DNA from: Clostridia bacterium
GTDB taxonomy: Bacteria; Bacillota; Clostridia; Christensenellales; QALW01
Direction of reading: 5' to 3'
NCBI GenBank assembly: GCA_017516345.1
Contig: JAFXDC010000065.1
Span: forward strand, 64,481 to 124,637
Length of the DNA stretch: 60,157 bases
Positions within the stretch are counted from its first letter, which is position 1. Each line of letters opens with the position of its first letter. Of the stretch, positions 1-60,157 are shown piece after piece. The position numbers and the translations under genes were made by a program. Below the pieces are notes generated by a model. It had not been told where the DNA came from, ran no database searches, and saw only the letters and a list, made by a program, of their open reading frames with translations.

Positions 1-1114
1 TGCTTTTGGCAAGAGGTATGCTTTTGCATGCCGAAACGTCAAAGAAGTAAATATCGTATCTGTCTTCAACCGACGATTCCACCGCATAGACCATGCCTGC
101 GGCAGAATCGGTCACCGCGGTAGGGTTAAGAGTATATACCTTTTGTGCGACGGTGTGGCTTTTAAGGGTAACGGTGTCTACTGCGGTAAGTGTGCAGTTC
201 TGTAGGGTATCGTCATAGTCGTGTAATATATACATTACCGAGCCATCGGGAGATACTTCGGAATAAGTGACGTTTGTGAATTCCTTTGATTTGCCCGTAA
301 GGGTATGTAGGGTGTAATTGTAAACGTACGCGGCAGTGTTTGCAATGTCAACTGTAAGATAACTGTTGCCGTCGGGAGCCATCCATCCCAGAGCAAATGT
401 TTTGCTCTGAAGCTTGGTTCGGTCCCCGTTCTTATACATGTACAGCGATGCGGGTGAGGTGTTTCCAACGAGTGCAAACAGAGCGGAGGAGTCATCGGTA
501 AAGAAAAAACTTTCACATCTTGCCGTGCCGCTTTCAAGCAGACTCAGCTCACCGTTTTCAAAAAGCAACAGCATGCCGCCTGCACCTGACTGATCAGCAT
601 CGGTTACAATGGCTACCTTGCTTCTGTCGGGACTGATCCTCCATGAATCCACGTTGCTGCACAGTACCCGTGATTTGTTCTGCGAGGGATCGTATTGTAT
701 CAGCTTCTTATCTCCGTAAGGATCGGAAAGATAAATGAGTGTGCCGTCCTTACAATCCCACAAATAGGTGACGCTGTTAAGAGATTCCTTGTCGTTTGGA
801 TCATAAACGTTATCATCAACAAGGATCTGCTCATTATCGGTGCATAAGTATATACCGCCATCCTTGAACGCCACACTGCCCACGATCTTTTCGGGCAATG
901 CGTTAACAAGAGAATGCTTGTCGCTTGTGATGGGTGCAAATCTGTTTATTAGGGTAACCGTGAGAAATGTGCCTGCGGCTATCACCACCACGCAAGCTAT
1001 ACATATTAGTGCGATAATGGTCTTTTTCGAAAACCTGTGCTCGGTCTCGTCAAAAACAATTTCATCCTTTTTTTTAGGGGCTTCCTTGGGGGAACGGATC
1101 TGTTTCTTACTCAT
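1..1114 (-). CDS. Membrane-anchored protein with propeller-like ectodomain (partial, 3' end outside window)
   Basis: The frame is open from an ATG at 1114 to the window edge with no stop, so the C-terminus is missing. The start has a good ribosome binding site (AAAGGAA, spacing about 5). The N-terminus is charged (MSKKQIRSPKEAPKKKDE), followed near residues 30-50 by one hydrophobic segment (IIALICIACVVVIAAGTF), which predicts a single-pass protein with its bulk outside the cell. The ectodomain has repeated short motifs such as YLWDCKDGTLIYLSDP, SWRISPDRSKVAIVTD and GWMAPDGNSYLTVD, typical of TolB/DPP-IV-like beta-propeller blades. A sensor or binding role is only an inference; no catalytic residues are visible in the part present. 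Confidence 0.75.
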   Translation of the reverse strand, partial: MSKKQIRSPKEAPKKKDEIVFDETEHRFSKKTIIALICIACVVVIAAGTFLTVTLINRFAPITSDKHSLVNALPEKIVGSVAFKDGGIYLCTDNEQILVDDNVYDPNDKESLNSVTYLWDCKDGTLIYLSDPYGDKKLIQYDPSQNKSRVLCSNVDSWRISPDRSKVAIVTDADQSGAGGMLLLFENGELSLLESGTARCESFFFTDDSSALFALVGNTSPASLYMYKNGDRTKLQSKTFALGWMAPDGNSYLTVDIANTAAYVYNYTLHTLTGKSKEFTNVTYSEVSPDGSVMYILHDYDDTLQNCTLTAVDTVTLKSHTVAQKVYTLNPTAVTDSAAGMVYAVESSVEDRYDIYFFDVSACKSIPLAKS

Positions 1115-1378
1115 ATTATTCCTTTCGCGTAAAAGCATTTTTGTTTTTTTCATAATGCTTCGCAATATTTCGTGATTATTCTGTTATTTGCTGCATTGAT
1201 CGCAAAAAAATCGGTAACGATACCCATAAAGTGTTTTAAAAGTGCAAAAACAGCCGGAATTCTACAAGAATATATATTTTTTTTGTAAAATGACGACTTT
1301 TTTTGCAAAATGCTTGGTTTATAATATATTTGCACAAAAGCGTAAGGTGCAAATATTATATAATAGAGGTGACTTGTT

Positions 1379-1561
1379 ATGTATATGTATCAGGATCAGG
1401 ACATTATCATTGATGTGCGCACGATAATAGCGCGGTCGGAGAAGCTGGCTTCTCTGTACGGTAAGGCGGATTATTCCGTATTAAAGGAGATAACCGACTA
1501 TATCGACGGGCAGACCGTGGATAACGTACGTAACAGCATTTTTAAATCGCTTAAAAATTAA
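1379..1561 (+). CDS. Small hypothetical protein (60 aa)
   Basis: A 60-residue open frame starts at an ATG preceded by AGAGGTGA, a reasonable ribosome binding site. It is hydrophilic and probably helical (DVRTIIARSEKLASLYGKADYSVLKEITDYIDGQ), with no membrane segment, cysteine pair or recognised motif. It stands alone between a divergent membrane-protein gene and rlmA. I do not recognise the family. The frame, start signal and amphipathic character make a real small gene more likely than not, but function is unknown. Confidence 0.5.
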   Translation: MYMYQDQDIIIDVRTIIARSEKLASLYGKADYSVLKEITDYIDGQTVDNVRNSIFKSLKN

Positions 1562-1733
1562 AATTAACTATTATATTTATTATATCATACTACCGTGTGT
1601 ATTCAAAGTATTTTTTTAAGTATTTTTTTTAATTTTTCGTAAACAATTTGCCAAGCTTGCCGAGCTTTTGTTTGACCTTGAGGGTGTGAGGGTATATAAT
1701 GTAAATAACTTTGAAGAACAAGAGAATACATAA

Positions 1734-2531
1734 ATGCACGGTAATATCTTAAAATGTCCCGTTTGCTCGAGCCGCTTAATTGCAAACGGTGGGTCTTATA
1801 AATGTAAAAACGATCATTGCTTTGATATATCAAAAAAAGGCAGTGTTAATCTTTTGCTCAAGGGTGGAGCCCACGGTGATGATCGCGGTATGCTTGCCTC
1901 AAGGAGGGATTTTTTATCTGCCGGTTATTATGAGCAGCTTGCGCAAGCTGTATCTGAGGCTGTAGCCAAGCACGGCGGTACAGTTCTTGATATGGGATGT
2001 GGGGAGGGATACTATAGCTCAAGGCTTGCAGATATAAAGGATGCTCGCGTCTACGCCTTTGATGTATCTAAATATGCCGCAGCAATGACTGCGGCCAGGG
2101 ATAAGAGGATCACCGCCTTTACAGCATCAAGCTTTGACATCCCGGTGCTTTCCGACTCGGTGGATTGCGCGGTCAGTATTTTTGCGCCCTTTGATCCCTA
2201 TGAGGTGTCAAGGGTATTGAAAACCGGTGGAGTATTGGTTGCGGCATACCCGATGCCGGAGCATTTGCTGGAGCTCAAGCAAGCAATATATGACAGGGTC
2301 ATACTAAATCCCGATTCGGTGCCCGAGCATAAGGGCTTTAAGCAGGTGGATATTGCTTGCGTCAGGTTTAATATGCATTTAAATGACAGCTCGCACATAC
2401 AGGCTCTGTTTTCAATGACACCTTATGCCTATAATACTCCTAAAGCTCTCGTTTCCAGGCTAAATGTCTTAACCGAGCTTGACTGCCGTGCGGAAATAAT
2501 GGTGGTTACGTATAAAAAGATAAGGCCTTGA
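1734..2531 (+). CDS. rlmA: RlmA-type 23S rRNA (guanine-N1) methyltransferase
   Basis: This protein resembles RlmA/TlrB enzymes, which methylate N1 of a guanine in helix 35 of 23S rRNA using S-adenosylmethionine. It opens with the family's zinc-binding module (CPVC near residue 9, then CKNDHCFD near 24-31), followed by the hallmark stretch KKGSVNLLLKGGAHGDDRGMLASRR. The Rossmann SAM motif VLDMGCGEGYYSS lies near residues 83-95. At 265 aa the length is usual for the family. The gene has its own downstream hairpin terminator and is not obviously in an operon. Some family members give macrolide-type resistance; nothing here decides for or against that. Confidence 0.85.
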   Translation: MHGNILKCPVCSSRLIANGGSYKCKNDHCFDISKKGSVNLLLKGGAHGDDRGMLASRRDFLSAGYYEQLAQAVSEAVAKHGGTVLDMGCGEGYYSSRLADIKDARVYAFDVSKYAAAMTAARDKRITAFTASSFDIPVLSDSVDCAVSIFAPFDPYEVSRVLKTGGVLVAAYPMPEHLLELKQAIYDRVILNPDSVPEHKGFKQVDIACVRFNMHLNDSSHIQALFSMTPYAYNTPKALVSRLNVLTELDCRAEIMVVTYKKIRP

Positions 2532-2550
2532 TTATAATATCGACCTATTC

Positions 2551-2582
2551 ATCCATCGCGTGAAAATGCGGTGGATCTTTTT
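2551..2582 (+). terminator. Rho-independent terminator after rlmA
   Basis: Arms ATCCATCGC and GCGGTGGAT (one G-U pair) enclose an 8-nt loop and are followed by CTTTTT. It sits 20 nt after the rlmA stop and separates it from the TetR-ABC operon. Confidence 0.7.
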
Positions 2583-2600
2583 AATTTTAACGGTTTTTTG

Positions 2601-2629
2601 TTGACAAACGAGCATTTTTATTATAAAAT
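2601..2629 (+). promoter_or_regulatory. Sigma-A type promoter of TetR-ABC operon
   Basis: A perfect TTGACA (2601-2606) and TAAAAT (2624-2629) are separated by 17 nt. Just downstream, CGATATAT occurs twice (about 2636-2662) between the start point and the ribosome binding site, a plausible operator region for the TetR-type protein encoded next. Confidence 0.7.
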
Positions 2630-2671
2630 AACATACGATATATAACGGTCGATATATTATGGAGGTGTGTT

Positions 2672-3241
2672 ATGCCGCCAAAGATAAGGGTTACAAAGGA
2701 TGATATAGTTAATGCTGCGGTGGAGCTTGTCAGACAAGGTGGGGCAGAGGCAATAAATGCCCGTGCCATTGCCGTCCGTCTTGGATGCTCTACTCAGCCT
2801 GTATTTTCAAACTTTGATACTATGGATCAGCTTCTGGAGCAGGTGATATCTGCTTCTTATGATGTCTATCTTGATTTTTTAAGCAATGAGGCACAAAGCG
2901 GAATATATCCCCAATATAAGGCCTTTGGCATGGCGTATATTCGCTTTGCCAAGGAGGAAAAGGAGCTTTTCAAGCTTTTGTTCATGAGAGACAGAGGGAA
3001 CATGGAGATTGCTCCCACTTCGGATTTTGACGCCTCGGTCGAGCTTATAATGAAGGCAAACGGGGTCTCAATGGATCGAGCAAGACGTATGCACCTTGAA
3101 ATGTGGTCTTTGGTACACGGTATAGCAACCATGCTTGCGACCTCCTTTACATGTCTTGATTGGGAGCTTATAAGCGATATGCTGACCGATGTATATCAAG
3201 GTATTCGTAACAGGTCGGGAGGTTCAAATGCAAGCAATTAA
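2672..3241 (+). CDS. TetR/AcrR family transcriptional regulator
   Basis: The 189-aa protein begins with a typical TetR helix-turn-helix (ITKDDIVNAAVELVRQGGAEAINARAIAVRLGCSTQPVFSNF in outline; DNA-contact helix around residues 27-48) and ends with a helical ligand and dimer domain resembling TetR_C/WHG-type domains. The start has a strong GGAGGTG site. It overlaps the first bases of an ABC transporter ATPase gene, and the three genes form one operon. By analogy with this arrangement it most likely represses its own operon and is released by the exported compound. The inducer cannot be inferred. Confidence 0.85.
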   Translation: MPPKIRVTKDDIVNAAVELVRQGGAEAINARAIAVRLGCSTQPVFSNFDTMDQLLEQVISASYDVYLDFLSNEAQSGIYPQYKAFGMAYIRFAKEEKELFKLLFMRDRGNMEIAPTSDFDASVELIMKANGVSMDRARRMHLEMWSLVHGIATMLATSFTCLDWELISDMLTDVYQGIRNRSGGSNASN

Positions 3242-3956
3242 AATACAAGGACTTACTAAGAAATATAAAGATATTACCGCGGTTGATGATCTGTCCCTTA
3301 GCATCGAAAGTGGCGAGCTTTTTTCTCTTTTGGGAGTAAACGGAGCGGGAAAGACCACCACGATTAAAATGCTTTGCGGTTTAATACAGCCAACTGACGG
3401 GGATGCGTTTTTGATGGGTCATAGCCTGCGCAGCGATTCTGCCATCGTTAAGTCGATAATTGCAGTCTCTCCGCAGGAGACTGCAGTGGCGCACGGCTTG
3501 ACGGTAAAGGAAAATCTCGAGCTTATGTGCGGCGTTCACGGGCTTGGCGCTGATAAGAAAAAAGAGAGGATGTCTCAATTGACCGAGCTTCTCGGAATTA
3601 AGGACGTGTTACAAAGGAAGGCGGGCAAGCTCTCGGGAGGCTGGCAACGCAGATTAAGCATAGCTATGGCGCTTATCAGCGAGCCGGAGATACTGTTTCT
3701 TGACGAGCCCACTCTCGGTCTTGACGTAATTGCAAGAAGCGAGCTTTGGAGTGTGATAAGCTCACTGAAGGGGAAGGTCACTACGGTCCTGACCACGCAT
3801 TATATGCAGGAGGCAGAGGCGCTGTCCGACAGAATTGGTATTATGAAGGACGGAAGACTTTTGCTTACGGGTACGGCGGATGACATAAAGAGGATGGCTG
3901 CAACCGATAATTTTGAGGAAGCATTCATACGTATTGTAAAGGGGGAAATAAAATGA
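3228..3956 (+). CDS. ABC transporter ATP-binding protein (drug/antibiotic exporter type)
   Basis: An ABC ATPase: Walker A GVNGAGKTT (residues 36-44), signature LSGGWQRRLS, Walker B ILFLDEPTLGLD and the switch histidine in TTHYMQEAEAL. The order matches CcmA/NatA-type exporters. An upstream in-frame ATG at 3189 exists, but the ATG at 3228 has GGGAGG seven bases ahead and gives the standard N-terminus MQAIKIQGL, so I prefer it. The gene overlaps the regulator upstream by 14 nt and the permease downstream by 4 nt (ATGA), which implies translational coupling. Substrate unknown; multidrug or antimicrobial-peptide export is the usual role of such operons. Confidence 0.9.
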   Translation: MQAIKIQGLTKKYKDITAVDDLSLSIESGELFSLLGVNGAGKTTTIKMLCGLIQPTDGDAFLMGHSLRSDSAIVKSIIAVSPQETAVAHGLTVKENLELMCGVHGLGADKKKERMSQLTELLGIKDVLQRKAGKLSGGWQRRLSIAMALISEPEILFLDEPTLGLDVIARSELWSVISSLKGKVTTVLTTHYMQEAEALSDRIGIMKDGRLLLTGTADDIKRMAATDNFEEAFIRIVKGEIK

Positions 3957-4684
3957 GAATGTTGACCTTTGCAATAAGAAACACAAAGGAGATACTCCGT
4001 GACCCTTTGACGGTGATCTTTGGGCTGGGGTTCCCGCTTATTCTTATATTACTGCTTAGCGCAATACAGGCAAGCATCCCCGTACAGTTGTTTGAAATTA
4101 CCCGCCTTGCGCCGGGAATAGTGGTGTTTGGACTGTCCTTCATGACCCTGTTTTCGGCAACCCTGATATCTAAAGACAGAAAAAGCTCGTTTCTTCAAAG
4201 GCTGTATACTACGCCAATGACGGCGATGGACTTTGTGCTCGGATATGCCTTGCCCATAATTCCGTTTGCGGTGGCTCAAAGCTTTATCTGCTATACGGTA
4301 GCGGTGCTTCTCGGACTTGAGATCTCTGTAAGCATTCTTACTGCGATATTATTCATAGTACCTATCTCGCTGTTATACGTTGCATTGGGATTGCTTTTTG
4401 GCAGCATCCTTACCGATAAACAGGTAGGGGGGATATGCGGTGCATTGCTGACCAATCTGTCAGCATGGCTTTCGGGTATTTGGTTTGATCTTAAGCTGGT
4501 AGGCGGAGCCTTTGAGGATATAGCGCATATGCTTCCGTTTGTACATGCAGTAGAAATGGAGCGTGAGATTATCGCAGGAAATATAGCAGGTATTTTTCCG
4601 CACCTATGGTGGGTGTTAGGGTATGCAGCTTTAACCACAACCATTGCGGTACTGCTATTCTTAAGACAAATGAAAAAGCAATAG
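3953..4684 (+). CDS. ABC-2 type transporter permease
   Basis: A 243-aa membrane protein of the ABC-2 family, with six predicted hydrophobic segments beginning at LTVIFGLGFPLILILLLSAI and ending at LGYAALTTTIAVLLFLR. It carries the internal pattern typical of DrrB/NodJ-like permeases (RLYTTPMTAMDFVLGYALPI). The start codon overlaps the stop of the ATPase (ATGA). With that ATPase it would form a homodimeric exporter in the cytoplasmic membrane, controlled by the TetR protein two genes upstream. The operon ends at a clear terminator. Confidence 0.88.
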   Translation: MRMLTFAIRNTKEILRDPLTVIFGLGFPLILILLLSAIQASIPVQLFEITRLAPGIVVFGLSFMTLFSATLISKDRKSSFLQRLYTTPMTAMDFVLGYALPIIPFAVAQSFICYTVAVLLGLEISVSILTAILFIVPISLLYVALGLLFGSILTDKQVGGICGALLTNLSAWLSGIWFDLKLVGGAFEDIAHMLPFVHAVEMEREIIAGNIAGIFPHLWWVLGYAALTTTIAVLLFLRQMKKQ

Positions 4685-4703
4685 CGTTATGAATAAAACA
4701 AGA

Positions 4704-4730
4704 AAAACCGCAGGTATCTGCGGTTTTGTT
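4704..4730 (+). terminator. Terminator after ABC operon
   Basis: Perfect 10-bp stem AAAACCGCAG / CTGCGGTTTT with a GTAT loop. The A- and T-rich ends let it work in both directions, so it may also end the convergent DUF4956 gene. Confidence 0.8.
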
Positions 4731-4761
4731 ATAGTTATTTTGATATTACAAAAAACAAATA

Positions 4762-5442
4762 TTACAATTCCTCTCTGCCACCGGGCAAGATGCCAAGTGA
4801 GATGGGGAGATTGCCGTTGCGGCATCTAAGCTGATCTATAAACTCCTTTTCCTTGTGTACGTCCTTAACACGTACTATGTAACGTATCTCAAACATGCTG
4901 CCCATATTGGTGGTTTTTACACGCTCAAGAGTAACTCTGTCAAGGTACTTGTCAAACAGATCGTTAAAAAGGGTGTCGTACTCAAGATCCTCATGGATGG
5001 TTATGCGAAGCTGCTTATCTTTTATTACACGCTCGCCGAATTTGGAAAGACCGAGCAAAAGTATAACGACGATAACGATCACCGCTATTACCGATGCAAA
5101 CACCAGCTGTCCCATGCCGCATGCAAGACCCACAGCCATTGCGGCAAACAGGGCGGCGATCTCCTTTCCGCTACCTTGAGCAGAACGGAAGCGTACCAGT
5201 GAGAATGCGCCCATTACGGCAATTCCCGTACCTAATTGACCGTTTACAAGCAGAATTACCACCTGAACTATCAATGGCAGTACACTAATTGCAATCAAAA
5301 GGCTTTTTGTGCTTCTGGTGTCGGATTTATGATAAACAAATGCAAGTATTACTCCCAGGATCACCGCGACCGCACTGCTGACCAAAATGGCAATACTGCG
5401 GTCGGAAATAATATCAAAAATACTTGTTAACAATCTTATCAC
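4762..5442 (-). CDS. DUF4956 family membrane protein
   Basis: A 226-aa protein with four hydrophobic segments in the N-terminal two thirds (IAILVSSAVAVILGVILAFVY, LLIAISVLPLIVQVVILLV, IAALFAAMAVGLACGMGQL, VIAVIVIVVILLLGL) and a soluble C-terminal domain. The signature GTGIAVMGAFSLVRFRSAQG between segments two and three is characteristic of DUF4956. The family is often encoded next to VTC-domain proteins, as here: the VTC gene lies 17 nt upstream on the same strand. The pair may handle polyphosphate or another phosphate polymer at the membrane, but for bacteria this is inference. No CotH kinase gene, a frequent third partner, is visible nearby. Confidence 0.85.
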   Translation of the reverse strand: MIRLLTSIFDIISDRSIAILVSSAVAVILGVILAFVYHKSDTRSTKSLLIAISVLPLIVQVVILLVNGQLGTGIAVMGAFSLVRFRSAQGSGKEIAALFAAMAVGLACGMGQLVFASVIAVIVIVVILLLGLSKFGERVIKDKQLRITIHEDLEYDTLFNDLFDKYLDRVTLERVKTTNMGSMFEIRYIVRVKDVHKEKEFIDQLRCRNGNLPISLGILPGGREEL

Positions 5443-5459
5443 GTCCTTATACTTATTAT

Positions 5460-6185
5460 TTATTGCTCGGCAACGTCTATCAGCTTTAATTTTTGCTTAT
5501 AAGCCGTTCCGTATTTGGAAAATGAGCCGGGGCGAATTTCGCATTCGCGCAAAGCATGTACAAGCCATAGCGGCATTGCGCTATTGACCTTTATTTCCAT
5601 TATGTACTTATCCTTATCAAGCACGCCCCAGCCGTGACTTCCCTTGAGTAGGTCGAGCTCATAGTCGCGCGCCCTGATGCTTGTATCGAAGGTTATGCGC
5701 ACATCCGGATCCTCGGGGCACACCAATGCAAGACGATCGTAGCATACCACCATAGCGGGCTTGAGAGAGTATCTGCTGATGGCAAACAACAGCTCGTTTG
5801 CGATCTGCTTATCCTTTTGCTTTATCTTATCGCAGTCGCCGCTCTGTAAGAAATTCAGAGCATCACTGTATTTAAGAGAAATTCGTCTTTTATATACTAT
5901 TCCGTCGTATTTCTTTTTAAGCTCAACGTAAACCTTTTTATCGGCAGTTGGAACGTTATAGCTGCGCAGCCGAAGCTTTTCCTTATATACGGGCTTATCT
6001 ATGGATCGCCGTATAAGATCAAAATTCTCGGTATCAAAATATAAGGAGCAGATGGTATCCCATCCGTATTCGTCCTCAATAACGTGGCTGCCGAGCTTTT
6101 CGCGCAAGGAGAGATACGTGGCACTTGATATAATATATTTCTTTTCTGTGCGCTTGAAATTTTTTATAACAGAAATACGGATCAT
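5460..6185 (-). CDS. VTC domain protein (polyphosphate polymerase-like)
   Basis: The 241-aa protein matches the VTC/CYTH-like tunnel fold. It opens with FKRTEKKYIIS, has DTICSLYFDTENFDLIRRSID, then the basic strands KEKLRLRSYN, VYVELKKKYDGIVYKRR and a late acidic EIKVNSAMP. These alternating Lys/Arg/Glu strands are how VTC enzymes bind ATP and polyphosphate. It is the first gene of a pair with the DUF4956 membrane protein. The only usable start in this frame is the ATG at 6185, since an in-frame TGA lies 24 nt upstream. GGGAG abuts that ATG with no spacing, while a better GAGGAAG lies 16 nt upstream inside overlapping hairpins (listed separately). Confidence 0.82.
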   Translation of the reverse strand: MIRISVIKNFKRTEKKYIISSATYLSLREKLGSHVIEDEYGWDTICSLYFDTENFDLIRRSIDKPVYKEKLRLRSYNVPTADKKVYVELKKKYDGIVYKRRISLKYSDALNFLQSGDCDKIKQKDKQIANELLFAISRYSLKPAMVVCYDRLALVCPEDPDVRITFDTSIRARDYELDLLKGSHGWGVLDKDKYIMEIKVNSAMPLWLVHALRECEIRPGSFSKYGTAYKQKLKLIDVAEQ

Positions 6186-6224
6186 CTCCCAAGGGTGGGA
6201 GCTTCCTCAAAAAGAGAAAGCTCC
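6186..6224 (-). promoter_or_regulatory. Two mutually exclusive hairpins over the VTC ribosome binding site
   Basis: Read on the minus strand, hairpin A pairs GGAGCTTTCTC with GAGGAAGCTCC (11 bp, one G-U, TTTTT loop) and buries the Shine-Dalgarno sequence GAGGAAG. Hairpin B pairs CTCCCA with TGGGAG (6 bp, 4-nt loop) and ends at the base before the ATG. The two share CTCC (6198-6201), so both cannot form completely. A would hide the site; B would free it and shorten its effective distance to the start codon. No T-run follows A, so it is not a terminator. The regulatory role is inferred. Confidence 0.4.
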
Positions 6225-6243
6225 ATGAATCAATGTAGGAAAA

Positions 6244-6265
6244 AAGCCCGCCGCAGGCGGGCAGA
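6244..6265 (-). terminator. Terminator after phospholipase C-type gene
   Basis: On the minus strand, GCCCGCC and GGCGGGC form a GC-rich stem with a short loop, followed by TTTTTT. It lies just after the stop of the upstream gene and before the VTC gene. Confidence 0.8.
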
Positions 6266-6268
6266 AAA

Positions 6269-7318
6269 TTATTCTTTCTTAAGTCTCTCGCGCTCAAGGT
6301 CTGCAAGCTTCTTGGCAAGCTTTGCTTCGTCGGCCTTGTAAACGCAATCGTAGAATTTGGGAAGGAAGGGTGCGTTCCAGGCTACACCGGTAAGCATGGA
6401 GTCGTTCTTAAGGGCAGTCTGAACCTGGATGTCGGTATTCTTGTCAAGGAAACCGTCATAAACGAAGTTTATCATCTCCACAGCCTCGTCGATACCCTTC
6501 TGGAGAAGCTCTTCAACAGAGGCGTTCTGAGGATACTTATTATCCCAGGGCAGATACCAGGTCTTTTTGCCCTCGTTAAGATAATCTATAGAGGAATCTA
6601 CCTTACCGTATTTGGAAGAGGTGTAGGTTCCTACGTAGGTGTCTCTTGAGAATCTCTCGTAAATGGGAACGCTCAGGTTATAGAAGCCGGGCTTAATGCG
6701 TTTTTTCATAAGCTCATACATGCGCTGTGCGGCACGAATGGTCTCGTCGCGGGAGATCTCGCGACCGAGAATGCTCTTAAGATGTCTGGGATACAGACGG
6801 CAGATCTCAAGCAGCTCCTTATACTCAACGTAGAATATATCGTTGATGTTCATCTGTGAGGGGGTCTTATCCATATGCTTTTTAAGGATAAGCTCGTCCA
6901 TTGCAGTGGTGAAACGGTTGCGATATACGTTGAAGCGCTCGGGAAGGTCAGCACCGGGAGTCTGGAAGCCTACGTTGTAGGAAATGTAGGGGTTGATAGC
7001 GCAGTTTACTCTGTAGTAAACAAGGTAGCCCATGAAATATGGGCGCAGTATGGCGGCATCCTCAGGAGACTGAGCCTTTATGTAACGGTAGATGGTGGAC
7101 AACCATTCGTTTACGGTTCTCTCTCGCAGAGCCATGGTGATACGGTTGACCGCATCGTCGGCTTTGAAGGGAGCACCAAAGTATTTAAAGAAGTCGGGGC
7201 CCTGAAGACCGAAATTAAATATTCTGCTGTTCTCCTGAAGAAGATTCTTAAGCTCGGGGTTCTGAATCTTTTCAAGAACTGCATTACCAGCGATATAGTG
7301 AGTAAAAAAACCGGGCAT
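6269..7318 (-). CDS. Zinc-dependent phospholipase C family protein
   Basis: A 349-aa protein with the N-terminal pattern of the Zn_dep_PLPC family: MPGFFTHYIAGNAVLEKI, then NFGLQGPDFFKYF, with His and Asp residues (H7, D near 42) where family members bind zinc. Further histidines occur in the helical body. There is no signal peptide, unlike secreted clostridial alpha-toxin-type enzymes, so it is more likely an intracellular member of this broad hydrolase superfamily. Substrate unknown. It has its own promoter and terminator and is a single-gene unit. Confidence 0.78.
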   Translation of the reverse strand: MPGFFTHYIAGNAVLEKIQNPELKNLLQENSRIFNFGLQGPDFFKYFGAPFKADDAVNRITMALRERTVNEWLSTIYRYIKAQSPEDAAILRPYFMGYLVYYRVNCAINPYISYNVGFQTPGADLPERFNVYRNRFTTAMDELILKKHMDKTPSQMNINDIFYVEYKELLEICRLYPRHLKSILGREISRDETIRAAQRMYELMKKRIKPGFYNLSVPIYERFSRDTYVGTYTSSKYGKVDSSIDYLNEGKKTWYLPWDNKYPQNASVEELLQKGIDEAVEMINFVYDGFLDKNTDIQVQTALKNDSMLTGVAWNAPFLPKFYDCVYKADEAKLAKKLADLERERLKKE

Positions 7319-7411
7319 AGTATTGAAACTCCATTTCTCCGACGCTGTGGAATAATTAAGCTGACCGTCGTCGGCACGGCATACACCTATTTAAATATAA
7401 TTAGCAAACTT

Positions 7412-7440
7412 ATTATAATACATAAATTGTGTAAATACAA
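7412..7440 (-). promoter_or_regulatory. Promoter of phospholipase C-type gene
   Basis: On the minus strand, TTGTAT (7435-7440) and a perfect TATAAT (7412-7417) are 17 nt apart, about 95 nt upstream of the start codon. Confidence 0.6.
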
Positions 7441-7524
7441 GTACATTTTTCGAAAAAACTGCACAATTTTTTTGCACTAAAAGTATTTATGATAAAAAAT
7501 CAGATAAAAAACATCGATGCCTTA

Positions 7525-8073
7525 CTATCTGACCCTTACCGAGTATCTTCTCATGATGCTTTCCTGCTTTATCCAATAGCGCATATCAAGTAATACTCCG
7601 CCGTTTTTCTCTATGACTCTTCTGCTTGGCAGATTATCGTCACGGCAGGTGATTATAACGTCACTGTAAAACTCGCTTGCCTTTTCCAGAAGCTTGGCAC
7701 ACATTATGCTGCCGTATCCGCACCCTCGCTTTGACGGAAGCACGCCATAACCAATATAGCCCGAATAATACGTTTGCTCATGATTGGATTCGTGTCTTAC
7801 GTCGCCCTGAGCATAAACGGTGCCCTTTTCATCGCACAAAAAATAACGGGTGTATGCGGTGTTGCTTCTTGGAAGATATTTACCCTTGGAATGGAAATAG
7901 CATATTCGTTCAAACGGATAATAATCATCAGGGTCGCACATCCCCAAAAACGGAGTACCTGCGGCGATATAGTCGTCAAGCATATCGGAAAAGGCGGTAA
8001 CGGAAAGCTCGGAGCAGGTCAAAAGACGGAGATTACTGCTTTTTGCGATATCTGCCCAGGGCATATTTTCCAT
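7525..8073 (-). CDS. GNAT family N-acetyltransferase
   Basis: A 182-aa protein with a GNAT fold. The acetyl-CoA binding region is recognisable as GYGVLPSKRGCGYGSIMCAKLLEKA (the Q/RxxGxG/A loop is here KRGCGYG), followed by VIITCRDDNLPSRRVIEKNGGVLL, the usual beta-alpha end of the domain. The acceptor substrate cannot be told. An ATG at 8073 directly follows an in-frame GTG at 8076; the GAGGAAAA site fits the ATG better. The gene has its own minus-strand promoter. Confidence 0.85.
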   Translation of the reverse strand: MENMPWADIAKSSNLRLLTCSELSVTAFSDMLDDYIAAGTPFLGMCDPDDYYPFERICYFHSKGKYLPRSNTAYTRYFLCDEKGTVYAQGDVRHESNHEQTYYSGYIGYGVLPSKRGCGYGSIMCAKLLEKASEFYSDVIITCRDDNLPSRRVIEKNGGVLLDMRYWIKQESIMRRYSVRVR

Positions 8074-8115
8074 CACGCTTTTCCTCGCTTTCTGAATATC
8101 TTGTTACTGTATACT

Positions 8116-8143
8116 ATTTTATTCATTATGCTTAAATTGTCAA
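8116..8143 (-). promoter_or_regulatory. Promoter of GNAT gene
   Basis: On the minus strand, a perfect TTGACA (8138-8143), 16-nt spacer and TAAAAT (8116-8121), about 40 nt upstream of the start. Confidence 0.65.
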
Positions 8144-8207
8144 GGAATTGAAAAATACTAAAAATGTACGTTTAAATCAAAAATAATAGACTTTTTAACA
8201 AAAAAAC

Positions 8208-8235
8208 TTGAAAATAGAATGATTTATGCTATAAT
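8208..8235 (+). promoter_or_regulatory. Promoter of vanZ-hflX operon
   Basis: TTGAAA (8208-8213) and TATAAT (8230-8235) with a 16-nt spacer, roughly 70 nt before the first gene. It probably drives VanZ, hflX, the split gene, murG and ybaK, which are all overlapping or nearly so. Confidence 0.6.
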
Positions 8236-8306
8236 ATAAAAGATAATATGAATATACCTTTATTTGATAGACTTAATTATATAATATATTGGGATATTTT
8301 TAAATT

Positions 8307-8945
8307 ATGTTGGATATTTTATTGCCAATATTAACGGTGTCAGTAATCTTTTTTGCGGCACACCGCTTTTGCGGAATCAAGCTGTTCCCGCGCAGTATCG
8401 CGCAGTATATTAAAAGTCGCCCTTCCGCAGTTATATCGGGCGCCGTCTCATTATTGTATTTTTGTATTATGGCGCTGACATTGCTTGGGCCGATAGGGCC
8501 GGGTCAGGCGGCTCAGCCAAGGCTTGTGCCGTTGCAGACCATAGTCGCTATGACGAAGGATATCGTCAAAAACGGCTTTTTGGATCTCGACGCTTTAAGT
8601 AATTGGGACGGCTCGCTGTTAAACTGCGTGTATGTAATAAGCCACTCTGCAAGAAATCTTGTTGCAAACGTGGTGCTGTTTGTGCCCATAGGACTTCTTT
8701 TGGCATGGCACGTTAAGAGGATAAAACTGACATGTGCGGCTATTATATCTGTGGCCATCCCGATAGCCGTGGAGCTTTGGCAGCTGCTGCTGTGCAGGGG
8801 AAGGACCTGCGACGTGGATGATGTAATACTGAATTTTATAGGTATATTTTTTGGCTTTGCCGTAGTAATTATATATCGTAACAGGAGAAAAAATGGTAAA
8901 CGGAATAACCGAAGGAATAAGCAAATCCATAGTAAAGAAGCTTGA
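8307..8945 (+). CDS. VanZ family membrane protein
   Basis: The 212-aa protein has an N-terminal membrane segment and a VanZ core: NLVANVVLFVPIGLLLAW, then IISVAIPIAVELWQLLLCRGRTCDVDDVILNFIGIFFGFAVVIIYR. The R(x)5DVDDVILNxxG pattern is the family's signature. VanZ-like proteins are small envelope proteins; the founding member gives low-level teicoplanin resistance, but most chromosomal copies have no tested role. The ribosome binding site is weak. The C-terminal tail (RRKNGKRNNRRNKQ) is very basic and its coding region overlaps the hflX start by 53 nt, so the two are probably cotranscribed. Confidence 0.85.
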   Translation: MLDILLPILTVSVIFFAAHRFCGIKLFPRSIAQYIKSRPSAVISGAVSLLYFCIMALTLLGPIGPGQAAQPRLVPLQTIVAMTKDIVKNGFLDLDALSNWDGSLLNCVYVISHSARNLVANVVLFVPIGLLLAWHVKRIKLTCAAIISVAIPIAVELWQLLLCRGRTCDVDDVILNFIGIFFGFAVVIIYRNRRKNGKRNNRRNKQIHSKEA

Positions 8946-10638
8946 GGAGCTTGAGGATATTAAGGTAGAGAGAAGTGAGTACGCATCTGCGGAGCTAATG
9001 CAACGTATGGCTGATATAACAAGTGCAACCGGTAAGGAGGTCAGCGTGTACGTTTCCCGTCAGGGTGATATCATCAGCGTTGCAATAGGAGAAAGCGATA
9101 GGGTAAGCCTTGAGGCTCTTACCATGCGAAGAAGCGAGGAAAGGCTTTCGGGTCTCAGATGCTTGCATACACATCCGAACGGAGATGCACGCTTGTCGAG
9201 CGTGGATGTGCAAAGCCTTAAAAAGCTGAGGCTGGATGCCATGAGTGCTATTGGTGTTAAAAACGGCACGGTAAGCGGTATCAGCATGGCGGTTTTGTCT
9301 CCGAAGGAAAATAACGAGCTTGATGCGCTCATGTATTACTGCGCCGACGTAGAACGCTTGCCTCACGCCGAATGGCTTGAGCTTATCATGCAGGCGGACA
9401 GTCAGATCACAAGGACGGTAATATTTGATAATGTTGATAAAAACGAGCGGATAATGCTTCTTGGACACGACGAGGCATCTCTTGAGGAGCTTGCCGCTCT
9501 GACGGATACTGCGGGCGGTACCGTGGTTAAAAAATTCATACAAAAAAACAGGGTAGGATTCGGAAGCGGAAAGCTTCACGAGCTTGCTCTTTATGCGCAG
9601 GCGGACAATATAGACGTAGCCATTTACGACGACGAGCTTACTGCTATAGAGCAACGAAACATGGAGGATGAGCTTGGCGTAAGGGTGTTGGACCGTACGG
9701 CGCTGATACTTGACATTTTCGCAATGCGCGCAGTAAGCGGTGAGGGACAGCTTCAGGTGGAGCTTGCACAGGCAAAATATGCACTTACACGGCTTATCGG
9801 AATGGGAACCGTGCTTTCTCAGCAGGGTGGCGGTATTGGTACCAGGGGCCCGGGTGAGAAAAAGCTTGAGACAGACAGACGCCATATAAAAAGAAGGATA
9901 GCCGAGCTTGAGCGTCAGCTTGCGGCGCTTGGCCAACAGCGTGCCCTTCAGAGAAAGCGCAGGATCCGTCAGGGCGTGCCGCAGATAGCTCTTGTCGGTT
10001 ATACTAACGTTGGTAAATCCACCCTTATGGGTGTGCTTACCGGAGCGGAGGTATTTGCCGAAAATAAGCTCTTTGCCACACTTGATCCCCTTACCAGAAG
10101 CTGCAGTATAGCAAAGGGTGTAGAGGTGCTTTTTACCGATACGGTAGGCTTTATCAAAAAGCTGCCGCATCAGCTTGTGGAGGCGTTCAGATCAACCCTT
10201 GAGGAGGCCGTTTACGCCGATATACTTCTGCACGTTTGCGACGGATCAAATGTCGATATGTTCAGACAAATGCAGGCGGTAGATGACGTTCTTGGTCAGA
10301 TAGGGGCGGGCAACGTTCCCAGGATCACGGTAATAAATAAATGTGATAAGGGTGAGGCTCCCGAGGTCAAGGACGGGGTGTACGTTTCTGCGATCACGGG
10401 TCAGGGCCTTGACGAGCTTCGCGACAGAATAATATCAATATTGAATGCGGGAAACCGCAAGGCGTGCTTTACCATCCCTTATGCGGACGGCGAATTGCTT
10501 GCGTTTATTCACAGCAATGCGGTCAGCATAGATGATGAGGAGTACACCGAAATCGGAACAAAAATAAGCTTCGTTATGCCTTCGGAGGAATTGGGAAGGC
10601 TGGAGGCAAAATTAAAGGATAAGGGGATATTAAAATGA
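8893..10638 (+). CDS. hflX: GTPase HflX with N-terminal JAB/MPN-like extension
   Basis: HflX is a ribosome-associated GTPase that rescues or splits stalled ribosomes. The GTPase motifs are clear: G1 GYTNVGKST, G3 DTVGFI, G4 NKCD, and the HflX-specific glycine-rich GGIGTRGPGEKKLE preceding a coiled coil (residues about 315-355). At 581 aa it is about 150 residues longer than E. coli HflX. The extra N-terminus has HTHPNG (residues 96-101) followed by S and D (ARLSSVDVQSL), reminiscent of the JAMM/RadC metal site HxHP(x)nSxxD. Such long forms occur in Clostridia. Its ATG has AGGAG and overlaps the VanZ gene; its TGA overlaps the next ATG. Confidence 0.92.
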   Translation: MVNGITEGISKSIVKKLEELEDIKVERSEYASAELMQRMADITSATGKEVSVYVSRQGDIISVAIGESDRVSLEALTMRRSEERLSGLRCLHTHPNGDARLSSVDVQSLKKLRLDAMSAIGVKNGTVSGISMAVLSPKENNELDALMYYCADVERLPHAEWLELIMQADSQITRTVIFDNVDKNERIMLLGHDEASLEELAALTDTAGGTVVKKFIQKNRVGFGSGKLHELALYAQADNIDVAIYDDELTAIEQRNMEDELGVRVLDRTALILDIFAMRAVSGEGQLQVELAQAKYALTRLIGMGTVLSQQGGGIGTRGPGEKKLETDRRHIKRRIAELERQLAALGQQRALQRKRRIRQGVPQIALVGYTNVGKSTLMGVLTGAEVFAENKLFATLDPLTRSCSIAKGVEVLFTDTVGFIKKLPHQLVEAFRSTLEEAVYADILLHVCDGSNVDMFRQMQAVDDVLGQIGAGNVPRITVINKCDKGEAPEVKDGVYVSAITGQGLDELRDRIISILNAGNRKACFTIPYADGELLAFIHSNAVSIDDEEYTEIGTKISFVMPSEELGRLEAKLKDKGILK

Positions 10639-11033
10639 TCAAGCTTGAAAGATGCACGGTAATGAACTTTGAAAATGCATTTCGCGGAGCGCGAAATCCC
10701 ATGAACAGCTGGGCAAAAATGGACAGCTATACCGATGAAAACGGGAATTTTATCCTGGGAGATAACGACCGCGATCTTGCGCGCCGCCTGTGCGGTGCGG
10801 GAAGTGACGACCGTAAATTCATTCGCCAGATATTTGTTTGTGTGGATATTACCGCGCCCCTTTATTGGTGGAAGGAGTTTGATACATATAAGGTGGCAAC
10901 CGTTGCAAACTCCACCAGCACCATGCTTAAGATACATTCAAAGCCCTTCTCCATAGAGGATTTCTCCTGCGATCATATGAGCAAGGAGGCGCTTGACTGC
11001 ATGGGGGATATCCTGAAGCTTCTTGAAAAATGA
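10635..11033 (+). CDS. N-terminal part of a split ThyX-like family protein
   Basis: The 132-aa product resembles the first half of an uncharacterised clostridial/phage protein family I recall as a single chain of about 210-240 aa. The conserved-looking core DITAPLYWWKEFDTYKVATVANSTSTM is laid out like the ThyX (flavin-dependent thymidylate synthase) signature region, but with TYK where ThyX has RHR, so ThyX activity should not be assumed. Its ATG overlaps the hflX stop (ATGA). The frame closes at a TGA that overlaps the ATG of the next frame, at a run of five A residues. A -1 slip here would join the halves into about 208 residues. Confidence 0.65.
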   Translation: MIKLERCTVMNFENAFRGARNPMNSWAKMDSYTDENGNFILGDNDRDLARRLCGAGSDDRKFIRQIFVCVDITAPLYWWKEFDTYKVATVANSTSTMLKIHSKPFSIEDFSCDHMSKEALDCMGDILKLLEK

Positions 11034-11260
11034 GACAGAGCTTTGTGGAGACCAAGGATAAGGAGCAGTGGTATAGCATCATTCAGCTTTTGCCTGAGGG
11101 ATATAATCAGATGCGCACCGTGACCATGAACTACGAAAATCTTACCGGTATGTACAGAGCAAGAAAGCATCACAAGCTTAACGAGTGGAGAGAATACTGT
11201 GCATGGGTGGAAAGCCTGCCCTATGCGGATCTTTTGATCACGGGGGAGGCATATAAATGA
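11030..11260 (+). CDS. C-terminal part of the split ThyX-like family protein
   Basis: The 76-aa product begins MRQSFVETKDKEQWYSIIQLLPEGYNQMRTV and ends KLNEWREYCAWVESLPYADLLITG, which fits the second half of the same family. It starts in the -1 frame at an ATG overlapping the upstream stop, and its own TGA overlaps the murG ATG. Either the two halves are coupled by stop-start overlap and assemble, or a -1 frameshift (programmed, mutational or assembly error) separates what should be one gene. The very tight packing on both sides argues the region is under selection. Confidence 0.6.
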   Translation: MRQSFVETKDKEQWYSIIQLLPEGYNQMRTVTMNYENLTGMYRARKHHKLNEWREYCAWVESLPYADLLITGEAYK

Positions 11261-12315
11261 AGACCATAGTGCTTACCGGTGGCGGTACTGCCGGCCACGT
11301 AACTCCAAATGTAGCTATTATACCGCTTTTAAAGCAAGCCGGCTTTTGTGTGCATTATATAGGAACCGAAGGGATAGAAAGGGATATCATAACCAAAATT
11401 CCTGAGGTTGAATATCACGTCATATCATCGGGCAAGCTTCGCAGATATTTTGATCTGAAGAATATTTCCGATCCCTTTAAGGTGATGAAAGGAATAGCGC
11501 AAAGCTCAAAGCTATTAAAGAAAATAAAGCCCGACGTGGTATTTTCCAAGGGAGGGTACGTTGCCGTGCCCGTTGTCCTTGCTGCGAAAATGCGCAAGAT
11601 CCCCACGGTTATTCATGAGTCGGATATGACCCCCGGGCTTGCCACCAAGCTTAGCGCGGGCGCCGCAAAAAGGATATGCGTTACCTTTGAGGCGGCGGGC
11701 AAGAGCTTTGATGGATCCAAGGTCGTGGTGACGGGCTCACCGATACGCCCCGAGCTGTTCCTGGGCGACGCGGAGCAGGCGCGACAAATGCTGGGCTTTG
11801 ACCAAAAGCCGGTGGTAATGTTTATGGGCGGCTCTATAGGTGCAAGGGTAATAAACGATACCATGCGACAGGTGCTTGACAAGCTTACGGAGAAATATAA
11901 CGTTATCCATCTTTGCGGCAAGGGAAATCTTGTCGAGGAATTGGAGAGTAAAAGCTATAAGCAGTTTGAATATGTAAGTGAGGAGCTTTGTCATTATATG
12001 GCGCTTGCGGATATTGTGGTCTCAAGGGCGGGAAGCAATAGCATCAACGAATTTCTTGCTCTTGCCAAGCCCATGCTTCTCATTCCTCTTTCTGTAAATG
12101 CTTCAAGAGGAGATCAGGTGGATAATGCCGAGGACTTCAAAAAGCACGGCTATTGCAACGTGCTTATCCAGGAGGATATGACGTGCGATACCCTTCTTGC
12201 ATCCATTGAAAGCACTTACCTCAACCGTGAGGTGCTCAAACGCAATATGTGCCAAGCCAAGACCGGTAACGGTGCGAAAAACGTCTTTGATGCCATAATG
12301 TCCGTGGTAAAATAG
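11257..12315 (+). CDS. murG: MurG, UDP-GlcNAc:lipid I N-acetylglucosaminyltransferase
   Basis: MurG adds GlcNAc to lipid I on the inner face of the membrane to make lipid II for peptidoglycan. The 352-aa sequence shows the N-terminal glycine loop LTGGGTAGHVTPN, the second loop FMGGSIGARVIN, the HESDxxPGLATKL motif and the UDP-GlcNAc site VVSRAGSNSINEFLALAKPMLLIPL. It is of usual length. The start overlaps the preceding stop (ATGA), so it is translationally coupled to the split gene. Unlike the common arrangement it does not sit in an obvious mur/fts division cluster. Confidence 0.95.
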   Translation: MKTIVLTGGGTAGHVTPNVAIIPLLKQAGFCVHYIGTEGIERDIITKIPEVEYHVISSGKLRRYFDLKNISDPFKVMKGIAQSSKLLKKIKPDVVFSKGGYVAVPVVLAAKMRKIPTVIHESDMTPGLATKLSAGAAKRICVTFEAAGKSFDGSKVVVTGSPIRPELFLGDAEQARQMLGFDQKPVVMFMGGSIGARVINDTMRQVLDKLTEKYNVIHLCGKGNLVEELESKSYKQFEYVSEELCHYMALADIVVSRAGSNSINEFLALAKPMLLIPLSVNASRGDQVDNAEDFKKHGYCNVLIQEDMTCDTLLASIESTYLNREVLKRNMCQAKTGNGAKNVFDAIMSVVK

Positions 12316-12325
12316 GGTGAATAAA

Positions 12326-12802
12326 ATGCAAAAGACAAATGCCATGCGCATGCTTGATAAAAACGGTATAGCCCACGAGATATTAACTTATCCGCATAGC
12401 GGTACTGCGCTTGAGGGGGGAGAGGTGGCCCGTCTTATGGGGCAAAGCGAGCAAGAGGTCTTTAAGACTCTTGCGACCCTTGGAGCCGATGGAAGAAGCG
12501 TCTTTGTTTTTGTAATTCCGGTTTGCTGTGAGCTTGATCTTAAAGCGGCCGCAAGGGCGGTTGGAGAAAAAAGCGTGAGCATGATCCCGGTAGCCAAGCT
12601 TCTTGCAAGCATTGGATATCAGCGCGGCGCGTGTACACCCATTGGAATGAAAAAGGATTTTCCCGTTGTGGTGGATGCTTCCGCGCAAAAACTTTCGCAT
12701 ATGTTTATAAGCGGTGGGGCAATAGGCACTCAGATAAAGCTCTCTCCGACCGATCTGATGTCATGCTGTAAGGGGAAATATGCCGATATTACCCGCCAAT
12801 AA
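12326..12802 (+). CDS. ybaK: YbaK-type Cys-tRNA(Pro) deacylase
   Basis: The 158-aa protein belongs to the YbaK/EbsC family, which hydrolyses Cys-tRNA(Pro) made in error by prolyl-tRNA synthetase. Visible family features are TLGADGRSVFVFVIPVCCELDLKAAARAVGEKSVSMIP, with the conserved catalytic-site lysine region, and the glycine-rich loop GYQRGACTPIGMKKDFPVVVDASA. An in-frame GTG at 12317 could also start it, but AGGGTGA lies five bases before the ATG at 12326. It is the last gene of the run that begins with vanZ. Confidence 0.85.
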   Translation: MQKTNAMRMLDKNGIAHEILTYPHSGTALEGGEVARLMGQSEQEVFKTLATLGADGRSVFVFVIPVCCELDLKAAARAVGEKSVSMIPVAKLLASIGYQRGACTPIGMKKDFPVVVDASAQKLSHMFISGGAIGTQIKLSPTDLMSCCKGKYADITRQ

Positions 12803-12852
12803 ACAATCAAATAAATTGTTATAAAAATTTGCAAAAAACAAGATAAAAGTGC

Positions 12853-12881
12853 TTGACTTTTTTTTAACAATTGTATATAAT
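12853..12881 (+). promoter_or_regulatory. Promoter of tRNA-Leu
   Basis: TTGACT (12853-12858) and a perfect TATAAT (12876-12881) separated by 17 nt, ending 31 nt before the mature tRNA. Confidence 0.75.
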
Positions 12882-12912
12882 GCCAATGTTGCCGATGATA
12901 CGGCACATAACT

Positions 12913-12995
12913 GCGGGGGTGGCGGAACTGGCAGACGCGCACGTTTGAGGGGCGTGTGGGCAACCGTACGGGTTCAAGTCCCGTCCTCCGCACCA
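12913..12995 (+). tRNA. tRNA-Leu(GAG)
   Basis: A class II tRNA. The acceptor arm GCGGGGG pairs with CCTCCGC (one G-U), discriminator A and an encoded CCA follow. The anticodon stem CACGT/GCGTG carries the loop TTGAGGG, giving anticodon GAG. An extended variable arm (TGGGCAACCGTA) and the T-arm CGGGTTCAAGTCCCG confirm leucine. A terminator-like hairpin begins two bases after CCA. Confidence 0.95.
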
Positions 12996-12996
12996 G

Positions 12997-13033
12997 AAAA
13001 ACGACAAGTTTCGACAGAAACTTGTCGTTTTTC
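12997..13033 (+). terminator. Terminator of tRNA-Leu
   Basis: Inverted repeat AAAACGACAAGTTTC / GAAACTTGTCGTTTTT with a GACA loop, ending in a T-run. Confidence 0.85.
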
Positions 13034-13046
13034 AATGAAGCGTTCA

Positions 13047-13086
13047 AACCCGAACCTTTTACCAATCGGTGAAACGTTCGGGTTTG
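13047..13086. repeat. Long near-perfect hairpin downstream of tRNA-Leu
   Basis: Outer arms AAACCCGAAC and GTTCGGGTTT enclose a second matched pair, TTTTACC and GGTGAAA (one G-U), around an AATC loop. Nearly all 40 bases pair. It follows the tRNA terminator by 14 nt. It could be a second terminator or the edge of an inserted segment; neither is proven. Confidence 0.6.
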
Positions 13087-13122
13087 TTGTTTTCTTTAGC
13101 GATATTGAATAAGTCTTTCTTT

Positions 13123-13157
13123 GTGGCAGTACAGAGTATTTGGCTCCGTACTGCCAC
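13123..13157. repeat. Inverted repeat upstream of small membrane protein gene
   Basis: Perfect 10-bp arms GTGGCAGTAC and GTACTGCCAC around a 15-nt spacer. It is the third consecutive hairpin after tRNA-Leu and ends 34 nt before the next start codon. Confidence 0.6.
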
Positions 13158-13190
13158 TTCTGCGTTTCATGCATAAAAAGGAGATTTGAA

Positions 13191-13457
13191 ATGAAGACTA
13201 CAAAGAAACAAAAAACCATCAATAAGTCTAGACTAATTATCTTTATCATCACATTCGTCTATAACCTTGCAATAGGCATATACTTGAAAGATTTTCTTGT
13301 GATTGCACAAACGCTGACGGTGTTTTACCTTCTCTCCATCCTGATCCCTCAGTTTTTGTTGATAGATGTAAGATCAACAGGATACCGTACAATCGTATAC
13401 ATCGTTCTTTTTTTTACATTTTTTCTTGCGGCTATGGTATGGGTAAGTTTCCAATAA
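13191..13457 (+). CDS. Small hypothetical membrane protein (88 aa)
   Basis: The protein has a basic N-terminus (MKTTKKQKTINKSR) and three closely spaced hydrophobic segments (LIIFIITFVYNLAIGIYL, LTVFYLLSILIPQFLLI, IVYIVLFFTFFLAAMVWV). The start at 13191 has AAGGAG eight bases ahead; longer in-frame starts upstream run through the hairpin and are unlikely. I do not recognise a family. It is the first gene after the tRNA-Leu and faces the AraC regulator end-on. Confidence 0.65.
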   Translation: MKTTKKQKTINKSRLIIFIITFVYNLAIGIYLKDFLVIAQTLTVFYLLSILIPQFLLIDVRSTGYRTIVYIVLFFTFFLAAMVWVSFQ

Positions 13458-13471
13458 ACCGAGTTATGTTT

Positions 13472-14251
13472 CTAAAAAGATTTGCGATATTCTTCCAAGT
13501 ATTTTCTTGGTGATTTTCCAACATGCTTTTTAAATAAATGTGAAAAATATGCCTCATCACACAATCCTAGTTCATGAACAATTGTTTTTATGCTTTTTCC
13601 TGACAAAAGCTCTGCAGAAGCATACTCTATTTTCGTTTTAATTACATAGTCTATGGGCGAGGTTCCCATAACATTCTTAAACTTTTCTGAAAAGCTGCTA
13701 TTTGATAATGAAGCGTAATTTGCTAAATCAGATAATTTTATTTTTTTAGTTATGTTTTGCAATATGTAAAGTCTTATTTTAGAACCCCATAGATACTCAG
13801 GAGAATTACGGGTTTTTACATCTTTATACGATAGGATACTTTTTATCATTGAAGAAACCAAACTATCCGATGTTACTTTAGCTAAGATAGAAGAATCTTT
13901 ATCCACTTTGGCAAGAGAGTTAATGTGTTCAAACATGCTTTTGGCTACTTCGTTTTTTAATATAAAAGGTACTTCGTAATAACATAATACATCCTCGCCA
14001 ATATATCGTGCGTAGATATGTGCATAGCTAATAACACTATCTACAGGCATGCAAATATCATGTAAAATATTAGCCGGAATAATCAAAACCTCGTTATCAT
14101 GAGCAATGTATTCTACATTTTCTATTGTAGCACTATATTGTCCGCTTTTTACAGCAACAACAACAATAAAAGGAAATTTTCTGTCCATTCGTTTATGCTT
14201 TTCCTTTTTTACAGTAGTCTCAAATCTAACACACCCATATACAACAGACAA
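13472..14251 (-). CDS. AraC family transcriptional regulator of the sugar operon
   Basis: The C-terminal ~100 residues are an AraC/XylS DNA-binding domain with two helix-turn-helices (KLSDLANYASLSNSSFSEKFKNVMGTSP and SIKTIVHELGLCDEAYFSHLFKKHVGKSPRKYL). The N-terminal part has a cupin-like sensor pattern (HDNEVLIIPANILHDICMP). Two in-frame starts compete: TTG at 14251 with GGAGGTG five bases ahead, which I prefer, and ATG at 14287 without a good site. It is divergent from the five-gene sugar operon. Two tandem 14-bp repeats with 21-bp spacing lie between them, next to the operon promoter, as expected for an activator of this family. The effector is presumably an operon substrate. Confidence 0.88.
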   Translation of the reverse strand: MSVVYGCVRFETTVKKEKHKRMDRKFPFIVVVAVKSGQYSATIENVEYIAHDNEVLIIPANILHDICMPVDSVISYAHIYARYIGEDVLCYYEVPFILKNEVAKSMFEHINSLAKVDKDSSILAKVTSDSLVSSMIKSILSYKDVKTRNSPEYLWGSKIRLYILQNITKKIKLSDLANYASLSNSSFSEKFKNVMGTSPIDYVIKTKIEYASAELLSGKSIKTIVHELGLCDEAYFSHLFKKHVGKSPRKYLEEYRKSF

Positions 14252-14311
14252 ATTAACACCTCCATTATAATAATTTGATACAAACATAGTATCACAACCG
14301 GAAATGATTTT

Positions 14312-14346
14312 CAAGTAAAACGTAACATAATACAAGTTTTTCGTAA
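14312..14346 (+). promoter_or_regulatory. Tandem direct repeat, likely AraC-type operator
   Basis: CAAGTAAAACGTAA (14312-14325) and CAAGTTTTTCGTAA (14333-14346) share CAAGT-N4-CGTAA and start 21 bp apart, two helical turns. AraC-family activators commonly bind such direct repeats just upstream of the -35 element; here the repeat ends about 8 bp before the expected -35 position of the sugar operon promoter. Confidence 0.65.
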
Positions 14347-14354
14347 AATATAGC

Positions 14355-14383
14355 ATTTGTTTTTCTACATTGAATGTTATAAT
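14355..14383 (+). promoter_or_regulatory. Activator-dependent promoter of sugar operon
   Basis: A perfect -10 TATAAT (14378-14383) has only ATTTGT at the -35 position (14355-14360). A good -10 with a poor -35 beside the tandem repeats fits dependence on the divergent AraC protein. Confidence 0.55.
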
Positions 14384-14436
14384 CATATACATAAGAAATT
14401 TATTGAGGCAAATATGCTGAAGAAGGTTGATTTTAT

Positions 14437-15468
14437 ATGAAAAAAATTTCTCTCGCACTCATAGGCTCAGGAAGAGCCGGTATGATACACGCAAGAAACT
14501 TCAATTCATCTGTGCCTAACGCACAAATCGTTGCAGTATGTGACCCAATTGAAGAAGCTGCAAAATCTGCCGCTGCAGAACTCGAAATTAAAAAATGGTA
14601 CACCGACTATCGTGAGGTTATGGAAGACAAAGAAATTGATGCTGTTATCGTCGCTACCCCCACGAAATATCATTGTGAAATTGTGGTGGCTGCCGCTAAA
14701 GCAAAAAAAGATATCCTTTGTGAAAAGCCCCTTGCCATGACAGTAGATGAATGCGATTTAATGAACAAAGTCGCAAAGGAAAATGGTGTAAAATTACAAG
14801 TTGCTTTTATGCGCCGCTTTGATGCATCATTTATGGCTGCAAAGAAGATGATTGATAATGGTGAAATTGGCGATGTTGTAATGGTGCGTTCCAACACTCG
14901 TGGTCCAAGTATTCCTAAACCATGGATGTATGACATAAGTAAAAGCAATGGTCCTCTTGCTGAGGTTTGCAGTCATGATATCGACTCACTTCGTTGGTTT
15001 ACCGGTTCTGACTTTAAAACTGTTTATGCAATCGGTGGCAACTACAGATGTCCCGATGCAAAAAAAGATTTCCCTGATTTTTATGATAATGTAGTACTAA
15101 ACGCTTCATTTGCAAATGGCTGTCAGGGCATGATTGATGGAGCCCAGGGTGTTTTATATGGTTATGATGCCCGTTGTGAGATTTTAGGCACAAAGGGTTG
15201 TATTTATTTGGGTAATACAAAGGAGAATTCAGTTACTCTTTGCAGAAGCGATTTAAGTATGACAAGTGAATACATAAACTCTTGGAAATTCTTATTTAAA
15301 GATGCGTATTTAGAAGAGGATTGCGATTTTATTCGTGCAATTATTGAAGACCGTGAACCAAAAGTAACAGCTATTGACGGTAAGATGGCTGTACTTACAG
15401 TAAATGCAGGTAATCTTTCTATAAGAGAAAAAAGAATTGTCACCATTGATGGAGATAAATTAATATAA
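14437..15468 (+). CDS. Gfo/Idh/MocA family oxidoreductase
   Basis: A 343-aa NAD(P)-dependent dehydrogenase of the Gfo/Idh/MocA family. The Rossmann start is LALIGSGRAGMIHARNF, the EKP catalytic/cofactor motif is ILCEKPLAMTVDEC, and EVCSHDIDSLRWFTG carries the usual active-site D/H (HDID, the H of which acts with the EKP lysine). It resembles inositol 2-dehydrogenases most, but the family covers many polyols and sugars and substrate cannot be fixed. It is the first gene of the AraC-controlled operon, with AGAAGG ahead of its ATG. AT-rich third positions set this operon apart from its neighbours. Confidence 0.85.
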   Translation: MKKISLALIGSGRAGMIHARNFNSSVPNAQIVAVCDPIEEAAKSAAAELEIKKWYTDYREVMEDKEIDAVIVATPTKYHCEIVVAAAKAKKDILCEKPLAMTVDECDLMNKVAKENGVKLQVAFMRRFDASFMAAKKMIDNGEIGDVVMVRSNTRGPSIPKPWMYDISKSNGPLAEVCSHDIDSLRWFTGSDFKTVYAIGGNYRCPDAKKDFPDFYDNVVLNASFANGCQGMIDGAQGVLYGYDARCEILGTKGCIYLGNTKENSVTLCRSDLSMTSEYINSWKFLFKDAYLEEDCDFIRAIIEDREPKVTAIDGKMAVLTVNAGNLSIREKRIVTIDGDKLI

Positions 15469-15478
15469 GGAGGCAATT

Positions 15479-16513
15479 ATGTTAGCAGCAAGAATGTATG
15501 GTATAAACGATGTTCGTGTGGAGGATGTTCCTATTCCAAAGCCCTCCGCAGGTGAATTGCTTGTAAAAGTTAAATCCGCCGCTATTTGTGGCACAGATGT
15601 CCGTATGATAAAAAACGGCGCAAAAGGAATAGACGAAAATCATCCACTTGTTTTAGGACACGAATTTTCAGGAATTATTGAAGAACTAGGTGAAGGCGTT
15701 ACAGGATATAAGGTGGGGCAGCGTGTTGCGATAGCCCCCAATATGGGTTGCGGCATTTGTGATACCTGCGTGGCAGGTAATGGCCACCTCTGCCCTGATT
15801 ATCGTGCTTTTGGCATAAGCCTTGATGGTGGTTTTGCAGAATACTGCCTTATCACCAGCGATGCTGTTAGAAGTGGTAATGTATGTGTATTAGATGACGC
15901 CGTTTCATTTGATTCAGGTGCTATTAATGAGCCTTTATCTTGTGTATGCAATGGTTTTGAGCATGCCGATATCCACCCCGGAGATAAAGTTTTAGTAGTT
16001 GGTGCAGGTCCTATTGGTATAATGCACTGTGCGTTAGCTCTTATGGCAGGTGCAGTAGTTTACCTAAATGATTTGTCCGCCGAAAGACTTTCCGATGCAA
16101 AAAAATTATATCCCAAAATCAATACGATTGAAGGAGACCTTAAAACAGAGCTTTTGAAAGAAACAAATGGTTATGGCGCTGATGCTATTATTACTGCTTG
16201 CCCTGTTCCACAAGTTCAATCTCTTGCAGTGGAGCTTGCAGCATTAGGCGGAAGAGTAATTATGTTTGGTGGCATTCCCGCTGACAAAACCCCTGTGGGC
16301 ATTAATACCAATTTAATCCACTACAAGCAGCTTATTATTTCAGGTACAACAAGAGCAAGCCTTATCCAATACAGAAAAACATTAAATTATATTTCAAGCG
16401 GTGTTTTGGATGTAGAGTCTCTTGTAAGTAAGCGCTTTAAGATTGCGGATTTCAATGAGGCGGTTGAACTTGCTACAAAAGCTGTAGGGCTAAAGAATGT
16501 AATTGTATTTTAA
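15479..16513 (+). CDS. Zinc-dependent medium-chain (polyol) dehydrogenase
   Basis: A 344-aa MDR-family alcohol dehydrogenase. Catalytic zinc ligands are visible in AAICGTDVRM (Cys) and LVLGHEFSG (His-Glu); the structural zinc lobe is CGICDTCVAGNGHLC. The NAD-binding loop is VVGAGPIGIMHCALA, and INEPLSC gives the further active-site Glu. It is most like sorbitol/L-threonine/L-iditol-type dehydrogenases, which oxidise a secondary alcohol of a polyol or sugar acid to a ketone. It begins 11 nt after the Gfo/Idh gene with AAGGAGG and is the second oxidation step candidate in the operon. Confidence 0.88.
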   Translation: MLAARMYGINDVRVEDVPIPKPSAGELLVKVKSAAICGTDVRMIKNGAKGIDENHPLVLGHEFSGIIEELGEGVTGYKVGQRVAIAPNMGCGICDTCVAGNGHLCPDYRAFGISLDGGFAEYCLITSDAVRSGNVCVLDDAVSFDSGAINEPLSCVCNGFEHADIHPGDKVLVVGAGPIGIMHCALALMAGAVVYLNDLSAERLSDAKKLYPKINTIEGDLKTELLKETNGYGADAIITACPVPQVQSLAVELAALGGRVIMFGGIPADKTPVGINTNLIHYKQLIISGTTRASLIQYRKTLNYISSGVLDVESLVSKRFKIADFNEAVELATKAVGLKNVIVF

Positions 16514-16530
16514 TGTAGTGAGGTGGTTTT

Positions 16531-18009
16531 ATGTATGATCCCATCTTTATTGGAATTGACATAGGTACACAAGGGACAAAGGCTGTTTTGTGCAACAAAA
16601 ACGGCGATGTGCTTTTTGAAGCATTTTGCAAATCAAACTTAATACAGCCAGATAGTAAAACAATATATGAAAATCCCGATGACATATTCAATTCCGTGAT
16701 AACAACTATTAAAGAACTCACCCAAAAAGCCGGAGATGACAGCAAACGCATCCATTCAATATGTATAGATGCACAAATGGCAGGGATAATGGCGATAGAT
16801 GAAAACTTTGAGGCTGTTACTCCTCTTGATTCATGGCTCGATTCAAGATGCAAGCATTACACAAGTCTTTTGCAGAAAGAAGCCGGTGATGAAGCAATTC
16901 AGTGTAGTGGAGGACAGATAATTCATTCACACGCCTCTAAAATACTTTGGTGGAAAAATGAAGAGAAAGACACCTATAAAAGAATCAAAAAGTTTGTTAT
17001 GCCGAATGCCTATGTTGCAGGAAAGCTTTGCGGACTAACACACGAAGATGCATTTATGGATTATACTTTTCTTCACTTTAACATTTTTAGCGATAATAAA
17101 AATTTGCATTATAATGAAAGTTTGTTAAAGCTCTTTAATGTAGATTTAGACAAGCTTCCAAAGATTGTATCTCCTACTGATATTATTGGAACTATATCCC
17201 CGTATTTTTCAAAAGTGATGGGGCTTCCGGGTGGTGTAAGCGTTTTAGCGGGTTGCGGTGATACGGCAGCATCAAGCATTGGTGCAGGAATTACAAAAAA
17301 AGGTGTTGCTTACGATGTGGCAGGTACTGCTTCAGTTTTTGCTTGTGCTACGGACAAATTTGTTCCAGATACAAAGCACAAAACTCTTCTTTTCTCTCGC
17401 AGTATTTTAAAAGACCTGTATCTCCCGTTATCATATATAAATGGTGGAGGTCTTTGCCTTTCTTGGTTTTCAGAGCTTACAGGAAAATCATTTAACGAGC
17501 TTAATGCCTCTGTAAGAGAAAATCCATCAATCGATACACCTATATTCATCCCGCATTTTCAAGGAAGGTTATTCCCGATTAACAACAATATAGAAGGTGC
17601 ATTCTTAGGCCTCAATTTTAATACAAATTTCACAGCAATGTATAAAGCTGTTATGGAATCTATTGCGTTTGAGTATAACTATTATTTAAGCATCTTAAAG
17701 GATACAAATTCGGTAACGGATAACTTGAAAATTATTGGTGTTGGCGGTGGTGCTAAGAGCGATGTTTTTGCACAAATAAAAGCAGATGTTCTTAATTGTT
17801 CTTACATTGTCCCGCAGTCAATTGATTCTGCACCTGTTGCTTGTGCATTGTTAGCTTCGCATAAAGCTGGTTATAACGAAGAAAACTTGTCTGATGTATT
17901 TTCCAAGAGGACATCTCAAACAAAGGAATATTCACCAAATAATGATGAACATCAAAAATATAAACCAATATATAACAAGTATTTAACTTTACTTGATAGA
18001 TTAACTTAA
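16531..18009 (+). CDS. FGGY family carbohydrate kinase
   Basis: A 492-aa sugar kinase, xylulokinase-like in layout. The N-terminal phosphate loop is [17 protein letters not shown]; the substrate region has [13 protein letters not shown] and [10 protein letters not shown]; the second ATP region is [16 protein letters not shown], and the C-terminal adenosine motif is [20 protein letters not shown] kinases phosphorylate ketoses or polyols using ATP. In this operon it should act on the ketone made by one of the two dehydrogenases or by the isomerase, before the DeoC-type aldolase. The start has GAGGTGG seven bases upstream. Confidence 0.87.
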
Positions 18010-18040
18010 AAAATTTTTTATATTAAGAGGGTATAAACTT

Positions 18041-18742
18041 ATGAAAAACAATTTAACACCAGAAACTTTAGCAAAATACTTTGACCAAACATTATTAAAG
18101 CCGTACGCAAGCGAAGAACAGTTTAAGCTTTTTTGTGAAGAAAGTGACCGTTATGGCTTTGCAATGGTTGCAATCAACTCTGCACCTGTAAAATTCTGCC
18201 GTGAAATTTTAAAAGACAGCGATGTCCATGTGGGTGCAGCTATTGGTTTCCCTCTTGGACAAACTACAATCGCTGTAAAGGTTTTTGAAACAGAACAGGC
18301 TATTAAAGAAGGTGCAGACGAAATAGACTATGTAGTAAACCTTGTTAAATTAAAAAGTGGTGATTACAACTACATAGAAGACGAAATGCGTCAAATTGTT
18401 GATGTATGCAATAAATATGGGAAAATTTCCAAAGTGATTTTCGAAAACTGCTACTTGACAGAAGATGAAAAGAAAATTCTTTGCGAAATTGCTCTTAAAG
18501 TAAGACCTACATTTATTAAGACAAGCACAGGATTTGGCACCCCTACTCCTGGTGTTGCCGTTGGCGCTACTGTAGAAGATGTAAAATTAATGAAATCCAT
18601 TGTTGGAGATGCGGTTAAAGTAAAAGCAGCCGGCGGTGTAAGAACTCTTGACGATGCAATTGCTATGATTGAAGCAGGCGCAGAAAGAATTGGAACAAGC
18701 GCAGCAGTGAAAATTGTAGAAGAGTTAAAATCAAGACAATAA
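18041..18742 (+). CDS. deoC: DeoC-type aldolase (deoxyribose-phosphate aldolase family)
   Basis: A 233-aa class I aldolase of the DeoC/LacD superfamily. The Schiff-base lysine is in [14 protein letters not shown], the second key lysine in [15 protein letters not shown], and the N-terminal [10 protein letters not shown] plus [10 protein letters not shown] match DeoC. The classic reaction splits 2-deoxyribose 5-phosphate to acetaldehyde and glyceraldehyde 3-phosphate. However, the neighbours (kinase, two dehydrogenases, lyxose-type isomerase, but no deoB, pdp or deoD) are not those of nucleoside salvage, so it may cleave a different phosphorylated keto sugar here. Confidence 0.88.
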
Positions 18743-18763
18743 TTGAAAGAAAGGGAAATTATT

Positions 18764-19312
18764 ATGAGTAACACAGATATTCAAATTAAAGCAAGACAAG
18801 ATGCCATAAAACTTTATGAAAAAGCCGGAATTGTATTGACAGATGAAGAAAAAAACAGGTTGGAATTTTGTGATTACGGTCTGAATGATTTTGAACGTAT
18901 TGGTACCGAAATCCTTATTTATGTAAATACAAAGCGTGTTTGTGCAAAGGAAATGGCGCTTACGCCTAACCAGATTTGCCCTGAACATATTCATCCTCAA
19001 TTAGGCGATTATGCCGGTAAAGAAGAAACCTTTCGATGCAGATGGGGTGAGGTTTATTTGTATGTTCCCGGTGAACCTACAAAAAATCCAAAGGGTTTTG
19101 TTCCGCAGGAAAGAAAAGAGCATTTTACTGTATGGCATGAAATCCATCTGTTGCCCGGTGAACAATATACCTTGAAAGAACAAACCCTTCATTGGTTCCA
19201 GGCTGGTCCCGAAGGTGCTGTAATTTCAGAATTTTCAACTCCAAGCTTTGATGAGGCAGATATATTTACAGACCCCCAAATAAACAGAGTTGGACTATTC
19301 TCAATAAATTAA
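18764..19312 (+). CDS. D-lyxose/D-mannose family sugar isomerase (cupin)
   Basis: A 182-aa cupin that matches the D-lyxose ketol-isomerase family (B. subtilis YdaE type). Metal-binding motif 1 is visible in CPEHIHPQLGDYAGKEETFRCRWGEVYLYVPGE (His-x-His ... Glu), and motif 2 in LHWFQAGPEGAVISEFSTPSFDEADIFTDP. These isomerases convert lyxose to xylulose or mannose to fructose, using Mn2+. An in-frame TTG at 18743 is possible, but AAGGGAAA sits before the ATG at 18764. It closes the operon, and no clear terminator follows directly; the nearest is at 19470. Confidence 0.8.
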   Translation: MSNTDIQIKARQDAIKLYEKAGIVLTDEEKNRLEFCDYGLNDFERIGTEILIYVNTKRVCAKEMALTPNQICPEHIHPQLGDYAGKEETFRCRWGEVYLYVPGEPTKNPKGFVPQERKEHFTVWHEIHLLPGEQYTLKEQTLHWFQAGPEGAVISEFSTPSFDEADIFTDPQINRVGLFSIN

Positions 19313-19364
19313 CATTATAAGGTAGAATAAACATATCACAGAATTCGCAAAAAACCATGGTTAA

Positions 19365-19448
19365 GCAGATCATAACAACAAAGGAATCGTAGACGCTTGC
19401 ATGTATAGCCTGCTTAAAGACGAATGGAAAAAGCATCAACAGAGATAA
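19365..19448 (+). pseudogene. C-terminal remnant of a GNAT acetyltransferase gene
   Basis: An open stretch between two in-frame stops encodes ADHNNKGIVDACMYSLL-KDEWKK and a TAA. This matches the end of RimI/RimJ-like acetyltransferases, where (N)GK..DA.MYSLLKDEW is typical. There is no start codon, ribosome binding site or upstream domain, so only the tail of a former gene survives. It lies just past the sugar operon, as would be left by a deletion or insertion junction. Confidence 0.5.
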
Positions 19449-19469
19449 GCTTGATTTGCACAAGCTCAT

Positions 19470-19500
19470 AATACCCCGACAGAAGATCCGTCGGGGTATT
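19470..19500 (+). terminator. Terminator downstream of sugar operon
   Basis: Perfect arms AATACCCCGAC / GTCGGGGTATT (11 bp) with a 9-nt loop; the following T content is modest. It may serve the sugar operon and the broken acetyltransferase. Confidence 0.65.
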
Positions 19501-19650
19501 ATCATTATCGGAAGCGACCCTTGGAGTGCGATGATTACTTGTATTTTTCGTATGAGGCTTTATCTTGATCTAAGGCCCTCTTCTCGGTGGCGCCTGCGGT
19601 AATCAGATGCGTTAACGTGTGTTATTTGCGTAAAAATAATAGAGATTATT

Positions 19651-19690
19651 TGTTTTTTCTATTGAAATGACGGTTATTTTGTGTTATACT
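19651..19690 (+). promoter_or_regulatory. Promoter of zinc-ribbon protein gene
   Basis: TTGAAA, a 17-nt spacer and TATACT lie within this interval, about 50 nt before the start codon. Confidence 0.6.
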
Positions 19691-19734
19691 ATCAAAAGTT
19701 AAGAAACAGAAGTATTGATTATTCGGAGGATATT

Positions 19735-20736
19735 ATGGCTTTTTGTACAAAATGCGGTACTCAGTTAAAGGAAGGTGCTAATTTCTGTGCCAAGTGCGGA
19801 AATCCCGTAAAGGCAGCTCAGCCCGTTGAACAGCAGGCGGTGGCAGTGGCACAACAGCCCACACCCGTTCAGATGGAACAGAACGGACTCTACTTTTACA
19901 GAGGAATACAACGACATTTCCCGCTTTGCGGTAAGGTAGTGACCGTTTCTTCGGGTATGGACGTATTTAACTATTACAGAAAAACATTCCTGAATCTTGC
20001 AAGAATTCAGGCTGATGCCTTAAGAAGGGAATATATACAACGCATCAACGATCTTGATTCCTTCCTTGTATATTTCCCCGAAATGTATAGTAGGTACAGA
20101 CAACCGTTGTTAGACCTTGCGGTGGACATTTTCCCTCTTGCGGGAATTTACGATCTGTCCCCCGAGCAGTTTGAGAGACAGCATACCGCTGATTTCTGCC
20201 TTTGCGGAGAGGACGTGGACGTCGTTATCGAAAGCTTTAATCTTACCATTGAGGCCAATCAGGAAAGAAAGGTAAGAATGTATAATATGATGCCCGGCGT
20301 GGTATTCAGCGGCCTTGCAGGCTTTGCCGCCGCCATCGCACTTAACGCTGCGGTAACCGCAATTGCAGAGGCCGACATCAGAAATGCAGACGTATCCCGC
20401 AAGCAGCGTCAGGAGCTATATGAGCGTATAGACTTTGACGTTCTTATGGACCGCGCCTTTGTTGACTATTGGCGTGTATTCCTTTCGCTTACCTGGTGGA
20501 TGAATCAAAAGGGCTTGGACGTTTGGTATCCTAATGATCAGGACAATTCAAGAGCCGAGGGCCTGTATCAGAACCTGCTCTCGGGCAGAATTCCTCAGCA
20601 GGTGCTTCTTGATCAGTACATACTGCTGCTTCAGCTTAATCCTTATGCTGATGATCATCTTCAGTATTTACTTGACAATGCCGGTGTAACAAACGAAACA
20701 GCACCAATTTTCGACTATTTTGATTTTGATTATTAA
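19735..20736 (+). CDS. Zinc-ribbon domain protein, function unknown
   Basis: A 333-aa protein. Residues 1-27 are a zinc ribbon, FCTKCGTQLKEGANFCAKCG, then a Gln/Pro/Val-rich linker, then a largely helical body. One stretch near 180-200 is hydrophobic (PGVVFSGLAGFAAAIALNAAV) and could be a membrane segment or buried helix. The body contains many Tyr/Asp-rich helices and ends in the acidic aromatic tail FDYFDFDY. The start at 19735 has CGGAGG eight bases ahead; the frame extends further upstream but across the promoter. No recognised function; zinc ribbons of this type often occur in clostridial membrane-associated proteins. It is a single-gene unit with its own promoter and terminator. Confidence 0.75.
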   Translation: MAFCTKCGTQLKEGANFCAKCGNPVKAAQPVEQQAVAVAQQPTPVQMEQNGLYFYRGIQRHFPLCGKVVTVSSGMDVFNYYRKTFLNLARIQADALRREYIQRINDLDSFLVYFPEMYSRYRQPLLDLAVDIFPLAGIYDLSPEQFERQHTADFCLCGEDVDVVIESFNLTIEANQERKVRMYNMMPGVVFSGLAGFAAAIALNAAVTAIAEADIRNADVSRKQRQELYERIDFDVLMDRAFVDYWRVFLSLTWWMNQKGLDVWYPNDQDNSRAEGLYQNLLSGRIPQQVLLDQYILLLQLNPYADDHLQYLLDNAGVTNETAPIFDYFDFDY

Positions 20737-20757
20737 TATTTGCCTATTAAACAATAA

Positions 20758-20786
20758 AACGCCGCAATACTAATTGCGGCGTTTTT
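20758..20786 (+). terminator. Terminator, bidirectional
   Basis: Arms AACGCCGCAAT and ATTGCGGCGTT (11 bp), 4-nt loop, followed by TTT. It lies between convergent genes and can serve both. Confidence 0.85.
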
Positions 20787-20812
20787 GTAATTTTATTGCT
20801 TATATTAAGGCG

Positions 20813-21649
20813 TCATTTTCTATATTTTCCCGGAGGAAGCAGACCGTTGCGTTTGAAGGATTGATACATATAAAACTTGTCCGAAAAACCGCATAATGAA
20901 GCAACTTCCTCAAAATCGTTATTGCCTTTTTCTATTAATATGCGGGCGTGCTCTAAACGTATGCTTATAAGATATTGGTGGAAGGTTTTTCCGTACCCCT
21001 GCTTCATAATACGGTTAATTTGTCTTTGACACATATACAATGCGTTTGATGCGTCTGTAAGAGAGATATCTTTAGCATAATTGGCTTCTATAAAATCTGC
21101 TATGGCTTGGTATCGGGGTATGCATTCTTTGTTTTCGTTTATTGATATACTTGTATTACTCACTACGCTGTAAAGCTTAGAAATGAGCAATAATGTAAGC
21201 CCTTGCAAGGACATTATTTTAGCAGATGACGCGCCGCATACCTCATCGATGATCATTTTTAACACATGAAAGACCTCGTTGCTTCTGTATGGTCTATCGT
21301 GAGCGGCAACAAGAGTCTCTGCAATACCGACGTTATCGTTGATTATACATTCAAGACAGTATTCGCCCATAGGGTCATCCGGATCAGAAAAATGAGAGTG
21401 CGGAACATGGGGGCCTGTTATAAAGAAATCACCTGCAGTAAGCTGATGCTCGTTCTTTCCAATCAAAGCAGTTCCGCTTCCCGTAGTTATAAAATGTAAT
21501 TCAAAATCAAGATGCTCGTGGACATTTACGTTCCAATTGCGTGAAGGGTGAACGTACGTAAGCTTTACAACTTGAATTTCAAGGCCGTTTATGTTTATGT
21601 TAAGATATCTATCGTTAAGAAATGAATCTACACGAACAAAGTTTCTCAT
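20813..21649 (-). CDS. AraC family transcriptional regulator (divergent to GH92 gene)
   Basis: A 278-aa regulator. Residues about 35-105 form a cupin sensor (NVNVHEHLDFELHFITTGSGTALIGKN..LTAGDFFITGPHVPHSHF); the C-terminus holds two helix-turn-helices (DISLTDASNALYMCQRQINRIMKQGYGKTFHQYL and DFEEVASLCGFSDKFYMYQSFKRNGLLPPGKYRK). It is transcribed away from the giant GH92 mannosidase gene 170 bp away, so control of that gene by a mannose-containing glycan signal is the simplest reading. No clear tandem operator repeat was found in the shared region, unlike the AraC gene at 13.5-14.3 kb. Confidence 0.87.
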   Translation of the reverse strand: MRNFVRVDSFLNDRYLNININGLEIQVVKLTYVHPSRNWNVNVHEHLDFELHFITTGSGTALIGKNEHQLTAGDFFITGPHVPHSHFSDPDDPMGEYCLECIINDNVGIAETLVAAHDRPYRSNEVFHVLKMIIDEVCGASSAKIMSLQGLTLLLISKLYSVVSNTSISINENKECIPRYQAIADFIEANYAKDISLTDASNALYMCQRQINRIMKQGYGKTFHQYLISIRLEHARILIEKGNNDFEEVASLCGFSDKFYMYQSFKRNGLLPPGKYRK

Positions 21650-21690
21650 ATATATGTCCTTTTTTTACAATTGCTTGTCTGTTTTTATTA

Positions 21691-21719
21691 TTGAAAAAAT
21701 CATTATTTAAATCTATAAT
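21691..21719 (+). promoter_or_regulatory. Promoter of GH92 gene
   Basis: TTGAAA (21691-21696), 17-nt spacer, perfect TATAAT (21714-21719); about 100 nt of leader precedes the start codon. Confidence 0.65.
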
Positions 21720-21820
21720 AGCAGTATACAATACGTATTTGTAAAAGTAAAATGTTTTTTTGTGATTTGAGCGATCATTTTTCACAATAGATTGGTTGCT
21801 TGATTCAGGAAGGGAGAATA

Positions 21821-24800
21821 ATGAAACACTATAAAATGAAATGGAGATGTTTATTAGCAATGTTTTTAGTATTAAATGTTATTTTATCGTTGATCGGTTG
21901 TGATACACCGACGGCTTCGTTGCCTGTGGAACCTACCGGTACCAATGGGGTGTCTACCCTTGTTAATACCGACCATATTAATGAGCAGAATGCCATATCC
22001 TACAACAAAGAAAAGAACGTTAAATGGAGCACTTCCTTTGAAACAACGGATGGGTTTGTAGGAGATATCGTTCATGTGGAAAATATAGGTGAATATAAGG
22101 ATACGTCTTTGCGGGACGGTGATGCAGTATCGCTTATATTAAAATCTGAAATCGATGCATCGCCCGTAATGACTCAGTACGGTTCAATTGATGCGCTTTT
22201 TGATCATGATAACATTACAAAATATATTACTGAGAAAAATCCGTCCGTGAATAACCCTGTATATATAACGATGCCCCTTAAGCAGGCATTTGCTGTTAAT
22301 TGGTATACAATTACAAGTGCCAACGATGTTGAAAACCGTGACCCGCGGGATTGGGTGCTTTACGGTTCAAACAACGGTGAGCAATGGGAAATCGTGCATG
22401 AAATAAAAGATTATGATTTTCCTGCAAGACAACAAACACATCTGTTTAAGTTCGACAACGATGTTCAATACTGCTTTTATAAGCTTGTTATTACACGTAC
22501 CGGCGGTGAGTATCACACTCAGATTGGTGGATTCAGACTGGGATGCGGCAGCGGTGAATACAGTATATACACAAAGGAACATACATTAAACGCACAGTTT
22601 AGCCCTAATTTGCCTGCGGAAACCGGCGAAATACGTATTACACTTGAGGAATCGCAGGTGGTAAATCGCTATTCACTAATCTCTAACGATAACGATTGTA
22701 CTCAGGACCCGTATTCATGGACGTTGTATGCTTCGGATAATAACAAAGATTGGACAGAATTACACTCCGAGGACGTAGTGAACTTTTCGAGCAGAGGACA
22801 TGAATATATCGTTGATATCGACAATACCGTGCCGTATAAGTACTACAAATTAAAAATACATAAAGCTGCCTATGCTGCAACTTCGTTATTGAAGGGGGTA
22901 TCACTCGGATATTATGATTGGAGGCAAGGGGATCCGGAGGTGTCTGTTGGAAACGGGGCAAGTGTCACCTGGGGATCGGTTGCCAATAAGGGCTGGACAG
23001 GTCAAAATGCACTTATGCTTGCAGGAGCTCATCTTGGCAAGGGCGAAGCATACGCTGAGGTTGTATTGTATAGTGGCCTTAATATAACCGTTGATGCGGA
23101 CACCTATCTTGATTACAAGATATTCCCGGATTTTGCAAACGAATATGATTATGACTATACCTCGCAATTCGTCGCTATAGATATATTGTTTACCGATGGC
23201 ACGCGACTGTCTGAACTTGATGCGTCCGATCAATATGGCTTTAAAATGTCTGCAATGGGGCAGGGAATGTCGGAGGTTTATTATACAAAAGCATGGAACG
23301 AGGTATGCAGTAATATCGGTGAGGTTGCACAGGGGAAAACAATTGATAAAATACTCGCCGTGTACGATAAAGATTATAATAATAACTCCGGAAATTCAAT
23401 TTTCCGTACTTATATTGATGATGTTAGCATTTATACTGAAAAAGAGATAGTAACTGCGCTTTCTGATTATGTAAACATAACCCGAGGAACATATCCAAAT
23501 ACACATGTAAGCTCGCCGACAAGGGGAACCTGTACTCCGATTGTTGCTGTACCGCATGGTTTTAACCATTTTGGACCGGTGAATAATATGTATCGTCTCT
23601 ATACTTATCACTTGGAGGGTGATGCAAAAAAGATGAAGCATATTTCGCTTTATCATAATCCGGTGGCGGCACTTGGTCATTATTCGGAATATAGCTTTAT
23701 GATAAACAACTCCATAAATACCGCAACCGCCGATGTAAATACTATATCCTACGATAATCGCGGTGCCGAGTTTTCTCATGAAAATGAGATCAGTAAGGCG
23801 CATTATTATAGCGTCGTCTTTGACGAAAATAGCGCAGCATCTAATTGCAGGATCGAAGTTACACCAACGGAGCATGCGGCAATGCTCAGATTTACCTTTG
23901 ACGAAAACAGTGCGTATCGTAATATAATTTTCGATTGCCCACGTGGAAACGGTAACATCAAATTCAATGCAGACGGATCCTTCATCGGATATACAGATAT
24001 GAAACAGGAAGGTGTGTACTATGGTGATAGTGGTGCACGAAGAATGTATTTTTACGGTTATTTTGACGTGGCACCCGGATATAGCAGAAGCTTTGGAAAA
24101 AGCGGTATTATTAGCTTTGAAAATGCCGACGTTGTAAACATGAAGGTGGCTTCGTCCTTTATCAGCTACGAGCAAGCGCAAAAGAATCTGGAGCTTGAAA
24201 TAGGTAAAAACGAGACGTTTGAATCGGTTGCCTGCAGAGCAAAGAAGGCCTGGGAAGAAATACTTGGAAGAGTGGAAATCGAAGGGGCAACCCGGGATCA
24301 ATTGGTGACCTTTTATTCCTGCTTGTACCGTACATACCTTTTCCCTTATGCACATCATGAAAACATAGGAACGAAGGAAGAGCCTAAGTATGCATATGCA
24401 AATCCCTATAAAGGAACACAAACTAAGCCTGAGATTACCGAGGGGACCCTTTATTCGGGATACGGCGTATGGGATACGTATAGGAATACACATCAGTTAT
24501 ATTCGATATTGACACCTGAATTTACCGAAATTTATGCACAAGGCATTATTGATCATTACAAACAATATGGGTGGACTCCAAAGTATACGGTTCCTATGAG
24601 TGTTGTATGTATGAACGCTGGTTGTGATAGTATTCTTTCGGATCTTGCCGTTAAAGGTATTGAATTTGATTACGAAGAGGCATACAAGGCGTTGCTTAAA
24701 GAGGTAAATTGCTATAACAAAGATAATTTGGGTAGGCAGGGATCAAATTCATATCCATATACTTATTATATGAATATGAATGTTTCTTCCAATCTTGAAT

Positions 24801-26080
24801 ATGCACTTGGTGATTACTCATTAAGTAAATTCGCTCAGATGCTAGGGAAAGAGGATGAGGCAGAATACTTCTTGAACAGGAGCAAGGCTTATATTAATTC
24901 GTTTGTAACCATTGATGGTGAGGGTTGGTTTGCCAATGGATACGCGCCCAATAATAATGGGTGGGGATACACCTTCGATCCTAATAACTGGTCTTTGGGA
25001 TACTGTGAGAGCAATGCTTGGCATATTTGTGCTTATGCTACACACGATATAGAGGGTATGATTACTTTATACGGAGGACAAAAAGCTTTTGAAGACAAGC
25101 TTGACAAATTGTTCACAACCAAGAGTTCCATTTGTTATGCGTTTGATTCCACTTGGGCATATATGCTTGAAGCACGCGAATGCAAGATGGGGCAATATAA
25201 CCACGGAAATGAACCGGGTCATGCCTTGCCATATATGTACAACTACGCAGGTGCGCCCTATAAAACGCAGCAATATGTGCGAGAAATAATGTCGCGTATG
25301 TATTGTGGTGCAAACATGGGCGGAGGTTATGCAGGTGACGAGGACAGTGGTGAACTTAGCGCATGGTATGTATTAAGTGCGCTAGGATTCTATCCGGTGG
25401 AGCTTGCTGATAACAACTACATTATAGGCTCACCGTTGTTCAAAAAGGTTACAGTGTTGCTTGAAAACGGCAAAAAGCTGGTGGTTACAGCTGAGAACAA
25501 CAGTATGGACAACGTATATATTCAAAGCATGAAGCTTAATGGCGAAAGCTACGATAAATTCCATCTTAACCACGATGATATAATAAACGGTGCTGAAATT
25601 GAATTTGTTATGGGTGATACACCGTCTGATTGGGCAACATCGGCCGATGCAAGACCTGCAACCTGCATTTCTCAGCCCGGAGAGTCGCCCGTTATATACA
25701 CGGATATTTTATCGGGTAACCGCTTAAAGTATGAGAATCTTACTTTGGAAGCCAAGCTTGTAGATGATAATAATACTTCGGGCGGAGCTATATGCAAGGG
25801 TGACACCGCAAGCGTTACCGTTGAGCTTAGCGAAGCCAAAGCTGTAAGATTCGTTACAATAACAAGTGCAGTTGGCTCGGCTCCTGACGGATTTGAATTG
25901 TTTGCTTCAAATGACGGTGAGAGCTGGATCAGCATTGAAAAAAGGGAAGGACTTGTGTTTGAGTGGGATCAGTACTTAAGATCGTTCAAGGTTCACAGCC
26001 AGGACGAATATACAAGCTATAAGCTCGTGCTTACGGGTAAAACCGGATTTGAAACGGCAGAGATTGAGCTCATAGGATAA
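21821..26080 (+). CDS. GH92 family alpha-mannosidase lipoprotein with discoidin-like modules
   Basis: A 1419-aa surface lipoprotein. The signal peptide ends in the lipobox LIGC (Cys27). Two discoidin-like (F5/8 type C) modules follow at about 120-245 and 248-365, each with the (N/D)DxxDP..W.LYGSN(N)G..W pattern, and a third closes the protein at about 1285-1419. A jelly-roll-like region follows at about 370-545. The GH92 catalytic region (about 550-1270) shows GYGVWDTYRNTHQLYSI, HGNEPGHALPYMYNYAG and GDEDSGELSAWYVLSALGFYP, all family hallmarks. GH92 enzymes are calcium-dependent exo-alpha-mannosidases acting on N-glycans or yeast mannan. Start at 21821 is set by AGGGAG; an upstream in-frame TTG is less likely. 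Confidence 0.9.
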   Translation: MKHYKMKWRCLLAMFLVLNVILSLIGCDTPTASLPVEPTGTNGVSTLVNTDHINEQNAISYNKEKNVKWSTSFETTDGFVGDIVHVENIGEYKDTSLRDGDAVSLILKSEIDASPVMTQYGSIDALFDHDNITKYITEKNPSVNNPVYITMPLKQAFAVNWYTITSANDVENRDPRDWVLYGSNNGEQWEIVHEIKDYDFPARQQTHLFKFDNDVQYCFYKLVITRTGGEYHTQIGGFRLGCGSGEYSIYTKEHTLNAQFSPNLPAETGEIRITLEESQVVNRYSLISNDNDCTQDPYSWTLYASDNNKDWTELHSEDVVNFSSRGHEYIVDIDNTVPYKYYKLKIHKAAYAATSLLKGVSLGYYDWRQGDPEVSVGNGASVTWGSVANKGWTGQNALMLAGAHLGKGEAYAEVVLYSGLNITVDADTYLDYKIFPDFANEYDYDYTSQFVAIDILFTDGTRLSELDASDQYGFKMSAMGQGMSEVYYTKAWNEVCSNIGEVAQGKTIDKILAVYDKDYNNNSGNSIFRTYIDDVSIYTEKEIVTALSDYVNITRGTYPNTHVSSPTRGTCTPIVAVPHGFNHFGPVNNMYRLYTYHLEGDAKKMKHISLYHNPVAALGHYSEYSFMINNSINTATADVNTISYDNRGAEFSHENEISKAHYYSVVFDENSAASNCRIEVTPTEHAAMLRFTFDENSAYRNIIFDCPRGNGNIKFNADGSFIGYTDMKQEGVYYGDSGARRMYFYGYFDVAPGYSRSFGKSGIISFENADVVNMKVASSFISYEQAQKNLELEIGKNETFESVACRAKKAWEEILGRVEIEGATRDQLVTFYSCLYRTYLFPYAHHENIGTKEEPKYAYANPYKGTQTKPEITEGTLYSGYGVWDTYRNTHQLYSILTPEFTEIYAQGIIDHYKQYGWTPKYTVPMSVVCMNAGCDSILSDLAVKGIEFDYEEAYKALLKEVNCYNKDNLGRQGSNSYPYTYYMNMNVSSNLEYALGDYSLSKFAQMLGKEDEAEYFLNRSKAYINSFVTIDGEGWFANGYAPNNNGWGYTFDPNNWSLGYCESNAWHICAYATHDIEGMITLYGGQKAFEDKLDKLFTTKSSICYAFDSTWAYMLEARECKMGQYNHGNEPGHALPYMYNYAGAPYKTQQYVREIMSRMYCGANMGGGYAGDEDSGELSAWYVLSALGFYPVELADNNYIIGSPLFKKVTVLLENGKKLVVTAENNSMDNVYIQSMKLNGESYDKFHLNHDDIINGAEIEFVMGDTPSDWATSADARPATCISQPGESPVIYTDILSGNRLKYENLTLEAKLVDDNNTSGGAICKGDTASVTVELSEAKAVRFVTITSAVGSAPDGFELFASNDGESWISIEKREGLVFEWDQYLRSFKVHSQDEYTSYKLVLTGKTGFETAEIELIG

Positions 26081-26084
26081 AACT

Positions 26085-26113
26085 AAAAACACCCCCGTTG
26101 CGGGGGTGTTTTT
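26085..26113 (+). terminator. Terminator of GH92 gene
   Basis: Arms AAAAACACCCCCG / CGGGGGTGTTTTT (13 bp) with a TTG loop, five bases after the stop codon. Confidence 0.92.
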
Positions 26114-26122
26114 GTTTCACAA

Positions 26123-26150
26123 AAAAAGACCACCGTGCGGTGGTCTTTTT
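26123..26150 (-). terminator. Terminator of RpiB-family gene
   Basis: Arms AAAAAGACCACCG / CGGTGGTCTTTTT, almost no loop. It lies 10 bases beyond the stop of the minus-strand isomerase gene and back to back with the GH92 terminator. Confidence 0.88.
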
Positions 26151-26160
26151 AAAGCAATTA

Positions 26161-26733
26161 TTACAGCTTGGACTTTCTCTCCAGCTTGAGGGGATAGTCG
26201 CCAAGGTGCTTAACCTTGAAGCCGTTAGCCTTGTACTCTTCATAGTTGAAGGCATCAAGCTCATCGCAAGCGAGCTTGTGGAACTCGTAGAAGTTGGGCC
26301 ACCACTCCCAGTCGGTACCGAGGTCAGCGCTGAGGTAAGCCTCTACGATGTCGATAGCCATGGAGGGAGCTACGTAGAAAGCACCCATAGCCAGAACGTT
26401 TACACCGTTACCGGTGATAGCGCGGCGAGCAGCGGGAACAGACTCAACAACGCCTGCGTGAACGCCGGGGCACTTACTTGCAGCAATGTGAATACCCATA
26501 CCGGTGCCGCAGAACAGAAGAGCACGATCGAATTCCTTCTCGGTGATGGCTGCACCAACACGGAGACCAATGCGGTGGAACATAAGATCGGTATCTTCAA
26601 CGGTGGGATCAGTTACACCGTAATCGGTTACTTCCCAGCCCTGCTCCTTAAGATGAGCAACTACTGCTTCTTTGAGGGGATAGCCTGCAAAGTCAGCACC
26701 TACGACAATCTGTTTGTTTTTAATAGATTTCAT
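26161..26733 (-). CDS. RpiB/LacA/LacB family sugar-phosphate isomerase
   Basis: A 190-aa protein with the RpiB fold: VVGADFAGYPLKEAVVAHL at the start, the catalytic cysteine and phosphate loop in LLFCGTGMGIHIAASK, and GNGVNVLAMGAFYVAPSMA near the end of the core. It carries a C-terminal extension of about 45 residues (WWPNFYEFHKLACDELDAFNYEEYKANGF) absent from ribose-5-phosphate isomerase B, so substrate may not be ribose 5-phosphate; allose-, galactose- or tetrulose-phosphate isomerases are alternatives. The ribosome binding site is GAAAGGAAG. Single-gene unit with its own terminator. Confidence 0.82.
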   Translation of the reverse strand: MKSIKNKQIVVGADFAGYPLKEAVVAHLKEQGWEVTDYGVTDPTVEDTDLMFHRIGLRVGAAITEKEFDRALLFCGTGMGIHIAASKCPGVHAGVVESVPAARRAITGNGVNVLAMGAFYVAPSMAIDIVEAYLSADLGTDWEWWPNFYEFHKLACDELDAFNYEEYKANGFKVKHLGDYPLKLERKSKL

Positions 26734-26912
26734 GATTTTTACTTCCTTTCGGTATTTTTTGTTGATATTAGATTATCACATTTTAAGCGGTTTGTAAATA
26801 GTAATTTTAATAAAGTTTGAAAAAATTTTTATTTTTTCAGTATGGACATCTGCATAGCTTAATCGGCTTGGATCTTTATATATTATAATTGTCTATATGC
26901 TACCTATCTGCT

Positions 26913-27770
26913 TTATTTATTCTCTGTCTCCATAAGATTGCATATGCGTGCAAAATTCTCGAGAGACAGTCTTTCTCCGCGTATTTCGGGATCTAAGCCC
27001 GCCTTTTGCATCAGATCTACACACGCTTGTCTGTCGAGGGAAAAAACGCTTTTAAGGTTGTTTACATAGGTTTTTCGGCGGTTGTTGAAGGCGGCATGGA
27101 ATAGATCGAAGAAAAGCTTCTCGTTCTTAACCTGTACGGGAGGTGCCTCCCTCCTTGTCAGGGTTATTACACGACTTTCCACCTTTGGTGGCGGAAAAAA
27201 GCAGGCAGGCGGAAGCTTGGTCTGCAGCTTGGTCGTGCAATAATATTGTACTGCACAGGTAAGAGAGCCGTATTCCGGAGTTCCCGGCGTGGCCGCCATG
27301 CGCTCGGCAACCTCGCGCTGAACAAGTATCGTAAGGCTTTTAAAGGGTAAGCCGCTTTCCAGTACCCGCATTATGATGGGTGTGGTTATGTAGTAAGGCA
27401 AATTTGCAACAAGCTTAAATCCGGGACAAAGCTGTTCCTCATACAGCTTATTTATGTCAAGCTTTAAAAAATCGTTGTTTATAACAGTGACTCCAAAACC
27501 GTCCAGTGTTTCCTCAAGCACGGGGAGAAGGGTGCGGTCGATCTCTATGGAAATGACCTTTTTTGCGCGCTTTGCCATGACGCGGGTGAGGGTTCCTGCA
27601 CCGGGGCCGATCTCTAAAACCGTATCCTCACCGTTGATGTCTGCATCGTTGGCGATCATATTAAGTATGCGCTCTTGGGAAAGGAAGTTCTGACCAAGAC
27701 TTTTTGAAAATCCGAAGCCGTGGCGGGAGAGAACCTCCTTAAGCTTAGCACCGTCCAGTTTGTCTATCAT
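26913..27770 (-). CDS. rsmA: RsmA (KsgA), 16S rRNA A1518/A1519 dimethyltransferase
   Basis: A 285-aa SAM-dependent enzyme that dimethylates two adenines at the 3' end of 16S rRNA late in 30S assembly. Visible motifs are SKSLGQNFLSQERILN, motif I VLEIGPGAGTLT, ISIEIDRTLLPVLEE, and the catalytic motif IV NLPYYITTPII. The C-terminal helical domain includes FNNRRKTYVNNL. The start at 27770 is fixed by GGAGGAC and gives MIDKLDGAKLKEVL; the longer upstream frame has no signal. It lies downstream of spmA-spmB on the same strand after about 130 nt. Confidence 0.93.
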   Translation of the reverse strand: MIDKLDGAKLKEVLSRHGFGFSKSLGQNFLSQERILNMIANDADINGEDTVLEIGPGAGTLTRVMAKRAKKVISIEIDRTLLPVLEETLDGFGVTVINNDFLKLDINKLYEEQLCPGFKLVANLPYYITTPIIMRVLESGLPFKSLTILVQREVAERMAATPGTPEYGSLTCAVQYYCTTKLQTKLPPACFFPPPKVESRVITLTRREAPPVQVKNEKLFFDLFHAAFNNRRKTYVNNLKSVFSLDRQACVDLMQKAGLDPEIRGERLSLENFARICNLMETENK

Positions 27771-27901
27771 GTGTCCTCCGTAAAAGATTAATATCATCAG
27801 TGTATTTATTTTATACCATATTTCCAAATTTGTCAGCATAATAGTCAACTTTGTGAATATAATTTGTGTTTTATGCTCCTTGCGTCTTATGTAATACCTT
27901 A

Positions 27902-28441
27902 TTATATGCTTGCAATAGGGAAAAGTGAGAATAACAGCGAAGTGAATAACAACCCCGAGATCATGGATATCAGACTTATCCACAAGGCTTTCGGACTGTT
28001 TTTTATACCTGATGGAGAGAGGTATACAGCGATGGTATAAAATATTGTTTCTGTGGAACCCATAACGGTGGAGGCAAACAGACCCTGCGGAGAATCTACG
28101 CCGTAGCTTGCGAAAATATTATTAAGCTCCGCAAGTGCACCTGAGCCCGAAAGAGGGCGTAGTGTTAAAAATACGCCAAGTCCCTTGGGTATGCCTAAGC
28201 TTGCCAGGGCTGTGTCGATAAGACTGCCGAGCTCCTTGGCAATGCCGCTTGAGTTAAACAGCTTTATGGCAAATATTATCGCAACCATATACGGAATTAT
28301 GCTTTTTACGTTTTCTATACCGTCTGCAGCTCCGTCAATAAAAACCGAATACGGGTTTTGCTTTTTAGCAATACAGCTAAATACGGAAAGCAAAATAAAA
28401 ACGGGAATGACGCAGGATGTAACGGTGGTTATTATGCTCAT
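27902..28441 (-). CDS. spmB: Spore maturation protein B
   Basis: A 179-aa integral membrane protein of the nucleoside-recognition (Gate) fold. Family features are VFIDGAADGIENVKSIIPYMVAIIFAIKLFNSSG, LTLRPLSGSGALAELNNIFASYGVDSPQGLFASTVMGSTETIFYTIAVY. SpmB acts with SpmA in dehydrating the spore core. The start codon overlaps the spmA stop by 4 nt, so the two are coupled. Length is normal. Confidence 0.93.
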   Translation of the reverse strand: MSIITTVTSCVIPVFILLSVFSCIAKKQNPYSVFIDGAADGIENVKSIIPYMVAIIFAIKLFNSSGIAKELGSLIDTALASLGIPKGLGVFLTLRPLSGSGALAELNNIFASYGVDSPQGLFASTVMGSTETIFYTIAVYLSPSGIKNSPKALWISLISMISGLLFTSLLFSLFPIASI

Positions 28442-28998
28442 TTAAAAACCAACCCCAATACTACCGCGATAACGGTGGATATAAGAGACGATACTATTAC
28501 GTATGGGATTATGACCGCGGCATCGCTGCTGCCCGCTGCGGCTCTCAGAGTGAGGATCGTGGTGGGAATTAGGGTAAGAGCGGAATTATTGATGATCAGA
28601 AGCATCGACATCTCGCCGGTGGCTTTGCCCGGTGTCGGATTGCTTTTGTTAAGTAACTTTACAGCTCTTTGGCCCGCCGGAGTAGCGGCGTTACCCATTC
28701 CAAGTATATTTGCTGTTATATTCATTGTTATAGCTTCCAGAGCATCCTTGTCGGTAACCCTTTTAAATAATAGCCGTATTATGGGGCGGAGAAGTCGGGA
28801 TAAAGCCGTCAAAACGCCGCCGCGTTTTGCACATTCCATTGTGCCCGACCATATAGCAAATATGCCGGTGAGGCCTATGCACAGTTCAACAGATGCAGTT
28901 GCGCCGTCCGATATACCTTGTAATATGCTTTGCGGATTAAGAGTCGCCAGGGCATAAATTACAGAGATAAGCACAAGTATAAACCATAAAACAGCCAT
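28438..28998 (-). CDS. spmA: Spore maturation protein A
   Basis: A 186-aa membrane protein paired with SpmB. It shows a first transmembrane helix (VLWFILVLISVIYALATL), SVELCIGLTGIFAIWSGTMECAKRGGVLTALSRLLRPIIRLLF, the family core ITMNITANILGMGNAATPAGQRAVKLL, and NNSALTLIPTTILTLRAAAGS. The ATG at 28998 has GAGGCA upstream. Its promoter region is shared with the divergent abrB gene, 143 bp away, where two copies of a 21-bp repeat resembling Spo0A boxes occur. Confidence 0.92.
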   Translation of the reverse strand: MAVLWFILVLISVIYALATLNPQSILQGISDGATASVELCIGLTGIFAIWSGTMECAKRGGVLTALSRLLRPIIRLLFKRVTDKDALEAITMNITANILGMGNAATPAGQRAVKLLNKSNPTPGKATGEMSMLLIINNSALTLIPTTILTLRAAAGSSDAAVIIPYVIVSSLISTVIAVVLGLVFK

Positions 28999-29042
28999 AA
29001 TTGCCTCACAAATTTGGATAAAATCAATATTAAAAGTAATTA

Positions 29043-29097
29043 TTGTCGATTTTTGTAAAATAACTATTGACTTTTTTTGTCGATTTTTGTAAAATAA
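29043..29097. repeat. Two identical 21-bp direct repeats in the spmA-abrB promoter region
   Basis: A 21-bp sequence beginning TTGTCGATTTTTG and ending TAAAATAA occurs at 29043-29063 and, without mismatch, at 29077-29097, 34 bp apart. Each includes TGTCGAT, one base from the Spo0A box TGTCGAA. Copy 2 overlaps the abrB -10 element. Confidence 0.75.
29067..29095 (+). promoter_or_regulatory. Promoter of abrB
   Basis: TTGACT (29067-29072) and TAAAAT (29090-29095) are 17 nt apart; the -10 lies within the second 21-bp repeat, so a protein bound there would block polymerase. Confidence 0.65.
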
Positions 29098-29140
29098 AAG
29101 TAGTTTGATTGATATTAGTAAATGGAAGCGAGGTATTTCT

Positions 29141-29392
29141 ATGAAATCTACCGGTATGACAAGACCTGTGGACACGCTTGGACGTGTTGTTTTGCCCAAG
29201 GAGATCAGAACCAACTTCGGACTCGAGGTTAATGATCCCATGGAAATCTATGTGGACGGTGATGCTATTATTCTTAAAAAATATCATCCCGCATGCCTTT
29301 TCTGTGACGAATCTACCGATGTTATTACCTTTAACGGAAAAATGATCTGTCGCAGCTGCTTGGCAAAGATCCAGGATGAGGCAAATAAATAA
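29141..29392 (+). CDS. abrB: AbrB/SpoVT-type transition-state regulator
   Basis: An 83-aa regulator. Residues 1-48 are the swapped-hairpin AbrB DNA-binding domain (STGMTRPVDTLGRVVLPKEIRTNFGLEVNDPMEIYVDGDAIILKKY). The tail has two cysteine pairs (CLFCDES...CRSCL), as in clostridial AbrB proteins. It represses stationary-phase genes during growth in relatives. The start at 29141 has GCGAGG; an earlier in-frame start lacks a site. In bacilli Spo0A represses abrB, and two repeats resembling Spo0A boxes flank the -35 region here. Confidence 0.88.
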   Translation: MKSTGMTRPVDTLGRVVLPKEIRTNFGLEVNDPMEIYVDGDAIILKKYHPACLFCDESTDVITFNGKMICRSCLAKIQDEANK

Positions 29393-29485
29393 CCCTAAAT
29401 ATTCCTTGCCTTAACACGACCGAGAAGTTTCATTTATAAAAAAAACAGACGTAAATGTTTAAATAACGCTTAGTGTAGTTTTTTT

Positions 29486-29514
29486 AATAAGTCCTTAACG
29501 GACTTATTTTTTTT
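29486..29514 (+). terminator. Terminator of abrB
   Basis: Arms AATAAGTCC / GGACTTATT with a 5-nt loop and a run of T residues. Confidence 0.85.
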
Positions 29515-29526
29515 GTCAAAAAAGAA

Positions 29527-29546
29527 AACCCCCTTTATAGGGGGTT
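29527..29546 (-). terminator. Terminator of prfC
   Basis: On the minus strand AACCCCC / GGGGGTT with a 6-nt loop is followed by TTCTTTTTT, shortly after the prfC stop. Confidence 0.8.
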
Positions 29547-29564
29547 GATGTATCGAAGAATAGA

Positions 29565-31151
29565 TCATCTTGAAATAATATCGGTAAGCTCTATGCCTTT
29601 GTTATTTTCCAACGCCCAACGGATAGACCATTCGTTTTCAAAGAGAATAACGGGGCGGTCCTTGCTGTCGCGCGCAAGACGGCATGAGGAAGAAAGCTTG
29701 ATCTTTTTGGGGTCGAGGTCTTCATTTAAGATCCAACGAACGTAGCGGAAAGCGAGGTTGTTTACGCTTAACTCTACATTGTATTCATTGCGAAGGCGGT
29801 GAGATAAAACCTCAAGCTGCAGCTGGCCTACGACTCCTACGATAACCTCCTCAATGCCAATATTGTTTTCCTTGAATATTTGGATGGCGCCTTCTTGAGC
29901 AAGCTGTGTAATACCCTTGATAAACTGCTTACGCTTCATGGTATCCGATGTGTGTACCCTGGCAAAGATCTCGGGGGCAAACATGGGGATTCCGTCAAAG
30001 CGTATCTGCTTTCCGGTGCATACGGTATCTCCGATGCCGAAAATTCCCGGATCGAACAAGCCTATAATATCTCCGGGATAAGCCTCTTCGATGACCTCAC
30101 GATCCTGGGCCATAAATTGCTGTGGCTGTGCAAGCTTTATATCCTTGCCGGCGTTTACGTGATGCACGGTCATTCCCTTTATGAATTTACCCGAGCATAT
30201 GCGCATAAAGGCTATGCGGTCGCGGTGAGCGGGGTTCATATTTGCTTGGATCTTAAAGATGAATCCGCTGAAATCCTCGGATTGGGGCGAGATCAGATCG
30301 TCTTGTGCCATTCTCGCAGAGGGGGGAGCCGTAAATGATAAGAATTTTTCAAGAAATGCCTCTACGCCGAAGTTGTTCATTGCACTTCCGAAGAACACGG
30401 GAGTAAGCTTTCCCTTGGATACCAGATCCATATCAAGATTATCTCCCGCAACGTCCAAAAGTTCTATTTCTTCCTTTAATCTATCGTGATAATATTTGCC
30501 AAGCAAGGAAGCAAAGGCTTCGTCGTCCACGCTGCCCGTCACGCCGTCAACCTTGCTTTGACCGTGGTTTCCGCCGCTGAAGAGCTCGATGGTACAGCTT
30601 TGACGGTCGTAAATACCTTGAAAGTCGCCGTCTGTACCGATGGGCCAGTTGATAGGGCAGGAGCGGATGCCAAGCACGTTCTCAAGCTCCTCCATAAGCT
30701 CAAACGGGTGTTTGCCTGCTCGGTCCATCTTATTGATAAAGGTAAATATCGGAATATTTCTGGCTGAGCATACCTTGAAAAGCTTTATAGTTTGTTGCTC
30801 AACGCCCTTTGCGGCATCAATGAGCATGACCGCACTATCGGCCGCCATCAAGGTCCTGTACGTATCCTCGGAGAAATCCTGGTGTCCGGGGGTATCCAAA
30901 ATATTTATGCGGAAGCCGTTATAGTCAAACGCCATTACCGAGCTTGTTACGGATATGCCCCTTTGCTTTTCGATCTCCATCCAGTCGCTTGTTGCGTGCT
31001 TTTCTGCCTTTCTTGCCTTGACCGAGCCCGCCATTCTTATTGCTCCGCCGTAAAGAAGAAGCTTTTCGGTCAAGGTGGTCTTACCTGCGTCGGGGTGCGA
31101 TATAATTGCAAAGGTGCGACGTTTATTTATTTCATTTAAAAATTCCGACAT
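29565..31151 (-). CDS. prfC: Peptide chain release factor 3
   Basis: A 528-aa translational GTPase that recycles release factors 1 and 2 after peptide release. G1 is SHPDAGKTTLTEK, G3 DTPGHQDFSEDTYR, G4 INKMDR; the length and the C-terminal domain (IGVVGQLQLEVLSHRLRNEYNVEL) match RF3 rather than EF-G. The gene is a single transcription unit with its own terminator. Nothing unusual is seen. Confidence 0.95.
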   Translation of the reverse strand: MSEFLNEINKRRTFAIISHPDAGKTTLTEKLLLYGGAIRMAGSVKARKAEKHATSDWMEIEKQRGISVTSSVMAFDYNGFRINILDTPGHQDFSEDTYRTLMAADSAVMLIDAAKGVEQQTIKLFKVCSARNIPIFTFINKMDRAGKHPFELMEELENVLGIRSCPINWPIGTDGDFQGIYDRQSCTIELFSGGNHGQSKVDGVTGSVDDEAFASLLGKYYHDRLKEEIELLDVAGDNLDMDLVSKGKLTPVFFGSAMNNFGVEAFLEKFLSFTAPPSARMAQDDLISPQSEDFSGFIFKIQANMNPAHRDRIAFMRICSGKFIKGMTVHHVNAGKDIKLAQPQQFMAQDREVIEEAYPGDIIGLFDPGIFGIGDTVCTGKQIRFDGIPMFAPEIFARVHTSDTMKRKQFIKGITQLAQEGAIQIFKENNIGIEEVIVGVVGQLQLEVLSHRLRNEYNVELSVNNLAFRYVRWILNEDLDPKKIKLSSSCRLARDSKDRPVILFENEWSIRWALENNKGIELTDIISR

Positions 31152-31222
31152 GCTTAATATCCTTTCATGTTAGGTGTGTCACCGTGCTATTTTATGTAAA
31201 AACAGGTATTTTGTCAAGTGGG

Positions 31223-32560
31223 CTATTGTAAAATGTATTTATCCTTGTTAGCTAAAAAGTGCTCTTTGTATTCCTGCCATTGCGATTGAGTATCAACTAT
31301 GGTGCGTATTTCGCCAAGATATTCTGCTACCATATCGGCAGACGCGTCGAGGTTTTCGCGCGATATGAACGATATTTTTGGACTGGAGGTAAAGCTTACG
31401 GCGATATTTGCCAGAATATCCTCCAGAATGGTTACGTCAAGCACGTTGTCGGTGTTGCATCTTGACGTAAGCTCCTTGCGGATATAGCTGATAAAAAATT
31501 CAAGATCTCCCGTATTGTTGTTGGGCTCCATGATAAACAGAATTCGGAAAAACAGATTCCATTCAAAATCCACGTTCATAATATTCTTCAGAGTTTTTCC
31601 GAACTCTCTGCTGAAGGAATCACCCAAGCGTAAGGGACGCTCAAGCAGCAGACTGCTTTGCATATCAAGCCTTGTATTCTTGATTCGCATCAGCAGCAGC
31701 ACCAACACATCCATGCTTCCGGTCTTTATGGCATCGGCGCCGGTCACGCCGTTATTAAAAACAAAATCCGCCAATATCTCGCAGGGCTTTTTAAAGTTGA
31801 TGGTAAAGCCGAGTTCTTCATTCATTTTATTGTACAGCATATCGTTGATGGCCTTGGCAAGGATCTGCTTTGTGGAATCAGCCTGAATGTAATTATCTCC
31901 GCTGTCGTGCTTTTGCATCTGCTCGTAGATAAGCATGAGCTGTTGGTCGATGGAAACCAGATTATTATTGATTGATAGCATCAGGTTATGAAAGAAATCA
32001 TCTATTAAACGGTAGCTGTTATTTTTATATACTATTTTGTGTTCGATCTCAGCCCAGAATACCTTAACCAGAGATTTGATCTGTAGCTCAAACCTGAAAT
32101 CAATATTATTGCAATGCATATATCCGTCTATTCGGTAGATATCAATTCCGTTTTTTTGCTTTTGCGGTTGGGGAGATAACAGATCAAGTCCTATGTTGGG
32201 GGCAATGGGAGAGTAGAAATAGCCGCCTCTTTGCTGCGAGAAGACCTTAAGTAGCTTGTTGAGCACCAATGGCTCATCCTTTATAAAACGGCATTCGATA
32301 CGTATACCGACAACGTCTGACAGGTGCTCCATAACTGCACAGCCACTGTTATATTTGCTGTAGAGCTTTTTTCGTATTATCTTCTCCTTAAGACTGGTGG
32401 CTTCCTTTATTCGGGTAACTATGTTTATAACGTTATCATCGTTGTTGAATATACCGTTAAATAATGACCGCAATTCCAAAGCGGCGTCGGCGTATGTTTC
32501 GTTGTTATCGTTAAGTATAAACAGCGCCTCATCGATAATATTAAATACTTCTAAGCGCAT
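31223..32560 (-). CDS. RelA/SpoT-domain protein, synthetase motif altered
   Basis: A 445-aa protein whose N-terminal half resembles (p)ppGpp synthetases: basic TRIKEATSLKEKIIRKKLY, then HLSDVVGIRIECRF (conserved D and GIR), and FELQIKSLVKVFWAEIEHKIVYKN, which parallels E(L/I)QIRT..xxWAxxEHxxxYK. The acidic catalytic positions are kept, but the NGYxSxH segment is replaced by NGIDIYRIDGYMH, so the substrate-stacking tyrosine is not evident. The C-terminal half is helical and unfamiliar. It may make an alarmone or another nucleotide, or be a non-catalytic relative. No toxin or antitoxin partner is adjacent. Confidence 0.65.
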   Translation of the reverse strand: MRLEVFNIIDEALFILNDNNETYADAALELRSLFNGIFNNDDNVINIVTRIKEATSLKEKIIRKKLYSKYNSGCAVMEHLSDVVGIRIECRFIKDEPLVLNKLLKVFSQQRGGYFYSPIAPNIGLDLLSPQPQKQKNGIDIYRIDGYMHCNNIDFRFELQIKSLVKVFWAEIEHKIVYKNNSYRLIDDFFHNLMLSINNNLVSIDQQLMLIYEQMQKHDSGDNYIQADSTKQILAKAINDMLYNKMNEELGFTINFKKPCEILADFVFNNGVTGADAIKTGSMDVLVLLLMRIKNTRLDMQSSLLLERPLRLGDSFSREFGKTLKNIMNVDFEWNLFFRILFIMEPNNNTGDLEFFISYIRKELTSRCNTDNVLDVTILEDILANIAVSFTSSPKISFISRENLDASADMVAEYLGEIRTIVDTQSQWQEYKEHFLANKDKYILQ

Positions 32561-32643
32561 ACAGAGATATCCTTTCTGTTTTTATTCCGCATTTTGGTTG
32601 CGGTTTAAAGCGTTTTGTCGGTGTGTAACGACAAAAGCGTGGA

Positions 32644-33318
32644 CTAAAGAGTATCATCAAGCCAATCGGGACGCATATATATATTTATTGGCAGACGCTC
32701 TGTTGTGATGCTTTCCGGCAAGTGACTCAGTATTTCGGGTTTTCCGCTTATATACTTAAGTGGAATGGAATATTTATCTGATAGCTTTTCAATTATTTTG
32801 TGACCGAATATCAGATCATCTACTGTGGTGTTGCGTGCCATATTGGTGTTGTTTATCAGGAAATCAACCTTGAGTCGTGCTTTGAGCTGAATATCCTCAA
32901 GCATGACCGAAAGCTCGTCGGTGCCCTTGGAGAAGGGGCGTCTTGCGTTTATGACCATATATGTTACGTAATCATCCGCATCAAGAAAATGCTTGTAGCG
33001 GCCAAGCGCGGTGGCTCCGGTCGCATCGCCACCGACATCTATTATAACCCTTTGATCCTTATCTGCAAATATGCTTTGTATGCTTGCGGGCAGAGAGGGA
33101 ATATCCACTGCGGTATTTGCGAAGGTAGGGCATAAGACCCTTACGCCGTGCTTATTTAAAAGCTCGGTCTGCTCGCTTGAGCGAAAATACGGATTTACGA
33201 TATCGAGATCCACCAAGGTTGTTTTTTTATTTTCCTTAGCATATTTGATTGCGGTGTTTAATGATATTTCGGTTTTGCCGCTTCCGTAATTACCGCAAAA
33301 TATGGTTATTCTGTGCAT
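32644..33318 (-). CDS. P-loop ATPase of the MinD/ParA/CobQ group
   Basis: A 224-aa ATPase. Walker A is CGNYGSGKTE (residues 8-17), TTLVDLDIVNPYFRSSE follows as a Walker A' type acidic motif, and VIIDVGGDATGATALGRY is Walker B. The group includes partitioning, metal-cluster and cobalamin-type ATPases; this particular form, beginning ITIFCGNYGSGKTE, is widespread in Clostridia without an assigned role and is often reported near ferredoxin oxidoreductases. None is seen here. It lies upstream of the RelA-like gene on the same strand, 83 nt apart. Confidence 0.75.
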   Translation of the reverse strand: MHRITIFCGNYGSGKTEISLNTAIKYAKENKKTTLVDLDIVNPYFRSSEQTELLNKHGVRVLCPTFANTAVDIPSLPASIQSIFADKDQRVIIDVGGDATGATALGRYKHFLDADDYVTYMVINARRPFSKGTDELSVMLEDIQLKARLKVDFLINNTNMARNTTVDDLIFGHKIIEKLSDKYSIPLKYISGKPEILSHLPESITTERLPINIYMRPDWLDDTL

Positions 33319-33507
33319 GATAAGCTCCTTAAGAATGTTTATTTTTGCTATTCGTATCTATTATAGCAAAAAATCTCCGACTTTTCTATAATATTTAATA
33401 AAATTATGTGAATAATAAATAAATTTTTATATTTTTTTAATAAAAGGGTTTAAATTTATTTAGAAATGTGATAAAATAAACTATATTGAGTTATCGGGGG
33501 TGATTTC

Positions 33508-34404
33508 GTGGGTGAATTTTTCGAAAATGTATGGCAGTCCATTACATTGTTATTCACGACCCAAATAGGAATAGGCGATATTTTTGATATCATTATTGTA
33601 TCCGTTATTTTGTATATGATATTAAGAGTCACTCAACGCACAAAGGCACAGCAGGTCCTTAAGGGCTTGGGAATGCTTCTTGTGCTTGCGGTTATTTCGT
33701 CATGGCTTAACCTTTCGGTGATCAACTGGATTTTTTCCACAATTCTTCAATGGATGCTTCTTATTGTGGTCATTATATTCCAGCCTGAGCTCAGACAACT
33801 GCTTGAGCAATTGGGCAGGGGCGGAATGTGGATGAAAAAGGATCGCAAGAATCAAAATAATAATAAGGAACAGGATGACAAGATCATTCAGGAGATCATA
33901 AAGACTGCGCAGAATCTTTCAAGAAGAAAGGTGGGCGCCCTGATAGTGATCCAACAAAACAGCTCGCTTTCCGATATTACCGATTCGGGTACCAGAATAG
34001 ATTCCGAGATCAGCAGCATGCTGCTTGAAAACATCTTTGAGCCCAATACTCCTCTGCACGATGGTGCGGTCGTATTGACCGATAAAAGAATTAAGGCGGC
34101 GGGATGCTTCTTACCTCTTTCGGAAAACACCCTTATAGATAAAAAGCTTGGAACCAGACACCGCGCTGCTCTTGGCGTTTCCGAAAGGACTGATGCCATA
34201 GCGTTGGTGATCAGCGAGGAGACCGGTGTTATTTCTTACACAAAGGGCGGAAATATATATCGCTATATCGATTCAAGATCCTTGCGCGAGCTACTGGAAG
34301 CGGCGTTCTATACCGGCAAGGAAGACGGCAATTGGTTTATAAGACTTGAGAATCAGATCCGTTCGTTCTTGCGTTCGGATAAGGATCGCAATGATGGTAA
34401 TTAG
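33508..34404 (+). CDS. cdaA: Diadenylate cyclase CdaA
   Basis: A 298-aa membrane enzyme that makes c-di-AMP from two ATP. Three hydrophobic segments (DIFDIIIVSVILYMIL, GLGMLLVLAVISSWL, FSTILQWMLLIVVIIF) precede the DAC domain, with the catalytic DGA in PLHDGAVVLT and RHR in GTRHRAALGVS. The GTG start at 33508 follows GGGGGTG. It is followed by cdaR, its usual regulator, 35 nt downstream; the third usual member, glmM, is absent. Confidence 0.95.
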   Translation: MGEFFENVWQSITLLFTTQIGIGDIFDIIIVSVILYMILRVTQRTKAQQVLKGLGMLLVLAVISSWLNLSVINWIFSTILQWMLLIVVIIFQPELRQLLEQLGRGGMWMKKDRKNQNNNKEQDDKIIQEIIKTAQNLSRRKVGALIVIQQNSSLSDITDSGTRIDSEISSMLLENIFEPNTPLHDGAVVLTDKRIKAAGCFLPLSENTLIDKKLGTRHRAALGVSERTDAIALVISEETGVISYTKGGNIYRYIDSRSLRELLEAAFYTGKEDGNWFIRLENQIRSFLRSDKDRNDGN

Positions 34405-34439
34405 ATCTTCCGATAAAGAATTGAAAGGGGGATGTTGGC

Positions 34440-35738
34440 ATGTCGGAAATGAATTCAAATGTAAATATACAAAGAACAAGAACCGTCAAGGAAGTGGTGA
34501 CGCATAATTTTGGATTAAAGCTGCTTTCTGTAATATTTGCGATTTTGCTTTGGTTTTACGTTGTAAATGAAACCAACCCTATAAAGGTGAGGCATTATGA
34601 TAATATAACCATAAGTATTGTGGGGAAGGAGGAGCTTACTGCTCAGAAGCTTATACCGCTTGAGTCATTAAGGTCTATTCTTCCGCAGGCTAAGGTGTCG
34701 TTAAACGTTCCTCACAGTGAAATATCCACTATCTCTGCAGCAAATATAGAGGTTACCCTTGATCTTAGCGGAATCAGTGCTCCGGGTAAATATCAGGTGC
34801 CGCTTAAGGTCAAGTCGGGAAACGCGGACGTCACCGTAGCATCCTTCAGTCCTACTTCGATAGAGGTGGTAATAGACGAGCTTGCATCTGCGGTGGTCCC
34901 GGTGAGACTCTCTACGATCGGGAAGCTGCCCGACGATCTTTATAAAGGAGTTGCACAAACGGACCCTGAGACCTTGCAGATAAGCGGTCCGGAAAGCTAT
35001 ATATCGTGTATAACCAGAGCACAGATAGAGGTGGATCTGTCCACCATGTCTGACGGATACAGCGCTTCAATGCAATATGTATTTCTTGATAAGGACGGCA
35101 ACCCCGTAAGCGGAGAAAACATTGATGCAAACAGAGAAGTAGTGCTTGTTGACATGGGTATACTCAGCAAGAAAACAGTTCCGCTTGAGTTTATGAGCTG
35201 CTTAAAGAACGTAGATAAGATGGCGGAGGGGTACTCTGTTGCCGAGGTAAGCTCCTCGCTTGAGAGTGTGACCATTATAGGCGACGGCGCTACGCTTGAG
35301 AATATAAACAGGATCTTTATAGAGGATGTTGATATGACCGGAATAGGCCCGGAAACAACAAGCATGGATGCCGTTATGATAGTGCCGGAGGGGGTACAGC
35401 TTCTTGATGCGAAGCAACCGGTTCTCAGCTTTGATATTGCGGAGAAGCAAATAAGCAAGGAGCTGCTTGTTGATATTAAATATGTCTGCAACCCCGAATA
35501 TACTGTCGTATCAGATGTTTTGCAGGCAAAGGTTACCGTAAACGGCGGATATTTCTCAGTGGCAAATATGGAGCCTGAGGATATATCGGTCAAGGCCGAT
35601 ACGACCGCACTTGAGGCGGGACTAAGCACCGTTAAATTAAATATTACTCTTAAGGACGTTGACCCTCTGCTTACGGTAACTGCCGAGCCCGATTCCGTGC
35701 AAGTAACGTTGTTACTTCAGGAGGCAGGGGATACATAA
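34440..35738 (+). CDS. cdaR: CdaR, YbbR-domain regulator of CdaA
   Basis: A 432-aa protein with one N-terminal membrane helix (FGLKLLSVIFAILLWFYVV) and four YbbR repeats outside the cell. The repeats can be traced by motifs such as VTLDLSGISAPGKYQVPL, IEVDLSTMSDGYSASMQYVF, EDVDMTGIGPETTSMDAVM and VKADTTALEAGLSTVKLN. CdaR binds CdaA and modulates c-di-AMP synthesis. The gene ends before a strong hairpin at 35837. Confidence 0.92.
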   Translation: MSEMNSNVNIQRTRTVKEVVTHNFGLKLLSVIFAILLWFYVVNETNPIKVRHYDNITISIVGKEELTAQKLIPLESLRSILPQAKVSLNVPHSEISTISAANIEVTLDLSGISAPGKYQVPLKVKSGNADVTVASFSPTSIEVVIDELASAVVPVRLSTIGKLPDDLYKGVAQTDPETLQISGPESYISCITRAQIEVDLSTMSDGYSASMQYVFLDKDGNPVSGENIDANREVVLVDMGILSKKTVPLEFMSCLKNVDKMAEGYSVAEVSSSLESVTIIGDGATLENINRIFIEDVDMTGIGPETTSMDAVMIVPEGVQLLDAKQPVLSFDIAEKQISKELLVDIKYVCNPEYTVVSDVLQAKVTVNGGYFSVANMEPEDISVKADTTALEAGLSTVKLNITLKDVDPLLTVTAEPDSVQVTLLLQEAGDT

Positions 35739-35836
35739 AGCAGTGCAAAATGCGCGTTTTGTGTGTTTATTTTAAACTGTATAAGGTTAAAAGAAATATT
35801 AATACGAAAAGAACCTTTAGTAGCGTTGATTCAGCC

Positions 35837-35880
35837 ATGCCGCCTGTAGCAATTTCGAGGTTGCTGCGGGCGGCATTTTA
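35837..35880 (+). terminator. Terminator of cdaA-cdaR operon
   Basis: Long arms ATGCCGCCTGTAGCAA / TTGCTGCGGGCGGCAT with an 8-nt loop, followed by TTTA. About 100 nt separate it from the cdaR stop; nothing else was seen in that stretch. Confidence 0.7.
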
Positions 35881-35959
35881 TACATTTCGGATCTCAACCA
35901 ATGCTTTGCCGCTTCGCGGATAATTCTCCGTTTTAGAGAAATAATAAAAAATCGCTCTA

Positions 35960-35988
35960 TTGATTCTACCGTTGGTTTCGTTTATAAT
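35960..35988 (+). promoter_or_regulatory. Promoter of truncated HTH gene
   Basis: TTGATT (35960-35965), 17-nt spacer, perfect TATAAT (35983-35988), so the broken gene still has its promoter. Confidence 0.55.
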
Positions 35989-36034
35989 ATACTCACAAGT
36001 TCCGGAGCTTGAATTTTTTTGAGAGGTTGAAAAT

Positions 36035-36178
36035 ATGTACGAATGTAAGATTGCAGAAAAATTGGCGGCCCTTCGCATATCAAACGGAGTAACGCAAGAG
36101 GATGTAGCTCAAAGCTTGTCCGTATCAAATAAGACCATATCAAAATGGGAGAACGGTTGTACACAAATCAAGGCGTAG
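36035..36178 (+). pseudogene. Truncated XRE-type helix-turn-helix regulator (47 aa)
   Basis: The frame encodes a standard lambda-repressor-like domain (KIAEKLAALRISNGVTQEDVA, then SVSNKTISKWENG) and stops after TQIKA. The usual fourth and fifth helices are missing. The last codons and the TAG lie inside the first palindrome of the repeat array (CAAGGC GTA GCCTTG), so the array appears to have interrupted the gene. Promoter and ribosome binding site (GAGAGGTTG) remain, so a short product may still be made. Confidence 0.6.
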
Positions 36179-36345
36179 CCTTGTATATCATCAATTCCGA
36201 AGGAATTGCATATCATCAACACAAAGTGTTGTATATCATCAAGCCGTAGGTAGATACACGCTGACGCGTGATGAGATACACGGCGTTGCCGTGATGATAT
36301 CCAGCCCCGCAGGGGCTGATGATATGCCAAACCTGCGGCTTGGAT
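36167..36345. repeat. Array of different short palindromes joined by a constant linker
   Basis: Six hairpins with different arms (CAAGGC/GCCTTG, CAATTCC/GGAATTG, CAACAC/GTGTTG, CACGC/GCGTG, CACGGC/GCCGTG, AGCCCC/GGGGCT), most with 3-nt loops, are separated by TATATCATCA or CATATCATCA in the first half and by TGATGATAT or close variants in the second. The linkers of the two halves are complementary. An outer stem, CAAGCCGTAGGT with ACCTGCGGCTTG, encloses the last three. It begins within the HTH gene and ends just before the tRNA-Ala terminator. No coding capacity is seen. Confidence 0.75.
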
Positions 36346-36349
36346 AAAT

Positions 36350-36386
36350 AAAAAGAGAACTTTTGGTAGACAAAAGTTCTCTTTTT
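36350..36386 (-). terminator. Terminator of tRNA-Ala
   Basis: Perfect 16-bp arms AAAAAGAGAACTTTTG / CAAAAGTTCTCTTTTT with a 5-nt loop, two bases beyond the tRNA 3' end. Confidence 0.9.
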
Positions 36387-36388
36387 GT

Positions 36389-36464
36389 TGGTGGAGATAA
36401 GCGGATTCGAACCGCTGGCCTGTTACATGCGAAGCAACCGCTCTACCAACTGAGCTATACCCCC
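36389..36464 (-). tRNA. tRNA-Ala(CGC)
   Basis: On the minus strand the acceptor GGGGGTA pairs with TATCTCC, which places the alanine identity pair G3-U70; discriminator A and an encoded CCA follow. The anticodon stem GTTGC/GTAAC holds the loop TTCGCAT, anticodon CGC. D-arm TAGCTCAGTTGGTAGAGC and T-arm AGCGGTTCGAATCCGCT are standard. Confidence 0.93.
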
Positions 36465-36545
36465 TGGACAAATGTATTTTATCACGATGGATAAAAGGTG
36501 TCAAGAATTAATTATATTTATTGAGCTAAAAAATAAAAATAGTGC

Positions 36546-36574
36546 TTGCAAAAAAATAAAGTATATGCTACAAT
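36546..36574 (+). promoter_or_regulatory. Promoter of rpsF-ssb-rpsR operon
   Basis: TTGCAA (36546-36551), 17-nt spacer, TACAAT (36569-36574), 58 nt before rpsF. Confidence 0.6.
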
Positions 36575-36632
36575 AATTTGCCGATATTCCTTGCTCTTTT
36601 TTAGAGCCATAGACCATAAGGAGGTGAATGTA

Positions 36633-36920
36633 ATGAATAAATATGAAGCAATGTATATCATTAAGCCTACCGTTGAGGCTGAGGCAAGAACTGCTGTAAT
36701 CGAGAAGTTCTCTCAGATCATCAGTGCAAACGGCGGTAATGTTGAGACCGTTGAGGAGCTTGGCATGAGAAAGCTTGCATATGAAATCAACTACATCGGA
36801 GAAGGTTTCTACGTTTTAGTTAATTTCACTGCCGATGCTGCTCTGCCCGCAGAGCTGGAAAGAAATTTCCGCATCAACGAGAACATCATGCGTTATATTG
36901 TCATTAAGAAGGAAGCATAA
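36633..36920 (+). CDS. rpsF: 30S ribosomal protein S6
   Basis: A 95-aa S6: MNKYEAMYIIKPTVE at the start, ELGMRKLAYEINYIGEGFYVLVNF and the closing FRINENIMRYIVIK. AAGGAGG lies upstream; frames extending further 5' cross the promoter. It leads the conserved rpsF-ssb-rpsR operon, in which S6 and S18 bind together on 16S rRNA. Confidence 0.96.
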   Translation: MNKYEAMYIIKPTVEAEARTAVIEKFSQIISANGGNVETVEELGMRKLAYEINYIGEGFYVLVNFTADAALPAELERNFRINENIMRYIVIKKEA

Positions 36921-36941
36921 GCCGAAAGGAAGTATTTAATT

Positions 36942-37382
36942 ATGAATAGGGTCATTTTAGTTGGTAATCTTACACGCGATCCGGAGCTGAGAGCAACTGC
37001 GAGCGGTATATCGGTATGCACTTTTACCATTGCGGTAAACAAGCGCATTAGCCGCGAGGCTCAGGCACAGGGCGCAAGAGATGCTGAATTTATTAACATT
37101 GTTGTTTGGCGCGGACAGGCTGACAACTGCGCAAAATATCTTGCTAAAGGTAGAAAAGTAGGTATTGTCGGTTCGTTGCAGACAAGAAGTTATGATGCAC
37201 AAGACGGTAGTAAGCGTTATATTACCGAAGTTGTTGCGGATGATGTGGAATTCCTTTCACCCGCAGGTGAATCCCGTTCAAATGTAATGCCGCCCGAGGC
37301 ACACCCTGCAAACAGCTTTGACATTCCGTCGGGCTATACCGAGGGTGTACAACCTGTTGACAATGAAGAACTGCCCTTTTAA
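36942..37382 (+). CDS. ssb: Single-stranded DNA-binding protein
   Basis: A 146-aa SSB with an OB-fold (MNRVILVGNLTRDPELRATASGISVCTFTIAVNK ... INIVVWRGQADNCAKYLAKGRKVGIVGSLQTRSY) and the acidic interaction tail ending NEELPF, close to the usual DDDIPF. The linker is short. It sits between rpsF and rpsR as in most Firmicutes. Confidence 0.95.
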   Translation: MNRVILVGNLTRDPELRATASGISVCTFTIAVNKRISREAQAQGARDAEFINIVVWRGQADNCAKYLAKGRKVGIVGSLQTRSYDAQDGSKRYITEVVADDVEFLSPAGESRSNVMPPEAHPANSFDIPSGYTEGVQPVDNEELPF

Positions 37383-37407
37383 TTTGTAACGAAGGAGGAT
37401 AATGATA

Positions 37408-37659
37408 ATGTCTGAAAAGGAATTTACCAAAAAGCCCAGAATGAACCGTAAGCCCCGTAGAAAGGTTTGCCAGTTCTGCGCAGATAAGGTTGAAGCCATT
37501 GATTATAAGGATGCCGCAAAGCTTCGTCGCTTTGTATCCGAGCGTGGTAAGATCATGCCCCGTCGCATGACCGGTACCTGCGCTAAGCATCAGCGCGAGC
37601 TTGCTATTGCTATTAAGCGTGCAAGAGTTATGGCTCTTCTGCCTTACAGCGCTGACTAA
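37408..37659 (+). CDS. rpsR: 30S ribosomal protein S18
   Basis: An 83-aa S18 with [62 protein letters not shown]. The CxxC...CxxH pattern marks the zinc-binding form. An ATG at 37402 is also in frame, but AGGAGG is better spaced for 37408. A strong terminator follows. Confidence 0.95.
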
Positions 37660-37676
37660 GCATTTATATAATATTT

Positions 37677-37702
37677 AAAAGCGTGCAGATGCACGCTTTT
37701 TT
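37677..37702 (+). terminator. Terminator of rpsF-ssb-rpsR
   Basis: Arms AAAAGCGTGCA / TGCACGCTTTT with a GA loop, then TT. Confidence 0.92.
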
Positions 37703-37707
37703 ACTGC

Positions 37708-37735
37708 AAAAAAGAGCGTTTTTGGCGCTCTTTTT
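37708..37735 (-). terminator. Terminator of yerC
   Basis: Arms AAAAAGAGCG / CGCTCTTTTT around TTTTTGG; it lies 16 bases past the stop of the minus-strand gene. Confidence 0.8.
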
Positions 37736-37750
37736 ACAATATATCATAAT

Positions 37751-38059
37751 TTATTTATTAGCTTTATCGCAGTCATTGACCTTTACGACCAAGGAATACC
37801 CGCCTGCACCGTATTTAAGACAACGGTTAATGCGACTTATAGTGGCTGTACTGACTCCCGTTTGTTGGGCTATTTCGGCATAGGTCACGTTATCTGCAAG
37901 CATGTAGGCTACGTCTAAACGTTGTGCCATAGCCTGGAGCTCGCTGATTGAGCATAGATCTTCAAAAAAACGGTAGCATTGCTCGCGGTCTTTCAGTTTT
38001 AAGATTGCATCAAAAAGTGCATCAATGCTTTCGGATTCGAGCTTAGAACGATAATTCAT
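37751..38059 (-). CDS. yerC: YerC/YecD family TrpR-related regulator
   Basis: A 102-aa protein of the YerC/YecD family, TrpR-superfamily DNA-binding proteins of unassigned target. It has the helix-turn-helix DNVTYAEIAQQTGVSTATISRINRCLKYGAGGY, preceded by FFEDLCSISELQAMAQRLDVAYML, the pattern that defines the family. The ATG at 38059 has AAGGAG; an upstream in-frame TTG is less likely. It has its own promoter and terminator. Confidence 0.88.
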   Translation of the reverse strand: MNYRSKLESESIDALFDAILKLKDREQCYRFFEDLCSISELQAMAQRLDVAYMLADNVTYAEIAQQTGVSTATISRINRCLKYGAGGYSLVVKVNDCDKANK

Positions 38060-38082
38060 GTAAATCAACTCCTTACTTTATT

Positions 38083-38110
38083 ATTTTAACACATTATTGG
38101 GTAAAATCAA
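38083..38110 (-). promoter_or_regulatory. Promoter of yerC
   Basis: Minus strand TTGATT (38105-38110), 16-nt spacer and TAAAAT (38083-38088), about 24 nt before the start codon. Confidence 0.55.
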
Positions 38111-38191
38111 GTATTTTTTTCTAAGGTGTGTCAAAAAACGTAGAATTATTATTTTCATGTCTATTTTCATTTGAAAATATGATATAAAAAG

Positions 38192-38220
38192 ATGACAAAT
38201 AAGATTGATTGTAGTATAAT
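38192..38220 (+). promoter_or_regulatory. Promoter of SGNH lipoprotein gene
   Basis: ATGACA (38192-38197), 17-nt spacer and a perfect TATAAT (38215-38220), 31 nt before the start codon. Confidence 0.6.
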
Positions 38221-38251
38221 TCATATAAACAAATTGAAAAGGAGATTCAAT

Positions 38252-39550
38252 ATGAAAAAAATTCTAGTCATGCTGGTAGTGGGACTGATGCTGGTGCTTG
38301 CACTGGTCGGATGCACTGACCCTACTGCCACAAACGTACCGTCGAACACTCCCGGTGGCTCGACAGAGGCTCCTACTACGGAAGCTCCGAGCGCCACTCC
38401 CACAACACCCGCAGAAGAGGTCATTGCTACACTTCCTCCTGCAACTCAGAAGCCCGAGGCTCCCGGAGTAGATGAAAATCTTACATACAAGTTTGATCTT
38501 GATGAGATGACCATGCCTATCTGGCAGAGCAATACCATCTATAATGAGTGCATTACCTTCCATAAGGATGAAGCGGGCAATATTACAGCTAAGCTTCTCT
38601 TTAAGCCCATTCAGGTTATTTCCGTAAGGGATAACTCTTTGAAGATCGAGCTTAAGGAGGGTGTTCATTACAAGTTTGATGAAAAAGATCCTCAAACACT
38701 TATCTGGCTTGAGGGAGACGATAACTTCGTTATTCCTTATTGGAATCCCGGCGATCTTTCCAGCCCTCACCAGGATAACTGCGGTACCTCCGGTATGGGT
38801 GGTGCTATAGGTAATATCATGTATTGTGTAGGTGAGTGGCTCTATTCCAAGCAGCTTGCAATTACTTATACTTACGATCTTAACGATAACACCATGCCTC
38901 ACGCGGAATATGCAGGTGCATATTTGCCTAAGACCATTGCTAAGCTTCAGAATAAGGAAAAACTCTCTATTTGCATTTACGGCGACTCTATTTTCACCGG
39001 CTGTGATTCCTCCAGCACATACGGAAGAGAGCCCAAGATCCCCACGTTCTTTAAGCTTCTTCAGACTAAGCTTGCCGATCTGTACGACCATGAAGAAATT
39101 AAGCTCTCTAACCCCTCCGTTGGCGGTTGGCAGGCTGATGACGGTATCGAAAACGTTGGTACCAAGGTAGCAAGAAGAAAGCCTGATCTTGTAATTCTTG
39201 GCTTTGGTATGAATGATTCCGATAAGAGCGGAACCTTGGAGGCTAAAAAGATCCAGCAGATCATGGATGCAATCCTCAAGGAGAATCCCGATTGCGAGTT
39301 TATCGTTGTTTCTACCTTCCAGCCTACTCCTGCCTGGACAGGAAATATTGGCTCTCATGCTGCCGGCTTCAAGACTCTTGAGAAGGTTGGCGTAGCCACA
39401 ATGGATATGTTTGAGCTTCACCAGTATATTCTGGCTAGAAAATACTATCAGGATACTACCGGTAACAACATTAACCATCCCAACGATTATCTTGCAAGAA
39501 TCTATGCTATGCAGCTTCTTACCATGCTGTATGATTATAACGCTCAGTAA
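38252..39550 (+). CDS. SGNH/GDSL hydrolase lipoprotein (carbohydrate esterase-like)
   Basis: A 432-aa surface lipoprotein. The signal peptide ends at LALVGC; a Thr/Pro-rich linker (about residues 30-75) follows. A beta-rich domain precedes the SGNH fold, whose block I is CIYGDSIFTG (catalytic Ser), block III LVILGFGMNDS, and block V near HPNDYLARIYA (catalytic Asp/His; H and D are reversed in order from the common DxxH, so the triad needs checking). Such proteins often deacetylate plant polysaccharides. AAGGAG sits 6 bases from the ATG. Single-gene unit with its own promoter and terminator. Confidence 0.82.
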   Translation: MKKILVMLVVGLMLVLALVGCTDPTATNVPSNTPGGSTEAPTTEAPSATPTTPAEEVIATLPPATQKPEAPGVDENLTYKFDLDEMTMPIWQSNTIYNECITFHKDEAGNITAKLLFKPIQVISVRDNSLKIELKEGVHYKFDEKDPQTLIWLEGDDNFVIPYWNPGDLSSPHQDNCGTSGMGGAIGNIMYCVGEWLYSKQLAITYTYDLNDNTMPHAEYAGAYLPKTIAKLQNKEKLSICIYGDSIFTGCDSSSTYGREPKIPTFFKLLQTKLADLYDHEEIKLSNPSVGGWQADDGIENVGTKVARRKPDLVILGFGMNDSDKSGTLEAKKIQQIMDAILKENPDCEFIVVSTFQPTPAWTGNIGSHAAGFKTLEKVGVATMDMFELHQYILARKYYQDTTGNNINHPNDYLARIYAMQLLTMLYDYNAQ

Positions 39551-39631
39551 TATATAATTGCAGAATAATTTTGTGGCTTGATCCTTATAAAGAGGTTTAT
39601 GAACCTATCCGCAAATTAATGGATTTCTATG

Positions 39632-39663
39632 CTCTCCCTATGTGCAGTAGGGAGAGTTTTTTA
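39632..39663 (+). terminator. Terminator of SGNH lipoprotein gene
   Basis: Arms CTCTCCCTA / TAGGGAGAG with an 8-nt loop, followed by TTTTTTATT, about 80 nt after the stop. Confidence 0.85.
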
Positions 39664-39922
39664 TTATTGCGCTACGTGCTTGTGAGGGGCGCGCCCGGGG
39701 TAATTACACGGATGCCATATGCGTCTGCTGTGTATTTTTTAACCTTATTAATAATACGCGCAGGGTAGTATGAGTGCTGTTTTGGACATCTGAGTTTAGG
39801 TGGTCATTGATACCAAGCTGACTTTTATGATTTTTTGTGTGAAATTTTTCAAATAACTCTGGACTTACAGAATGTAAAATGATAAAATATTTAAGAATTA
39901 CAGTAATATTAGGAGATGTATT
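39664..39922. other. Intergenic stretch, no gene recognised
   Basis: About 260 bp between the terminator and the HAD phosphatase gene. A short open frame through 39571-39768 crosses the terminator and has no start signal, so it was not called. A GC-rich patch (GGGGCGCGCCCGGGG) stands out but has no evident role. AT-rich sequence before 39923 probably holds the next promoter, though no good -35/-10 pair was found. Confidence 0.5.
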
Positions 39923-40684
39923 ATGCCTTGCTTTTGCATAGATCTTGATGGTACGCTTTATAAGGGATCACAGCCGATCAAGCATGCTACAGAATTTCTT
40001 GATACACTCAGAACGAGAAATATAAAGCATATCGCCTTGACCAATTGCCCCGAGCGCAGTGCTAAAGGAGTCAGTGATAGATTGAAGGCGATGGGTATCA
40101 CCGTTGCACCTGAAAACGTGCTCTCTGCGGGGATGACTGCTGCGTCTATGCTAAAGGATAAGGGTATTAATGCCGTCTACGTTCTTGGTAGTGATGCGCT
40201 TAAGCGGGAGTGTACGTCAAGGGGAATTGAAGTGCGGGACCATGACGTTCAAGCTGTGTTAGTAGGATATTATACGGATTTTTGTTACGACCATTTAAAA
40301 ACTGCTTGCATGCTTGCCCTCGAGGGTGCGGAGCTTTTCTGCACAAATCCCGACAATACAATTCCGCAAGGCAATACCTTTATTCCGCATAGTGGTGCAA
40401 TAGCGGCGGCATTGGAGTGTGCTACGGGGAAACGATGCGTTTATATCGGGAAACCGGGGACCCATATGTTGAAGGATGCAATTGAAATCATGTCATGTAA
40501 TAAGGAGGATATTTACATGGTAGGAGATAGGCTTGATACCGATATCATGTTTGGTATAAATTGCGGTGTAAAGACTTGTCTTGTCCTTACGGGAACCACC
40601 ACCCGTCAGATGGTGGATAACAGTGACATAAAGCCCGATTATATCTTTGAAGATCTTGCGGAGCTTTCAAGAACACTGCTTTGA
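39923..40684 (+). CDS. HAD-IIA family phosphatase (NagD-like)
   Basis: A 253-aa HAD hydrolase. Motif I CIDLDGTLYKG provides the nucleophile Asp, motif II is HIALTNCPERS, the lysine of motif III is in YIGKPGTHML, and motif IV is MVGDRLDTDIMFGINCGVKTCLVLTG. The C2 cap between motifs II and III marks class IIA (NagD, p-nitrophenyl phosphatase, phosphoglycolate or glycerol-3-phosphate phosphatases). Substrate unknown. A second HAD-IIA gene in this window (57514) belongs to the glycerol operon. An alpha/beta hydrolase follows 60 nt downstream. Confidence 0.85.
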   Translation: MPCFCIDLDGTLYKGSQPIKHATEFLDTLRTRNIKHIALTNCPERSAKGVSDRLKAMGITVAPENVLSAGMTAASMLKDKGINAVYVLGSDALKRECTSRGIEVRDHDVQAVLVGYYTDFCYDHLKTACMLALEGAELFCTNPDNTIPQGNTFIPHSGAIAAALECATGKRCVYIGKPGTHMLKDAIEIMSCNKEDIYMVGDRLDTDIMFGINCGVKTCLVLTGTTTRQMVDNSDIKPDYIFEDLAELSRTLL

Positions 40685-40744
40685 TATGATGACGGTTAGT
40701 GTTTGAAAATAATACGGCGAATGCCGATGTATAAGGAGATAAAT

Positions 40745-41923
40745 ATGTTTACTAAATATCTGAACATGCTACCCGATATTCAACGTCTGCCTGAGTTTGA
40801 CAATCCGAATTATCCGGGATGCGAGGCGATACTTTTTGACGGAGTACCTAGCGGAGGTAAGCAAACTAAGTTTTTTGCATATGTTGGCTTTCCGGAGGAT
40901 GCCAGCGCCGAAAATAAGGTGCCTGCGATGGTGCTTCAGCATGGTGGTGGTGGCTTTGCTTTTCCTGAATGGGTGCGCCAATGGACGAGCCGCGGTTATG
41001 CAGCCATAGCGATTTCAAATACGGGATATATTCCAAAGGAAAGGGGAAATCCTAATTTTTACGATCTGAACTGTTGGACACGCGAGACCGGTGAGGACTG
41101 GATATTGACTCCGGATAATAACACTACCGATATGGCAGTAGGAGAGCCCGATACGCAATGGCTATTTCACGCTATATTAAGCGGAATTCTGGCAAGAAAT
41201 ATCATGCTTGCGGATGAACGTGTTGACGGCCATGTTGGACTTACCGGCATTTCGTGGGGAGGAGTAATAACCTCTCTGACCATGGGATTCCAGCCTGATT
41301 TTGATTTTTTCATTCCGATATACGGTTGTGCATATCTGGGAGAGAGTGAAACATGGATGAAGAGATATTTTACCAAGCAGACCTGCACTCTTTGGGATGC
41401 TACAAAGCGTCTTGACAACGTTAAGGCGCCGATACTGTGGCTTAATTGGGCAGAGGACACTGCGTTTGATATCCGTACTAACAGTAAAAGCTATATGCAT
41501 ACAAAGGAGCATGCGATAATGGCCATGAGATATAATATGGGACATTCGCATGATCTTGGTTGGCTTCCGCCGGAGAGCTATCGTTTTGCAGATAATGTGC
41601 TTGGCAGAGGAGAGGGACTGACGAGGATACTTGACGCAGATATCAGCAACGGAAGTATTCGTCTTAAGCTGGAAATCCCTTCCGATGCAAGGTCTGTTAA
41701 GGCGGAGCTGCATTACATTACCGAGCCGCTTACATATTACAGCGCCGATGATAGCGTTAATTCTACCGTGCTTAAGACCCCATTTAAGCATAGCAAGGCG
41801 AGTGTTGAAGGGGATAACGTTTTTGCCGTTATTCCTGATGAGGCGGTGGAATTCTACGTTGAGGTGCTTACGGATTTTGGCCAAGGGGATTGCTCGACAA
41901 GTACCCCTCTTTTGCAAAAATAA
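40745..41923 (+). CDS. Alpha/beta hydrolase, acetyl-esterase or peptidase S9-like
   Basis: A 392-aa intracellular hydrolase with no signal peptide. The nucleophile elbow is GLTGISWGGVITS (GxSxG with Trp at the fourth position), preceded by the oxyanion region VLQHGGGGFAFPEW; WAEDTAFD and the later NMGHSH supply candidate acid and histidine. The C-terminal ~90 residues look like a beta-sandwich. Similar proteins in Clostridia and Bacteroidetes act as carbohydrate esterases. The start at 40745 is fixed by AAGGAG; a longer in-frame start lacks a site. Probably cotranscribed with the HAD phosphatase. Confidence 0.75.
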   Translation: MFTKYLNMLPDIQRLPEFDNPNYPGCEAILFDGVPSGGKQTKFFAYVGFPEDASAENKVPAMVLQHGGGGFAFPEWVRQWTSRGYAAIAISNTGYIPKERGNPNFYDLNCWTRETGEDWILTPDNNTTDMAVGEPDTQWLFHAILSGILARNIMLADERVDGHVGLTGISWGGVITSLTMGFQPDFDFFIPIYGCAYLGESETWMKRYFTKQTCTLWDATKRLDNVKAPILWLNWAEDTAFDIRTNSKSYMHTKEHAIMAMRYNMGHSHDLGWLPPESYRFADNVLGRGEGLTRILDADISNGSIRLKLEIPSDARSVKAELHYITEPLTYYSADDSVNSTVLKTPFKHSKASVEGDNVFAVIPDEAVEFYVEVLTDFGQGDCSTSTPLLQK

Positions 41924-41927
41924 CAAC

Positions 41928-41964
41928 AAAAAACGCAGTTTTTGCTTGCAAAAACTGCGTTTTT
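41928..41964 (+). terminator. Bidirectional terminator
   Basis: Perfect 17-bp arms AAAAACGCAGTTTTTGC / GCAAAAACTGCGTTTTT between convergent genes. Confidence 0.92.
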
Positions 41965-41977
41965 ATTTATAAATAGA

Positions 41978-43090
41978 TCAAGCGTTAAACATAAAGTATG
42001 AGCAAATGTAAAGTATCAACAAAAATCCAAAGTTAAACGCGCTGAATAAAAGTATATATTTTTTAATATTTTTATGATCTTGCTTATTATATTCTCTAAA
42101 GGTAATGAGGCTTGCCAATGAGGAGATAATGGTTCCTACTCCTCCTATGTTGACTCCCACAAGAAGTTGGTGTACGTCTACGTTGAAGCGCGATAAAAGC
42201 ACTGCAGTGGGCACATTGCTTATCGCTTGACAGCTTAACGTTGAAAACAGTAATGTATTTTGCCCCGCCAATGATTCGACAAGCTCTCTGACTGTGGGAA
42301 TTCGTGACATGTTTCCCGAGAAGACAAAAAATGCACAAAAGGTAAGCAACAACGGATAATCCACCTCAAGCAATGCTTTACGGTCCATTAGCATAAGTAC
42401 GGCCAGGACCACTATCAGTGCTGACCAATAGGGAATAATTCGAAATACTGCTACGATACATATTGCAAATAAGGCAAGATACGTCGCTGTTTTTGTTTTG
42501 CTGGTTCCGTAATCCTGCGGGCATTGCAGGGTCAGCGGCAACTTTTTTACAAATAAACAGCAGGTTACAATAAGTACGAAGCTGACTCCAAAAGGCAAAG
42601 ACATGGTTTTGAAAAAATCGGCATCACTTATACCAAAGTGAGAATAAAGATAAAGGTTTTGCGGATTTCCAAATGGGGTCAGCATACCTCCTAGGTTTGC
42701 CGCAAGGGTCTGCATCGTAAAGGTGAATGCCATGTATCTTCTGTTTCCGGTCTTATCAAGCGTATAAAACCCCAAGGGTAGAAAGGTCAGCAATGCCATA
42801 TCGTTTGCGATTATCATTGAGCCGATATAGGTGATGAATACCAAGGCAAGTATGGCACTTCTGAGATTGTGAAATATTGATATTATTTTTTGTGCCAAGG
42901 TGCGAAAAAAGGCGATGTTTTTTAGTGCAGAGATTACTGCCAGGGTGCAAAAAAGACACGATAGAGTGGACAGATCAAAGTATGCCAGGTATTCAGCATC
43001 CGGAGGTATAAAAAAGCAGGTTACCGTTGCGGCAATAAAAGCAATAATGACAACGGGATTGGATTTGATCAGATTTATAAGCTTATTCAT
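41978..43090 (-). CDS. SLC13/ArsB-CitM superfamily transporter
   Basis: A 370-aa protein with about ten membrane segments. Family motifs of the ion-transporter superfamily are ANDMALLTFLPLGFY and LAANLGGMLTPFGNPQNLYLY in the first half and VFSGNMSRIPTVRELV and CQAISNVPTAVLLSRF, IGGVGTIISSLASLI in the second; these hairpin motifs bind Na+ and anion in SLC13/CitMHS proteins. A dicarboxylate, arsenite or related anion is plausible. The start at 43090 has AGGCGA ahead. It is divergent from the LarA gene, so lactate or another hydroxy-acid is an attractive but unproven cargo. Confidence 0.78.
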   Translation of the reverse strand: MNKLINLIKSNPVVIIAFIAATVTCFFIPPDAEYLAYFDLSTLSCLFCTLAVISALKNIAFFRTLAQKIISIFHNLRSAILALVFITYIGSMIIANDMALLTFLPLGFYTLDKTGNRRYMAFTFTMQTLAANLGGMLTPFGNPQNLYLYSHFGISDADFFKTMSLPFGVSFVLIVTCCLFVKKLPLTLQCPQDYGTSKTKTATYLALFAICIVAVFRIIPYWSALIVVLAVLMLMDRKALLEVDYPLLLTFCAFFVFSGNMSRIPTVRELVESLAGQNTLLFSTLSCQAISNVPTAVLLSRFNVDVHQLLVGVNIGGVGTIISSLASLITFREYNKQDHKNIKKYILLFSAFNFGFLLILYICSYFMFNA

Positions 43091-43185
43091 ATATAATCGC
43101 CTTTTTCTGTAATGATACTGATTTTTGATCTTATTGATTATGTGACTGCTTTGATAAAAAGTCAAGCGGAAATTGTTCAATTTTA

Positions 43186-43213
43186 TTGCAAAATTGACAA
43201 AATACTATATAAT
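43186..43213 (+). promoter_or_regulatory. Promoter of LarA-family gene
   Basis: TTGCAA (43186-43191), 16-nt spacer and TATAAT (43208-43213), about 50 nt before the start codon. Confidence 0.5.
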
Positions 43214-43265
43214 ATATTTATTATATAGCGTCGTTGCAATCTAATGATAAGCAGAAGGGGTAGTT

Positions 43266-44528
43266 ATGCAAATAAAACTTCCGTATGGAAAAGGCCATAT
43301 TGTTGCCAACATTGATGAGAATAGATTGAATGCAATAATAACCAATAAAATAGAAATACAACCTGAAAAGGGAGCGGCAGAGGTGGAGCGCTCAATGAAT
43401 GAGTCGATAGGCTCAAGGCCGTTACATGAGCTTGCGGAGGGGAAGAAAAATGTGGTTATAATTGCAAGCGATCATACCCGTCCGGTTCCGAGTAAGATAA
43501 TTATGCCGTTAATGCTATCTGAAATAAGACGCGGGAATCCCGATGCCGATATCACTATATTAATTGCAACCGGATGCCACAGAGGAACGACACGGTCGGA
43601 GCTTGTGGAAAAATTTGGGGAAGAGATAGTAAATAGCGAAAGGATCGTGATACACGACTGTCAGGATGATGATATGCTTGTTGACATAGGTACCCTTCCG
43701 TCGGGAGGGAGACTCATCATCAATAAGCTTGCCGTGCAAGCTGATCTGTTGGTTGCCGAGGGTTTTATAGAGCCGCATTTTTTTGCAGGATTTTCGGGTG
43801 GAAGAAAAAGTGTTCTACCAGGCATTGCATCAAGAAAAACCGTGCATTATAATCATTGTGCAGAGTTTATAGCAAGCGAAAAAGCTCGATGCGGAATTCT
43901 TGAGGGCAATCCCATACATAACGATATGCTTTATGCGGCCAAGAAAGCGGGACTTGCGTATATAGTAAACGTGGTCATCAACAGTAGAAAGGAGATAATT
44001 GCGTCCTTTGCGGGAGACGTTGAGCAGGCTCATCTTGCGGGATGCGGCTATCTTGAGGAGCTTGCAAAAAGTGAGCCTTCTTATGCGGATATTGTAATAA
44101 GCACCAACAACGGATACCCTCTTGATCAAAATATATATCAAGCGGTAAAGGGTATGACAGCCGCTGAGGCCACCGCAAATGCGGGGGCGGTCATAATTAT
44201 GGTTGCAAAATGCGAGGACGGTCACGGTGGAGAAGGCTTTTTAAATACTTTTGATAACTGTTTGTCCGTTGATGAAATATATGACGCCATTTCCAAAGTG
44301 AAGGCTGAGGATACCGCTGTTGACCAGTGGCAATCTCAGGTTTTTGCCCGCGTACTTAAAAAGCATAAGGTCATACTTGTTTCTGATTGCGACGAGGATA
44401 CCGTTAAAAAGCTAAGGATGATACCTGCATGTGACATTGAGCATGCTTTGGAAATAGCAACGTCAATTAAGGGCAGTGATGCCAAAATAACCGTGATCCC
44501 GGAGGGGATAAGCAGTATAATCGTTTAG
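43266..44528 (+). CDS. larA: LarA family nickel-pincer lactate (2-hydroxyacid) racemase
   Basis: A 420-aa protein with LarA motifs: ASDHTRPVPSKI, ATGCHRGTTRSELVEKFG, FIEPHFFAGFSGGRKSVLPGI (the Lys that carries the nickel-pincer nucleotide in active LarA lies in this segment) and NGYPLDQNIYQAVKGM. LarA enzymes interconvert D- and L-lactate or related 2-hydroxyacids. They need LarB, LarC and LarE to make the cofactor; none of these is adjacent, so they must be elsewhere or the protein uses another route. The divergent anion transporter next door supports a role in hydroxy-acid use. The following CapA-like gene begins 14 nt later. Confidence 0.85.
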   Translation: MQIKLPYGKGHIVANIDENRLNAIITNKIEIQPEKGAAEVERSMNESIGSRPLHELAEGKKNVVIIASDHTRPVPSKIIMPLMLSEIRRGNPDADITILIATGCHRGTTRSELVEKFGEEIVNSERIVIHDCQDDDMLVDIGTLPSGGRLIINKLAVQADLLVAEGFIEPHFFAGFSGGRKSVLPGIASRKTVHYNHCAEFIASEKARCGILEGNPIHNDMLYAAKKAGLAYIVNVVINSRKEIIASFAGDVEQAHLAGCGYLEELAKSEPSYADIVISTNNGYPLDQNIYQAVKGMTAAEATANAGAVIIMVAKCEDGHGGEGFLNTFDNCLSVDEIYDAISKVKAEDTAVDQWQSQVFARVLKKHKVILVSDCDEDTVKKLRMIPACDIEHALEIATSIKGSDAKITVIPEGISSIIV

Positions 44529-44542
44529 GAGGATGGAGGCTT

Positions 44543-46255
44543 TTGAAAAAGAGAAAAATAATTGTCTTCGGCTTGGTGCTTGTAATGCTGATGTGCTTTT
44601 GTGCGTGTGATGTTAATGTCGCAGTAACTCCGCACGGTACAACGAGCTCAACGCCCGATGTAACGCCTACAACAGAACCTACTGCTACTCCGGAGCCTCT
44701 GCAAGAGATAACCAAAGCAGTAAACGAGATAGAGCTTTACGTTGGGGATAAATATCCGCTGGATGGCCTTTTTAAGGCATCGTTTGGCGGTATGGATATT
44801 AGTGCGGATTGCGATGCGTTTAAGATCGAAAACGGCGCTATTGAGGCTATTTTGCCCGGAAACGGAAACATTGTGGCGGTGGGAGAGCAAAATCCAAATG
44901 CTATGGCGGTAATAACCGTGAAGGTGTTCGCGCTTCCCCAAAAAGCCGTTACATTTTCTGCAGGCAGATTTCTTGCCATTAAGGCAGGGGAGTCTCAAAG
45001 GCTTACCTATAGCGTCCACCCAAGATACGAGGGCAGAGTGGAGCTTTCAGCAACGGGAGATATAACTCTCAGCGAGCAAGGCACGGTAAAGGGAGTAGCT
45101 AAGGGCTTCGGAGTGGTTACGGCGACGGTGGACGGAGAGTATGCGGGAGAGTGTGTGGTTGTGGTGAACGATAAAGAAAATCTTTTGCCGCTCGATGCAA
45201 TAGCAGAGCCCGAATTCTCCATCGAGGATGGCATATTAAAGCGAGAGTATAATGACGGCGAAGGCGCGGTAATAATGCTTACAGGGGACATAATGTGTCT
45301 TTCTGCACAGCAAAATGCCGCCAAAAAGGCCGGGGAATACGATTTTTCTCCATCTTTTAAATACGTTAAGGAGTACTTTGATACTGCGGATCTTGTAATA
45401 GGTAATTTGGAGAGCACGCTTTCGGTCACTCATCCGTATGCTAATGAGAAGAAAAACGTGGATGGAATGCCCAACTGCAACGGACAGTCCACCATACTTG
45501 ATGCGCTTCGTTATGCCGGGTACGACGTTGTTGTTACCGCTAACAATCACTCTCTTGATGCAAACGAATTGGGACTTTATCAGACTCTTGAGAGATTGGA
45601 GTATTATAAGCTCGCATCGGTAGGTACGTATACGGGCAGAGAGGACAGATTTATAATTGCCGATATCAACGGAATAAGGGTGGCATTTCTTGCCTATACC
45701 GAGATAATGAACAAAAGAGAAAGTGTCAGCGTTGAAAAATATGCTCAAATTATTGGAGAATACAGCAAGGGAAACGTTGAGCGGGATTGTGCCGCAGCCA
45801 GAGAGGCGGGAGCCGAGTACATCATAGCCTATATGCACTGGGGCAAGGAGAATACTCACGAAGTAACCTCGCGCCAGCAGAGGCAGGCTAAGGAGATGGC
45901 GAATGCGGGGGTCGATCTTATAGCCGGCTCGCATCCGCATTGCCTGCAAAACGCAACGACCGTCATTGCGGATGACGGCCGTGAGGTATTTTGTATATAT
46001 TCACTTGGTAATTTCGTATCATCCATGAGCAAGGATATCAACAACGATACTATTATATTGCGTGTTGAGCTGGTGCGTGACGGAGATAAGATAAAGTTGA
46101 AGGATTCGGGCTATATTGCCTGCAAGGTCATGGGATATGACAACAAGCGATTTGTGATCTTGCCGTGTGATATGATATCCTCATCGTATTTAAAGGATGC
46201 TTCAAGCAGGATCGATGCGATATTTCAAGATAATTTAAAAAGGATCAACAATTGA
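44543..46255 (+). CDS. CapA-like metallophosphatase lipoprotein with Ig-like domains
   Basis: A 570-aa lipoprotein (signal peptide ending CFCAC). Two Big2-like beta domains span about residues 45-210 (EIELYVGDKYPLDGLFKAS..., VTFSAGRFLAIKAGESQRLTYSVHPRYEG...). The rest is a PGA_cap/CapA domain: MLTGDIMCLS, LVIGNLESTLS, VVVTANNHSLDANELGLYQTLERL, IAYMHWGKE and LIAGSHPHCLQ, which supply the metal ligands. CapA proteins act in poly-gamma-glutamate capsule systems, but many, like this one without pgsBC, are lone surface enzymes. Translation begins at TTG after GGAGG; ATG at 44533 is out of frame. Confidence 0.85.
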   Translation: MKKRKIIVFGLVLVMLMCFCACDVNVAVTPHGTTSSTPDVTPTTEPTATPEPLQEITKAVNEIELYVGDKYPLDGLFKASFGGMDISADCDAFKIENGAIEAILPGNGNIVAVGEQNPNAMAVITVKVFALPQKAVTFSAGRFLAIKAGESQRLTYSVHPRYEGRVELSATGDITLSEQGTVKGVAKGFGVVTATVDGEYAGECVVVVNDKENLLPLDAIAEPEFSIEDGILKREYNDGEGAVIMLTGDIMCLSAQQNAAKKAGEYDFSPSFKYVKEYFDTADLVIGNLESTLSVTHPYANEKKNVDGMPNCNGQSTILDALRYAGYDVVVTANNHSLDANELGLYQTLERLEYYKLASVGTYTGREDRFIIADINGIRVAFLAYTEIMNKRESVSVEKYAQIIGEYSKGNVERDCAAAREAGAEYIIAYMHWGKENTHEVTSRQQRQAKEMANAGVDLIAGSHPHCLQNATTVIADDGREVFCIYSLGNFVSSMSKDINNDTIILRVELVRDGDKIKLKDSGYIACKVMGYDNKRFVILPCDMISSSYLKDASSRIDAIFQDNLKRINN

Positions 46256-46261
46256 TAAAAA

Positions 46262-46299
46262 GACCCCGCCGTGGAGGAAGTCACGGTGGGGTCATTTTG
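46262..46299 (+). terminator. Terminator between convergent genes
   Basis: Arms GACCCCGCCGTG / CACGGTGGGGTC (one G-U) with an 8-nt loop, followed by ATTTT. Confidence 0.75.
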
Positions 46300-47166
46300 C
46301 TATTTAAGTCTGCAGGTATATTTGTCGATTAAGAAGCAGGGGCGGTAGGAGAGCTTTGCCTTGCGTAAGCCCTCTATACCGAGGTCCTCACATCGGTTTA
46401 CGTATTTGCAATCGGGGAATAAATGGCTCAAGGTGTCTCGGTTTATGACCTGGAACAGACCGTTATATTCCGGGGATGCCTTTTCAATAAGTATAACAAC
46501 GTCATTACCTATTCTTTCGCCGATGCTAAATGCAGTCACATTGCCATCTTGAAGGATCACGCCTGCCTGAATATTTAATTCATTATAATGCATTAATGCT
46601 TTTTTTATAGCTTCACTCTCGGCGGCATCTCCGTTATCGCTGGTTTCGAGCCATTTTTGTTGTAGGGTCATACATGCATCAAGGTACTCATCTGTATAAG
46701 CTGCAAATTCGTAGCTGTGGTTTCTGCAAAAGGTGTTAACGTGATTTTTCTTTTGGTGATATTTTTTTCCTGCCAGGTTGATGAGGTCCTGAACAATATA
46801 GACATATTCGCTATCTTCTCTGTTTAATTCGAACTCAAATTTATCTGGGAAATATTTGTTGATGGCGGTAATGATCTCGGGACAAGCGTAATGAATGCAT
46901 AGGTCGCCGTTTGAAAGCTTAATCATTTCGTTTATAGCCGGCACTATTGACTCCTGATCGCGGAGGATGGGGGCTACAAAAAACGTCTCGTCCTTAGGGC
47001 ACGCGGTGAAGAGAAGATAGTCATCGCGAACGCATATTCTTGTTTTATAGGACTCTTGCCACATGAAACCTTGGGCGAAAGAAAATTTGCTGTTGGGGCC
47101 GTATATTGGGAAGGCATTATATATATCCTTATGCTTTAGTTGGAGCGGCTCGAAATTTATTTCCAC
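46300..47166 (-). CDS. DUF2156 family (FPP/Fem-like aminoacyl transferase) protein
   Basis: A 288-aa protein resembling the soluble part of lysyl-phosphatidylglycerol synthases (LPG_synthase_C, DUF2156), built from two GNAT-like folds. Traces include FSFAQGFMWQESYKTRICVRDDYLLF, KKNHVNTFCRNHSYEF, GVILQDGNVTAFSIGERIGNDVVILIEKASPEYNGLFQVINRDTLSHLF and NRCEDLGIEGLRKAKLSYRP, which are common to clostridial DUF2156 proteins. The membrane part is missing, so a role in lipid lysylation is unlikely; acyl-transfer from tRNA or CoA is inferred. The GTG start at 47166 is preceded by AAGAAGG; upstream ATG codons in frame have no site. Confidence 0.75.
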   Translation of the reverse strand: MEINFEPLQLKHKDIYNAFPIYGPNSKFSFAQGFMWQESYKTRICVRDDYLLFTACPKDETFFVAPILRDQESIVPAINEMIKLSNGDLCIHYACPEIITAINKYFPDKFEFELNREDSEYVYIVQDLINLAGKKYHQKKNHVNTFCRNHSYEFAAYTDEYLDACMTLQQKWLETSDNGDAAESEAIKKALMHYNELNIQAGVILQDGNVTAFSIGERIGNDVVILIEKASPEYNGLFQVINRDTLSHLFPDCKYVNRCEDLGIEGLRKAKLSYRPCFLIDKYTCRLK

Positions 47167-47366
47167 TTTTTTGACCTTCTTTATATTATAAATAATGCAT
47201 TTTATAATTAATTTATGTTTCCGATTGATTATAATTGAAATCACTTCTTTTAGCAAGCGAAAATGTCATAGGCAAAACTGAAAAAACGGTGTTAGCTGTG
47301 ATTTTGCAGCCGTACAATGCTTATAATAATTCCGGAAGCTTGAATAGCTCCGGTCTCGAGCAACAA

Positions 47367-47397
47367 AAAGCCGCCCATGTAATGCTGAGCGGCTTTG
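47367..47397 (-). terminator. Terminator of thiT
   Basis: Minus strand AAAGCCGC / GCGGCTTT with a 14-nt loop, followed by TTGTTG. Confidence 0.7.
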
Positions 47398-47426
47398 TAG
47401 ATGGTGTTTGAGTAAAGGTGTACGGA

Positions 47427-48065
47427 TTATTCCCCCAAAAGCTTTCTGAGGGGCTTTGTAGCGTAAACGGCAACTGCGCCGATCACCGTAATAATAAGCT
47501 CGGGGATCATATAACAACCGTTATAGATCAGCGAATACATGCACGCAAGACCGTTGCCCGAGAAGTTATCCAGCACAGCCTTGCACAGCTCGGGAGCAAC
47601 CGTTACAAATGCTTCGGGATCGCTGAAGAACCATTCGGCATATCCGCCCCAAAGAATTGCTCCGCTTGCAAAATGAGCCGCATAACGAAGCAAAACTGCC
47701 ACCGCGGCTCCCAATATTAATGCCGCATAACGGCTTTTTATCACGTTTTTGAAGATGCCACCAAGGCCGAGCACGGTAAATGCGACTATGTAATCAAGCA
47801 CCGCCATATATACCACGTTTATTCCGTCAAGTCCTGCGAATGCCTGGCTCATGGTGGCACCGAGTATCATTTGCAAAAGTGCACCGCTCAGCGCAGTAAG
47901 TAAGCCCCATTTGGTGCCGTACATAAATGCAACTATGATTATCGGCAGCATGGAGAATAGGGTAATAGAGCCGCCCCAGGGCATTTCCCAGAGCTTGAGC
48001 ATGGAGAGAATGGTGGCGAGCGCCAGCATTACTGCGCTTACCACGAGCTTTTTGGTTTTGGTCAT
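47427..48065 (-). CDS. thiT: ThiT, thiamine-specific S component of an ECF transporter
   Basis: A 212-aa protein with six membrane segments. LKLWEMPWGGSITLFSMLPIIIVAFMYGTKWGLLTALSGALLQMILG is the ThiT hallmark (loop 1, aromatic thiamine site). LRYAAHFASGAILWGGYAEWFF, a second conserved patch with His and Trp, contributes to thiamine binding. It works with a shared EcfA/A'/T module encoded elsewhere. A TPP riboswitch with an intrinsic terminator precedes it, confirming thiamine. The ATG at 48065 follows AGAGGT. Confidence 0.93.
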   Translation of the reverse strand: MTKTKKLVVSAVMLALATILSMLKLWEMPWGGSITLFSMLPIIIVAFMYGTKWGLLTALSGALLQMILGATMSQAFAGLDGINVVYMAVLDYIVAFTVLGLGGIFKNVIKSRYAALILGAAVAVLLRYAAHFASGAILWGGYAEWFFSDPEAFVTVAPELCKAVLDNFSGNGLACMYSLIYNGCYMIPELIITVIGAVAVYATKPLRKLLGE

Positions 48066-48110
48066 AACAATACCTCTTTTCAAAATATTTTTTTGAATAA
48101 GTCGGCATTA

Positions 48111-48138
48111 AAAAAGTCCGTACGGACACCGTACGGAC
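48111..48138 (-). terminator. Riboswitch-controlled terminator before thiT
   Basis: Minus strand GTCCGTACGG / CCGTACGGAC with a 3-nt loop, then TTTTTT. It lies between the TPP aptamer and thiT and is the expression platform. Confidence 0.9.
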
Positions 48139-48149
48139 GAATACTTCTT

Positions 48150-48248
48150 GACTTTATCTTCCTACGATGGCATTACCCATATCAGGTTAAAGGGTCAAAA
48201 GCAGTATAGCTTTAATCTCAGCCGAATTCCTTCAGCACCCCTGACTTA
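48150..48248 (-). promoter_or_regulatory. TPP riboswitch (thi box)
   Basis: On the minus strand the aptamer reads AGTCAGGGGTGCTGA, then CGGCTGAGA, then ACCCTTTAACCTGAT, then GGTAATGCC and GTAGGAAG, in the order and spacing of the TPP riboswitch. TPP binding would favour the terminator at 48111 and shut off thiT. Confidence 0.95.
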
Positions 48249-48376
48249 TTCAATTGATTGTATTATAATTATTCGCATGCTCTTTGTCAAATATTTTTTT
48301 ACAAATCATATGTTATTTATTATTGAAATTAATATTGCGGTGTGATATAATGGTAAAAACAGCATTTGGAGTATTT

Positions 48377-49030
48377 ATGAAACAAAAGGTAATTGAGCTT
48401 ATTGAAAAGCATAGAATAATCGCAATTTTAAGAGGGATCCATAAAGAGGATCTGTTGCCGTTGAGTGAAGCTTTATATCAGGGTGGTATCAGATTGCTTG
48501 AAGTTACCTACAGCAATCATTCCCTACAGTCCGACGAGGATACCGCCGACCTTATTAAGCTGTTGTCGGAAAACATGAAAAACAAAATGGAGATCGGAGC
48601 GGGTACGGTGCTTACCGAAAAGCAGGTGCGCTTCACGCATGACGCAGGTGGCAGCTTTATTATTTCTCCAAACACCGATGGAACCGTTATAAAGGAGACC
48701 TTAAGGCTTGGAATGGTATCCATTCCCGGTGCATTGACTCCCACTGAGGTGGTTGCCGCACATAATTATGGGGCGGATTTGGTCAAGCTTTTTCCCGTAA
48801 CCAGTCTTGGCACGGAATATATTAAGGCGATAAGATCACCGCTTGCGAATATCAAGCTTCTGGCGGTAGGCGGAGTTGATCTGAATAATATAAACGAGTA
48901 TTTGCGTGCCGGTGCTTGCGGTGTTGGTATAGGAGCGTGCATCGCCGATAAAGGCATGATACGGCAAAAGAATTGGGAAGGAATAGCAAAATTAGCGCGC
49001 GCCTTCACGGAAAGAGTGGAAAATGAGTAA
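48377..49030 (+). CDS. KDPG/KDPGal-type aldolase (Eda family)
   Basis: A 217-aa class I aldolase of the Eda/DgoA family. IIAILRGIHKED begins the barrel, LLEVTYSN holds the catalytic Glu, MEIGAGTVLT and FIISPNTDG follow, and the Schiff-base lysine is in ADLVKLFPVTSLG. It cleaves 2-keto-3-deoxy-6-phosphogluconate or -galactonate to pyruvate and glyceraldehyde 3-phosphate. Because it overlaps the DgoK-like kinase gene by 8 nt, the galactonate-type substrate is favoured. Start at 48377 has GGAG. Confidence 0.88.
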   Translation: MKQKVIELIEKHRIIAILRGIHKEDLLPLSEALYQGGIRLLEVTYSNHSLQSDEDTADLIKLLSENMKNKMEIGAGTVLTEKQVRFTHDAGGSFIISPNTDGTVIKETLRLGMVSIPGALTPTEVVAAHNYGADLVKLFPVTSLGTEYIKAIRSPLANIKLLAVGGVDLNNINEYLRAGACGVGIGACIADKGMIRQKNWEGIAKLARAFTERVENE

Positions 49031-49952
49031 TTTTTTAACCATTGACGGCGGAACGACCAATACGCGTGTGTATCTTATTAAAAATGATCTTTTGGCGGAT
49101 AGTGTTGCACTGAACGTTGGGGCAAGGAGTGCAATTGAGGATAAGATGATCCTGAAAAACGCTATCAAAAATGCCATAGATAAGCTTTTGTCTGCCCATT
49201 CCCTTGGAGCAAATGACGTTAAAGCGATACTTGCTTCGGGAATGATAACCAGCGAGTCCGGACTTATGCCGATAGAGCATATATCTCTGCCCGTAGGCGT
49301 GCATGAATTGGCGGAGGCAATTAAATGCTACTGCTTTAATGAAATTACGCCAATTCCGTTCTACTTCGTTCCCGGTGTCAAAATCGTATCGGATAAGCTT
49401 GAGGATGCCGATATGATCAGGGGCGAGGAGACCGAGATCATGGGTATTATTCAGGGTGACGGTATATACGTTTTGGAGGGATCGCATTCCAAAATAATCA
49501 AGGTGAAAGATGGCAGGATAGTGGACTTCAATACCATGCTGACAGGGGAGATGATCTCCTCATTATCTGAGCACACGATATTGAAGGATTCGCTTAGGCT
49601 TGATAAGAGCTGTCTTGACAGGGAGCATCTTAAAAGAGGCTTTGAATATGCGCGCAAAAACGGTCTGAATGAGGCGCTGTTTAAAACAAGGGTGCTGAAG
49701 AATTTGTTTGGTGCCGATTACGACTTGACGTATAGCTTTTTCTTGGGGGCCATCCTTCAGGGCGAGGTGAATGCGATATTGTGCATGGGTGCTGAAAAAG
49801 TGGTAATTTCGGGGCAAAAGCAAATTAAGATGGCGGTGGCAATGCTTCTTGAGGAATGCGGTCTTGAAGTTACTGTGGTCCCCGAGGAAGAGGTGGGGCT
49901 TTCGGTAGTGAAGGGTATAATCGGTATTTTTAAGCACAAATACGGTGAATGA
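49023..49952 (+). CDS. dgoK: 2-dehydro-3-deoxygalactonokinase (DgoK-like)
   Basis: A 309-aa kinase. The ATP-loop is FLTIDGGTTNTRVYLI (residues 4-19), followed by AILASGMITSESGL, SLPVGVHELA, FVPGVKIV and MIRGEETEIMGI, all typical of DgoK. It phosphorylates 2-keto-3-deoxygalactonate at C6, feeding the aldolase encoded just upstream (8-nt overlap). No galactonate dehydratase is visible in the window, so the keto-acid may come from another pathway such as hexuronate or polysaccharide lyase products. Confidence 0.87.
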   Translation: MSNFLTIDGGTTNTRVYLIKNDLLADSVALNVGARSAIEDKMILKNAIKNAIDKLLSAHSLGANDVKAILASGMITSESGLMPIEHISLPVGVHELAEAIKCYCFNEITPIPFYFVPGVKIVSDKLEDADMIRGEETEIMGIIQGDGIYVLEGSHSKIIKVKDGRIVDFNTMLTGEMISSLSEHTILKDSLRLDKSCLDREHLKRGFEYARKNGLNEALFKTRVLKNLFGADYDLTYSFFLGAILQGEVNAILCMGAEKVVISGQKQIKMAVAMLLEECGLEVTVVPEEEVGLSVVKGIIGIFKHKYGE

Positions 49953-49978
49953 TAAATCTTGATCCAGGAGATGATATA

Positions 49979-50737
49979 ATGTTTGATAAGTTCCGTGAAA
50001 AGCTTTCGGAGGGTGTGGTCGGCATTTTTTCTAAAACCGACGATGCCGCAATTATTGAGGCGATGGGGTATGCCGGTGCTGATTTTGTAATTATTGATCT
50101 TGAGCATGGACCAAACAACGTTCATTCCATTCAGGGCTTGATAAGAGCCGCGGAGATCTCGGGTCTTTTTCCGATAGTAAGGGTAAAAGAGGGAGCACCG
50201 TGGGTGATCTCGGAAGCGCTGGATGTTGGAGCAGGCGGAGTGCAGGTGCCGCAGATATCCTGTAAAAGGGATGCCGAAGAGGTAATAAAGCATGCTAAAT
50301 TTGCGCCCATGGGAGAGCGGGGAGTATGTAGGTTTGTGCGTGCGGCTCGGTATTCTGCGTTAAATAGGTTTGATTATTTTGAAAAAGCGAATAAATCGCT
50401 AATAATTTTGCAGATCGAGGGGCAAAATGGTATTAATAATCTTGATGAAATACTTCAGGTCGAGGGAATAGATATAATATTTATAGGTCCTTATGATCTG
50501 TCGCAGTCGTTGGGAATAGTAGGGGATATCGACAATCCGTTGGTGGAGAAAAAGATGCTGGAGGTTATTGATAAGTGCAAGCAAAGAAACGTGGTCGTCG
50601 GTACGTTTACAGATACGATAGAAAATGCTGATAAATGGAGAAGGCTTGGGGTTAAATACATTGCTCACTCTGTGGATATAGGTATATTCCACGATGCCGT
50701 TAAAAGCCTGATGCAGGAAATAAAAAATAATAAATAG
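49979..50737 (+). CDS. HpcH/HpaI family aldolase
   Basis: A 252-aa class II (metal-dependent) aldolase. GVVGIFSKTDDAAIIEAMGYAGADFVIIDLEHGPNN is the family's front end, IVRVKEGAPWVISEALDVGAGGVQVPQI the central Arg and barrel, IEGQNGINNLDEIL the metal Glu, and FIGPYDLSQSLG the rear loop. Members cleave 2-keto-3-deoxy acids such as 2-keto-3-deoxy-L-rhamnonate or 4-hydroxy-2-ketoheptanedioate to pyruvate and an aldehyde. It follows the Eda-DgoK pair by 26 nt with CAGGAG, so it may handle the unphosphorylated form of the same or a related substrate. Confidence 0.85.
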   Translation: MFDKFREKLSEGVVGIFSKTDDAAIIEAMGYAGADFVIIDLEHGPNNVHSIQGLIRAAEISGLFPIVRVKEGAPWVISEALDVGAGGVQVPQISCKRDAEEVIKHAKFAPMGERGVCRFVRAARYSALNRFDYFEKANKSLIILQIEGQNGINNLDEILQVEGIDIIFIGPYDLSQSLGIVGDIDNPLVEKKMLEVIDKCKQRNVVVGTFTDTIENADKWRRLGVKYIAHSVDIGIFHDAVKSLMQEIKNNK

Positions 50738-50763
50738 ACAAATCCAATATCTTTATTTATAAT
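50735..50763 (+). promoter_or_regulatory. Promoter of trxA
   Basis: TAGACA (50735-50740), 17-nt spacer, TATAAT (50758-50763), 30 nt before the start codon. Confidence 0.65.
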
Positions 50764-50793
50764 ATATATAAACAAACGAAAGGAAGAAAACGT

Positions 50794-51108
50794 ATGTCAG
50801 TTTTAAGTGTTAATAAGGAGAATTTTGATTCTGTCAAGAATAGTGAAAAAACCGTATTGCTTGATTTTTATGCGGATTGGTGCGGACCGTGCCGTATGGT
50901 CGCTCCTATAGTTGAACAGATCGCGCAGGAAAATCCTCAGTATCTTGTGGCAAAGGTGAATGTTGATGATAATCCCGAGCTTGCAAAGGCTTACGGAGTC
51001 GTAAGCATACCTACCCTTATCGTTATGAAAAACGGTGAGGTTGCACAAAAGGCCATAGGTGCAAAGCCTAAGGCGCAGATACTTGAAATGCTTGAGCAAA
51101 ACGATTGA
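50794..51108 (+). CDS. trxA: Thioredoxin
   Basis: A 104-aa thioredoxin with active site DWCGPCRMVAP (WCGPC), the cis-proline in VSIPTLIVMKNGE and normal length. It reduces protein disulphides using electrons from thioredoxin reductase, whose gene follows as a separate unit. GAAAGGAAG precedes the ATG. Confidence 0.96.
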   Translation: MSVLSVNKENFDSVKNSEKTVLLDFYADWCGPCRMVAPIVEQIAQENPQYLVAKVNVDDNPELAKAYGVVSIPTLIVMKNGEVAQKAIGAKPKAQILEMLEQND

Positions 51109-51114
51109 TGCCTT

Positions 51115-51149
51115 TTAAGCACGCGCAAGATCGCGTGCTTAATCTTTTA
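51115..51149 (+). terminator. Terminator of trxA
   Basis: Arms TTAAGCACGCG / CGCGTGCTTAA with a 6-nt loop, followed by TCTTTTATTT. Confidence 0.85.
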
Positions 51150-51156
51150 TTTGATA

Positions 51157-51185
51157 TTGACATGGCGTAGTTGATGTATTATACT
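51157..51185 (+). promoter_or_regulatory. Promoter of trxB
   Basis: Perfect TTGACA (51157-51162), 17-nt spacer, TATACT (51180-51185), 38 nt before the start codon. Confidence 0.75.
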
Positions 51186-51222
51186 AATTGCAAGCTATGT
51201 GAACAACGAAGAGGTATAGGAT

Positions 51223-52152
51223 ATGGATCGTACTTTTGACATAATTATAATCGGTGGAGGGCCTGCGGGATACAGTGCGGCATTGTATGCTGCGCGTGGC
51301 GGGATGGATACTCTGCTTATCGAAAAAATGGCTCCGGGCGGACAGATGACGCTTACGGGAGATATAGATAATTATCCCGGATATGATGATGGCATTGACG
51401 GCTTCACCCTTGGAATGAAAATGCAAGCAGGAGCAGAGCGCTTTGGGGCCGCCACGGAATATGCGGAGGTCATTTCGGTCGATTTTGGATCTGAGATCAA
51501 AAGGATCAAAACAAATAACGGTGAGTTTTGTGCAAGAGCGATAATTGTTGCGGTTGGAGCTAACCCCGGAGAACTGGGCGTGCGTGGTGAGAAGGAGTAT
51601 TTGGGAAGCGGTGTGCACTATTGCGCACATTGCGACGGAAGGTTTTATAAAGATAAAACCGTTGCGGTGGTCGGAGGAGGTAATTCTGCAGTAACCGATG
51701 CCATCTATCTTTCAAAATTGGTAAATAAGCTGTATTTAATACATCGAAGAGCTGAGCTTAGAGCTACGAAGGTATATCATAATGCGTTGTTTAATTGTGA
51801 CAACGTGGAATTTTTATGGAATTCTACCGTTGAAAGTATATCAATGGAAGAGGACGACAAACATATAAACGTGAAAAGTGTATTGGATAACTCGATATCA
51901 AGCGTTCCGTGCGATGGCGTTTTTATCAGTATCGGCAGAAGACCTGCTACGGATATTTTCAAGGGCTTGCTTGAGCTTGATAAAAACGGATATATAATTG
52001 CCGACGAGACCACGCGTACCAATATTGAAGGCGTATTTGCCGCGGGTGACGTGCGGACAAAGGAGCTCCGCCAGGTGGTTACTGCCGCCTCGGACGGTGC
52101 GGTTGCCGCGCATTATGCAATGGAGTATATTTCGCAGTATTTCAATAAATAA
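51223..52152 (+). CDS. trxB: Thioredoxin reductase
   Basis: A 309-aa flavoprotein. FAD-binding IIIGGGPAGYSAALYAARGG, redox pair CAHCDG, pyridine nucleotide loop VAVVGGGNSAVTDAIYLS, HRRAELRAT (NADPH preference), and the closing GVFAAGDVRTKELRQVVTAASDGAVAA. Length is standard. It has its own promoter; the next gene begins 25 nt later and may share the transcript. Confidence 0.95.
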   Translation: MDRTFDIIIIGGGPAGYSAALYAARGGMDTLLIEKMAPGGQMTLTGDIDNYPGYDDGIDGFTLGMKMQAGAERFGAATEYAEVISVDFGSEIKRIKTNNGEFCARAIIVAVGANPGELGVRGEKEYLGSGVHYCAHCDGRFYKDKTVAVVGGGNSAVTDAIYLSKLVNKLYLIHRRAELRATKVYHNALFNCDNVEFLWNSTVESISMEEDDKHINVKSVLDNSISSVPCDGVFISIGRRPATDIFKGLLELDKNGYIIADETTRTNIEGVFAAGDVRTKELRQVVTAASDGAVAAHYAMEYISQYFNK

Positions 52153-52177
52153 AACGATCTGTATTTTGGAGGGAATA

Positions 52178-52936
52178 ATGGAGAGGCATTTTGAGCATAG
52201 CGGTTATGTCAGATGCGTTGAGGGAAGCAAGTATGCGGTGCTTATGCTGCACGGTATTGCGGGGACACCTGCTCATTTTAATATGCTTTATGATGCAATA
52301 CCTCAGGATTTTTCAATATACAATATGCCTCTTGAGGGACATAGCAAAGGTGTGGAGGATTTCGGACGCGCATCTATGAGTGCGTGGAAGGAGCAGGCGC
52401 GCAATATGGCAAAGGAGATATTAAAAAAGCACGAATATATAATTTGCGTTGCGCATTCAATGGGGTGTCTGTTTTCCATACGGCTTGCAATTGAAGATCC
52501 CGAAAGGATCAAGGGCTTGTTTTTGCTTGCTGTACCGCTAAGACCGCTGGTGAAGATAAAAACGAATATTGCATGCATAAGGCTCATGCTTGGTTTTGAC
52601 AAGCATCCCAGTCCCCTAATGAATAAAATAAAGAACGCGACAGGGATACATCTTGTACCAAAGCCGTGGAAGTATATAAGGTGGATACCCCGACTGCTTG
52701 AGCTGGTGGTTGAAACACAGAGGGTGCGAGGATTTATTAACAAGCTTGATACACCCTGCAAGACCTATCAGTCAAAAAATGATGAGCTTGTGGCATTCTC
52801 CTCTTGCAAGGATATGAAAAACATAAGCTGTATATCAAATACCGTGCTGCACAGCTCAGGGCATTTTGATTACAGTCAAGACGATATCGAAATATTAAAT
52901 CAAGGCTTTGCGGAATTACTTAAAGAGATAACCTGA
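52178..52936 (+). CDS. Alpha/beta hydrolase (monoacylglycerol lipase/carboxylesterase-like)
   Basis: A 252-aa hydrolase: oxyanion segment VLMLHGIAGTPAHF, nucleophile VAHSMGCLFSI (GxSxG variant with Ala-His-Ser-Met-Gly), late Asp near KNDELV and His in SSGHFDY. It resembles Est30/YvaK-type carboxylesterases. No signal peptide. The start at 52178 follows GGAGGG; the frame upstream overlaps trxB and is not coding. Confidence 0.85.
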   Translation: MERHFEHSGYVRCVEGSKYAVLMLHGIAGTPAHFNMLYDAIPQDFSIYNMPLEGHSKGVEDFGRASMSAWKEQARNMAKEILKKHEYIICVAHSMGCLFSIRLAIEDPERIKGLFLLAVPLRPLVKIKTNIACIRLMLGFDKHPSPLMNKIKNATGIHLVPKPWKYIRWIPRLLELVVETQRVRGFINKLDTPCKTYQSKNDELVAFSSCKDMKNISCISNTVLHSSGHFDYSQDDIEILNQGFAELLKEIT

Positions 52937-52953
52937 TTATGTGATATTTAATA

Positions 52954-52982
52954 TTGACAAAGTATATTTTTTGTTTTATAAT
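52954..52982 (+). promoter_or_regulatory. Promoter of glpP
   Basis: Perfect TTGACA (52954-52959), 17-nt spacer and perfect TATAAT (52977-52982). Transcription would start about 52989, at the very beginning of the TAGAGAATTAGAG element. Confidence 0.8.
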
Positions 52983-52988
52983 ATGCTA

Positions 52989-53001
52989 TAGAGAATTAGA
53001 G
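52989..53001 (+). promoter_or_regulatory. TAGAGAATTAGAG element, candidate GlpP target (copy 1)
   Basis: The 13-nt sequence is identical to that at 53684-53696 and both stand directly before an intrinsic terminator in a leader. This fits an RNA site for the GlpP antiterminator; identity of the protein is inferred from context. Confidence 0.6.
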
Positions 53002-53002
53002 T

Positions 53003-53047
53003 ATAGCAAAAGAGTGCCCAAGTGCATTCTTTTGCTATTGTTTTTTT
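53003..53047 (+). terminator. Leader terminator before glpP (attenuator)
   Basis: A 15-bp stem (ATAGCAAAAGAGTGC with GCATTCTTTTGCTAT) followed by TG and a run of seven or more T residues. It comes before the coding region, so it must be bypassed for glpP expression. Confidence 0.85.
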
Positions 53048-53079
53048 AAGCGTCATTTGCTGTGGGGAGATGTATTTAT

Positions 53080-53640
53080 ATGAAGCGAAACGAACTGTAT
53101 AATAGCCTTGAAAGGTGCCCGATAATTGCCTCGGTGCATAATAGTGAATTTGAAAAGGCGTTGATATCTCCTGTTGAGGTGCTCTATTATATGGATGCCA
53201 ATCTTTTAAATATTGAGCAGCATATCAAAATGGCACACGAGGCGAAAAAGCATATACTTATACATATCGACCTTGCAGAGGGGATCGGTAAGGATAAGGC
53301 CGGCGTTCAATACCTATCATCGGTGGGGGCGGACGGAATAATCAGTACGCGTACTAATCTTATCAAATTTGCCAAGGAGTTCGGTCTTGTGACCGTGCAA
53401 CGCTTCTTTGCCATTGATTTTCAAGGCATTGACAGTATAAGCAGTACACTTGTTAACGGAGAGCCTGATTTCATGGAGATAATGCCCGGAGTTGTTGGGA
53501 AGGTCATTAAGCATTTTGCAAACGGAGATATACCTCTTATTACCGGTGGACTTATTGAGTGCAAGGCGGAAGTGATGTCCGCACTTGAGCAGGGTGCCTT
53601 TGCGGTCTCCACAGGCAAGGAAAAGCTTTGGTATATTTGA
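53080..53640 (+). CDS. glpP: Glycerol-3-phosphate responsive antiterminator
   Basis: A 186-aa TIM-barrel RNA-binding protein of the GlpP family. PIIASVHNSEFEKALISPVEVLYYMDANLL, HILIHIDLAEGIGKDKAGVQYL, DGIISTRTNLIKFAKEFGLVTVQRFFAIDFQGI and PDFMEIMPGVVGKVIKHF, then PLITGGLIECKAEVMSALEQGAFAVSTGKEKLW are family landmarks. With glycerol 3-phosphate bound it lets polymerase read through leader terminators of glp genes. The gene has its own leader terminator and an adjacent repeat element, implying autoregulation. ATG at 53080 is chosen over a GTG at 53062, which precedes the GGGGAG site. Confidence 0.93.
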   Translation: MKRNELYNSLERCPIIASVHNSEFEKALISPVEVLYYMDANLLNIEQHIKMAHEAKKHILIHIDLAEGIGKDKAGVQYLSSVGADGIISTRTNLIKFAKEFGLVTVQRFFAIDFQGIDSISSTLVNGEPDFMEIMPGVVGKVIKHFANGDIPLITGGLIECKAEVMSALEQGAFAVSTGKEKLWYI

Positions 53641-53683
53641 TATCGATCCTCATATATATTTAATACTTTTACTTTTATTACCG

Positions 53684-53696
53684 TAGAGAATTAGAG
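53684..53696 (+). promoter_or_regulatory. TAGAGAATTAGAG element, candidate GlpP target (copy 2)
   Basis: Second identical copy of the 13-nt element, immediately before the leader terminator of the MgtC-GlpA-GlpB operon. No strong promoter was found between glpP and this site; a weak TTGATA/TTAATA pair overlaps the glpP stop. Confidence 0.6.
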
Positions 53697-53747
53697 AGCG
53701 GGAAAAGAAAGCAAATGTCTTTTGCTATTTCTTTTTCGCTCTTTTTT
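53696..53747 (+). terminator. Leader terminator before the glycerol-3-phosphate operon (attenuator)
   Basis: An imperfect long stem (GAGCGGGAAAAGAAAGCAAA with TTTTGCTATTTCTTTTTCGCTC) followed by TTTTTTA. It precedes the first gene by about 30 nt and would need antitermination. Confidence 0.8.
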
Positions 53748-53775
53748 ATTTTGACATTTTAATTTGGAGGCTGGG

Positions 53776-54453
53776 ATGGATATGGAATTTTGTATTCAGT
53801 TGGTGTTGCGAGCGCTATTATCGGTCATTGTTGGGGCGGTAATTGGAGGAGAAAGAGAGCGCCATGGCAGGGCGGCGGGAATGAGGACTCATATTCTTGT
53901 CTGTCTGGGAGCCGCCTTTACGGCGTTGATAAGCATATACGTTAACAACAGCTTTGCCATCGAGGGGGACGTTGCAAGGCTGCCCGCGCAAGTGGTTTCC
54001 GGGATAGGATTTCTTGGAGCGGGAATGATCATTCTCAAAAATGATAATATGATCTCGGGGCTTACCACTGCGGCGGGAGTATGGACTACGGGTATATTGG
54101 GCATTGCGATAGGCTATGGCTTTTATTTGGGAGCCATACTCGGTGCTGCTCTGTTTTTGGTAACGACTGCACTTCTTACAAGGTTTGAAAAAAGAAAAAA
54201 GAAGATGCTAGGTCTTTATATTGAGATCGATAATATGTACAATACCAACAAGATAATAGATGAGCTGAGAGTTCTTTTGGGTAGGCAAATTGAATATAGC
54301 ATAATGCCTCCCGTAAGCGGATATAGCGGAAATCTTGGAATAAGTGTGGTTGTTAACAAAAAGCAGAGTGTTGATATAAAAAAGATCTGCGACCTTGAAA
54401 ATGTAGTATACGTTAAGGATGAATTAAAAAATAAAACGGAGAGATTAATATGA
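53776..54453 (+). CDS. MgtC/SapB family membrane protein
   Basis: A 225-aa protein with about five membrane segments in the N-terminal 145 residues. It carries the MgtC motifs GAVIGGERERHGRAAGMRTHILVCLGAAFTALI and LPAQVVSGIGFLGAGMIILKNDN, then GLTTAAGVWTTGILGIAIGYGFY. The soluble C-terminal ACT-like part follows. MgtC proteins act in Mg2+ stress and ATP homeostasis in pathogens; many others are unassigned. It heads the glycerol-3-phosphate operon under GlpP-type attenuation and overlaps the GlpA-like gene by 4 nt, an odd partnership. The ATG at 53776 follows GGAGG. Confidence 0.88.
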   Translation: MDMEFCIQLVLRALLSVIVGAVIGGERERHGRAAGMRTHILVCLGAAFTALISIYVNNSFAIEGDVARLPAQVVSGIGFLGAGMIILKNDNMISGLTTAAGVWTTGILGIAIGYGFYLGAILGAALFLVTTALLTRFEKRKKKMLGLYIEIDNMYNTNKIIDELRVLLGRQIEYSIMPPVSGYSGNLGISVVVNKKQSVDIKKICDLENVVYVKDELKNKTERLI

Positions 54454-55883
54454 GGTACGATATTGTAATCATTGGTGCAGGCATTATTGGTGCAATGACC
54501 GCAAGAAGGCTTGCCATGCAAAAAAGAAGCATTTGTGTACTGGAAAAGGAGAGCGACGTAGCCTGCGGTGCATCTAAGGCTAATAGCGGAATAGTGCACG
54601 GCGGGTTCGACCCGGAACCGGGCACGCTGAAAGCAAGGCTTAATGCCGAAGGAATAGGAAAGCTATACAAGGCGGCTAAGCAATTAAATGTCCCGATCAA
54701 AAATAATGGCTCACTTGTTTGTTCGTTTGATGAGTCAGAGGACGGCAAGATCCTTGAGCTTTTTGAAAGGGCAAAGAAAAACGGAATAATGGGCGTAAGT
54801 ATAATTGATAAGAATAAGATCAAGGAGTTGGAGCCTAACATCTCGGACAATGTTCGAATTGCTTTATATGCGCCCGCCGCAGGAATAGTGTGCCCATATG
54901 AATTGACCATTGCCGCGATGGGAAATGCTATGGATAACGGAGTGGATCTAAAGCTGGGATTCGAGGTGTCTTCGATCAAGAAGGAAGAAGGCGGATTCGT
55001 TGTCTCTTCGACGGACGGTAAGAGGGTTATTGCGGGTGTAGTGATCAACTGTGCGGGAGTTCGATCGGGTAAAATATCTGAATTGGCCGGTGCTGAGACC
55101 ATCGATATTATGCCAAGAGCCGGAGAATATATGGTTCTTGACAAGAGTGAGGGAGTAAAAACAACCAGGACCATCTTTCAGGCTCCGGGCAAGGAAGGAA
55201 AGGGCATACTTGTTACGCCGACTGTGGATGGGAATCTGCTTATTGGGCCTACAGCATCATTGGTTGATGAGGCAAACGGCAAGGATACCACGGAGGGTGG
55301 ACTGAATGCCGTGATGCGTTATTCCCAAAAGAGTGTTCCGTGCATTGATTATAGAAAGGTGATCACATCATTTAGCGGAATAAGAGCGTCCGAAAAGAAT
55401 GGTGACTTTATCATAGAGGAAAGTGCAAATGTTCAAGGATTTATAAATGTAGCAGCAATTGATTCTCCCGGACTTACTTGTTGTGTTAGCATTGCGGACA
55501 TGGTGGCCGAGACGGTAAATAACATTGCGGGAGAAGCACCGATAAATACACGGTTTAACTGCATCAGAGAGGATACTCATGCATTTAGAAAAATGAACGA
55601 CGAGCAAAAGGACGCATATATAAAGGAGCATCCCGATTACGGTGAAATGGTATGCAGATGCGAACATATTACCAAGGGTGAGATAATAAGGGCGATCGTA
55701 ACAAATCCTCAAACGTATGACGTGGATGGAATTAAAAGACGGGTGCGTGCCGGCATGGGACGGTGTCAAGGCGGCTTTTGCGGTCATTCTGTAATGCGAA
55801 TAATAGCGCAGGTGCGTAAATGCCGCATGGAGGACGTAACAAAAGACGGTGCGGATGCAAAGATGGTTAAAGGAAGAGTGTGA
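54450..55883 (+). CDS. glpA: FAD-dependent glycerol-3-phosphate dehydrogenase-like oxidoreductase (GlpA type)
   Basis: A 477-aa flavoprotein. FAD loop DIVIIGAGIIGAMTARRLA at the N-terminus, ACGASKANSGIVHGGFDP (family Ser/His region), and SGIRASEKNGDFIIEES. The last ~60 residues are a BFD-like [2Fe-2S] domain (MVCRCEHITKGEI...GMGRCQGGFCG, four Cys). That domain and the next two genes identify the anaerobic GlpABC-like system, which oxidises glycerol 3-phosphate to DHAP. Translational start overlaps the mgtC-like stop (ATGA). Confidence 0.88.
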   Translation: MRYDIVIIGAGIIGAMTARRLAMQKRSICVLEKESDVACGASKANSGIVHGGFDPEPGTLKARLNAEGIGKLYKAAKQLNVPIKNNGSLVCSFDESEDGKILELFERAKKNGIMGVSIIDKNKIKELEPNISDNVRIALYAPAAGIVCPYELTIAAMGNAMDNGVDLKLGFEVSSIKKEEGGFVVSSTDGKRVIAGVVINCAGVRSGKISELAGAETIDIMPRAGEYMVLDKSEGVKTTRTIFQAPGKEGKGILVTPTVDGNLLIGPTASLVDEANGKDTTEGGLNAVMRYSQKSVPCIDYRKVITSFSGIRASEKNGDFIIEESANVQGFINVAAIDSPGLTCCVSIADMVAETVNNIAGEAPINTRFNCIREDTHAFRKMNDEQKDAYIKEHPDYGEMVCRCEHITKGEIIRAIVTNPQTYDVDGIKRRVRAGMGRCQGGFCGHSVMRIIAQVRKCRMEDVTKDGADAKMVKGRV

Positions 55884-55884
55884 C

Positions 55885-57141
55885 ATGTTGATAGAGCATA
55901 ATATTGTTGTGATCGGCGGAGGACCCGCAGGTATGGCTGCTGCCGTGGCGGCATTTGACGGTGGGGAAAAGGACGTGATCATAATTGACAGAGAGGATGA
56001 GACAGGTGGCGTCCTCAGACAGTGTATACATAATGGGTTCGGACTGCATAAATTCGGCTGTGAGCTTACAGGCCCAGAGTATGCGGAGATATACCGAAAT
56101 AAGATCTCTGAACGCGGTATAAAGCTTTATTGTAATACTACAGTCGTGAGCATTGATAACAGCAAGACGGTGGTTGCGCAAAATCGTGACGGAATACTTA
56201 AAATAAAGGCCAAAGCAATTATTCTGGCAATGGGATGCAGAGAAAGAAGCAGAGGAGCGCTTAATATATGCGGGACCAGACCTGCGGGAATCTACAGCGC
56301 GGGCGCGGCGCAAAGGCTTATAAATTGTTACGGATTAAGGGTCGGAGAAAGGGCGGTTATCCTTGGCTCGGGGGATATTGGCTTGATCATGGCAAGAAGG
56401 CTAACCTTGCAGGGCATTAAGGTGGAGGCGGTTTGCGAAATAATGCCTTATTCGGGCGGATTGGTACGTAATATAACTCAGTGCCTTGATGATTTTGGCA
56501 TTCCTTTGTATTTAAAGACAACTGTCAGCAAAATACACGGAAGCAAACGCCTTGAAGGCGTTACTATAGCACAGGTCGATGATAATAATAAAGCAATTAC
56601 CGACACGGAAAGATATATTCCGTGCGATACGCTGTTGCTCTCGGTGGGATTGATACCTGAAAATGAACTGTCGAATATGGCGGGGGTCGAGCTTGATGCT
56701 TTGACCGGAGGTGCAGTTGTAGATCAAAACAGACAAACCACCGTTGACGGCATATTTGCGTGCGGAAACGCTTTGCATGTGCACGATCTGGTTGATTACG
56801 TTTCCGATGAGGCGGAAATAGCGGGCAGAAATGCCGCGCAGTACTGCTTGCGGGATGGATCGTTTAGTACAGATGCGATCTGCATAACTAAAGGCAAAAA
56901 TATAAAATACGTTGTTCCGCAGAGGGTAGATCTGCGTCAAAAAGATAACCTTGCGATTTATTTAAGAGTGGACAAGCCTTTGGGAAGGGCGCTTTTTACC
57001 GTAAAAACAGAGAAAGAAATAATAGCAAAAAAGCTACAGATCAGAGCGGTGCCCGGGGAAATGATCAAAATAGATATAAATAAAAACCAAATAGAGCGGG
57101 TCGGGAGCAATATTGAAATTAGTGCAGAGGCATTAAATTGA
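55885..57141 (+). CDS. NAD(P)/FAD-dependent oxidoreductase (GlpB-like partner)
   Basis: A 418-aa flavoprotein. NIVVIGGGPAGMAAAVAAFDGG (FAD), IILAMGCRERSRGALNICGTRPAGIYSAGAAQRLIN, AVILGSGDIGLIMARRLTLQG (second dinucleotide fold), and GGAVVDQNRQTTVDGIFACGNALHVHDLVDYVSDEAEIAGRNAA. It has two dinucleotide sites and belongs to the disulphide-reductase-like fold. In clostridial glp operons a protein of this type follows GlpA and would carry electrons to NAD+ or a carrier. It starts one base after the upstream TGA, with AGGAAGAG ahead. Confidence 0.85.
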   Translation: MLIEHNIVVIGGGPAGMAAAVAAFDGGEKDVIIIDREDETGGVLRQCIHNGFGLHKFGCELTGPEYAEIYRNKISERGIKLYCNTTVVSIDNSKTVVAQNRDGILKIKAKAIILAMGCRERSRGALNICGTRPAGIYSAGAAQRLINCYGLRVGERAVILGSGDIGLIMARRLTLQGIKVEAVCEIMPYSGGLVRNITQCLDDFGIPLYLKTTVSKIHGSKRLEGVTIAQVDDNNKAITDTERYIPCDTLLLSVGLIPENELSNMAGVELDALTGGAVVDQNRQTTVDGIFACGNALHVHDLVDYVSDEAEIAGRNAAQYCLRDGSFSTDAICITKGKNIKYVVPQRVDLRQKDNLAIYLRVDKPLGRALFTVKTEKEIIAKKLQIRAVPGEMIKIDINKNQIERVGSNIEISAEALN

Positions 57142-57154
57142 TAGGAGTTTGAAA

Positions 57155-57505
57155 ATGGAAAAAAGCGTGGTATGCATATTGTGCCCAAAAGGGTGCGCAA
57201 TTAAAGTGGATATGGTTAAGGACACGGTTAAGGAAGTGTGCGGATACGGATGTATAAGAGGAAAAGAGTATGCAGTCAGCGAGTGCACGCATCCGATCCG
57301 TTCGGTTACGGGATTGGTCAGGGTCAGCAATAGAGAATATGTGATGTTGAGCGTAAAAACCGATAAAGCGGTGCCCAAGGAAAAAATTTTTGATGTTATT
57401 GAGAAGTTGAATGCGATTTGTGTTGACGCACCGGTATATATTGGTGATATAATACAAAGAGATATCTGTGGGGCGGATATCGTTGCTACAAAAACTGTAT
57501 TATAG
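57155..57505 (+). CDS. DUF1667 family cysteine-rich protein of the glp operon
   Basis: A 116-aa protein with CILCPKGCAIKVD near the start, then CGYGCIRGKEYAVSECTHP. Five to six Cys residues form one likely Fe-S or zinc site. DUF1667 proteins regularly follow GlpA/GlpB-like flavoproteins in Clostridia, and a redox or assembly role is inferred. The start at 57155 is set by AGGAG; an in-frame TTG at 57149 lies too close to that site. Confidence 0.87.
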   Translation: MEKSVVCILCPKGCAIKVDMVKDTVKEVCGYGCIRGKEYAVSECTHPIRSVTGLVRVSNREYVMLSVKTDKAVPKEKIFDVIEKLNAICVDAPVYIGDIIQRDICGADIVATKTVL

Positions 57506-57513
57506 GTGATAAA

Positions 57514-58308
57514 ATGCAAAAGAATTTAAGAGATATCGGACTGTTTCTGTTTGACATGGATGGAACTCTTTATTTGGGAGACAAGCTGTTTGACTTTACC
57601 TGCCAACTGCTTGATACCATCAAGCGACAGGGGAAAAGGTATATGTTTATGACAAATAATTCATCCAAGGGGGTGGAGGATTATATACTCAAGCTGAAAA
57701 AGCTTGGTATAAGTGCGCAATACGAGGATTTTATAACCTCATCCCAGGCTACCGTTCATTATCTTAGAAATAATCATCCTGATTCTACGCTTTATGTTTG
57801 CGGTACGGAATCCTTAAAAAATGAGCTTAGCAAAAATGGCTTCAGGGTAACGGACGATACCGAGAAAACTCAGTGCATAGTAATGGGCTTTGACACCGAG
57901 CTGAGCTTTAAAAAGCTTTATGATGTATCAAAAATGCTGTGCACAAGGGAGCTTCCGTATATTGCTACAAATCCCGATTACGTTTGCCCGACCGAATTTG
58001 GGAGCGTTCCGGATTGTGGCAGTGTGTGCGATATGATATTTAATGCGACCGGGAAACGGCCGGTGGTTATAGGCAAGCCGGAGGCCGCAATGCCTATGCT
58101 TGCAATGGAAAATACAGGATACGATAAAGGCCAAACGGCGGTAGTTGGAGATCGTATCTATACCGATATAAAATGCGGCATTAATGCGGGGATTACAACG
58201 GTGTTGGTGTTAAGCGGTGAAACCACCAAGGAAGTCCTTATGAAATCGGAAGATATCCCGGACTACGTGCTTGATTCGGGCGCTGAAATACTAAAAATGA
58301 TTGACTAA
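57514..58308 (+). CDS. HAD-IIA family phosphatase of the glp operon
   Basis: A 264-aa HAD-IIA hydrolase: LFLFDMDGTLYLGDKLFD (motif I), YMFMTNNSSKGVEDY (motif II), VVIGKPEAAMP (Lys), and TAVVGDRIYTDIKCGINAGITTVLVLSGETT (motif IV). NagD-like cap between motifs II and III. The class includes glycerol-3-phosphate phosphatases; its place at the end of a GlpP-controlled operon makes glycerol 3-phosphate or dihydroxyacetone phosphate a sensible guess. It starts 8 nt after the DUF1667 gene. Confidence 0.87.
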   Translation: MQKNLRDIGLFLFDMDGTLYLGDKLFDFTCQLLDTIKRQGKRYMFMTNNSSKGVEDYILKLKKLGISAQYEDFITSSQATVHYLRNNHPDSTLYVCGTESLKNELSKNGFRVTDDTEKTQCIVMGFDTELSFKKLYDVSKMLCTRELPYIATNPDYVCPTEFGSVPDCGSVCDMIFNATGKRPVVIGKPEAAMPMLAMENTGYDKGQTAVVGDRIYTDIKCGINAGITTVLVLSGETTKEVLMKSEDIPDYVLDSGAEILKMID

Positions 58309-58350
58309 TTGTATATTGTGTTAAATTATGTAAAAAAATATCGAAAATGG

Positions 58351-58378
58351 TTGACAAATAGGGAAAATGTGGTATTAT
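58351..58378 (+). promoter_or_regulatory. Promoter of spo0A-like gene
   Basis: TTGACA (58351-58356), 16-nt spacer, TATTAT (58373-58378). TATCGAA, one base from the Spo0A box, ends 5 bp before the -35 (58339-58345). Confidence 0.6.
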
Positions 58379-58406
58379 ATGTATAAATTATAACGGAGGT
58401 TAAATT

Positions 58407-59144
58407 ATGCATAAGATTCTTATTTGTAAAATTGAAGGTGGATGTACAAAGGAGTTGGCAGAGAAAGCGTCTGCTTGCGGAATGGAGGTTCGAACCTGTC
58501 AGGATTGTCAGGCTGCGGTTGCACTATTGAATGATTACTTACCGGATATAGTGGTGTTTGACGTGGTGCTGATCAACGGTGATGGAGTTGAGCTTCTTAA
58601 AGAGTGCGTGATAAACGGTATGAGAAGCATCTGCGTAACCTCGCTTATCAATGATTCCGTTTTGCTCATGTGTCATCGCTACGGTACCGATTTTGTAATT
58701 CCCGAGGGCTTGGGAGTAGATAAGATACTGGAGCGCATACAATTGATCGCAGACGGCGGTCTTGATTTTGAACAAAGGCCCGATATCGATTACGGCAATT
58801 TGATCGATAAGGAGATAACCGTTATTTTAGGCAGCCTTGGAATCAAGCACGGTAGGCTGGGATTTAAGTATGCGAGAATGGTTATAATGGAAATGTACAA
58901 ATGTCAAAATACCCTTACCTTGTCCAAGATCTATGCCCAAATTGCCAAAATGCTTAATACAAAACCAAACTGTATTGAAAGAAGCATCCGAAGCGCCATT
59001 GAGGATACGTGGACCAACGGTTGCATAAACAAGATCGATGAAATGTTTGGATACACAGTGAAGGAAGAAAAGGGTAAGCCGACAAATAAGGAGTTTTTAT
59101 CTGCCGTTTATGAGCTGTTAAGATTGCGTATAGATATTAATTGA
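58407..59144 (+). CDS. spo0A: Spo0A-type sporulation regulator with divergent receiver domain
   Basis: A 245-aa protein. The C-terminal ~105 residues are a clear Spo0A effector domain (GIKHGRLGFKYARMVIMEMY, IYAQIAKMLNTKPNCIERSIRSAIEDTWTNGCI, FGYTVKEEKGKPTNKEFLSAV). The N-terminal ~115 residues are a receiver-like fold with Asp52 (VVFDVVL) and Thr78 (CVTSL) present, but the acidic pair after strand 1 is missing (ILICKIEGG rather than ILxVDDN) and the conserved Lys after strand 5 is replaced (FVIPEG). Phosphorylation as in standard Spo0A is therefore doubtful. It might be the main Spo0A of a divergent lineage or a paralogue. GGAGG precedes the ATG. Confidence 0.85.
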   Translation: MHKILICKIEGGCTKELAEKASACGMEVRTCQDCQAAVALLNDYLPDIVVFDVVLINGDGVELLKECVINGMRSICVTSLINDSVLLMCHRYGTDFVIPEGLGVDKILERIQLIADGGLDFEQRPDIDYGNLIDKEITVILGSLGIKHGRLGFKYARMVIMEMYKCQNTLTLSKIYAQIAKMLNTKPNCIERSIRSAIEDTWTNGCINKIDEMFGYTVKEEKGKPTNKEFLSAVYELLRLRIDIN

Positions 59145-59172
59145 TGCATATAATCCCTTTAGGGGGGATCGT

Positions 59173-59721
59173 ATGGAATATTATAAAGCAAACAGGCACT
59201 TTAATTACTGCGGGAAATATTATATTGTATTATTGGCACTGTATGCCCTTGGAATCAGCTCGGGAATATGGTTTAACAGGCTGTCCGAGACCAACGTGTT
59301 GTGCCACTCTACTGTTTTACTGATGCTATGTAGATGTAATAATGTGCTTGAGTGTATTGCTATGCAGCTTGGCAGACTGATGTTGATGAGCGGCATCATT
59401 TTTATATCATATTACTATAAGATATTGTTCTGGGTAGGGTATATAACGGTATTTTTTATAGGGGTCGTATTTGGTGCCGGTGTACGTATAATGGGCGCGG
59501 GCATGCTGAAGCTTGTTTTTTCGGTTGCGATGCAGCTTTTTCAAGCTGTGCTTATTATGTACTTGGTGTCTGTCAATAGTGATTTTATATTTAGAATTGA
59601 TGGGTTCTCGCGCAACGGTATTTGCAAAAAAAGAATCAGAATACTTATTTCGGTGTTTTTACTTTTGATCATGATGGTTTTTATATCGGGTATTTTAATT
59701 ATTAATATTAATTTAATTTAA
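59173..59721 (+). CDS. Hypothetical membrane protein downstream of spo0A
   Basis: A 182-aa protein with five hydrophobic segments: YYIVLLALYALGISSGIWF, LGRLMLMSGIIFISYYY, FWVGYITVFFIGVVFGAGV, LKLVFSVAMQLFQAVLIMYLV and ILISVFLLLIMMVFISGILI. The layout resembles SpoIIM/DUF95-type membrane proteins, but the similarity is too weak to name it. AGGGGGGATC lies before the ATG. It starts 28 nt after the spo0A stop, so cotranscription is likely; a sporulation role is inferred from position only. Confidence 0.65.
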   Translation: MEYYKANRHFNYCGKYYIVLLALYALGISSGIWFNRLSETNVLCHSTVLLMLCRCNNVLECIAMQLGRLMLMSGIIFISYYYKILFWVGYITVFFIGVVFGAGVRIMGAGMLKLVFSVAMQLFQAVLIMYLVSVNSDFIFRIDGFSRNGICKKRIRILISVFLLLIMMVFISGILIININLI

Positions 59722-59862
59722 TAATAAGCGTAGAAAATATGAAAGTATCAATTTTGGATCATGAAAATTGAGGAATCTCAAACAATAATACGAGGGATTT
59801 TATTGATTTTCGTAATTTTATAATTTATTTTTAAAAAATATTCAAAAAAACCTCAAAAACGG
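59722..59862. other. AT-rich intergenic region before rRNA promoters
   Basis: No gene, terminator with clear stem, or known RNA is seen. The A/T tracts near 59820-59860 could act as UP elements for the rRNA promoter that follows. Confidence 0.4.
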
Positions 59863-59890
59863 TTGACAAAAACGGTTAAATAAGTATAAT
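59863..59890 (+). promoter_or_regulatory. rRNA operon promoter P1
   Basis: Perfect TTGACA (59863-59868), 16-nt spacer, perfect TATAAT (59885-59890), preceded by A/T tracts. Confidence 0.8.
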
Positions 59891-59953
59891 TGGAAAAGTC
59901 GGCTGAGCGAAGCAAACGATTGAAAAAAATATTAAAAATATTAAAAAAATCGG

Positions 59954-59982
59954 TTGACAAAAATCGCGAAAGTTGGTATTAT
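59954..59982 (+). promoter_or_regulatory. rRNA operon promoter P2
   Basis: Perfect TTGACA (59954-59959), 17-nt spacer, TATTAT (59977-59982). P1 and P2 share the context CGGTTGACAAAAA, 91 bp apart, as in tandem rrn promoters. Confidence 0.8.
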
Positions 59983-59989
59983 AACAAGG

Positions 59990-60157
59990 CACCCTTGAGG
60001 GACGGGATCTTTTGAGGGGAGCATAAGAAGCTCTTTGAAAACTGAACAGTGAAGAAAAACGAGAGGTAAAGAAATTAAGAATTCAATACCACAAAGTAAT
60101 TCTGATGAGAGACAACAACAATAATAAAAGTCAGCAATGACGTTTTTTTAGAGCCAA
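59990..60157 (+). other. rRNA operon leader (16S gene lies beyond the window)
   Basis: CTTTGAAAACTGAACAGTGAAG (in part) is the conserved stretch found upstream of 16S rRNA genes in Firmicutes; the final bases AGTCAGCAATGACG...TTTTTTTAGAGCCAA resemble the leader just before the mature 16S 5' end. The 16S start (GAGTTTGATCCTGGCTCAG-like) is not inside the window. Confidence 0.8.

Follow-up and report, generated by a model that had tools for sequence, protein, structure and literature searches.

A solo hairpin array behind a tRNA gene in a Clostridia bacterium, probably the non-coding module of a mobile element family encoding PF05635 proteins

We investigated an array at positions 36166-36346 of the window (the whole 60,157-nucleotide stretch of Clostridia bacterium DNA analysed here), made up of six small hairpins together with an outer stem of 12 bp, between a truncated regulator gene and the 3' end of a tRNA-Ala gene. 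The features of the locus, in the order in which they are met on the tRNA strand, are as follows.

36389-36464 (- strand): host gene tRNA-Ala, anticodon CGC, encoded CCA, with the array behind its 3' end (ARAGORN, Rfam)
36347-36389 (no strand): T, an A-tract, hairpin and T-tract resembling a bidirectional terminator, directly after the tRNA CCA (inverted repeat)
36330-36342 (- strand): S, self-palindromic first hairpin, equal to the right arm of the outer stem
36318-36325 (- strand): linker, GATGATAT on the + strand
36302-36318 (- strand): hairpin F, AGCCCC-GCA-GGGGCT
36293-36300 (- strand): linker, GATGATAT on the + strand
36279-36293 (- strand): hairpin E, CACGGC-GTT-GCCGTG
36270-36277 (- strand): linker, GATGAGAT on the + strand
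36257-36270 (- strand): hairpin D, CACGC-TGAC-GCGTG
36240-36251 (- strand): S', left arm of the outer stem
36232-36240 (- strand): reverse-complement linker, TATATCATC on the + strand
36217-36231 (- strand): hairpin hp3, CAACAC-AAA-GTGTTG
36209-36217 (- strand): reverse-complement linker, CATATCATC on the + strand
36192-36208 (- strand): hairpin hp2, CAATTCC-GAA-GGAATTG
36184-36192 (- strand): reverse-complement linker, TATATCATC on the + strand
36166-36183 (- strand): hairpin hp1 (stem-loop 36169-36183)
36035-36178 (+ strand): 47-codon fragment of an HTH_3 (XRE-type) gene that ends at the array, with its stop codon within hp1 (HTH_3, E = 6e-9)

The hairpins are joined by the linker TATATCATC, which switches to GATGATATA at the array midpoint; left-side linkers read TATATCATC with one CATATCATC, and right-side linkers read GATGATAT or GATGAGAT. 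The outer stem (36240-36251 / 36330-36342) contains 12 pairs, one of which is T.G. The array folded with z-scores of -4.6 (+ strand) and -4.8 (- strand), none of 200 shuffles folding equally well, and TGATGATAT, allowing at most one mismatch, occurred 59 times in the window against 23 expected. Repeat, fold and copy analyses thus confirmed the original prediction of hairpins with unlike arms, a constant linker that flips, and an outer 12-bp stem. What that prediction overlooked is the location at a tRNA 3' end, T as a part of the unit, the PF05635 gene of related copies, and the link to Gut-1 RNA.

Beyond the array, GGATAAA follows directly, then the T hairpin and then tRNA-Ala(cgc) on the opposite strand; there is no second HTH half on this side, so the HTH gene is shown only as truncated at the junction and not as interrupted. 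At the other edge, the hp1 sequence CCTTGATT corresponds to the -35 box (TTGATT) of an outward promoter in intact copies. In the window copy no -10 box follows hp1 and the promoter is gone, as is the PF05635 gene expected after it. Since two copies of the same subfamily (G000:C10 and G105:C66) keep both the promoter and the PF05635 gene, the window copy is a solo derivative, and its identity as a decayed, solo, tRNA-anchored array of the PF05635 elements is well supported.

A genome-wide and cross-genome search gave no sign of the single-copy occurrence that would have refuted the original prediction. The genome itself (a 1.6 Mb MAG, about 70% complete) returned 16 matches to the array, of which 8 were long (at least 8 long copies), and relatives were found in 27 of the 396 genomes of the order and 15 of its 142 genera, with a patchy distribution. 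An array in another family (G079:C71) was 83% identical to the window copy, whereas the full-length copies in the window copy's own genome were 74-78% identical to it.

We then cut 18 full or nearly full copies (from the genome itself, G001, G002, G013 and one viral contig) at their linkers. All 18 displayed three hairpins, a linker flip inside the outer stem, and three further hairpins. The Watson-Crick fraction of stem positions was 0.95-1.00 when each hairpin kept its own arms and 0.50-0.61 when arms were swapped between copies, and RNAalifold predicted 41 pairs from seven same-genome copies, with two-sided compensatory change in 20 of the 41, the outer stem included. The arms differ between copies yet keep pairing, while linker and order stay constant. 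Together, the arm-swap and RNAalifold results exclude chance and plain sequence conservation, and bear out the earlier proposal that pairing is kept by compensatory change.

Several copies depart from the common layout. One (L005 1255-1349) contains a hairpin with a nested linker-hairpin insertion (GATTGTATATCTCGCCGCAGGCGAGTTATACATTCAATG), and three tandem TATCATC arrays precede one PF05635 gene at L327/L323 (G105:C66:1-640). Two arrays are chimeric (L036 500-764 and L068 5300-5620), with the initial TATCATC-subfamily hairpin or hairpins fused to ATGATG- or GTGAAAT-linker arrays, which suggests recombination within arrays.

Read on the tRNA strand, a complete unit runs from the tRNA CCA through T, array and promoter to a PF05635 gene, often followed by a passenger gene. 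Other array copies lie beside the tRNAs for Ser, Ala(ggc), Trp and Arg, among others. In other genomes (e.g. L046) an identical T accompanies various tRNAs, indicating that T moves together with the array. In all 51 tRNA-linked PF05635 copies examined, an A-rich/hairpin/T-rich stretch opens the unit immediately at the tRNA end. Where there is no tRNA, a conserved gene can take its place, the unit lying behind the gene's 3' end; profile-confirmed cases are rlmD, guaA and groEL as well as a member of the isocitrate/isopropylmalate dehydrogenase family and the gene of an amino-acid ABC ATPase. The promoter, TTGATT-N17-TATAAT, takes its -35 box from the edge of the last hairpin; 16 of 28 copies matched it, two of them with weaker matches that lie inside the array. 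On one contig, two T sequences have identical arms and an inverted loop (GTAGA vs TCTAC; L039 1220-1260 vs 3990-4030), which amounts to a hairpin inversion.

The promoter leads into a gene of family PF05635 ('23S rRNA intervening-sequence protein', IVP) in G003 and G000:C10, and in six genomes nearly all PF05635 genes have an upstream hairpin array, each with its own linker. We tested this association with 138 distinct PF05635 genes. At least four hairpins were present within 330 nt upstream of 92/136 genes, compared with 10/125 downstream and 7/106 far upstream; the remaining 44/136 had fewer than four detected hairpins upstream. A same-strand tRNA was located less than 700 nt upstream of 58/121 genes, mostly at distances of 207-285 nt, compared with one opposite-strand tRNA, and only one gene had any tRNA within 700 nt downstream. 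A split linker, defined as a 6-mer (K) found at least twice in the 5' half with its reverse complement (rcK) at least twice in the 3' half, occurred in 93/138 upstream regions versus 2 in shuffled and 8 in downstream sequence, such that the complementarity of left and right linkers noted at the window array holds across many linker families.

Each linker is paired with its own protein lineage. Among locus pairs with 80-99% protein identity, 96% had the linker in common, whereas the common fraction of arm words was only about 0.26-0.42; these results indicate that linkers evolve with the protein and arms turn over. The protein reads SNTLFQIRKSSSSVYANIREA... in the TATATCATC subfamily and FQLRKSSSSVFANITEAQYPQS... 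in the sister TATGTAATC subfamily, in several host families. Its predicted fold (pLDDT 95) matches S23 (2rld) and Avd of the DGR complexes. The protein may bind RNA or single-stranded DNA, and the array is likely the cognate nucleic acid of this four-helix-bundle protein. At G000:C10 (L190:1132-1812, - strand) the PF05635 protein is fused in frame with a pyrophosphatase-like domain, which elsewhere is a separate, coupled cargo gene (L269:2845-3147).

Strand polarity is evident in the stems. Single mismatches read on the tRNA strand comprised 30 G.T against 5 A.C (p = 2e-5, from related, non-independent loci). As a strand-neutral process would give equal numbers of the two, the folded tRNA-sense strand, either RNA or single-stranded DNA, is likely the functional form, although strand-biased mutation could contribute part of the asymmetry. 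Pairing between the left and right linkers (L and L') contributes on average about -26 kcal/mol beyond the hairpins, and the outer stem about -6. These two pairings cross, and the energies together with the covariation therefore suggest alternative folds or a pseudoknot. An array RNA would require read-through from the tRNA, since the array has its promoter downstream and T upstream.

All Rfam matches of the array in the window were below threshold, among them Gut-1 RNA (RF01706) at 19.4 bits on the + strand, under the 50-bit gathering threshold; this match looked like noise at first sight and proved meaningful. Gut-1 was described as a noncoding RNA candidate from the human gut only, with neither gene context nor function in the main text (Weinberg et al. 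2010, PMC2864571). Within GTGAAAT-subfamily arrays we found Gut-1 matches at gathering score, almost always on the tRNA strand, and the model, three hairpins with GUGAAAU linkers, equals half of one array. Like the window array, Gut-1 has short hairpins and a constant linker on the tRNA/gene strand, and its matches lie near tRNAs and PF05635 genes; unlike it, Gut-1 covers three hairpins of the GUGAAAU-linker subfamily, linkers that are absent from the window array, which uses GAUAUCAUC in the same layout. Gut-1 and PF05635 co-occurred in 28 of 151 genomes, with about 8 expected. Gut-1-like arrays were far more numerous than PF05635 genes (23 vs 1 in G002, 30 vs 6 in G013), a surplus that is expected for solo copies. 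The orphan Gut-1 RNA thereby gains a genomic home in tRNA-linked arrays. Elsewhere in the window, Rfam detected a TPP riboswitch (RF00059) at 48142-48252 (- strand).

Empty sites were identified by comparing G002 and G003, which belong to one genus. Downstream of tRNA-Trp, G003 has a plain terminator and then ung; G002 has T, a window-type array, promoter, HTH gene, second gene and right-end motif, then a second unit with a GTGAAG-family array and promoter, and only then ung. The sites at tRNA-Ala(ggc), tRNA-Arg(ccg) and tRNA-Lys are also empty in G003. For the window copy itself, a search by rpsF synteny found no clean empty site, the relatives having no tRNA there and a different gene order. 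Judged from these sequence comparisons, the empty sites in a congener, the serial insertions, the patchy distribution and the diversity of cargo genes point to mobility. The original prediction that the array looks mobile accordingly stands as far as dispersal and empty sites are concerned, but its picture of a simple insertion splitting the HTH gene is not supported, this gene being shown only as truncated at the junction.

We regard the window array as probably the non-coding, structured 5' module of an element from a mobile family, present here as a solo copy. A complete copy reads, on the tRNA strand, tRNA...CCA, T, palindrome S, hairpins F, E and D, arm S', hp3, hp2 and hp1, outward promoter and PF05635 gene, to which some copies add a passenger gene; the window copy has lost the PF05635 gene and promoter. 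The conserved entity is probably the folded tRNA-sense single strand, as read-through RNA or single-stranded DNA, in which pairing would be the sole requirement on the hairpin arms and the linkers would be the sequence-specific part. The linker halves L and L' might pair with each other into a ladder of junctions, or the linkers might be bound by the cognate four-helix-bundle protein. Copies take up positions immediately after a tRNA CCA end or past the 3' end of a gene, as with rlmD, guaA and groEL, and we infer mobilisation in trans, with the recombination activity assumed to be supplied from there.

In a rival reading, which we hold tentatively, the units may form an unrecognised, integron-like gene-cassette system of gut Clostridia, in which one-gene mobile cassettes stack behind tRNA genes. 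Each cassette would comprise a terminator, dendritic hairpin array, promoter, four-helix-bundle gene and one passenger gene, and would dock at tRNA genes or at the 3' end of one of a small number of other genes, such as rlmD and guaA. The array would act, as attC does, as a folded single-strand DNA recombination signal combined with a promoter, and a putative RNA/ssDNA-binding PF05635 protein would be the accessory that reads its own linker code. Different cargo genes do follow closely: in 11 of 70 loci the PF05635 stop overlaps the next gene's start as ATGA, frequently preceded by an AAGGAG-like stretch, and the neighbouring genes are mutually unlike (34 candidates, among them GNAT acetyltransferases, methyltransferases, NUDIX, VOC/glyoxalase, nucleotidyltransferase, phosphatase and others). 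Solo arrays also drive unrelated genes from TTGATT-N17-TATAAT, two units are stacked at tRNA-Trp of G002 and none in G003, and the target sites (tRNA, guaA, rlmD, groEL, isocitrate/isopropylmalate dehydrogenase) resemble integrase sites. The right-end motif recurs ahead of the next unit, but in six places only; no recombinase is tied to the arrays, and many PF05635 genes have no coupled cargo. ATGA coupling, cargo and right-end motif support a cassette system and do not prove it. The tRNA 3'-end duplication on the far side that a tyrosine-integrase tRNA-site element would leave was not found in the 51 tRNA-linked PF05635 copies, in which far-side repeats, except for one 15-mer, were no longer than in the control, and we rejected such an element. 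This result also counts against integron-like cassettes.

That the array is simply a non-coding RNA or a tRNA trailer, immobile and kept to regulate the downstream gene, would agree with the strong conservation of structure, the strand-specific G.T tolerance and the publication of Gut-1 as a noncoding RNA candidate (PMC2864571). We nevertheless consider it unlikely, given the high number of copies in a genome, next to various tRNAs and genes, the congeneric empty sites, the patchy taxon spread and the chimeric arrays. A retroelement, whose folded RNA would be reverse-transcribed with an Avd-like protein as partner, draws on the similarity in fold to Avd and on arrays being far more numerous than protein genes; 14 of 18 carrier genomes gave no match to a reverse transcriptase (RVT_1), among them G013 with six PF05635 matches and G119 with four, and this origin is very doubtful. 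Least plausible are palindromes of the REP/BIME type moved by a RAYT transposase. The arrays share with them a dispersed, intergenic and palindromic character, but Y1_Tnp was absent from the array's own genome (about 70% complete), contrary to the REP-associated transposase that the original prediction had envisaged, and the palindromes themselves are not conserved, the linkers alone being so. The further proposal that the array is neither a CRISPR, nor a REP, nor an ordinary MITE was supported.

Among the closest known systems is the 23S rRNA intervening sequence (IVS) with its S23/IVP protein (PF05635 / TIGR02436), which has the same protein family, likewise surrounds a small four-helix-bundle gene with structured nucleic acid, is sporadic in its spread, and was proposed long ago to be mobile (PMC4990558). 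The arrays differ in lying behind tRNA CCA or gene 3' ends rather than inside 23S rRNA (the window array lies behind tRNA-Ala and not in a 23S rRNA helix), and in having multiple hairpins, split linkers, a promoter of their own and, in many cases, cargo. Avd, part of the ribonucleoprotein of diversity-generating retroelements, has the same four-helix-bundle fold (4dwl, 8ub7, 8ube; TM 0.75-0.83); unlike those systems, most array carriers tested have no reverse transcriptase. Integron cassettes and attC are alike in conserving structure with varying sequence, in single-gene cargo and in serial insertion at an anchored site, and differ in using one hairpin instead of six to seven with split linkers, and in not being anchored at tRNA ends. 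REP/BIME elements with RAYT are dispersed extragenic palindromes (Di Nocera et al. 2013, PMC3733652), whereas the arrays have unlike arms and no common palindrome.

The open PMC literature yielded no paper joining PF05635 with tRNA-linked hairpin arrays. The association joins three loose ends: Gut-1, the PF05635/S23 family known mainly from 23S rRNA IVS, and the unexplained hairpin arrays that are so dense between the genes of gut Clostridia. Furthermore, strand polarity, linker-protein match and empty sites make the old idea of IVS mobility testable on many natural copies. If cassettes are exchanged, they would offer a route to accessory genes for mostly uncultured gut bacteria.

We also considered and rejected a phage origin: pattern matches in IMG/VR were mostly coding repeats, two kinds of viral-contig array lay at the contig edge next to host-like flanks, one of these two beside a putative tRNA-Pro that a prophage seems to have cut, and only six PF05635 relatives occurred in viral contigs. 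At L136 100-480 we observed an apparent prophage junction within a putative tRNA-Pro, the 3' end of which carries a TATCATC array. Finally, a second class of elements, about 170-220 bp long, ends in inverted and direct copies of the tRNA 3' end (e.g. TTTGGCGGAGTTG...CAACTCCGCCA) and is placed between the tRNA end and the next terminator or array (L039, G000:C32:1-5500, at about 1040-1218, 2639-2808 and 2890-3067; also L146 and L174, in G003); it looks like a separate small element that restores the tRNA end.
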